Shown: positions 1-34,275 of the stretch, one piece after another | How positions within the stretch are numbered: position 1 is the first letter of the stretch | How the letters are laid out: the number at the start of each line of letters is the position of its first letter | Source of the DNA: Pseudomonadota bacterium | GTDB lineage: Bacteria; Pseudomonadota; Gammaproteobacteria; Burkholderiales; Rhodocyclaceae | DNA length: 34,275 bases | Reading direction: 5' to 3' | Assembly: GCA_009778425.1 (NCBI GenBank) | Contig: WRJU01000251.1 | Span: forward strand, 1-34,275 | Program-made: the position numbers and the translations under genes | The notes under the pieces: generated by a model | Seen by the model: the letters and a program-made list of their open reading frames with translations, nothing else | The model's database searches: none | Told to the model about the DNA's origin: nothing

Positions 1-1271
1 AATTCCCCGCGCAAGTCGTACACGGCGAATGTGCCGTCGCCGTTATCCTTGACGGCCACTGTCCCCGCTACCCATGTTCCAGCAGAAACAAGCAGGCCAG
101 TATGGACAGCCCAATTCCATAGGGCGCCGTAGGCAGCCTTGGATAGATTGCTTGCCCCGCTGGGAATGAAACCCTTTCGCGCCGTGGGCTGGGCATCTAA
201 TTCGGGCTTTCCGACAAGCACGCTTGCGTACCCGATGTAACCAGCCCCGTTGGCGTCGAAAACCTGCCACGTCATCCAGCTATTGTAGTCATCGTGCCAA
301 ATGGGGCCGATGTCTGTCGGCGGCAACGGATCGCCAGACTTGAGATATTCCGGCACCCAGATTGATGAGCCATCAAGAACGCGGCCATGATCATCGACAT
401 TGACACCGATATAATTGCCCGCAACCACACCCGTCCTGCCAGCAGACAGCACAAATTGAAGTGCCGTGCTGTCCAGCACAATTGGCGCAGGAGTGACCAG
501 TTGCCACATCGAGCCGCCGTGCGCGTCTCCCTCTTCAATGGCGAGAAACAGCCCCGGCGTAACTTTGCTGGATGTGTCCGCATCCGTCGCACGCGCCCAT
601 GCGCCAGCGGAGGCGATGTAGATGCCGTTTGAACTGGCATCTGACTGATCCTTGACCAGCACGCGGCTGCCTGGGGACAGCGCAACGCCATCGATGGCCT
701 GAAGGCCGCTCAGTGATACGGCTCCAGTTGTGGCCACCCGCGCTGAATCCTTGGCATCCTGTCGGTCGATCCTGTCTGTGATCTGACCAACCGCTACATC
801 CAGCAACTCATCCACGTACTGCCGGGTCGCTGTCACGATGCTCGGATCAATGATGAGTGTGACTGAATCTGCATTCGAGTTTTCAAAGATTTGACGGATA
901 AGGAGTTGCTTCCCCGCCCCAGACGCCATGATCGGCTTGAAGGATTCAGGGTATTTGCCAATAGCGAACAATTCGCCGTCCGAATCGAAGATGCCGACTT
1001 CGCGCACATAAAACCCACCCACTTCGTCCGGGATCGCCAACTCAGAAACAATCCAGGCTTTGTTTTTTTGGTGCTGATACAGCTCATTGATTTGCGCCCT
1101 GTAGACCTCATTTTCGAGCGCAACTTGCGTATTCGTCGGGCTGTAATACGCACCGTTCCGGCCGTCCCCAACGGCCATGTGGGTGAGTTGCACGGGGGGG
1201 CCGCCAGCCAGTGCTGCGGCTCGTTTCTGATGGCCCCGAACGGTTACGATGCTGAAAAAGTCCTGTGCCAT
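1..1271 (-). CDS. Phage tail fibre / tail-collar protein (DUF3751-like N-terminus), 3' end beyond the window
   Basis: Manual translation from ATG at 1271 is open without a stop to position 1: MAQDFFSIVTVRGHQKRAAALAGGPPVQLTHMAVGDGRNGAYYSPTNTQVALENEVYRAQ...DNGDGTFAVYDLRGEF. Begins 10 nt after gene I. Missing from the supplied ORF track, apparently because no stop lies in the window. Confidence 0.92.
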   Translation of the reverse strand, partial: MAQDFFSIVTVRGHQKRAAALAGGPPVQLTHMAVGDGRNGAYYSPTNTQVALENEVYRAQINELYQHQKNKAWIVSELAIPDEVGGFYVREVGIFDSDGELFAIGKYPESFKPIMASGAGKQLLIRQIFENSNADSVTLIIDPSIVTATRQYVDELLDVAVGQITDRIDRQDAKDSARVATTGAVSLSGLQAIDGVALSPGSRVLVKDQSDASSNGIYIASAGAWARATDADTSSKVTPGLFLAIEEGDAHGGSMWQLVTPAPIVLDSTALQFVLSAGRTGVVAGNYIGVNVDDHGRVLDGSSIWVPEYLKSGDPLPPTDIGPIWHDDYNSWMTWQVFDANGAGYIGYASVLVGKPELDAQPTARKGFIPSGASNLSKAAYGALWNWAVHTGLLVSAGTWVAGTVAVKDNGDGTFAVYDLRGE

Positions 1272-1280
1272 GAACGGCTC

Positions 1281-1919
1281 CTATACTGGATAGACGGTGA
1301 TTATTTCAAGGGACTGGATGCCGGTGCCGATCTTGGGAACACGGTCAAACTGCTCAATATCGGTCTGCACAAACGGCAGGATGGTGCAAATTTCGCCCCC
1401 GATCAGTGCCGCTCCGATGCTCGGCACAGGGCTGACGATGGCGAGCACGATTCGGATCGCATCCAGATGCGAGCGGACATTTTTTGCTTTGGTGATCAGT
1501 TCAACCGCGCGATCGATGCCTTGCCCGTAGAAATCTTCCGGGACACCTTGGTTGCTGACGAGGTCGACGCGGAAGTGGTAAGGCTCGCCGCCATACTCGA
1601 ACCACTCTTGGACATCGCATCCAAGCCTCAGCACATCGAGCGCATTTTCGACCGCCCAGCGTGTTCCCTTGTAGCGGTGCATGTCGATTGCCCTGTGCAG
1701 CAACCGGCGTTTATCAGCGTCGGTGTCGGCGTATTGCCAGCCCTCATCGAGCACGCTCCACTGCTCGGCCAGATAAGGCAGAACTGACGCATCAACCGAG
1801 TCGATCAGATACACGAGCAGCGGCGATAGATCGATGTGACCTACCCGCGCGGCAAGTTCGGCGATGACTTGACAGCGCGCATCCCTGGCCAGCGGCGGGA
1901 TAAGCAGCGGATCAGGCAT
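1281..1919 (-). CDS. I: Phage tail protein I (P2 gpI-like)
   Basis: 212 aa; P2 gpI-like sequence (YLAEQWSVLDEGW...LLHRAIDMHRYKGTRWAVENAL); lies between J and the fibre gene. Confidence 0.9.
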   Translation of the reverse strand: MPDPLLIPPLARDARCQVIAELAARVGHIDLSPLLVYLIDSVDASVLPYLAEQWSVLDEGWQYADTDADKRRLLHRAIDMHRYKGTRWAVENALDVLRLGCDVQEWFEYGGEPYHFRVDLVSNQGVPEDFYGQGIDRAVELITKAKNVRSHLDAIRIVLAIVSPVPSIGAALIGGEICTILPFVQTDIEQFDRVPKIGTGIQSLEIITVYPV

Positions 1920-3030
1920 CTGCTACCCCGGCAATCTCTATATTGACGGCAGTACAGCGCGCCCATTGGTGTCTGGCAACGATGATTTTTTCAGGTGCTG
2001 TAAGCTCAATGTCGTAGACGCCCGCCACCATGATGGCGGTCTCCACCTGCGCGGGAACGATGTCGCGCCCAAGACTGGCGGCGCGATTATCCGCAAATGC
2101 TTGTGCCGCTGCCCGCGCTGCATCCAGTGTGCTGGCGACGTCGGCGGTCTTATAGAGGGTGATCTGCGCGCTGATTTTATAATCGACCAACTCAGGAGTT
2201 TTGACAAATACATGGTCAGTGAACGGGCGGGCGCGCTTACCCGTAATTTTCGCGTCAATCAGTGCCAGCATGTCTGATCCTGGCAGACCTGTATCGAGCA
2301 GCGGATAGATATCGACCACCCCTCCGCTTGGCGACAGGATAGCTACGTCGCGGATGCTTTGATGAACAGCCTTCACCCGCGCAATGTAGGCGTCTTCACT
2401 TCCAGCGGTGGTTAATGTTTCTGGCGCGAGCATGATGCGTTCGCGCAGCCTGTCATCCGACTCGGCGTCCGCGCCGCCGGATGGGATCGTGATGTTTACA
2501 GCCTCAATATCGGCATCAGTCAGGGTATCAACCAGGTTATTGATCTGCCCAAGCCCCCAACCGTTGCCGATTGCGCCAGCCGTGTCACAGGTGGCAGGCA
2601 CATCGATGTTGGTTTGTCCAACAGGCAGGATGGCATCGATGTCAGTCTCGAAGCGCACCGCGCCGTCTCCGGAATCCACCCGCATTCCGGCGTGAACAAG
2701 CAGCGGAGACACCTGCGCGGCCTCTACCGAAAACCGCAGTACTGTGCGAGCTGGTTGCGCTGGCAGCCGTGTGACGCCCACGCCCTCACCGAGGTAATCA
2801 AGCATCGGAAAAACTGCGAAACGTGCGAGGCACTGCTTCGCGGTTTCCTGAATAGCAACGCGCACCAAGGTTTCGCGGTAGGCAATGACGTCGACCAGCA
2901 GCCGGTCGATCTGGGCCGGATAGAGTGTTTTGCCGGACAGTTTCTCGTACTGCGCGATGATTTCCGCCGTGATCGCCTGCGGGTCACGCTGGATGAAATC
3001 GGGATCAGGAAGGGAGGTCATTGCCGCCAT
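1912..3030 (-). CDS. J: Baseplate assembly protein J (P2 gpJ-like)
   Basis: Internal ATG at 3030 (MAAMTSLPDPDFIQRDPQAITAEIIAQYEKLSGKTLYPAQIDRLLVDVIAYRETL); P2 gpJ-type motifs; overlaps W and I. Confidence 0.92.
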   Translation of the reverse strand: MAAMTSLPDPDFIQRDPQAITAEIIAQYEKLSGKTLYPAQIDRLLVDVIAYRETLVRVAIQETAKQCLARFAVFPMLDYLGEGVGVTRLPAQPARTVLRFSVEAAQVSPLLVHAGMRVDSGDGAVRFETDIDAILPVGQTNIDVPATCDTAGAIGNGWGLGQINNLVDTLTDADIEAVNITIPSGGADAESDDRLRERIMLAPETLTTAGSEDAYIARVKAVHQSIRDVAILSPSGGVVDIYPLLDTGLPGSDMLALIDAKITGKRARPFTDHVFVKTPELVDYKISAQITLYKTADVASTLDAARAAAQAFADNRAASLGRDIVPAQVETAIMVAGVYDIELTAPEKIIVARHQWARCTAVNIEIAGVADA

Positions 3031-3380
3031 AGGCTTACCTTCGTTTCTCGTTCGATGCCTGGGGAAACCTTCCAAACCACGCGCACGGCGACATGTGACC
3101 CATCGATGAATGGCTCCACGCGCACAAGGGCGCAGCGCGGCTCCCATTTCTTGATGGCCTCAACCGTTTCCCGTACCACATGCGGGATGGCCTGATCGAC
3201 AGGATGGTCGATGTATTTCCAGACGTTTGAGCCAAAGTCCGGGCGGTGCGGGTTACTGCCCTTCGGCGTGGCGAGGATGACGCGGATCGCCTGGTCAATG
3301 TCATCCAACGTTTCGACAACGCCGAAACTGCCCAGGGCAGGCTGCCAATGAACTGCGCGGATGTCTTGAAGGTTTGCCAT
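3018..3380 (-). CDS. W: Baseplate protein W (gpW/gp25 family)
   Basis: 120 aa; LDDIDQAIRVILATPKGSNPHRPDFGSNVWKYID is characteristic of GPW_gp25. Confidence 0.93.
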   Translation of the reverse strand: MANLQDIRAVHWQPALGSFGVVETLDDIDQAIRVILATPKGSNPHRPDFGSNVWKYIDHPVDQAIPHVVRETVEAIKKWEPRCALVRVEPFIDGSHVAVRVVWKVSPGIERETKVSLWRQ

Positions 3381-3434
3381 ACGGGGGATGCTCGCACCCC
3401 CATTGCGCCAACAATAGTAAAGGGCTTTAAGACA

Positions 3435-4091
3435 TTACCCGACAGGCTGGCCGGTTTGACTGCCCCCTGACTGCACACCGCCGTGTTTGTGGCCAACAAG
3501 CGAGATGTTGCTGGCAATGACATCAACCGTTGTTTGCACCGTGCCGTAAATCATGGCGGATGCCCCGCCGCCTCCACCGCCATAACCCGTCAAGCCCTGT
3601 ATATAGGTAATACTGCCTTCCACCAGGACGTTGCCGGTGAACGTGGTCTCTGGGGCATCGACAGTCACTTTCTCCCCCGCCTTGACCGTAACCGTCGCCA
3701 CGGCATCGACATTGATGGTGACGATGCCGCCCTTCACGTTCAGGGCATGGCTTGCGCGGTCATACTCAAACTCAGCACCATCGGAAAAGACGCGGTGAAA
3801 CTTATCGCCGCTGGCCACTGGCGGCATGTCTGCATCGGAAAAAATCGCCCCTAACACCACGCCGTCTTCACCGTTCGGATCGAGCAGCACAGCGACGTGC
3901 TCGCCGATGTCAGGCAAGCAGTAGTGTTTGTCTTTAAGGGTTTTTTGCTGCAACACCGGCAGCATCGCAGTGCGCAAGTTGTCGAGGCTGCCAATCCGTA
4001 CCCGCACACGGCAGGTCTTTTCGTCGATGGCGGAAACCGTGCCAAACATCAAACAAGCGCAAGTTTCAGAGAGGGTTTTGTTTAATGGCAT
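3435..4091 (-). CDS. V: Baseplate assembly / spike protein V
   Basis: 218 aa; OB-like N-terminus (GTVSAIDEKTCRVRVRIGSLDN...LPDIGEHVAVLLDPNGEDGVVLGAIFSD). Confidence 0.9.
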   Translation of the reverse strand: MPLNKTLSETCACLMFGTVSAIDEKTCRVRVRIGSLDNLRTAMLPVLQQKTLKDKHYCLPDIGEHVAVLLDPNGEDGVVLGAIFSDADMPPVASGDKFHRVFSDGAEFEYDRASHALNVKGGIVTINVDAVATVTVKAGEKVTVDAPETTFTGNVLVEGSITYIQGLTGYGGGGGGASAMIYGTVQTTVDVIASNISLVGHKHGGVQSGGSQTGQPVG

Positions 4092-4097
4092 ATCAGT

Positions 4098-5276
4098 TTA
4101 CCTTTTGGAGTTCGTCGTACCCACCGCGCCGACCTGCCCGTCGGACTGGATGCCGTAGACCTGTAACTTGCCGGGGGCGGCGGATTTCTTCTTCGCGCTT
4201 GATGCGGACTTGACGGTTTGCCCACGGGGGACGGGCATTTCGCGGGCAATCTCAAGCTCGGTCGTGTAGCCACTTGAGCGATCGAGCCTGTGGCGGGCAG
4301 ACTGCACTAAGTATTTGCCGTCCAGCCTGCCAAAGCCATCAATGCCGATCATCAGCCCCGCCACCAACGATGGGCTGCCGGGTACGGTAATCGTGCCTGT
4401 GGTTTGCTCCAGGTTGGCTTTTTTCAGCTTGGACTCGCCCTTGATCTGCGCGGTGGCCTTATCGCTGGCGCGCGCCGTTGTTTTGAGTGTGTCACTGCTA
4501 GTGCTTTTGCCGACCTCACCGATCTGTCCATCTGCCTTTACGCCGACAACCACGAGCGACTTCTTTTTTGGGTCGTGATGCTTGACCTCGGCGTCCTTGT
4601 AGACAAAGTTAATCTTGTCCGTGATGCGGATGTTCGTCAGGTCTTGTGGGACAAAATACTTCGCCGGGTCGCTTGCCAACAGCGCCGCGACTTCAGTAAA
4701 AACGAGCCGCTTGCCTGATACCTTAAAGGCATAGCCATATTCATCGGCAAGTTTGCTCAAAAAAGCCACGTCGTTTTCGCCGTATTGCGTGGCGCGGTCA
4801 ATGGGGATGTGGCGGATTTTTCCAGTCAGTGTAAAACCGTTTCGCTTGGCGACATGCTGCGCGATGGCTGCCAGCGTGGTTTTCTCGAAACCCATGCTGT
4901 TTCGGGTGCGCACTGGCTTTCCTGGCCAGCTTCCCAAACCACGGATGGAGACGGTGGACGGTGAGTCGGAAAACTCGACCTCGTCGATCTCGAACGTCCC
5001 ACAGGCGAGCAACGGTTCATTGTCGTAGCCCACCTTGAGCGTGAGCGCGTCGCCCTTGCCCGGATACCAAGAGCCGATCCAGCGCCCGTCCGTATCCTCA
5101 AGCTCTACCTCGATCTCATCTGATTGTCCTGTCAGGTAATCCGAGTAAGTGACCGAGATGACGTAAGGCATCAGATCATTTGTAATGTTCTTTTGGCCGT
5201 AGATGAGCCTGAACGCGGGACGCGGGACTGCCGCGATACCGTCAGGCGTGCTCGATGCGCCTGTCACTTCAGCCAC
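4098..5276 (-). CDS. D: Phage late control / tail protein D (P2 gpD-like)
   Basis: 392 aa; gpD-type sequence (DYLTGQSDEIEVELEDTDGRWIGSWYPGKGDALTLKVGY). Confidence 0.9.
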   Translation of the reverse strand: MAEVTGASSTPDGIAAVPRPAFRLIYGQKNITNDLMPYVISVTYSDYLTGQSDEIEVELEDTDGRWIGSWYPGKGDALTLKVGYDNEPLLACGTFEIDEVEFSDSPSTVSIRGLGSWPGKPVRTRNSMGFEKTTLAAIAQHVAKRNGFTLTGKIRHIPIDRATQYGENDVAFLSKLADEYGYAFKVSGKRLVFTEVAALLASDPAKYFVPQDLTNIRITDKINFVYKDAEVKHHDPKKKSLVVVGVKADGQIGEVGKSTSSDTLKTTARASDKATAQIKGESKLKKANLEQTTGTITVPGSPSLVAGLMIGIDGFGRLDGKYLVQSARHRLDRSSGYTTELEIAREMPVPRGQTVKSASSAKKKSAAPGKLQVYGIQSDGQVGAVGTTNSKR

Positions 5277-5473
5277 GGCGGGGCCTCCTCGTAGAGATCA
5301 GCGCGTTCGATGATGGGGATGACAAGCCGCAGCCCGCCGCGCAATGTTGTGCTGATCGGCACGTTCGGGTTGGCAGCAATGATGGTCTCGTACAACAAGG
5401 CATCGCCGTAATACCGTTGCGCGAGTTGATCCCAGCGCTCGCCATCGGTAGTGACGTGTGTCAAGTACATCAT
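5264..5473 (-). CDS. X: Tail protein X (P2 gpX-like, LysM-like)
   Basis: 69 aa; GERWDQLAQRYYGDALLYETIIAANPNV motif. Confidence 0.9.
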   Translation of the reverse strand: MMYLTHVTTDGERWDQLAQRYYGDALLYETIIAANPNVPISTTLRGGLRLVIPIIERADLYEEAPPWLK

Positions 5474-6387
5474 GCGCTCCTTGTCACGAGCTTGGCGGCA
5501 GCTTTGCCTACACCGGATGAAACCGTGGTCATGGCGTCGCCAGCCGAGCCGAGCAGGCCGGAGGCGACTGAAATTTTGCCCGCCACGTTCGAGGCCGAGG
5601 CATTACTGAGCATGCCTACTGCGCCCTGCACGTCAAAGAGCGCGGTATTCCCGGCCCGGAGCACATCGGCAGCCATCGGCAGTTGATCGCGGATGCGCGA
5701 GAGGCTGGCGGGCAGATTCTCCAATGACCCGAGTGCGTCATTCAGGCTGCCGAGCAGCCCTGGCACACGATCCAGCGCGGCAAGCGGGTTGCTGGCAAGC
5801 CGCTGCACTGTGTTGAGCATGTCAGATGCCAGACTCAATGCGCTGCGCGCCTGCACAGCGAGACTTACCGCTGATCCGATGTTGTCCAAAAAACTCGGCG
5901 CACCTTGCAGGGTGGATTGCGCCTGAGTCACTGGCGGCATTGGCGCGGGTTCAGCAACGGCTTGCACTGGCGGATTTTCCGGCTGCACGGCGGGCGGCGG
6001 CAAAGGGTTTGCCGTGTCGCCCACGTATTCGCGCAAGCTGATGCTGGCTTCCAGCGCGGTGATCGTGCCGGTCGCGTCGGTTTGTTGCGCTGTCGAATTA
6101 ACATCTGCCAGGACAAACCAGCCCTTGTAGTCCCCGTTGCCGAGCACCAGCGCCATTGCCTGATGATTGGCCAGTGCCTCTTTTAGTTTGGCGAACTCGA
6201 CCTCTGGGTCGCAGAACAGGTGATGAAAGGCGAGCGTGATGGCGATTTCATCGAGCGCCAGCCCCGTGAATTGCAGCCGGGGCTTGCCCGCAATCATCGC
6301 GTGTTCGGCGTAGTTTGCCGCAAACTTGGAATCAAACCCGTCGAAGTAAATGAGATCGAACTGGATGTCGCCGAGGATCGCATACAT
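5470..6387 (-). CDS. U: Tail protein U (P2 gpU-like)
   Basis: 305 aa; MYAILGDIQFDLIYFDGFDSKFAANYAEHAMIAGKPRLQFTGLALDEIAITLAFH. Confidence 0.88.
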   Translation of the reverse strand: MYAILGDIQFDLIYFDGFDSKFAANYAEHAMIAGKPRLQFTGLALDEIAITLAFHHLFCDPEVEFAKLKEALANHQAMALVLGNGDYKGWFVLADVNSTAQQTDATGTITALEASISLREYVGDTANPLPPPAVQPENPPVQAVAEPAPMPPVTQAQSTLQGAPSFLDNIGSAVSLAVQARSALSLASDMLNTVQRLASNPLAALDRVPGLLGSLNDALGSLENLPASLSRIRDQLPMAADVLRAGNTALFDVQGAVGMLSNASASNVAGKISVASGLLGSAGDAMTTVSSGVGKAAAKLVTRSA

Positions 6388-6388
6388 G

Positions 6389-8608
6389 TCAGTAGGCCGT
6401 CCGGGCTTGACGTGCGGCGACGCGCGCCATCATTTGTTCGAGTTCACGAAGCGAGAGTTTAATGGCTTCCGAGACTTGTTCTTTCACGCCTGCGCCGCCG
6501 CTCGTGAGGGTGATGGTTGGTGAAAATGTCACGTTCACGCCGCCGCATCCTTGTGATGCGTCGCGCCCTGCCGCGCCCGCCAGCCTACGGCCTGCGGCAG
6601 CGGCGGCAGCATCGCGAGCCATGTTCCCGGATGCGCGTGAGGCAAGGTCGCCAGACCGGTCGATGCCGATGGCTGCACCCTGGGCGATGTTGTCGCCGAA
6701 GCCCGCAAATACTTTCGAGGGCGAGGAGATGCCGAGCGTGTCTGTGAACCAGCCCTTGATGCTTTTTCCAAAACCGACAATGGCATCCTTTGCTGCCGTA
6801 AATTTCGCTTTAATGCCATCAACCAGGCCGCCTATCAGATTGGCCCCAAATTCAGTGAAGTTTTTTGGCAAATCGACCCCAAACCAGCCCAACACTGACG
6901 CAAACGCTTTGTAGAACAGCCCGATCGGGCTCCAGTTCAGGATAGCCTTGCAGACGCTGCCGATCCCTCCTGAAAACGTCGCTTTGACTTTTTCCCATAT
7001 CCCGCCAAAGAATTTTTTAATCGGCTCCCAATTTTTGTAAATCAGATAGGCCGCACCAGCAATGAGAGTGACTGCGATACCTATTGGGTTCATCAATAAC
7101 GCGCGGCTGAGAAACACGACGGCAGTGCGGGCGATTCCAAAGCCGCGCGTGAGCAAGCCCAAATCCTTGACGATCACCGAGCCCTTGCCGCCAAACAGTG
7201 AAAAACCTTTTTGAGCGGCTAACAGTCCCACGCCTAGTTTAATGACGTTGGCAATCAGTTCCGGATTTTTTTCCGCCCAGGATGCGAAGGATGAGACCAC
7301 GGGAACGAGGCTACCCATCAGGCTGTTGATCGAGGGCAGCAGCGCCGAACCGATGGTTACGCCCAGATCGCCCATTGTGTTCTTGAACTGCGCGAATTGC
7401 GCGGACGCGGTTTTGCTGCGCCGCGCGAAATCCGCATCTATCGTGCCTTGTGCTTCTGCACCGCCAAGAGAGTTTTTAAGCTTCTTGTACTCATCGATGT
7501 TTTGGCGCATCGCCATCATGTGGCTCACGGCCTGTGGGCTGGCGAAGATGTCCCGTAGGCCGAAGGCTTCCATGAGCGCCATCTGGGCTTCTTCGTTGTT
7601 GTCGCCTTCGGCCTTCTTCCACTGATCGGCGAACTGTGAACCCTTCTTCGCCAACAGCGCTTGAGCCAGTTCGACGGAAGCCTGATAGGCGTTCATGCCC
7701 TTTGAAGCCATTGCCTTCATGGAGGCTTCGTAGTCAACGCCCGCATCCGCGTAGGCTTTGATGATCGCCGGGGTGCCCATGTTCTTGATCCAGGCGTTCA
7801 TCGCCACGACGGCTTTGTCGGTAGAGCCGAAGGATTTTCTGCTCGCTTCCAGCGCCGCCACGACTTCGCCCACGGCATCCTGCCCGGTGACGCCTCTTTG
7901 CTTCAAAGCCCCCGCCAAATCCGGCATGACTTTGATGATGCTGCCCATATCGACCAAGCCCTTTCCGCCCTTGGCCATGCGCCCAAAGGCTTCCTTGATG
8001 CCATCGGTGGTCTCGATGCCCAGCGTCTCATGCAGGACAACCAGCACGTTGGACAGCTCCGCCATGTCCACGCGCTGGCTGGTGGCGGTTTTGCCGAGGA
8101 TTTCCGCAAACTCGCCAGCCCGCTCGCCCAGGCCGCCTGTGGCAAGCGTCTTCATGGCGGCAAGCATTTCATTGCGCCCCTGGTGGGTTTTCTGGGCAGC
8201 TTCGCGGGCGACGGCCCCGAGCTTTTCGGCTTGCGCGTCCGAGAGTTCGGCTGCAATGCCGATGTCGGAGATGGTGTCTTCGTAGTTGATCGCCGAATGG
8301 ATTGACTTCCCAATCGAAGCGCCAATTGCCGCTGGCCCGACCCATTTCGCAAGCAGGGATGACTGCTTGGCTTTCACTTTGTCGATAGCCGAACCAACCT
8401 CTTCGTAGCCGCGCGCCGTGCGACCGAGCGCCTGCGGAGCGAGTGTGCCAGCCTGTCTCTGGATGGTTGCGCCAAGGGCTTTATTCTTGGATTCGAGCGC
8501 ATCCAGCGGCTTACCGATGCGTCCGAATCGCTCGCGCAGTTTGTCGAGCGCTGCGAACGCCCCCCCGGCTGCTGCACCAATGACGACGCTTAACCCAAGC
8601 TCTGCCAT
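6389..8608 (-). CDS. Tail tape-measure protein
   Basis: 739 aa; TP901-type core (MAELSNVLVVLHETLGIETTDGIKEAFGRMAKGG..., PSKVFAGFGDNIAQGAAIGI); correct position before U. Confidence 0.95.
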   Translation of the reverse strand: MAELGLSVVIGAAAGGAFAALDKLRERFGRIGKPLDALESKNKALGATIQRQAGTLAPQALGRTARGYEEVGSAIDKVKAKQSSLLAKWVGPAAIGASIGKSIHSAINYEDTISDIGIAAELSDAQAEKLGAVAREAAQKTHQGRNEMLAAMKTLATGGLGERAGEFAEILGKTATSQRVDMAELSNVLVVLHETLGIETTDGIKEAFGRMAKGGKGLVDMGSIIKVMPDLAGALKQRGVTGQDAVGEVVAALEASRKSFGSTDKAVVAMNAWIKNMGTPAIIKAYADAGVDYEASMKAMASKGMNAYQASVELAQALLAKKGSQFADQWKKAEGDNNEEAQMALMEAFGLRDIFASPQAVSHMMAMRQNIDEYKKLKNSLGGAEAQGTIDADFARRSKTASAQFAQFKNTMGDLGVTIGSALLPSINSLMGSLVPVVSSFASWAEKNPELIANVIKLGVGLLAAQKGFSLFGGKGSVIVKDLGLLTRGFGIARTAVVFLSRALLMNPIGIAVTLIAGAAYLIYKNWEPIKKFFGGIWEKVKATFSGGIGSVCKAILNWSPIGLFYKAFASVLGWFGVDLPKNFTEFGANLIGGLVDGIKAKFTAAKDAIVGFGKSIKGWFTDTLGISSPSKVFAGFGDNIAQGAAIGIDRSGDLASRASGNMARDAAAAAAGRRLAGAAGRDASQGCGGVNVTFSPTITLTSGGAGVKEQVSEAIKLSLRELEQMMARVAARQARTAY

Positions 8609-8612
8609 TTAT

Positions 8613-8822
8613 CTACCCGCCTGCTGTGCCGTTCTTCTCATGCTCGATCTGTTCCTGGGCCTGTTCGCACCATTTGCGCAAATCATCGACATCAAACGCA
8701 TCGATCTCACTGGGCTGGAAGCCGAACCACCTCGCCAGCAGCCCCATCATCGGCCACAGGTTTTTTTCGCTGATTAACCATGGCGCGAAAGGAGTCTTGA
8801 AGCGCACCGTAGTCGGCCGCAT
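8613..8822 (-). CDS. GpE-like tail assembly chaperone extension, probably translated by frameshift
   Basis: LARWFGFQPSEIDAFDVDDLRKWCEQAQEQIEHEK is GpE-like; overlaps the 3' end of the upstream chaperone in another frame. Confidence 0.8.
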   Translation of the reverse strand: MRPTTVRFKTPFAPWLISEKNLWPMMGLLARWFGFQPSEIDAFDVDDLRKWCEQAQEQIEHEKNGTAGG

Positions 8823-9012
8823 CCATTTCCTCGATGTCTTCGGCGGTCAGCCCACAGAGGACGGAAAAGAGGCCGATTTCCTGGTCTTCTGCGCTGCTGC
8901 CGAAGCGCTTGGAAGCCTTGATGTCTCTTACTTTTGGGCGGCGCACCGGGAGACTGGTGATTTCTTTCCCGCCAGCAGGGGTGAATGGGTAAAGCAGGTC
9001 GAGTTTTTCCAT
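8707..9012 (-). CDS. E: Tail assembly chaperone (P2 gpE / TAC-like)
   Basis: Start ATG at 9012 (MEKLDLLYPFTPAGGKEITSLPVRRPKVRDIKAS) with an AGGA-type RBS; located between the tube gene and the GpE/tape measure genes. Confidence 0.85.
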   Translation of the reverse strand: MEKLDLLYPFTPAGGKEITSLPVRRPKVRDIKASKRFGSSAEDQEIGLFSVLCGLTAEDIEEMDAADYGALQDSFRAMVNQRKKPVADDGAAGEVVRLPAQ

Positions 9013-9188
9013 GTTTTTTCCTGAAATTGGACTGAAAAAGTCCCCGAAGGGAGCCAGCCCCGCAACGGGGAGGTGATCGTTGCTGGCTGGCTGCCAGTGT
9101 TGTTTTGCGTCGCCCTCACCGCTGGCTGGAGGGCGGCGCGGCACAGCTTGAGCCGACGCCGCGCGTGTCACGCTCTCGATGAGTCCGG

Positions 9189-9713
9189 TTAGCCGCCGAT
9201 GTTCCGGCGGTACGTGGCGAGCATGTCTTCGCCGCCAACGCGGAAAATGTTGGCGAGCACGTCCAGTTCCAGCACTTCTTTCCCATCAATCACCTGCTTG
9301 ACGTAGGTGCAGGAGAAGCCCGCCTGGAAGTCGGCGTTTTCATGCTGCTTGAACGTGCCGAGAGGGTTTTTCTTGAACATCACCGTCAGGTAAGTGACCA
9401 GGGACTTTTCCTCGACGCGCCCTTGCGCGCCATAGGTCTCGATGTTCGAGCGGCACTGGAGCTGCACGGCCTTGAAGGGGTTTGCCATGATCGCGGCAGA
9501 ATCGTCGTAGAGGGAATTCCACTTGATTTCGCCTTCGAGCTTATCGAAGCCGGAGGGCAATTCGATCTTGCCCACCATGCCGAGAGCCTTGTGCTCGGTC
9601 ATCGTTGCCGTGATGTCCGGGAGCTTGATCTCCTCGGCACGGCCCAGTAACGAGTTGCCGTTGGCGTAGACGTTGGCGTTGACGATGCGGTTGATTTGAA
9701 TTTTTCCGGGCAT
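9189..9713 (-). CDS. FII: Major tail tube protein FII
   Basis: 174 aa; NANVYANGNSLLGRAEEIKLPDITATMTEHKALGMVGKIELPSGFDKLEGEIKWNS. Confidence 0.95.
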   Translation of the reverse strand: MPGKIQINRIVNANVYANGNSLLGRAEEIKLPDITATMTEHKALGMVGKIELPSGFDKLEGEIKWNSLYDDSAAIMANPFKAVQLQCRSNIETYGAQGRVEEKSLVTYLTVMFKKNPLGTFKQHENADFQAGFSCTYVKQVIDGKEVLELDVLANIFRVGGEDMLATYRRNIGG

Positions 9714-9714
9714 C

Positions 9715-11145
9715 TCAGTTGTTCCCCTTCAAGGTCAGCAGGTATTCCGAGGTGATCTCGGTCTCGTATGTGAGCCGTTCCATCGGCGTGGGCGGGTTGT
9801 ATTTGTAACTGATGAGCAAGTGCCCCGCCGCGAGTTCGGTTTCCTCGTTTCGTTCCGGGTCGAACCACGCCTTGAAACCCAGCAGCGCCCCATCGCCGAT
9901 CAACTTTCTCCCGTAGGCGTTGACAGATTCCAGCAAGGCATCGATGAGGGCCTGGTCGAGCGGCATGTCGACGAACTGGAGGCTGAAGTACCGGAGCGAC
10001 TCGTTGATCATGTCGCCGGTGCGGCGAACGTTCTCAAAGTTCTTCATGTGAGTGATGGTTGGCCACGCCGCCGTGCGGTTGCCCCAGAGCCGGTAGCCCG
10101 TGCCGTAGCTGGAAAACACGGTGGTGATGCCCTGTTCGTTCAACAGGTTCACCTCAGACTGCGGGTCATCGATCATGGCGGAAAGCTGCCGCTCAACGCC
10201 GATCACGCCAACGAGTTCCTGGTTGGAACTCGACAACCAGAAACCTTTGTCAAGGTCGACCTTGGCGCGCAGCGCCGCCGCGTGGATGGAGAGAGGAACC
10301 AACCGCTCTGTGTTGCTTGCGGGGTCGTAGCCAACCATATGCGGGTAGCATAGCCGCACCCTCTCGCTGGATGTATTGAAATTGATCGTGCCGTTCGGGC
10401 CGCGACCTGCGAGCGCCTGTGCAAACGATGTTCCGATGGGCGCGTCGATGTAGGAAACGCCCCCCAGTTCATCGGCCAGGCCGATCAGCGCCGTGGAGAC
10501 GGATGTCAGCGAGCCAAAGGCAGGGGCGATGAGGATTTTGGCGAAGAAACCAAATTGGTTGTAGGTGTCCTTGAGCGCCTTCATCCCCGTGCGCTGTCCG
10601 GCGGCGTTGACCGTGCCGAGGATGTCGGAGGCCGTGACCAGGCTCGGGTCGGTGTGGTCGTAGCTCGCGTTGAGCGTTGCGCCCGCAGGGATGTTTCCGT
10701 CAGGCACACGGGTGAGGATGCCGCTGGCCAAGTCCGCCGTGTAGTCCGTGACGGCCTGATAGGTGGTCGCTCCGTCCGTGCTCTGAATGACCAAGTTACT
10801 GACTGACCCAAAGGCAAGCCGCCCACGGTCGGTGACGGCACCGAGGCGCAACGCCTCGTCGGCCACTGCCGATTTGTGAATGGCCGGGTCGCACACGTTG
10901 ATAACGATGACGGTGGCCGCGCCATAACCGGCGATGATGTCGAGCGCCTGCGGGATGGTATAGCCAGAGAGTTTCGGCCCCCAGGTTGCGCTGTCCTTTT
11001 CGGAGAGCCACAGCGTTGGCTTGTTCGCGGGGCCGCTCGGAGCCGTACCGATCAGGGCAATGACTGCCGACTTGACCGCTTTGACGGGGCGCGGGCCGCG
11101 TTCGACTTCGATGGTTTCCACGCCGTGCAAATAGTTTGCAGCCAT
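9715..11145 (-). CDS. FI: Tail sheath protein FI
   Basis: 476 aa; contractile sheath motifs (YIDAPIGTSFAQALAGRG..., GYRLWGNRTAAWP...). Confidence 0.95.
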   Translation of the reverse strand: MAANYLHGVETIEVERGPRPVKAVKSAVIALIGTAPSGPANKPTLWLSEKDSATWGPKLSGYTIPQALDIIAGYGAATVIVINVCDPAIHKSAVADEALRLGAVTDRGRLAFGSVSNLVIQSTDGATTYQAVTDYTADLASGILTRVPDGNIPAGATLNASYDHTDPSLVTASDILGTVNAAGQRTGMKALKDTYNQFGFFAKILIAPAFGSLTSVSTALIGLADELGGVSYIDAPIGTSFAQALAGRGPNGTINFNTSSERVRLCYPHMVGYDPASNTERLVPLSIHAAALRAKVDLDKGFWLSSSNQELVGVIGVERQLSAMIDDPQSEVNLLNEQGITTVFSSYGTGYRLWGNRTAAWPTITHMKNFENVRRTGDMINESLRYFSLQFVDMPLDQALIDALLESVNAYGRKLIGDGALLGFKAWFDPERNEETELAAGHLLISYKYNPPTPMERLTYETEITSEYLLTLKGNN

Positions 11146-11148
11146 TGT

Positions 11149-11352
11149 TCAGGCTCCTTTTGTGGTTTTCTTGATGCCAGCCGCCTTCGCAGGAGCAATG
11201 GGCTTGAGAAGCCCTCGCGCCAGCAGCATGCTGGTGTATTCGTGGTTTTCAGGCAGATCGACCGCCTTACCGGGGACAAGCAGCACTTCACATGTGCTGC
11301 CGTCCGCTTTGAGCGTGACGCCGCCCATGGGGCCGATGTAGAGATAGTTCAT
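11149..11352 (-). CDS. Small conserved phage protein between sheath and gp37-like genes
   Basis: 67 aa, overlaps the upstream gene by 4 nt in a compact operon. Confidence 0.7.
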   Translation of the reverse strand: MNYLYIGPMGGVTLKADGSTCEVLLVPGKAVDLPENHEYTSMLLARGLLKPIAPAKAAGIKKTTKGA

Positions 11353-11813
11353 TTCGTTTCTTCCAGTTCGATTCCGGTAAAGGCTGGACCCGCCGGGGCG
11401 TCGACATCTTCGAGAGCGACGGATTCGACGGCGAAGTCCACCGCGTATTGCCAGAGGCCAGCGGCTTCGCCCAGGTAGGTATCAGCAACGGCGCGTAGCG
11501 GCTTGCAGTCCGGTAAGCGGTGTCCGAGCAGCGTCAGGCGCACGGCATCCACGGCATCGACCGCGCCGCCGCGCCCGTTGAGCTGGCGCATCACCACCGT
11601 GACCGTCACGCGCAGCTCGCGCGGCTGCATCACGTAGGTGGTCGTCACAGGCGCGCTGTAGCGGCTGCCCGCGTAGCTCACGAGCAATGCGCCACCAGGG
11701 TGGTTGAGCCGGTAGTCGCGTGGTTTTTCCGGGAAATACTCGACGGCAAGCGCCGGGAGCTTTTCCTTCAGCCGCGCGATAACGGCCTCGATGATTTCGA
11801 GCGTGGTAGCCAT
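11349..11813 (-). CDS. Mu gp37-like protein (DUF1834 type)
   Basis: 154 aa; position and sequence (EIIEAVIARLKEKLPALAVEYFPEKPRDYRLNHPGGALLVSYAGS). Confidence 0.8.
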   Translation of the reverse strand: MATTLEIIEAVIARLKEKLPALAVEYFPEKPRDYRLNHPGGALLVSYAGSRYSAPVTTTYVMQPRELRVTVTVVMRQLNGRGGAVDAVDAVRLTLLGHRLPDCKPLRAVADTYLGEAAGLWQYAVDFAVESVALEDVDAPAGPAFTGIELEETK

Positions 11814-11814
11814 G

Positions 11815-12249
11815 TCAGTACCTGTCCAGCACGTTGTTGCCGAAGCGTTGCGGGCGGGCGCGCACCTTGATCTCGCCGGGCTCCGGGGCGGACGCTCCAG
11901 ACGGGACGCCCAGGGTGATCCGGTTGTCGCGGATGGCCTCCAGCGTCTGGATCGCGGCCTTCCAGGTGCGCGTCACCGCCTCGGGCAGATCGTTGCCTTC
12001 CGGGCGGCGGGCGTAGAGCCAATGCCGTGCGAGGTTGACCGTCATGTCCTTGATGATGCTCGGCACGGGATCAAGCGGCAGGTTGTAGCGCCCGCGCAGA
12101 TAGCCGTCGACGAGTTCGACCGCTTGCCGGATGGCCTCTTCCACCACGGGCAAATTGATGTCCGTGGCGGTCGCATCGTCATCCGAGAGCCAGACGAGCG
12201 TCTGGGCAGGGATGGCGAGTTGAAGGTCGGCCAGCGTGCAGTAGGGCAT
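11815..12249 (-). CDS. Mu gp36-like protein (DUF1320)
   Basis: 144 aa; MPYCTLADLQLAIP...VDGYLRGRYNLPLDPVPSIIKDMTVNLARHWLYARRP. Confidence 0.88.
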   Translation of the reverse strand: MPYCTLADLQLAIPAQTLVWLSDDDATATDINLPVVEEAIRQAVELVDGYLRGRYNLPLDPVPSIIKDMTVNLARHWLYARRPEGNDLPEAVTRTWKAAIQTLEAIRDNRITLGVPSGASAPEPGEIKVRARPQRFGNNVLDRY

Positions 12250-12581
12250 CAGATTCCCCGGATGATCCGGATGAGTTCGCCCGCGCCGCCCGCTTCGTCG
12301 ACGGCATAGCCGTTGCAGACGCCTTCAGCGCTCTCAACCGCGCGGCCTTCTCCGTCGCTGTTGATTTCCGCGCCCTGGGCGACGGCTCCACCAGACTCCA
12401 CAAGCATGACGCCAATCACGTTGATGGGTGCGGGAGCCCCAGCTTCGGATTCTGCCTCGAGTACGCCGAGGGCTTTGGCTTCGCCCGTTGCTCGTTTGCC
12501 GTCGAAACCGACGAAGCGGCGGGCGGGGATGTCGGCGTCCAGCGTCTTGGTGATGGTCAGGATTGGGTGTTGCGGCTTCAT
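12249..12581 (-). CDS. DUF2190-like capsid decoration/cement protein
   Basis: 110 aa; TKTLDADIPARRFVGFDGKRATGEAKALGVLEAESEAGAP; adjacent to the capsid gene. Confidence 0.7.
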   Translation of the reverse strand: MKPQHPILTITKTLDADIPARRFVGFDGKRATGEAKALGVLEAESEAGAPAPINVIGVMLVESGGAVAQGAEINSDGEGRAVESAEGVCNGYAVDEAGGAGELIRIIRGI

Positions 12582-12784
12582 TGCTTGGGTTCCTTGGCAG
12601 CAGTGTTTTTGGTGGCAGGAGCGGGTTTCTGTCCGGCTCCAGACGCGGAGACAAGCGTTCCAACAGGCTTGAGCCAGCGGCTGAATTTCTTCGCATCAGC
12701 GTCGGGCAACTCGATCTCAGCGCCATCGGCATACCGTTTGCCGCCCATCCGGAATTCCAAACCGGAAACGACATAGCGGCTCAT
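12578..12784 (-). CDS. Small head-region protein (possibly Mu gp35-like)
   Basis: 68 aa; 4-nt overlaps with both neighbours; lysine-rich tail. Confidence 0.6.
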   Translation of the reverse strand: MSRYVVSGLEFRMGGKRYADGAEIELPDADAKKFSRWLKPVGTLVSASGAGQKPAPATKNTAAKEPKQ

Positions 12785-13704
12785 GACGCAACTCCAGAGA
12801 CCAGATACCCAGCATCCGCGCCGACGATGACGGCTTTATAGATGTCGGTGTGGCGGACGTAGCGCACCTTACCGCCCTCGCTGTCATAGCGGTCGGTCTC
12901 TGGCATGCCCTTGCGGCGCAGGGTGTAGCCGAACGATGGCTCGTCGTAGCTCGCACTGCGTCCGGCTCCGGAGCGGGCAACATAGGCGAGGATGAGGTTG
13001 TCGCCCCAGATGTCGCCGGTCGCGGTGTCCCCGGCGAGCGCCTCGCCGATGTGGATGCTGTCGATCCCGAAGAGGAACCGCAGGTGCTCCAGGGTGATGA
13101 GCTTCCTTTCGTTCCCGCCAAGGGCTTCTTGCAGTTTCGGGTGAAACTTAAGCGCTGCGTAGGTGGCCGCGCCCATGACGACGGTGTTTGGGCGCACCCC
13201 GATGCGGCTGCGGAGGACTTCCTTGGCTTCCTCCACCACGCCGACGGGGTCGCCGCCGCCGTTCTTCCAGCTATCCGAACCGGCCAGCGCGACTTTTGCG
13301 CCAGACAGGTAATTGTCCGGGTTCTGTGCAAGCTGCGCGGCACCCCACTCGCGCTTCAGGTCGATGGAGTCCTTCACGCGGATGGCGGCGCGGGACTCGA
13401 TGTCAAACATCGACTCATTTTCTTCCCGGTAGTCGCACGGGTAGGCGAGGTCATGCTCGCGCAGCACCACGTCCAAGTTATTGATGTCGTCTGGCGTCAT
13501 CACATTGGAGGCGGCACGGATGGCGCGCTCAGTATCCCAGAGGCGGAAGGCCTCTTTGCCGAACAGCGGGACGATGACGCCTTCCTTGTCAACGGGGACG
13601 ACGGGAAAAAGGGCTTCGCTGATGAACGCGGCGTTGTGGTAGCCGCGCGCGATCTCGGTCAGGACGGGATCGACGACGCGGAGTTGCTTGAGACGGTCAG
13701 ACAT
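12781..13704 (-). CDS. Major capsid protein
   Basis: 307 aa; VDPVLTEIARGYHNAAFISEALFPVVPVDKEGVIVPLFGKEAFRL...; position after the I-like protease/scaffold gene. Confidence 0.88.
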   Translation of the reverse strand: MSDRLKQLRVVDPVLTEIARGYHNAAFISEALFPVVPVDKEGVIVPLFGKEAFRLWDTERAIRAASNVMTPDDINNLDVVLREHDLAYPCDYREENESMFDIESRAAIRVKDSIDLKREWGAAQLAQNPDNYLSGAKVALAGSDSWKNGGGDPVGVVEEAKEVLRSRIGVRPNTVVMGAATYAALKFHPKLQEALGGNERKLITLEHLRFLFGIDSIHIGEALAGDTATGDIWGDNLILAYVARSGAGRSASYDEPSFGYTLRRKGMPETDRYDSEGGKVRYVRHTDIYKAVIVGADAGYLVSGVAS

Positions 13705-13722
13705 TCTTATGCTCCTGGGTGG

Positions 13723-14715
13723 TTATTGGGCGGCGGCAATGGCTTGCCGGATGGCCTCCCCGTAGGGGATGTGTTTCTCCGACGCCAAGGCGCGAGCGCG
13801 GGCATGCAGGGCAAGCCGGTCGGGGTCGACGTTCTTTTCCGCAAACTCCCGGATCGAGGCATCCGAGACGCCGCCCGTGGCTTTGTTCTTGGTGGCGTGT
13901 TCGCCAAAACTGACGATCGGGTCGCGGCTGCTCAAGAAGGCTTTGAAGGCCGCGCCTATGTCCTGCTTCTGCTCTCCTTCGCCGAATTCGACGGGAGTGC
14001 TGCCCAAGGCATCCAGCAGGCTTTCCACCAGCGGCCTGTCCTTGGGCGCAAGCCGCCCCTGGGCGATCAAGCCTTCGGCAAAGCTGGCGTTCCCGGCATG
14101 CCGCCGCTCGGCGGCTTCGCGCTGGCGCTCCTCTTGCAGCACTTGATTCTGCTGTTTCAGTTGGGCGTTTTCGGCTTGTAGTGCAGCAAGTTCTTCAGGG
14201 GTCACGGTGGTCTCCGGTTCGGTCAAATGTGCCGACGTCGGCACATTCGGTTCAGGGGCAATTTCAGGCTCGTTAAATTCGATTTCGACGACTCCCTCTT
14301 CGCCGTCGGCAAACTGCGGCTCGCGCAGCCCCTTGACGGCGGGCGGCTGTGCGCCAAGGAAGCCGACGTGGCGCAGGTAGTAGCTGCCGGGTTTTGGATT
14401 TGCCGGGGAGTCGGGCGCGTAGAAAGACGCGGAGATTTTTTTATAGCGCCCTGCCGCCACCAGTTCGGCGAAGGCGGGGTCGACCTGATGCGGCTCGGCG
14501 ATGAGGTCGCCCCCCGCAGCGGTGAGCGACTTCACCCAGCCGTAGGCCGGTGCATTGATTTTCGGGTGGCCGACCACAATGGGGGCTTCGTGCGCAGCAG
14601 GGTCGTAAGCCTCGACGCAGCCGATGATGTCGGCTTCGGAGAACAGGATTGGCTCGCCAGCGAGGGGCGTCTGTAGGCCAGCACGGAAGATATGGAGCGG
14701 CTTCATCATGGTCAC
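13723..14715 (-). CDS. Mu I-like capsid protease/scaffold protein
   Basis: 330 aa; LFSEADIIGCVEAYDPAAHEAPIVVGHPKINAPAYGWVKSL typical of the Mu I family. Start may be GTG 14715 or a nearby ATG. Confidence 0.9.
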   Translation of the reverse strand: MTMMKPLHIFRAGLQTPLAGEPILFSEADIIGCVEAYDPAAHEAPIVVGHPKINAPAYGWVKSLTAAGGDLIAEPHQVDPAFAELVAAGRYKKISASFYAPDSPANPKPGSYYLRHVGFLGAQPPAVKGLREPQFADGEEGVVEIEFNEPEIAPEPNVPTSAHLTEPETTVTPEELAALQAENAQLKQQNQVLQEERQREAAERRHAGNASFAEGLIAQGRLAPKDRPLVESLLDALGSTPVEFGEGEQKQDIGAAFKAFLSSRDPIVSFGEHATKNKATGGVSDASIREFAEKNVDPDRLALHARARALASEKHIPYGEAIRQAIAAAQ

Positions 14716-14894
14716 GATGGTGCGCCGCCCGTGAGTCGGGTTCTATTAAACAACTTTAAGACGTGTAGGGAGGGGCATCGCGCCTCTTGCGGGCGCAGAT
14801 GGAAAACAGATGGGGAAACCGCGTCAGAAGCGGTTTATACAAATTTACGGGCGGAAAACGCGGGCGCAGGCGGGCATGGATGCCAGTTGCGCCG

Positions 14895-14916
14895 AAAACG
14901 GCGCTACGGCCGTTTT
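14895..14916 (-). terminator. Terminator-like hairpin at the Rha stop codon
   Basis: AAAACGGC-GCTACG-GCCGTTTT, 8-bp stem with flanking A4/T4, overlapping the rha-like stop codon; could act on either strand. Confidence 0.55.
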
Positions 14917-15274
14917 ATGGCGCGGCGGTCTGCGATGCGATGTAATTCAAGAACAGCGCCCGTTCCGCCCGGCTGTACGCTTCGATGTAACGCTCTCTCC
15001 ACCGCGCTGCCGCAGCGCCCGTGAAGCACATGCACAGGATGGCGAAGCCGTCGCGGGTAATCTCGTACATGGGCATGGCAACCTGCCCGTCGGTCGGGCT
15101 GTATTTATGGTACTGGGTGAGCGCGAAGTTTCGCCGCCGGAACCTCTCCGAGCAATCAAGGCTCTCGATGTCCCGCAGCACATCCTTGTGCGGCTGCTCA
15201 AACCGATTGGAGAGGTCGAGCGAGGTGACGTACAGCCGGTTGCCGTTTTGGCGGATGAGTTGGGTGTCGGCCAC
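14915..15274 (-). CDS. Rha-family phage regulatory protein (pfam09669-like)
   Basis: GTG start at 15274 preceded by AGGAGG; VADTQLIRQNGNRLYVTSLDLSNRFEQPHKDVLRDIESL...FRRRNFALTQYHKY...MYEITRDGFAILCMCFTGAAAARWRERYIEAY. Confidence 0.88.
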   Translation of the reverse strand: MADTQLIRQNGNRLYVTSLDLSNRFEQPHKDVLRDIESLDCSERFRRRNFALTQYHKYSPTDGQVAMPMYEITRDGFAILCMCFTGAAAARWRERYIEAYSRAERALFLNYIASQTAAP

Positions 15275-15331
15275 GATTGGCCTCCTGTAGTAGTGGTTGT
15301 TTTTTTCCGCGCTCCCGCTGCGAAACGGGGT

Positions 15332-15419
15332 GGGCGAAGCCGTGCGGGTTCGCAGACCGGCTACAGGTTCCGGCAGGGCTTGCGCCCTCCCGCACGGCTC
15401 GCCCGTAGGAAGCCGTGCG
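15332..15419 (-). ncRNA. Candidate C4-like structured/antisense RNA leader
   Basis: 16-17 bp outer stem (15332-15348 with 15389-15404, one bulge) enclosing AGGGC-GCAA-GCCCT and CCGG-N9-CCGG hairpins; a competing 9-bp pairing with 15411-15419. Confidence 0.5.
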
Positions 15420-15424
15420 TTGCA

Positions 15425-15458
15425 CAAAAAAGCCGCGTTTCGTAAAACTGGCGCGGCT
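15425..15458 (-). terminator. Rho-independent terminator-like hairpin downstream of gene G / upstream of the structured leader
   Basis: Minus strand AGCCGCG-N14-CGCGGCT followed by TTTTTG. Confidence 0.6.
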
Positions 15459-15575
15459 GATTGCGCCTGTAGTGGTGGGCTGCGACGCCCGCGTTGTCGT
15501 TGTTTGCGACAGCGGTAGTGAGATTACGACCTGTGAAAATGTTTTGCAATTAGTGAAACGACGGGGTTTTTCATG

Positions 15576-16025
15576 TCATCCGATGGCTCCTTGCAGGTGT
15601 TTGCTGATCTTCTCGATCACGAGCTGCTCGTCTTCCGGCGCGAGTTGCCGCGCTTCCGGGTCGGCGAAGAGCAAGCCGCGACGTGGCATCTTGTTGGTTC
15701 CGTATTCATGGTAGGCGGCGTAAGGCTGCCCGAAGCCGACCATCGCGCTGGTGGCATCCGCGCGCCGGTCGAGCGAGTCGAGCATCGTGCCGTGGCGGTC
15801 GAGGATGCGGCGGTTGCCGTCTTTCGGGTAGCTCTTCAGCGTTGCGGGCGCGTGCGGCTCCCAGGCTTTGCCGAGCGGATCGCTCTGGGCCTCGAAGCGT
15901 TCGCCGACGCGCTCCCAGAGGGTTGCGGCGATGTCGGCCATCGCCGGGGCAAGGTCGGCAGCGGCAGCCTGGAGTTGCTTGAGCGCCAGGGCGATGTGGC
16001 TGGAGTCGGCTTCGATGTGGATCAT
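15576..16025 (-). CDS. Phage virion morphogenesis protein (Mu gpG-like)
   Basis: 149 aa; LGKAWEPHAPATLKSYPKDGNRRILDRHGTMLDSL...YAAYHEYGTNKMPRRGLL. Confidence 0.93.
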   Translation of the reverse strand: MIHIEADSSHIALALKQLQAAAADLAPAMADIAATLWERVGERFEAQSDPLGKAWEPHAPATLKSYPKDGNRRILDRHGTMLDSLDRRADATSAMVGFGQPYAAYHEYGTNKMPRRGLLFADPEARQLAPEDEQLVIEKISKHLQGAIG

Positions 16026-16149
16026 GGGCGTATTTGGCCTATACTGATAGAAGGGACAAGACGGCAGACGAACGGAAATTTTCGGAGTCCGTTCATAGGC
16101 TTGAGCCTTGGCTCTTTCCTAGATGGTGGGACGTCCGGCCACCCTGCTG

Positions 16150-17457
16150 TCACCCTAACCTCCGGTATAGCTTGGGCGCATCTGTTACCTTGGATGGATC
16201 GATCTTGAACGCGGATCGCACCATGTTTACTTTCAGCTTGCCGCCCTTGACAACAAAATCCACTTGCACCGCCAGCTTCATCGACTTGTCGCCAGACGGG
16301 AGCAGGTAGATCACGTTCCCATTTTCAAGTTGCAGGTATGCCTGTTTGTCCGCGCTGCGCAGCAGGGCGGGGATTGATTTCAGTTCTGCGTCTGTCAGGG
16401 CGTTCCCGGCAGCCAGATGCCTTGCCGCTTTCTTGCCGACAATCAGCCTGTCTTCAAAGAGGATCGCAGCGCTTTCAGGTGTGACGCCGGTTTCAAGCAC
16501 ATAGGCGGCGAGTTCCTTGGGCGTCATTGCGCCCAGCATGGCGGTCGCGTTGCGCGTGACACCACCCTTGCGCACACTGTCGACCCACTGCGTGAAGGCG
16601 GCATCCAGCTTCCGCACAGCGTCTTTTTCTTGCTCCGCGAACACTGCGCCCAGGGCTGCCGGAGCGGCAGCAACCTTGCTGCCAACGAACTGCGCCTGGT
16701 TAGCGTCCCGCATGGCTGCCTTGCCGGGGTTGTAGGCAAAGGCGGGGTTCACGCCCTCCGGGACGCGGCTGACTTCGCCGGTACGCTTGTTGATGAAGTC
16801 GGTTTCCCGCCCAGGCGGGGCAACGGTCTTGATGCTGCCTTCGGCCTTTTTGGCCTCGTAAGCCTCCTGCGTCATCGTGGTAATGCGGCAACGGCAGCGG
16901 AAGCCGCAAGGCGGCGTGTGCGTGTCCCAGAAGGGATCGTCGACGGGCAGCGCGAGGCCGTCCCAGGCGGCATGCGCATCGCGCACACGCTCATCGCGCT
17001 TGGTGATGTAGCGTATATAAGGGTGCGTGGCCTTGGCTTCCTCGATGCCCTGCCAGCGCCCGGCGGCGTAGGCCTGGCGGGTATTGGTGTCGAAGATGAG
17101 TTTCAGGCGCGAAGCGTTGAAGGTGGTGGAGACGGTCTCGCCAGTCGCGGGGTCGACCATTTCCTTTTTGCCCCACCAGCCCTCAGATTGCAGGTAGTCC
17201 TTCGTGGCCTTGAGCCAGTCCCGGCGGGAGAGGTCGCCATTGACCGAGGCGGTGATGCCTTCCTGCAAAGACTTGAGGATGTCGAGCCGGGTCAGGCGGC
17301 TAACGGTGAATTGCCGCCCGTGCTCATCGTGCCAGAGGTCTTGCCAGTTGTAGGTGGGGGTGATCTTTTTGCGCCCCGCGAGGTAGGCGAGCGCCTTTTC
17401 CGGGGGGAGCCGGAAAAGGCTGGCGAAGGCTTCAGCGGCGGAGGGCTGCCAGGGCAC
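16150..17457 (-). CDS. Mu F-like minor head protein with C-terminal PBECR-like nuclease-fold domain
   Basis: 435 aa; N-terminal LFRLPPEKALAYLAGRK and HAAWDGLALPVDDPFWDTHTPPCGFRCRCRI; C-terminus LLPSGDKSMKLAVQVDFVVKGGKLKVNMVRSAFKID. Confidence 0.9.
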   Translation of the reverse strand: MPWQPSAAEAFASLFRLPPEKALAYLAGRKKITPTYNWQDLWHDEHGRQFTVSRLTRLDILKSLQEGITASVNGDLSRRDWLKATKDYLQSEGWWGKKEMVDPATGETVSTTFNASRLKLIFDTNTRQAYAAGRWQGIEEAKATHPYIRYITKRDERVRDAHAAWDGLALPVDDPFWDTHTPPCGFRCRCRITTMTQEAYEAKKAEGSIKTVAPPGRETDFINKRTGEVSRVPEGVNPAFAYNPGKAAMRDANQAQFVGSKVAAAPAALGAVFAEQEKDAVRKLDAAFTQWVDSVRKGGVTRNATAMLGAMTPKELAAYVLETGVTPESAAILFEDRLIVGKKAARHLAAGNALTDAELKSIPALLRSADKQAYLQLENGNVIYLLPSGDKSMKLAVQVDFVVKGGKLKVNMVRSAFKIDPSKVTDAPKLYRRLG

Positions 17458-17460
17458 GGC

Positions 17461-18894
17461 TTATTCCAGCTCGACACCGGCGCGGCCAGCCAGCCGTGCA
17501 GCAAAACAGAAGCGCGTGAGGGCGTCCTGGAGGGCGTCTGTATCCATTTGCCCCAGCAAGGCGGGCAGCCGATCAATGAAGTCACCCGCAGTCTCGCCCT
17601 TGGCCGCAGCCTCGGCAAACGCGGCCTCCAGCGGCGCGATCAGCGGGTCGATGAGGGGCTGCCAGTGGGCGGATTCCTCTTCGATCAAGCGGTCGACGGC
17701 ATCCTGGCCAGCGTCCTTTTCGGCAAAGGCAGCACCCGCCTGATCAGGCTCGGGGTCGGGCGCGGACTCCAGCAGGTCGCCCTCTTGCAGTCCATAGGAG
17801 CGGGCGAAGTATTCGCGGCTGAAACGCGCCCCGGCACGAGTGAGGATTTCGTCCCGCTCGGCCTGGAGCTTGTCGATTTCTTCGGGTTCCCACAAATCGA
17901 AGATGGGGCGGTCGATGTCGCCGAAGTTGAGTTCGCACGTCCAACGGATAAGCTGGTTGAACATATCGATGATGATGGCGCTGTCGCCATCGCGGATGTC
18001 GCGCCCCACTTCCAGCCCTGCGACGGCGCTGGCGCGGTTGGCTTCCGCTTCGGTCGTCTGGTTTTGCCCGAGCAACGCGATGGAAACCTCTGAACGGCAA
18101 AATCGCAGCAGCCGCTCGAAGACTTCCGCGCTGCCGGTTTTGTCGGCGGCGCTGATGATCTCGATGGAGGCGTCGTCTGGGATGGCGGCGACGGCGTCCT
18201 GCACCATCTGTTCGAGGCTGTCGAGCAGGTCGTTTGTCTCTTTGTCGTTTGCAGCGCGCGGGTGCTTGCCGATGACCCAGGGGTTCCCGTACTTTTCGGT
18301 AAAAGCCACCCAGAATTTCAGCCCGCCCTTTTTGAAGGTAGTTGGCCAGAAACACATTGAAAGGTCCGGGAAACCATACGGGTTGTCGTAAGTAGCATCC
18401 TGCCGGGGCAGCAGGAACTTCATGGGGGGGAGTTCTTCGCCTGTGACCGGGGAATGCTTGGTGCGCATGCGGAGTTGGTTGTTTTCGTCGAACACGAACC
18501 AGTTGGCGGGCTTTCCGATGACGTCGACGGGCACGAGCAGGTTGCCGACTTTCTCCCACACCACCTCCATCGGCTGGTAGCCGTAGAGCACGGCATCGAG
18601 CGCCTCGCTGATGATGCGGGAAATGTCCAGGTCACTGAAAATGTCTTCAATGGCCTGTGCATGGCGGTTTTTGGCCTTTTCACGGTCGACGCCCCATTCA
18701 AGTGCCTTGACCGCTGCCTTGCGCCGCCGGACGCATCCGCCGACATGAGCATCCGATCGCAACTCGCGATAGACCTTGATGTCTAGGCCGAGAGCCTTCA
18801 GCACAGGGTCTGGGTTGGGAAGGTTCATGCCCGCAGCGTGGAAGTCGATGCTCACGCGCCGGGTAGCGATTTGCCCGATGAGGTTTTTGCTCAT
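17461..18894 (-). CDS. Portal protein (DUF935, Mu gp29-like)
   Basis: 477 aa; YRELRSDAHVGGCVRRRKAAVKALEWGVD...LDAVLYGYQPMEVVWEKVG. Confidence 0.95.
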   Translation of the reverse strand: MSKNLIGQIATRRVSIDFHAAGMNLPNPDPVLKALGLDIKVYRELRSDAHVGGCVRRRKAAVKALEWGVDREKAKNRHAQAIEDIFSDLDISRIISEALDAVLYGYQPMEVVWEKVGNLLVPVDVIGKPANWFVFDENNQLRMRTKHSPVTGEELPPMKFLLPRQDATYDNPYGFPDLSMCFWPTTFKKGGLKFWVAFTEKYGNPWVIGKHPRAANDKETNDLLDSLEQMVQDAVAAIPDDASIEIISAADKTGSAEVFERLLRFCRSEVSIALLGQNQTTEAEANRASAVAGLEVGRDIRDGDSAIIIDMFNQLIRWTCELNFGDIDRPIFDLWEPEEIDKLQAERDEILTRAGARFSREYFARSYGLQEGDLLESAPDPEPDQAGAAFAEKDAGQDAVDRLIEEESAHWQPLIDPLIAPLEAAFAEAAAKGETAGDFIDRLPALLGQMDTDALQDALTRFCFAARLAGRAGVELE

Positions 18895-19256
18895 TGCGGC
18901 ATCCTTTTGAAAATCTTGTTGACCAGTTCGCTGAATCTGCGGCGGTTCTGTTCCCGCTGCTCTTCAGTGATCGGTGGTTTTGGGAGCGCCGGTTGCGGCA
19001 CGCGCGCGGGCAGCGCATCGATAAATTCCGCCGGGCTTGGCCACTGCCGCACCCTGGAAAAGAGCGTGGCGAAGGCGCGGCGGATGCGCTCTGCGTCCAG
19101 GCCTTCTTTCCATGTCGACGCCTTGTCCCCGATCGCTACCAGCCAGATGTCCGCCGTCATGCCGACGGCGTCCGCTGCCGGTGCGCCGGAAAGCCGTAAG
19201 GCAAGCAAGCCCTGCAAGCCCCGCAGCATCTCGCGCTCGACCCATTTATCGACCAT
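18891..19256 (-). CDS. Hypothetical phage protein (replication-accessory-like composition)
   Basis: ATG at 19256, 121 aa; ERIRRAFATLFSRVRQWPSPAEFIDALPAR; couples to the portal gene by a 4-nt overlap. Confidence 0.75.
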   Translation of the reverse strand: MVDKWVEREMLRGLQGLLALRLSGAPAADAVGMTADIWLVAIGDKASTWKEGLDAERIRRAFATLFSRVRQWPSPAEFIDALPARVPQPALPKPPITEEQREQNRRRFSELVNKIFKRMPQ

Positions 19257-19731
19257 TGATGCGGCTCTCCAGTGCCGCCACGGCGGTAGCGGTTTGCGAC
19301 AATGCCTTACCGGGCTGCCCCGGTGCCGCTTGCCGTGCGACAAGGGATGATTCCTCGCCGCGCCAACCGGAGAGGGCTTCATAGAGCCATCCGTGTGATG
19401 TGAGCGGGGTTTTGAGGCGTCCTGATTCGCGGGCGGAAAGCGCCTGACGCATCGCCCAAACCCAAGCGGCGGGCGGCACGTCGTAGGCTTGGCCACGGCG
19501 CTGTATCGTGCCAGCGCGCATGTCCGGGATGATCTGTGCCAGCAGCCGCGCAAGCCTGTCCATGCTGATGTCGCGCTCGGCAGAGCGGAAAAGCGCGAGG
19601 TAGCGGATCGTCTCCGCGCCAAGTTCGCCGCCAAGCAGAAAGACGTTTTTGATCGCTTCCCGAGAGGCTTCATGCGCGATCAGCACTTCCAGAGAAAACG
19701 ATGCGCCGCAGCAGGGGCAACGGGTTTTCAT
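19246..19731 (-). CDS. Hypothetical phage protein with N-terminal CxxC zinc-ribbon-like motif
   Basis: ATG at 19731: MKTRCPCCGASFSLEVLIAHEASREAIKNVF; overlaps both neighbours. Confidence 0.75.
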   Translation of the reverse strand: MKTRCPCCGASFSLEVLIAHEASREAIKNVFLLGGELGAETIRYLALFRSAERDISMDRLARLLAQIIPDMRAGTIQRRGQAYDVPPAAWVWAMRQALSARESGRLKTPLTSHGWLYEALSGWRGEESSLVARQAAPGQPGKALSQTATAVAALESRINGR

Positions 19732-21224
19732 GCCCGCCCCCATACCGCGCCAGCAAATCCTTGTGTGATCGCCGAGGCCGTGCGGCGGCGGCGGGATTTG
19801 ACGGTGACAGAGCCTTTGTTGAGTTCCCGGCTGGCGTAGTACGCCAGCGCGACCGCAACGGCGGCGTCTCCGTGGCGCTTGCCCTTGTCTTCACCGACGT
19901 TGCGGGCGTCCGGGATGCGCGGGACGCCCCGGATGACCTGGACGGCGCGAAGGTCGGCGAGGATGTCGGCATCGCGCGGGAGAGTGTCGAGCGTGCCGTC
20001 TTCCAGCGCGGCCTTCACCGGCGGCATGTGTTCCCGATACCAGCCTTCCGAGAGCATGACTTGCTGGATGCGGCTTGCGCCGTACCGCTGCATGGCGATT
20101 TCAGCAAGAAACTGGCCGTTGCCGCGCGCGTCGAACGCTCCACCGATGAAACGCGGCAATCGGTCGAGCAGATAGAAGGCAACCTGTTCTTGCTGCCGGA
20201 ACGGGACGTTTCGGAGTTCGACCACGAATGGGACGCGGCGCGTGAGGTTCTTTTGCAGGATGAGCGGGACGTGCACGGTGAGGTCGCCCGAGCGCCCGAA
20301 GTCTTCCCCGTGAAAAGAGATTGCGTCCTGCGGAAGCGCGGCGAGCAACGGCGCGAGGTGTTCTTCCAGCCAGTCACGGCACTCGGCTGCGCGGATGTGA
20401 TCGGGCAGGAGTTCAAAGCCTGACCGGCACTGCCAGCGCAGGACAGGTGTTTCTGCAGACATGCGCGATTCGATAAGGGCGCGGGAAAGCCACGCGCCGC
20501 CGGAGTTGGCGGGGATGCAGTCGAGTTCTTCGGATGCGCCGTCTCCATAGAAGGCGTAGACGTCCATCATCCAGGCGGTTTCGTCCGCGAGTTGCCAGGG
20601 CTTCCCTTGTCGTAGACAGACGCGCCGGTACAGCCCCGCTTCTATCGCTTCCTTGAAGGCAATGCGCTGGACAGAGCCTTTGCGCTTGCCCGCGCGGATG
20701 TCGTTGACCAGTTCGTTGAAGGGGTTGTCGACGCCGTTGTGGGTGGAGATGACGCGCACCCGCCCGCCCCAGATGAGCATAGCGAGCGCGGCTTTCAGCA
20801 GTTCGCCGAGTTGCTCATGGAATGCCGCTTCATCGATGACGATGGTGCCTTGACGCCCGCGCAGATTGGAGGGGCGCGAAGTGAGCGCGACGATCCGGTG
20901 ATTGGAGCCGGGGAAGCGGATAGTGAAGGTCTTGATGTGCTTGTCTTCGTCGTCGGCATCCCAGAAGCCCTCTTCGATCTCATCGGCCGCGTGGTTGAAG
21001 GCGCGCGCCCACATCGCGCATGCCTGGATGTACTCCACGGTCATGTCCTGGTTGTACGCGATGTAGTAGATGTTTTGACCGCCGCTGGCAGCGGCGGTCA
21101 GGACGTCGTCAGCAGCTTCAGCCCAGGTGAGGCCGGTTCGCCGGGACTTTTCGATGACCTTCAGCGGGGATTTATCCTGTATCCACCGTTGCTGGTAGTC
21201 GAGTAAAACGGGAGGGGCGGTCAT
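19728..21224 (-). CDS. Terminase large subunit (Mu gp28-like)
   Basis: 498 aa; LLDYQQRWIQDKSPLKVIEKSRRTGLTWAEA, IVIDEAAFHEQLGELLKAALAMLIWGGRVRVISTHNG. Confidence 0.96.
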   Translation of the reverse strand: MTAPPVLLDYQQRWIQDKSPLKVIEKSRRTGLTWAEAADDVLTAAASGGQNIYYIAYNQDMTVEYIQACAMWARAFNHAADEIEEGFWDADDEDKHIKTFTIRFPGSNHRIVALTSRPSNLRGRQGTIVIDEAAFHEQLGELLKAALAMLIWGGRVRVISTHNGVDNPFNELVNDIRAGKRKGSVQRIAFKEAIEAGLYRRVCLRQGKPWQLADETAWMMDVYAFYGDGASEELDCIPANSGGAWLSRALIESRMSAETPVLRWQCRSGFELLPDHIRAAECRDWLEEHLAPLLAALPQDAISFHGEDFGRSGDLTVHVPLILQKNLTRRVPFVVELRNVPFRQQEQVAFYLLDRLPRFIGGAFDARGNGQFLAEIAMQRYGASRIQQVMLSEGWYREHMPPVKAALEDGTLDTLPRDADILADLRAVQVIRGVPRIPDARNVGEDKGKRHGDAAVAVALAYYASRELNKGSVTVKSRRRRTASAITQGFAGAVWGRA

Positions 21225-21763
21225 GCCGCAATCCCCAGGATTTCGCGCCGCAGCGCCTCGACGGACTCCTGTGACAGCCCACCCTTCCTGGCGATGTTCT
21301 CGACGCTGGCGGCAGCGGCTTCGATGCGCTGCTGGACTTCGTGCCGGAATTTTTTCTGGGTAATGTCGGCGCGGGCAACATTTGCGACAGCATGCGCAGC
21401 ATTTGAGAGCAGGACAACGCGCTTGGCAGGGTCGGTTTCTTCTTCGGATTCGCTCAAATTGACGAGGGTGTCGAAGAGTTCGGACTGCACCAGTGCCATG
21501 ACCGCTTCAGAGCGGGCGTTTTTGTCGTCGGACGCGCTCTCCACGACCAGGCGCGCAGCTTCCGTGCTGGCCTTGATGGCGGAAAGTCGCTTTTCGAGCT
21601 TCTTCCCAAAGCGGTGGATGGATGATTTTCCGATCTCAAAACCCTTTTCGCATAGCAGGGTTTCCAGCAGTTTGTAGTTGCTGAAGTTCTGGTCGACGAG
21701 GGCTTGTTCCAGCCAGCGGCGCACCTCTTCCGGCAATCCCTCGATGGCGGGTTTCTGGGGCAT
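21221..21763 (-). CDS. DUF3486 protein (Mu gp27-like, small-terminase position)
   Basis: ATG at 21763 (MPQKPAIEGLPEEVRRWLEQALVDQNFSNYKLLETLLCEKGFEIGKSSIHRFGKKLEK). Confidence 0.92.
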   Translation of the reverse strand: MPQKPAIEGLPEEVRRWLEQALVDQNFSNYKLLETLLCEKGFEIGKSSIHRFGKKLEKRLSAIKASTEAARLVVESASDDKNARSEAVMALVQSELFDTLVNLSESEEETDPAKRVVLLSNAAHAVANVARADITQKKFRHEVQQRIEAAAASVENIARKGGLSQESVEALRREILGIAA

Positions 21764-21768
21764 GGCAT

Positions 21769-22080
21769 TTACCAGTATTTCTGAGGGCGGGCAATGCCGG
21801 GGCCGCACTCGACCGTGTATTCGACGATGTCGACGCCGCAGCGGGTCAGGCTACAGTGCCAAGGTTCGGAGGGAATAATGGGCAGTCTGACTTCGATCAG
21901 CTTGCGATCCTTGAGATAGTCGATTTCTCGGCGCAGTTCGGCGATGGTGAAATCACCGAATTCCGCCCGCACGACCGCGAGGATGTTCCTGTCGGATGTA
22001 CCGACTGGGCGGGCATTATTGAGCGCGAGGAGGATGATCCACCGGGAAAATTCACGGCGGAATTTATGCGCTTCTGTCAT
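21769..22080 (-). CDS. Mu gp26-like protein
   Basis: 103 aa; RWIILLALNNARPVGTSDRNILAVVRAEFGDFTIAELRREIDYLKDRKLIEV; position between gp25- and gp27-like genes. Confidence 0.85.
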   Translation of the reverse strand: MTEAHKFRREFSRWIILLALNNARPVGTSDRNILAVVRAEFGDFTIAELRREIDYLKDRKLIEVRLPIIPSEPWHCSLTRCGVDIVEYTVECGPGIARPQKYW

Positions 22081-22430
22081 TTGAAGGCTCCATTGAGCAT
22101 GATGCTTTCGATTCGGCGGGCGAGTGCGTCGAGCTTCGTTTCGATAACGCTCTGCTGGCGCACGTAGTCCTCGCGCATGAGGTACTTCTGTGGCAGTTCT
22201 GCCTTGAGTTCCAGGAGGCTGCGTTCGAGTTTGTCGCTCTTTTCGTGGGTATCGCGCTGGGTGTTGGCGATGTCTTTGAAGCGGGAATCCATGTACCGGT
22301 GGAGATCATTCCAGCGCCGGTCTTCTGCCTTTTCGCGGCGGGCCTCGGTGAATTTCCAGAAACCGGCGACGCAGCCAAAAAAAGATACGAGCAGGGTAAC
22401 GATCTGCCACAGTTGTACTTCGACGATCAT
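22077..22430 (-). CDS. DUF2730 protein (Mu gp25-like)
   Basis: ATG at 22430 (MIVEVQLWQIVTLLVSFFGCVAGFWKFTEARREKAEDRRWNDLHRYMDSRF). Confidence 0.85.
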   Translation of the reverse strand: MIVEVQLWQIVTLLVSFFGCVAGFWKFTEARREKAEDRRWNDLHRYMDSRFKDIANTQRDTHEKSDKLERSLLELKAELPQKYLMREDYVRQQSVIETKLDALARRIESIMLNGAFK

Positions 22431-22642
22431 GATGCGGCGATCCTTTTGAGGATTTCGGCGTGGGACTGGCAATCGATGCAGCGCGTGACGCCGGGGACTG
22501 CGCGCTGGCGCGCCAGCGGGATGGGTTCCCCGCAATCGGCGCAAATGAACGAGGAAGCGCCATTTGTGCGGGCGCGGGCGGCGGCAATGGCACGATCCCT
22601 GTCTTCCTGTTCGCGTTGACAGGCGCGGTCAATTTCGTCCAT
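22427..22642 (-). CDS. TraR/DksA-type C4 zinc-finger protein
   Basis: 71 aa; CADCGEPIPLARQRAVPGVTRCIDCQ. Confidence 0.93.
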   Translation of the reverse strand: MDEIDRACQREQEDRDRAIAAARARTNGASSFICADCGEPIPLARQRAVPGVTRCIDCQSHAEILKRIAAS

Positions 22643-23117
22643 TGACGATCTCCCGCTCCAGGGTAAGCACGCTTTGCAGCCCGCCTACCTGGGCGTCGCA
22701 TTCGGCTCCGGCTTGAACAACAGCCCCCGCAATCTCTGCTCGTATGCGGGCGGCTTCATCAAGCTGGCGTCGACCTTCGGCAGTTGCAACGGCGCGGGTT
22801 GCTTCGCACCCTGAAAGTTCGTTGCGCAGGCGGGTATGGCCGCGCACAAGATCGGCAACAACCATGTCGCCTTTGGCTTTTGCCTCATCCTTTTTCTCCA
22901 GATAAGTTTTCCCGGCCAGCCCGATGCTGTCGGCGATTTTCTGTTCTTTTTCGCGGAGCGCTTCGGTGGCTTTGACTAGGTTGACGGCAAGCACGGCTTG
23001 CTCTTTTGCCCACGCGGCTTCGAGCCTTGCGGTTTTCAGGCGCTCGCCGTAGCTGCCAAGACAGAGGCCGAAAATGAACGTGGCGACGCAAAAGATGTTG
23101 TTGCCCGTGCTGCCCAT
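22629..23117 (-). CDS. Rz-like inner-membrane spanin
   Basis: ATG at 23117: MGSTGNNIFCVATFIFGLCLGSYGERLKTARLEAAWAKEQAVLAVNLVKATEALREKEQ; N-terminal TM plus coiled coil; downstream of lysozyme. Confidence 0.8.
   Translation of the reverse strand: MGSTGNNIFCVATFIFGLCLGSYGERLKTARLEAAWAKEQAVLAVNLVKATEALREKEQKIADSIGLAGKTYLEKKDEAKAKGDMVVADLVRGHTRLRNELSGCEATRAVATAEGRRQLDEAARIRAEIAGAVVQAGAECDAQVGGLQSVLTLEREIVNGRN
22685..22888 (-). CDS. Rz1-like outer-membrane lipoprotein spanin nested in Rz
   Basis: MRQKPKATWLLPILCAAIPAC: lipobox-like signal, then proline-rich body PAPLQLPKVDASLMKPP; entirely within the Rz gene in another frame. Confidence 0.8.
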   Translation of the reverse strand: MRQKPKATWLLPILCAAIPACATNFQGAKQPAPLQLPKVDASLMKPPAYEQRLRGLLFKPEPNATPR

Positions 23118-23653
23118 CAGAGCTCTCCGAGGCACATGCGGTATTCGGCTTGCCGCCGCTTGGTGAGGCCGGGGAGCTTTTTCATCGCGCCGGGCGGGCA
23201 GACGGCCTTTCCGGCGGCGTTGCGGATTTTTGGCTTCGTGCAGTAGCCGTCGAAGTCGAGGATGGTTTTACAGGCGGCGGCGTAATCCCCAGCGCGCAGC
23301 TTGCCGGGGATCGAGGAGGCGCAGACGGCTCCGGTGTTGAGTTCGAGGCTCACGTAGGCATCGAACTCGTTCTGGGCGAGATCGATGCCTATCAGGCATT
23401 TTTTAAGCCGTTCCTCGTGAACGGCTACGTCGCGCAGGGCGAGTTTGACGGCTTGCGGCGGTGCGATTTTTTCGCCGCCCTTGAGCAAGTTCCCCGCAGC
23501 GTCGCGGGTCGTGCCGAACCCGTAGGTGGGTACGTCGCCCGCTATTGGCGGCTTGGCGGTATCGGAATATCCCTCGTAACCGACGTATGCCCCAAAGCCT
23601 ACAGCGGCGCTTACGGCAAGGGCGACGGCGGGGATGCGGTATGGGAAAGACAC
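23117..23653 (-). CDS. SAR-type phage lysozyme/endolysin (GH24-like)
   Basis: GTG start; Ala/Gly-rich weak N-terminal TM (AVALAVSAAVGFGAYVGY) followed by EGYSDTAKPPIAGDVPTYGFGTTRD (E-D-T type catalytic region). Confidence 0.9.
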   Translation of the reverse strand: MSFPYRIPAVALAVSAAVGFGAYVGYEGYSDTAKPPIAGDVPTYGFGTTRDAAGNLLKGGEKIAPPQAVKLALRDVAVHEERLKKCLIGIDLAQNEFDAYVSLELNTGAVCASSIPGKLRAGDYAAACKTILDFDGYCTKPKIRNAAGKAVCPPGAMKKLPGLTKRRQAEYRMCLGEL

Positions 23654-23655
23654 GT

Positions 23656-23681
23656 TGAAGGCTCCTGGGTTGGAGCCTTCA
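23656..23681 (-). promoter_or_regulatory. RNA hairpin sequestering the endolysin ribosome-binding site
   Basis: Minus strand TGAAGGCTCC-AACCCA-GGAGCCTTCA then AC-GTG start; the AGGAG SD is in the loop/3' arm. Confidence 0.65.
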
Positions 23682-23805
23682 TCTTGATCCGTGGGCTACT
23701 GCTGGTCTTTTAATCTACTTTAAGGCTTGCCGGAGTTCCGCCTGGGACATACAGATGCACAGGATTGCGACCGTATCAAAACGGCCTGTTCCATAAGAAA
23801 AATCG

Positions 23806-24198
23806 TTACATGAGCCTGACCAGCGTAGCGAAATTTTCCGCCGTGTCTTCAAGGATGTTTTGCATAGGCTCTGGCAATGAACGGTAGTGGCGCAGCAACG
23901 CGGCTTCACGCCCTGCCGCACCATTTTGCATATGCGCCGGAAGATGTCCGGCGTCAATTTTCTCGAACTCGGCACGTGTGTGGCCGGTAACGATGTAGTC
24001 AGGATCGGCTCCTGCCTCAACAAATCGGCGAAACACTTCCTGCCCCATTTCGAGCTTGTTGGTTTCGTAACGAGACCATGTTTCCCTTTCAACCCCGAAC
24101 GTCTTTGCTGCCTGAGCTTGCGACTTAAAGCCTAAGCGCAATCGTTCAGATTTGACCCGTTCGCCGGGAAAACGACTGGTTGTGATTTTTTCCATCAC
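23806..24198 (-). CDS. HTH (XRE-like) prophage repressor
   Basis: 130 aa; GERVKSERLRLGFKSQAQAAKTFGVERETWSRYETNKLEMG; divergent from the ner-like gene. Confidence 0.88.
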   Translation of the reverse strand: MMEKITTSRFPGERVKSERLRLGFKSQAQAAKTFGVERETWSRYETNKLEMGQEVFRRFVEAGADPDYIVTGHTRAEFEKIDAGHLPAHMQNGAAGREAALLRHYRSLPEPMQNILEDTAENFATLVRLM

Positions 24199-24199
24199 A
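24181..24199. promoter_or_regulatory. Operator-like inverted repeat O1 (overlaps repressor start codon)
   Basis: TGTGAT-TTTTTCC-ATCACA. Confidence 0.75.
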
Positions 24200-24210
24200 C
24201 CCCCTTGACT

Positions 24211-24229
24211 TGTGATTTATAACATCACA
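24211..24229. promoter_or_regulatory. Operator-like inverted repeat O2
   Basis: TGTGAT-TTATAAC-ATCACA, same half sites as O1, exactly 30 bp away. Confidence 0.8.
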
Positions 24230-24273
24230 CAATAACGATACTTTTTTCATTATTTCACACAACTGGAGCCAGC

Positions 24274-24495
24274 ATGCAACTCAAAAGAACCACTACCCCA
24301 GAAGCTATCCGTCGGCAGTGGGAACGCGAAGGGAAGACCATGTCTTCGTGGGCAAGAGATCACGGCTTCGAGCCGAGTGACGTCTCGCGTGTGCTGTGCG
24401 GACTGGCGCGCGGTCGATATGGGCGAATGCACAGAATCGCCATCGCCCTCGGCCTCAAAGAAAACCCGAACGAGCAGGTGGGAGTGGGAGCATGA
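24274..24495 (+). CDS. Ner-like / BcepMu gp16-like DNA-binding protein
   Basis: 73 aa; TPEAIRRQWEREGKTMSSWARDHGFEPSDVSRVLCGLARGRYGRMHRIAIALGLK; first gene of the early operon. Confidence 0.88.
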   Translation: MQLKRTTTPEAIRRQWEREGKTMSSWARDHGFEPSDVSRVLCGLARGRYGRMHRIAIALGLKENPNEQVGVGA

Positions 24496-25148
24496 GCCAA
24501 TCCCTCTTGCCGAAATTGCCCGCCTATCTACACAAGGAGCCAACTGTGTCCACTGATCTTTTCCCTGAAATGCTGCCTGAAAACTTCGCCAGCCGCATCG
24601 TCACGCCGCATGTTGCCTTTGGCGATATTGATATCCGTCAGGATGAAGAAGGGCGGTATTGCCTGAACGATCTGCACAAGGCGGCGGGGTATTCGCCTAA
24701 CCATCGTCCGTCCAAGTGGCTTCGACACAAACGGACACAGAATTTGATTGCCGAATTTTCCAAACCGAATAAGCCCGAAAATGGGCTTATTGTGCACGGC
24801 AGCAATAAGCGCGAATTTGCGCTTATTCCACCCGTCACGGAAGCGGCAAAAAACACCCCGACCTATGTCATCAAACCCCTTGTCTACGCCTACGCCGCGT
24901 GGGTCAGCCCTGCTTTCGAGCGGTTCGTGTACGAAGTCTTCGATGCCGTGATGTCCGCAGCCGTTGAGCAACAGCAACGCGAAGCCGCCGCGCTTTACAC
25001 CATCCGCCCGCGCTGGAAGCCGATTGCTGACCATCCAGGCATGCGCCGCACGGCGCTCATCGAACTGACCGGGCACAAGTCCCCCGGCTCCATCACCGCA
25101 TGCCGCCGCCGGATGCGGGAAGTCGGGCTGATCGGGGGGCGGGCATGA
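24492..25148 (+). CDS. KilA-N domain protein
   Basis: ATG at 24492 overlapping ner stop (ATGA); RQDEEGRYCLNDLHKAAGYSPNHRPSKWLRHKRTQNLI...YVIKPLVYAYAAWVSPAFERFVYEVFD. Confidence 0.92.
   Translation: MSQSLLPKLPAYLHKEPTVSTDLFPEMLPENFASRIVTPHVAFGDIDIRQDEEGRYCLNDLHKAAGYSPNHRPSKWLRHKRTQNLIAEFSKPNKPENGLIVHGSNKREFALIPPVTEAAKNTPTYVIKPLVYAYAAWVSPAFERFVYEVFDAVMSAAVEQQQREAAALYTIRPRWKPIADHPGMRRTALIELTGHKSPGSITACRRRMREVGLIGGRA
24768..24827. repeat. Two tandem hairpin-forming inverted repeats inside the KilA-N gene
   Basis: AATAAGCCC-GAAAAT-GGGCTTATT (24768-24791) and AATAAGCGC-GAATTT-GCGCTTATT (24804-24827). Confidence 0.95.
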
Positions 25149-25270
25149 ACAAGATCGACCTGTGGCGGCTACGCGCTGCCCTCAAGTACTTCAGCGGAAA
25201 CATTGCCGTCAGGGCATCAATAAGCGGTGGTTGGTTCGTTCAGAAACCACAACCGAAAGGCCGGTTATGA
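25145..25270 (+). CDS. Small translationally coupled ORF, 41 aa
   Basis: MNKIDLWRLRAALKYFSGNIAVRASISGGWFVQKPQPKGRL; ATGA overlaps with both the KilA-N stop and the next start; below the ORF-track length cutoff. Confidence 0.55.
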   Translation: MNKIDLWRLRAALKYFSGNIAVRASISGGWFVQKPQPKGRL

Positions 25271-25572
25271 GTAAGAGCGCCACATCTCAATCTGCAGGGA
25301 AGGTGCTGGACGTACTCAATGTGCTGCTCGGACATTTTGCAAGCGGCTTAACGCCAACTGAGTTAGCCAAGGCTACGAAACACGACCCCGCCAATATCAC
25401 GCGCTACGTAGGAACCCTTGTGGAAAAGGGTTTTGCAGAACGCATCCCGGAAACGGGCCGCATCCGCCCGTCGCACCGTCTGGCACAACATGCCGTTTCC
25501 ATTATGAGGTCTCTTGATGAGGCACAGCGCCGCATCGAAGAGAGCCGTTCACGCATTACTTCTCATCTGTGA
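25267..25572 (+). CDS. Winged-helix/IclR-like transcriptional regulator
   Basis: ATG at 25267; KVLDVLNVLLGHFASGLTPTELAKATKHDPANITRYVGTLVEKGFAERIPETGRIRPS. Confidence 0.88.
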   Translation: MSKSATSQSAGKVLDVLNVLLGHFASGLTPTELAKATKHDPANITRYVGTLVEKGFAERIPETGRIRPSHRLAQHAVSIMRSLDEAQRRIEESRSRITSHL

Positions 25573-26534
25573 GTTTCCCTATGGCCCGCAAACCTACCAA
25601 CACCGTTAATACACCAGAAATCGTGACCGATGCGGACACGCCAGGATTGCCCGCGATGGTGGACGCCGCCAACCAACTGGCTGCTGCGCAACATGCGCGT
25701 GAAACGGCAACCCGCGCTGTAGCGGCGCAACTTGGCTATCAACTACCCGCCGACTGTGCCGACCCTGATCTGATCCAGCGCGACATCAGCGCCAATATGC
25801 GGCGCAGCGTAGAAGCCTGTCTGGAAGTTGGGCGCGGGCTTCGAGTGCTCAAAGAGGCTTGTGAGCATGGCAATTTCATTGCTCGTTTGGATGTTCTCGG
25901 GCTTGACCGCCATGTAGCCGCTCGCTTCATCAACGCAGCGGTTAAGTTCTCAAATGTGCCGACGTCGGCACATTTGGTTCAGGCTATTGGGTCACAAAGC
26001 AAGCTCTTGGAAATGCTGGTATTGGACGACGAGCAAATTGAAGAGCTTGAGCTAACTGGACAGACGGGCGAACTTCATCTTGATGACATCGCCAAAATGA
26101 GCGTCAAAGAACTTCGCTCTGCCCTACGCGAAGCCAGGGCAGACGACGAAGCAAAGTCCAGGTTGCTTGCCGACAAGAACAGGAAGATCGATGAACTGAC
26201 CACCACACGGAGCGAACCACAGCTTGCGATTGTCAATTGGCCGGAGGAATACCAAGGATTTATAGCGCAGGTGCAAGTGATCCGAAACACGTTGAAACAG
26301 TCCATTGCCAATCTGGATGCGGTGCGGTTAACGGTAATGCAAACGCTGCCGCCAGAAGCCAAACCGGTAGCAGAGCAGACCGCCGAGGATGATTTGCTGG
26401 CGAGCGCCATTGAGACGGTGGCAATTGAGCTGTCCGATACTTTCAATATGGCAGAGACGATGCTGGGTAATGTGCGGCTTGATTTCGACCGGACGCTGGC
26501 AGCCTTTGACCGCGCATTAGGCGTCAAGGAATAG
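25569..26534 (+). CDS. DUF3102-like early phage protein
   Basis: GTG 25569 or ATG 25581; SVEACLEVGRGLRVLKEACEHGNFIARLDVLGLDRHVAARFINAAVKF. Confidence 0.78.
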   Translation: MSFPMARKPTNTVNTPEIVTDADTPGLPAMVDAANQLAAAQHARETATRAVAAQLGYQLPADCADPDLIQRDISANMRRSVEACLEVGRGLRVLKEACEHGNFIARLDVLGLDRHVAARFINAAVKFSNVPTSAHLVQAIGSQSKLLEMLVLDDEQIEELELTGQTGELHLDDIAKMSVKELRSALREARADDEAKSRLLADKNRKIDELTTTRSEPQLAIVNWPEEYQGFIAQVQVIRNTLKQSIANLDAVRLTVMQTLPPEAKPVAEQTAEDDLLASAIETVAIELSDTFNMAETMLGNVRLDFDRTLAAFDRALGVKE

Positions 26535-26539
26535 CAATC

Positions 26540-28354
26540 ATGCAAATGTCGCCCGCGCTGACCGAGGAGCTTTTTTCACTGCGCAACCGGCTCTCCGCCG
26601 CGCCGCATGGAGAAGGCTACGAGCTTGTCCGCCAGTTTGCTGACTTCATCGGGCGTAGCCCACAGACGATATACGTCTGGCTGCGCAAGCACACGGGATA
26701 TGACACTGGGCGCAAGCGCCGATCTGACACGGGGCGCAGCCGGATGCCTTCCGAATCGCTCGACTTTATTGCCAGCGCACAGCGCGAGGCAGTGCGCGGG
26801 AACGGAAAACGGACGATGCCCCTGGCCGTAGCGATGAACGTAGCAGAGGCAAATGGCATGGCAGTGAATGTAGGAAAGAGCCGCGTGGGCGCTATTTTAC
26901 GTAAGCGCCGGATGGATGCTAAGACGATGCAAGCAGCGCGAAATCACGGTGCTTTGCGCAGTCTGCACCCCAACCATGTGCACCAGATCGACCCATCCTT
27001 ATGTGTCCTGTACTACATGAATGGGCAGCAAAGGGTGATGCGTGATGAGGATTTTTATAAGAATAAACCAAGCAATTTCGGGCGCGTGAAGCTGAAGGTG
27101 TGGCGCTACGTGCGCTACGACCACGCGAGTGGGAATATCGATGTCCGCTACTACGAGGCCGAAGGCGAATCGCAAGCAAGTTTGTTTGACTTCCTGCTGT
27201 ACACATGGGGCGAGCAGCCGGAGCGCGTGTCCTACGGGATGTCAGACATCCTGCTGTGGGACAAGGGCAGCGCGAACACTTCTCTTGGGATATGCAACCT
27301 GCTGGATGCGCTGGGCGTGGATCACCGGACGCATGCACCTGGGCATGCCTGGGCGAAAGGCGGCGTGGAAGTCGCCAACAACATCGTCGAGACCCATTTC
27401 GAGAGCCGCCTTCGGTTCGAGCCGGTTGACTCGGTTGAAGCCCTGAATGCGGCGGCTGCTACATGGGTACGCGACTGGAACGCCAATGCAATCGTGCATG
27501 TGGATTCACGGCTGCGCCGCGCCTCCGGCGAGCCGATGGTGCGAGACGATCTTTGGCAGTTGATTATGCGCACACCGGAAGCGCTACGCCGGATTCCGGA
27601 GCGCAAGGTGTGCAAATACTTCCTGCATGGCGCGGCTCAGACGCGCCAAGTGCGAGACCTGAAGGTGAGTTTCGCGCACCCAGAGATCGGGCGTTCTGCG
27701 TCGTATGACCTCTCGCCATGGGCGGAATTCCTCGGCAACAAGATGCAGGTGACGGTGACGCCGCTGCTCTTACGCGAAGGGATGCTGCGCGTCGAGATCG
27801 ACCGCTTCGGCAGCGATCCGCTGGTGGTGGAGGTCGAACCCGAGCGCGACTTCGATGACTTCGGGCGCAGCCTGACTGCACAGGTGATCGGCGAAGGCTA
27901 CAGCCGCGCCTCGATGACTGGCGACGAGCGCACCGAAAAGCATCTACTTGAAGCGGCATACGGCGAAGGGGTGACAGCAGACAAGGCCGACAAGTTGCGC
28001 GCAAAACAGGTGCGGCCTTTTGCCCAACTGAACAACGGGCGCGGGGCAGTTGCGCACTCGCACCTTGGAAAAACAGAGCTTCCGCAGCGGCTGCTTCCGG
28101 CGGGCATGGAAGCGGATACACCCGCATTGGTGGCGGCGCGCGCGGCGCAGGTCGAACTGCGCCCACTCTCGCATGTCGAGGCTGCCAAGGAACTCAAGGC
28201 AATGCTCGGCGACGGCTGGAGACCTGCCGATCATTTCCGCTGGCTGCAACAACGCTACCCGGATGGCGTACAGCCCGACCAAGTGGATGCCATCTCCGCA
28301 GAACTGCGCGGCAAGCATGCGATGCCGTTGCAACTTTTATCTGGAGGGAAATGA
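26540..28354 (+). CDS. MuA-like DDE transposase (BcepMu type)
   Basis: 604 aa; catalytic-like positions in HQIDPSLCVLYY, ILLWDKGSANTS, GVEVANNIVETHFESRL. Confidence 0.95.
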   Translation: MQMSPALTEELFSLRNRLSAAPHGEGYELVRQFADFIGRSPQTIYVWLRKHTGYDTGRKRRSDTGRSRMPSESLDFIASAQREAVRGNGKRTMPLAVAMNVAEANGMAVNVGKSRVGAILRKRRMDAKTMQAARNHGALRSLHPNHVHQIDPSLCVLYYMNGQQRVMRDEDFYKNKPSNFGRVKLKVWRYVRYDHASGNIDVRYYEAEGESQASLFDFLLYTWGEQPERVSYGMSDILLWDKGSANTSLGICNLLDALGVDHRTHAPGHAWAKGGVEVANNIVETHFESRLRFEPVDSVEALNAAAATWVRDWNANAIVHVDSRLRRASGEPMVRDDLWQLIMRTPEALRRIPERKVCKYFLHGAAQTRQVRDLKVSFAHPEIGRSASYDLSPWAEFLGNKMQVTVTPLLLREGMLRVEIDRFGSDPLVVEVEPERDFDDFGRSLTAQVIGEGYSRASMTGDERTEKHLLEAAYGEGVTADKADKLRAKQVRPFAQLNNGRGAVAHSHLGKTELPQRLLPAGMEADTPALVAARAAQVELRPLSHVEAAKELKAMLGDGWRPADHFRWLQQRYPDGVQPDQVDAISAELRGKHAMPLQLLSGGK

Positions 28355-29637
28355 TGAGCTTAAAACTGAAGTCCGTACTGGCACGGGTTGGGCGAAAACA
28401 ATCCGACCTTGCCCGTGCGCTGGACGTCTCGGACGCCACCGTAGCGCAGATCGTGAATCACGGGAAATTTCCAAAATCGGTGGGCACCCGCAGACGGGAA
28501 TCCCCAAAGGCACAGGAGCCGGGGCAGTGGTCAGCCGAAGAGGACAAGACGGATTTGAAGACCCGCATCCTCGAATTATTGGTGGAAGCGGGCGCGACGC
28601 CTGATGACTTGTCAGGCGTGTTCGATGATGAGGCGGACGGGCTGCGCGCCAACGCAACCCGTCCTGTCTCCACTGATGTTTCAACAAATGCTCAAAGCGG
28701 GCATGTCAATGGTGAATCAACCGAGGAGAGTGTAATGTTACTGCGCAAGCAAGCGCTGAGTCAGCAAGCAAAGAAGCATTTCGGCCTATTCAGGACGCCG
28801 TTTTCGGACGAACTGGAGTCCGCCGAGGATTTATACCTCAGCCCGGACATCCGGTACGTGCGGGAAGCCATGCTGCAAACCGCCAAACACGGCGGGTTCC
28901 TGTGCGTGACGGGTGAGAGTGGCGCAGGCAAATCGGTGCTTGCCCGCGACCTTGAAGACCGGATTGCGCGGGAGTCGCAACCGATCATCCTCATCAAGCC
29001 GTATGTTCTGGCGATGGAGGATGATGACAGTCGCGGTAAAACGCTGAAGGCCACCCACATCGCGGAAGCGATGATGGCGGCTGTTGCTCCAAAGGAATCC
29101 GCGAAATCCAGCCCGGAAGCACGGTTCGCGCAACTGCACCGTGTGCTGAAGGCAAGCCATACGGCAGGTTACCGGCATTGCCTGTTGATCGACGAAGCGC
29201 ACTCGCTGCCAATCCCGACGATCAAACACCTGAAGCGGTTCTTTGAGTTGGAGATGGGGTTCAAAAAACTGACCTCAATTATTTTGATTGGGCAGCCGGA
29301 ATTGCGGGCAAAGCTGGACGAACGCAACCAACAGGTGCGCGAGGTGGTACAGCGGTGCGAGATGGTGGAACTCTCCCCGCTCGCTGGGCAGGCGCTCAAT
29401 GACTACCTGCGGCTCAAGTTCGACCGGGTCGGTAAACCACTGCCGGAAGTAATCAATGAAGGCGGCATTGATGCGTTACGGGCGCGGCTTACGTTCGCCA
29501 CGCGCCGTGGCGAACGCAGTGAGTCGGTATCGCTGCTTTATCCGCTTGCCGTGGGGAATGTACTGACAGCAGCGATGAATCTTGCTGCCGAGCTTGGCTC
29601 CCGGCTGGTGACTGCCGACGTGGTCAAGGGGGTATGA
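28351..29637 (+). CDS. MuB-like AAA ATPase, transposition target-DNA protein
   Basis: 428 aa; Walker A GESGAGKSVLARD, Walker B CLLIDEAHSLP; HTH-like N-terminus; follows MuA. Confidence 0.95.
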   Translation: MMSLKLKSVLARVGRKQSDLARALDVSDATVAQIVNHGKFPKSVGTRRRESPKAQEPGQWSAEEDKTDLKTRILELLVEAGATPDDLSGVFDDEADGLRANATRPVSTDVSTNAQSGHVNGESTEESVMLLRKQALSQQAKKHFGLFRTPFSDELESAEDLYLSPDIRYVREAMLQTAKHGGFLCVTGESGAGKSVLARDLEDRIARESQPIILIKPYVLAMEDDDSRGKTLKATHIAEAMMAAVAPKESAKSSPEARFAQLHRVLKASHTAGYRHCLLIDEAHSLPIPTIKHLKRFFELEMGFKKLTSIILIGQPELRAKLDERNQQVREVVQRCEMVELSPLAGQALNDYLRLKFDRVGKPLPEVINEGGIDALRARLTFATRRGERSESVSLLYPLAVGNVLTAAMNLAAELGSRLVTADVVKGV

Positions 29638-29638
29638 C

Positions 29639-29995
29639 ATGGGTGCAATGGCTGATGTAGTCAGGATTCACGTTCCTTCTCTGCATTCTTGCGGGATACC
29701 GCCCAGCAACGCGCGTGTATTTGATGCGGTGTTTCTGGCGAAGATCGCCGCCGCGAACAGGCTCTACCGCAAGATGCGCAATTGGGGCATCGCCATCGAT
29801 TACCTGCATATACCAAACAGCCAGGAGGATGCGCTTCCGATGCTGCGGATCAAGCTGGGCCACAAATGCTCGCTGAAGCCCTTTCTGGATGCGACGAAGG
29901 GCATGCGCCAGTACTTTCCGGCGAGTCGGGCTGTCCCAGGCCGCATGGTTGCCGTTCTGGATGATTGCTTTCTGATGCTGGAACTGCCGACGTGA
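29639..29995 (+). CDS. Hypothetical early phage protein
   Basis: 118 aa in the tightly packed early operon. Confidence 0.7.
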   Translation: MGAMADVVRIHVPSLHSCGIPPSNARVFDAVFLAKIAAANRLYRKMRNWGIAIDYLHIPNSQEDALPMLRIKLGHKCSLKPFLDATKGMRQYFPASRAVPGRMVAVLDDCFLMLELPT

Positions 29996-30180
29996 AAATC
30001 ATCAGAAAGATTCGGGTCGCTTTGCTGACCAGAAAGCTGCATGCCTTGATTCGTGACATCTCTTTCGCGCGGCGCGACGCGCAACGTCATATCAATCAGT
30101 TGCGCAGGGAAGTCTGGAAAACGGAGCAGCGGCTTTTTACGCTGACCCTCGCACAGAGAAACAAAGGAAGCACGAGATGA
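29992..30180 (+). CDS. Small basic hypothetical protein
   Basis: GTG start overlapping the upstream stop; MKIIRKIRVALLTRKLHALIRDISFARRDAQRHINQLRREVWKTEQRLF; ATGA overlap with the next gene. Confidence 0.55.
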   Translation: MKIIRKIRVALLTRKLHALIRDISFARRDAQRHINQLRREVWKTEQRLFTLTLAQRNKGSTR

Positions 30181-30797
30181 ACATGGTTTCAACTGCCCCA
30201 GTTGGTTACTGGATCGATAGAGAAGGTCGCTGTGTCCCGGAGTCGATGGTCAAACCCATTGACCGCACACGCGATGAGTTAGTGCGCGAACTGGTAAGTA
30301 AAGCCAGTGCACTGGCGAAACAACTGGAGGAGTTCAAGGTGGGCGCTTTTATGGACATCTCCGCCTTCATCCAGCTTTCCGCCGAGCAGTACGGCGTGAA
30401 GGTTGGCGGAACGAAGGGCAACGTAAGCCTCTTCTCTTTCGACGGGCGCTACAAGGTGGTTCGCCAAGTGCAGGAACACATCATCTTCGACGAACGGCTA
30501 CAGGCCGCGAAACAGTTGATCGATGAGTGCATCCAGGATTGGGCTACGGGCAGCCGAGATGAAATCCGGGTACTCATCAATGACGCCTTCCAGGTCAACA
30601 AGGAAGGCAAGATCAACACGAACCGTGTGCTTGGCCTGAAGCGCCTGAACATCCAGGACGAGAAGTGGCTGCGGGCGATGCAAGCCATCGCGGACAGTGT
30701 GCAGGTTGCGGGGTCGAAGCCCTACATCCGCATCTATGAGCGGGTCGGCAATTCAGAGCAGTACGCGCCGATCAGCCTGGATGTTGCGGCGGTGTAA
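30177..30797 (+). CDS. DUF3164 phage protein
   Basis: 206 aa; GYWIDREGRCVPESMVKPIDRTRDELV...LFSFDGRYKVVRQVQEHIIFDERLQAAKQLIDECI. Confidence 0.93.
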   Translation: MNMVSTAPVGYWIDREGRCVPESMVKPIDRTRDELVRELVSKASALAKQLEEFKVGAFMDISAFIQLSAEQYGVKVGGTKGNVSLFSFDGRYKVVRQVQEHIIFDERLQAAKQLIDECIQDWATGSRDEIRVLINDAFQVNKEGKINTNRVLGLKRLNIQDEKWLRAMQAIADSVQVAGSKPYIRIYERVGNSEQYAPISLDVAAV

Positions 30798-30807
30798 GGG
30801 AGCGACG

Positions 30808-31407
30808 ATGGCCACGGTTTCCCATGAGCGCAGCGCGTCCCGCGATAGGTTGATCCGGTTGATCCATGTTGCCAAGCGCGATCTGGCGCTGGACGATGAA
30901 ACTTACCGGGGCGCGCTGCATGCCGTGATCGGCAAAACGTCAACGACGGCGATGAGCGTCCCTGAACTCCAGAAGGTGATGGATCACCTCAAGAGCAAGG
31001 GGTTCAAGGTGCGCCCTTCGGCGAAGTCGCGGCCATTGGCGCGATACCCGGAAGCCCGGAAAATCCGGGCGATCTGGCTGCTTTTGCATAAGCTCGGCGC
31101 GGTCAAGAACCCCTCTGAAGCGGCGCTGGCTGCCTACGTGAAACGCATCACCGGCATCGACGCGCTTCAGTGGATCGGCGGCGATCAAGCCGAGCGGGTA
31201 ATCGAGACGCTGAAGAAGTGGGCGATGCGGTTTTTACCGGATGCGGTACGGGCATTGGCGGATCGGCTGAGCGCGTCGGAGGTGCCCATGCCGAGAATCG
31301 ATATAACGGAACTGTCGTGGAAATTGAGCGACGCGTTCGAGCGCATGACGTTCGATCCGATGCTGTTGGCGTGGGAATCTCTGAACGAAATACTGGAGAA
31401 CGCATGA
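30808..31407 (+). CDS. GemA/gp16 family regulator (DUF1018)
   Basis: ATG at 30808; RLIHVAKRDLALDDETYRGALHAVIGKTSTTAMSVPELQKVMDHLKSKGF. Confidence 0.93.
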   Translation: MATVSHERSASRDRLIRLIHVAKRDLALDDETYRGALHAVIGKTSTTAMSVPELQKVMDHLKSKGFKVRPSAKSRPLARYPEARKIRAIWLLLHKLGAVKNPSEAALAAYVKRITGIDALQWIGGDQAERVIETLKKWAMRFLPDAVRALADRLSASEVPMPRIDITELSWKLSDAFERMTFDPMLLAWESLNEILENA

Positions 31408-31784
31408 GCGGCGCAACCAGCCTTGTCCATGACGATTGTTTCAGGAACAAGTCCCCTGAACTTTTGGCAGACCTTGCCAGCCAGTGTTCGGCGGTCATTC
31501 ACGAACGGCTCGGCCTCGATGCCGTAAAGGCCGATGAGATCGGACGCGAGACTGCCGAGCGGATGTCTTTCATTTGGGGCGGGCAGAACGTCTATTTCCC
31601 AAAAGGGCTGATCTACCAGCTTTCCATCCGTGACCGCCAGATATTCGATGAATTCAACGGTAAGAACCACGCCGACCTTGCGCGCAAGTACAAGGTGTCC
31701 TTGCAATGGATTTACAAGCTCATCAAGACTGTCCGGGCAGAGGAAATTGCCAAACGGCAGATGACGATTGATATAGGGGTTTAA
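31404..31784 (+). CDS. Mor-family transcription activator
   Basis: ATG at 31404; GGQNVYFPKGLIYQLSIRDRQIFDEFNGKNHADLARKYKVSLQWIYKLIKTVR. Confidence 0.94.
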   Translation: MSGATSLVHDDCFRNKSPELLADLASQCSAVIHERLGLDAVKADEIGRETAERMSFIWGGQNVYFPKGLIYQLSIRDRQIFDEFNGKNHADLARKYKVSLQWIYKLIKTVRAEEIAKRQMTIDIGV

Positions 31785-31786
31785 AG

Positions 31787-32386
31787 ATGAAGTGGACGCC
31801 CGAGGAAGATGCCGCCATCCGGGAACACTACCCGAGCAAGACCGCGCGTGAACTTGCCGCGACCGTGCTGCCAGGGCGTTCGATTGGCAGCATTAAAACA
31901 AGGGCGCTTGCCTTGCGCGTCAGGAAAGCCCAAGGGTTTTCAAAAAACAATGCGGCCATCAGGGCGACCCACTTTCAGCGCGGCCAATCGCCCTGGAATA
32001 AAGGCAAGCACTACGTCGCTGGTGGCCGTAGCGCGGAGACCCGCTTCAAGAAAGGCAGCATCCCTCACACGCATTTGCCCATCGGCTCAGAGCGCGACAA
32101 GGAAGGCGTACTGTGGCGAAAAGTGGCGGACACCCGAATCAAGCCTCAAGACTGGCTGCCAGTCCATCACATTGTCTGGCTTGAGGCGGGCGGGGAGATA
32201 CCTTCAGGGCATGTGCTTTGTTTCAAGGACGGCAACCGCCGCAATTTCTCGCTCGACAATCTCGAACTGGCAACGAGAGCCGAAATCATGCGGCGGAACT
32301 CCGTCAACAACTACGGGCCAGAAGTTGCGGCCATCATCAGGCTAAACGGCTCTCTCAAAAGAGCCATCGTAAACAGAGGTGATTGA
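31787..32386 (+). CDS. HNH endonuclease with N-terminal HTH/Myb-like domain
   Basis: MKWTPEEDAAIREHYPSKTARELAATVLPGRSIGSIKTRALAL; HNH core LPVHHIVWLEAGGEIPSGHVLCFKDGNRRNFSLDNLEL. Confidence 0.9.
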   Translation: MKWTPEEDAAIREHYPSKTARELAATVLPGRSIGSIKTRALALRVRKAQGFSKNNAAIRATHFQRGQSPWNKGKHYVAGGRSAETRFKKGSIPHTHLPIGSERDKEGVLWRKVADTRIKPQDWLPVHHIVWLEAGGEIPSGHVLCFKDGNRRNFSLDNLELATRAEIMRRNSVNNYGPEVAAIIRLNGSLKRAIVNRGD

Positions 32387-32387
32387 A

Positions 32388-32681
32388 ATGGAAGGCAATG
32401 ACATCAGTTCCCTGCGCAGCATCCTCTTTGAAACAATGCGCGGCATTAAGGATGGGACGGTCGACATCGACCGCGCGCGCGCCATCAACGGAACCGCCTC
32501 GGTCATCATCGAAACGGCAAAAGTTGAAGTCGCCCATATGAAAGTTGCAGGCGGCTGCGGAAGCGGTTTTATTGGTGCTGCTGGTGGTCAGACGGCACTG
32601 ACGGACAAGACCGCGACCGGCACAAAGACTGTCACACAGCTTCCGAACGGGGTGCAGGTCACGCGGCATAGGATGGAGTGA
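32388..32681 (+). CDS. Conserved small early phage protein
   Basis: 97 aa; [46 protein letters not shown]. Confidence 0.75.
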
Positions 32682-32682
32682 T

Positions 32683-33079
32683 GTGACGATGAAATCGGCC
32701 ATCGAGTGGACTAGGCAGACTTGGAACCCCGCCACGGGCTGTACCAAGATCTCCCCAGGCTGCAAGCACTGTTACGCCGAAGTGATGGCGCGGCGCTTGC
32801 ATGCGATGGGCGCTCCTGGCTACGAGAACGAGTTCAGGCTCACCCTGCATCCGGATCGGCTCGAAAAACCGCTGGCATGCAAGAAGCCGACCATGTTTTT
32901 CGTCAACAGCATGAGCGACCTATTCCACGAGGCCGTACCGGACAAGTTCCTGGATCGTCGACGGGGTAAAGCGCAACAAGAAGGCAAATGGCCGCTTCTT
33001 CCAAGGCCGCACATGGGATGCTTATCCTGTTGTAGCGATGGAACGTGGTAATGGAGATCTGTTTTCTATGACCCGATAG
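32683..33079 (+). pseudogene. Gp37/Gp68 (DUF5131) gene with internal deletion and frameshift
   Basis: N-terminal [37 protein letters not shown]...[20 protein letters not shown], then a +1-frame C-terminus [24 protein letters not shown] ending at TAG 33077-33079. Confidence 0.75.
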
Positions 33080-33253
33080 CGCCGGTTTTTTATTTGCACT
33101 ATCTGCAAGTCGTTTTTACAGCACCGTCCTGATTCTTCCCGTATCATCCCGGATCATCCCACTTATCAAGTGTATTCCCCTTCAAATATCTCAGTCCGTT
33201 TCATCGAGACTTGCCCTCTCCCTAGCATCCCCCTCTCCCGCCCCTTCGGGGCA

Positions 33254-33276
33254 CCCTCTCCCACGAGGGGAGAGGG
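33254..33276 (-). terminator. GC-rich hairpin downstream of pntB
   Basis: CCCTCTCCC-ACGA-GGGGAGAGGG with an adjacent GCCCCTTCGGGGC hairpin; common type of intergenic repeat/terminator. Confidence 0.5.
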
Positions 33277-33300
33277 GCTTATTTTCAACCGACGCCCCGC

Positions 33301-34275
33301 TCATTCCATCGTCTTGAGATTCTGGATTACGTCGGCGATGACTTTTTGCGCGCTGCCGTACAGCATGCGGCAATTATCCATATAGAACAGGGCGTTTTCG
33401 ATACCGGAGTAGCCCGCGCCCTGGCCGCGTTTGACGACGATGACCTGGGATGCGTAATCGGCATTCAAGATCGGCATGCCGTAGATCGGGCTGGTCTTGT
33501 CGGTTCGCGCCACGGGGTTGACTACGTCGTTGGCGCCGATGACCAGCGCGACATCGGCCTGGTTGAAATCGGAATTGATTTCTTCCAGATCGAAAATCTT
33601 GTCGTAAGACACGCCTGCCTCGGCCAGCAATACGTTCATATGTCCCGGCATCCGTCCGGCAACCGGGTGAATGGCAAATCTGACATCGACCCCGGCGTTT
33701 TCAAGCCACTCGGTCATCTCCCTGACTTTATGCTGCGCGCCTGCTACGGCCATGCCGTAACCGGGAATGATGATGACTTTGTTGGCGTAGTGCATCATCG
33801 CCGCCGCGTCGAGCGCGGATACTTCTTTCATTGTGCCATTGACCGTGCCGCTCGCCTGCGCTTCGCCGCTGATCGGCTGGAACAGGATATTGGTGATTGG
33901 GCGGTTCATCGCCTTGGCCATCAACTGCGTGAGCAGCGTACCGGCTGCGCCGACGACGATACCGGCAATGATCAGCGCCGGATTTCCCATGACGTAGCCT
34001 TCAAAGCCGACCGCCAGCCCGGTAAACGCGTTGAACAACGAGATGACCACCGGCATGTCGGCACCGCCAATCGGCAGCGTAACGACCACGCCCAAGGCCA
34101 GCGCGCAGATGAAAAAACCGACCAGGAGCCAGGGGGGAACCGCCAAGGGCCCCTTGCCAAACAACAGGTCATGGATGGGGTCGGGAGAGGCTGCCTGACC
34201 AAGCCAGACGATGGCGATTCCCAGCCCAAGCGTCACCAGGGCCAGGGCGATGTTGACGGTGTTCTGCGCGGGCAG
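33301..34275 (-). CDS. pntB: NAD(P) transhydrogenase subunit beta, 5' end beyond the window
   Basis: Open frame continues to 34275; KVIIIPGYGMAVAGAQHKVREMTEWLENAGVDVRFAIHPVAGRMPGHMNVLLAEAGVSYD...DVALVIGANDVVNPVAR. Confidence 0.96.
   Translation of the reverse strand: MPAQNTVNIALALVTLGLGIAIVWLGQAASPDPIHDLLFGKGPLAVPPWLLVGFFICALALGVVVTLPIGGADMPVVISLFNAFTGLAVGFEGYVMGNPALIIAGIVVGAAGTLLTQLMAKAMNRPITNILFQPISGEAQASGTVNGTMKEVSALDAAAMMHYANKVIIIPGYGMAVAGAQHKVREMTEWLENAGVDVRFAIHPVAGRMPGHMNVLLAEAGVSYDKIFDLEEINSDFNQADVALVIGANDVVNPVARTDKTSPIYGMPILNADYASQVIVVKRGQGAGYSGIENALFYMDNCRMLYGSAQKVIADVIQNLKTME

Follow-up and report, generated by a model that had tools for sequence, protein, structure and literature searches.

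We analysed a 34,275-nt stretch of DNA (the window) and found that it contains a Mu-like prophage which carries, between its G-like and I-like head genes, a compact minus-strand cassette that is very probably a P1-type C4 antisense-RNA switch, silencing a Rha-family antirepressor-like gene in the lysogen. The cassette lies in the 860-nt interval between the two head genes, and its parts and flanks, in the direction of transcription, are the following:

15576-16025, minus strand: Mu G-like virion morphogenesis protein (PF05069), flanking gene
15521-15549, minus strand: promoter-like TTGCAA-17 nt-TAATCT, directly 3' of the G stop codon (7 of 12 consensus bases)
15426-15513, minus strand: IsrK/c4-a1b1-like leader RNA with a terminator at its end (RF01394)
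15480-15485, minus strand: a1 site TCGCAG, pairing with a' over 6 nt
15466-15472, minus strand: b1 site CTACAGG, pairing with b'
15426-15457, minus strand: intrinsic-terminator-like hairpin GCCGCG..CGCGGC followed by T6, putative end of the leader RNA (from sequence and Rfam layout)
15326-15410, minus strand: C4 antisense RNA, three-way junction (RF01695 and fold)
15361-15367, minus strand: b' loop of C4, CCTGTAG, complementary to b1 and b2
15349-15355, minus strand: a' single strand of C4, CTGCGAA, complementary to a2 and, at 6 of 7 positions, to a1
15318-15324, minus strand: a2 site TTCGCAG, immediately 3' of C4
15284-15290, minus strand: b2 site CTACAGG, overlapping the rha Shine-Dalgarno AGGAGG
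14915-15274, minus strand: rha-family regulator, GTG start at 15274, 119 aa (PF09669; PHROG 995/518)
14895-14916, minus strand: terminator-like hairpin AAAACGGC-CGTAGC-GCCGTTTT, an inverted repeat overlapping the rha TAA stop
13723-14715, minus strand: Mu I-like head maturation protease (phrog_976, E 1.4e-105), flanking gene

The Mu-like nature of the prophage is given by PHROG matches to a transposase (26540-28354) and to transposition protein B (28351-29637), and by its portal and F proteins, which match Pfam Mu families. The host gene pntB (NAD(P) transhydrogenase beta) occupies 33301-34236 at the right end of the window, so that the end of the prophage and its host flank lie inside the window. 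The pntB product is 98% identical to a protein of the Betaproteobacteria MAG Nt197P3bin56 and is near those of Azoarcus and Zoogloeaceae MAGs; from their sample prefixes, we take the MAGs nearest by pntB to be of termite-gut origin. A search of IMG/VR for close relatives returned the window's own record only. The prophage also encodes a KilA-N protein (24396-25148), beside the early region, with no C4 in front of it.

The original prediction had placed a C4-type antisense-RNA module before a Rha gene, in the interval from G to I in a Mu-like phage, and this was borne out, since the Rfam C4 match is above threshold and the leader is kept in related Rha-bearing prophages. The predicted layout also stood in that all parts are on the minus strand, with coordinates slightly shifted. 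In the Rfam search that had been named as a test, RF01695 scored 59 bits, its cut-off being 45 (whole-window E 4.1e-9), and was the sole Rfam match above threshold there. The C4 strand has a minimum free energy of -50.8 kcal/mol (z = -4.65), equalled by none of 200 dinucleotide shuffles, and its minimum-energy structure is the canonical one, with the P2 hairpin, the P3 loop that bears b' and a single-stranded a'; this fold was also found in 51 of 53 relatives. RNAalifold run on a plain MAFFT alignment of 20 C4s, which is not structure-aware, gave a wrong consensus and was used for P2 only, where covariation was noted. From the Rfam and fold results, what had been described as a terminator followed by a structured stretch is thus an IsrK-like leader followed by C4. 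C4 RNAs of proteobacterial phages and the c4-a1b1 motif have been known since Weinberg 2010 (PMC2864571).

All four target sites of a P1-type system were found, in the order and with the spacing of P1, a1 being 6 nt long and the other three 7 nt. The sites were named after the annotated P1 record, in which a1 and b1 precede C4, a2 comes right after it and b2 lies at the ribosome site; as a control, the same script applied to P1 returned TTGACAG, GTTAGTG, TTGACAG and GTTAGTGA at the annotated a1, b1, a2 and b2. The pattern TTCGCAG-N15-45-CTACAGG has a single occurrence in the assembly (1.94 Mb), at the start of rha, and no other C4 target with both sites was found elsewhere in the genome. The assembly holds five C4 loci, at least four of them with distinct a/b sequences; multiple C4-like RNAs per genome are already known from Acinetobacter baumannii (PMC5320573).

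We then extracted loops and targets from 53 C4 matches in 29 related genomes, which gave 50 non-redundant loci. Mean perfect pairing was longer with the own target than with those of other loci for b'-b2 (7.6 vs 4.7), b'-b1 (6.7 vs 4.5), a'-a2 (6.8 vs 3.8) and a'-a1 (6.7 vs 4.5), and in 20,000 permutations per pairing the observed sum was never reached, so that loops and targets covary. By duplex energy the C4 of the window ranks its own target second of 50, and only 17 of the 50 loci have their own target in first place, which indicates that short pairings alone give incomplete specificity. Selection for orthogonality among the C4s of one genome was also considered and left no sign (difference 8.47 within genomes vs 8.55 between genomes).

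The gene downstream is a Rha-family gene with a GTG start and a perfect AGGAGG (15286-15281, minus strand), as had been proposed. Its Rha domain (PF09669, E 6.9e-19) scores 68.7 bits against a gathering threshold of 29.9 and covers profile positions 1-90 of 91; it also matches the anti-repressor PHROGs 373/63, and by family annotation the protein is a putative antirepressor. The proposal of an Icd-like ORF over the leader, in contrast, did not hold, because the peptide quoted for it is C4 read as codons and its translation is without support; as a candidate, the ORF was discarded, there being none between b2 and rha. An Icd-like peptide encoded in the leader and translationally coupled to Rha, in the strict P1 icd-ant layout, we consider extremely improbable. 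A TTG-started frame (14915-15427) does stay open through C4 into rha, and in one relative (L177) a small ORF after C4 overlaps a Bro-N gene by 4 nt, but open frames are common in such GC-rich DNA. Moreover, in the P1 record icd starts after both C4 and b2, whereas in the window, as also in ST64B and HB2107-3I, rha has the first start past b2. Since sal3 and CF23a share this direct layout with ST64B and HB2107-3I, icd is not general to C4 modules.

Upstream of C4, the promoter-like element has a candidate -10 that ends 7 nt ahead of 15513, the first base of the IsrK-like match, and the closest relative (G018:C59, locus L058) keeps it as TTGCAA-17-TAACGT. The IsrK match of the window (RF01394) reaches 31.9 bits, under the cut-off of 50 (E 7e-5 in 1 kb), and its homologues in sister phages are above it (58.8 bits in L058, 54.3 bits in L177); the Rfam search gave no match to c4-a1b1 (RF03163) in the window. 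The two terminator-like hairpins of the original prediction are both present in the sequence, but a strict promoter and terminator scan of the minus strand flagged nothing, so that the first is read as a terminator from its IsrK-like layout and T6 and the second is called terminator-like only. Seen as a possible moron, the cassette is an insertion, G and I being adjacent in relatives, and its promoter and terminators are sequence matches, some of them missed by the strict scan. Its GC content of 0.58-0.63 equals that of the flanks; a deviating base composition is usual, but not strictly required, for morons (PMC4378225).

A leader that carries a1 and b1 and ends in a terminator is also what would be found if the C4-like RNA acted mainly by causing premature transcription termination through leader pairing, following the seqA/seqC logic of phage P4. 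In P1, blocked translation can itself lead to Rho termination, so that a translation block could also bring termination here. Furthermore, the authors of the IsrK work describe SeqA of P4 as a structural homologue of IsrK (PMC4825925). We nevertheless regard this mode of action as unlikely, though worth keeping in view, because b2 lies on the rha Shine-Dalgarno in the window and at the ribosome-binding site in nearly all C4 loci compared, and termination alone needs neither. Like the window, P4 has an antisense RNA (CI) between two complementary sites on one transcript, but P4 CI is known to act by transcription termination in the leader and is not known to target an antirepressor ribosome-binding site (PMC4825925, discussion).

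In G018:C59, the closest relative, both C4 (65.2 bits) and IsrK (58.8 bits) score above threshold, and G, I and T homologues stand in the order of the window (G...C4-Rha...I). Its Rha is 59% identical to that of the window and has 261 aa vs 119 aa. Its a' reads CTGCTAA and both its a1 and a2 read TTAGCAG, a change that is compensatory at three places, and the b site is as in the window. About 3 kb of extra genes (L058 4512-7660) lie there between G and the C4-Rha cassette, among them a STAS-like DUF4325 protein beside a 341-aa protein with no Pfam match. The shorter Rha of the window, together with the weak promoter match, the leader below threshold, the a1 site shorter by one base and the existence of C4s without cargo in other Mu-like prophages (L056, L029), might suggest that the window holds an inherited C4-Rha cassette which no longer works. 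We think this improbable, since the Rha domain is complete, the AGGAGG is perfect, pairing has no mismatch at a2, b2 and b1, and, compared with the sister phage, a' and the a site have changed together.

Among the closest known counterparts of the proposed C4 switch is the c4-icd-ant1 module (immI) of P1, which shares with the window the RNA family, the fold, the order a1-b1-C4 (b' loop, a' strand)-a2-b2-ribosome-binding site and similar spacings. P1 differs in having icd, with Ant1/2 as the target instead of a Rha protein, and in the position of immI, beside a replication or immunity operon, whereas the cassette of the window sits in the late head region of a transposable phage. Furthermore, the P1 record places a C1 operator in the c4 promoter itself, and none is known for the window cassette; the independence from the CI/Ner switch that the original prediction proposed is, on sequence, a conjecture. 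Salmonella ST64B sb41 and 118970_sal3 resemble the window in having an above-threshold C4 and a b2 that lies right on the start of Rha, and HB2107-3I shares the direct C4-Rha layout; the ST64B locus, unlike the window, adjoins cI-like and DNA-binding regulator genes. C4 is unannotated in the ST64B and sal3 stretches, and in ST64B it lies inside the annotated sb41 CDS (L142 1868-3025, plus strand), the rha start of which is probably mis-annotated. In Aeromonas phage LPM4 (Peduoviridae), C4-Rha is likewise inserted in a late structural operon, here a P2-like tail operon between the tape-measure and tail protein U genes, although our script did not recover the a2 match.

We found that the Gifsy-1 isrK-orf45-anrP region (L286; NC_010392 34131-34214, minus strand) is a C4 locus, with C4 at 69 bits over orf45'/STnc1160, an isrK match that overlaps Rfam c4-a1b1, and b2 covering the ribosome-binding site of anrP. 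In Rfam, C4 and c4-a1b1 belong to one clan and isrK to none. IsrK of Gifsy-1 thus corresponds to the a1b1 leader, like the leader of the window, with the antirepressor AnrP as the target. The published mutant positions all fit a start at L286 position 1686, by which C159 and C162 belong to the a' strand of C4, and G28 and G31 to a1. AnrP translation goes up from 4 Miller units to 926 with C159U and to 484 with C162U (PMC4825925, Table 1D), and IsrK supplied in trans raises it more than 100-fold (PMC4825925). The authors of that study explain these results by an mRNA switch between alternative structures, not by C4 (PMC4825925). In our re-examination under a C4 model, which covered part of the published mutants, the effects of the mutants and of IsrK in trans are those expected of C4 loss or titration; read as changes in a C4 locus, the published mutants therefore support C4 repression of an antirepressor. 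By analogy, the RNA of the window at 15513-15426 may be an anti-C4 decoy.

Among Mu-like phages, G and I are neighbours with a gap of 78-285 nt in Mu, B3, YPCBV-1 and G105, and the records of Mu, B3, YPCBV-1, KP12 and Komp_PAO1_1, like the G105 stretch, gave no C4 match. Mu-like prophages yielded seven C4 loci, each of them near F-G-I or immediately ahead of I:

the window: G-C4-Rha-I
G018:C59: G-3 kb-C4-Rha-orf-I
G016:C138: F-G-C4-BroN-I
G172:C86: GemA-Mor-C4-94 aa ORF-BroN-I
G000:C161 and G013:C143: GemA-ORF in the Mor position-C4 without cargo-I
G132:C1: cassette in inverted orientation between F and G, its Bro-N match weak

The head proteins of these C4-bearing prophages are 25-85% identical to those of the window phage, which makes it likely, as judged from few loci (n=7), that C4 cassettes were repeatedly acquired in the F-G-I region. 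The two C4s without cargo (L056 4190-4274 and L029 1501-1585, both plus strand) lie in Mu-like prophages of two species, between the ORF in the Mor position and the I protease, and have intact a1/b1 with neither a2/b2 nor a cargo gene; they possibly act in trans only. A search for trans targets of the orphan C4 stayed at chance level, with 6 matches vs 7 for the reversed control pattern. Matches above threshold to sRNA-Xcc1 (RF02221) in Mu-like relatives (L126 6860-6949, minus strand; L167 3005-3090, plus strand) may point to one more phage RNA close to the head genes.

Across the 44 genes directly 3' of C4 loci, about one third belong to antirepressor families (Bro-N 7, Rha 2, ORF6N 2, AntA 1), and the others include His-Me/HNH endonucleases and many uncharacterised small proteins. 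C4 seems, from gene content, to control varied cargo; PADLOC matches occurred among the downstream cargo, and none of them could be traced to the ten members rescanned. A SymE-family toxin gene (L048 2677-2934, minus strand; PF08845, E 2.3e-16) lies directly behind a C4 RNA, which suggests that C4 could serve there as the RNA antitoxin.

In the switch that we propose for the window, a promoter just past G would give a single transcript, part of which would stop at 15426 as a short IsrK-like RNA with a1 and b1. Readthrough transcripts would be cut by RNase P, as in P1, into a C4 of ~80 nt, and this would shut the rha ribosome site by pairing a' with a2 and b' with b2, a step for which the sequence support is strong. 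Since b2 covers the rha Shine-Dalgarno, C4 would block Rha translation directly, with no Icd step. If an incoming phage had the same a/b code, the C4 of the prophage would silence its Rha too, and so provide superinfection immunity. The short a1b1 RNA, or a shortage of C4, would release Rha, and the released Rha could disturb repression in this or another prophage.

More broadly, we tentatively hypothesise that exchangeable C4 cassettes (with Rha, Bro-N or no cargo) recurrently use the F-G-I head region of Mu-like phages as a docking site, and would add an RNA-coded immunity specificity to that of the repressor, and that the short, IsrK-like a1b1 RNA is a C4 decoy that triggers the antirepressor, a three-RNA switch common to P1-, Gifsy- and Mu-like phages. 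Our literature search found no paper that treats C4 in Mu-like phages or together with Rha, which is weak evidence of novelty as subscription journals were mostly outside the search, and, within the same reach, none that equates IsrK with C4. The type of switch is known, and its recurrent use at the F-G-I spot of Mu-like phages appears to be undescribed. The cassette would place a classical antisense-RNA immunity switch in the structural operon of transposable phages, in which immunity is attributed to the repressor/Ner region. It further indicates that C4 may control a Rha protein directly and that one slot may accept different antirepressor cargo. The link to Gifsy-1 IsrK, moreover, joins two bodies of work in one model, in which the a1b1 RNA would be an anti-C4.
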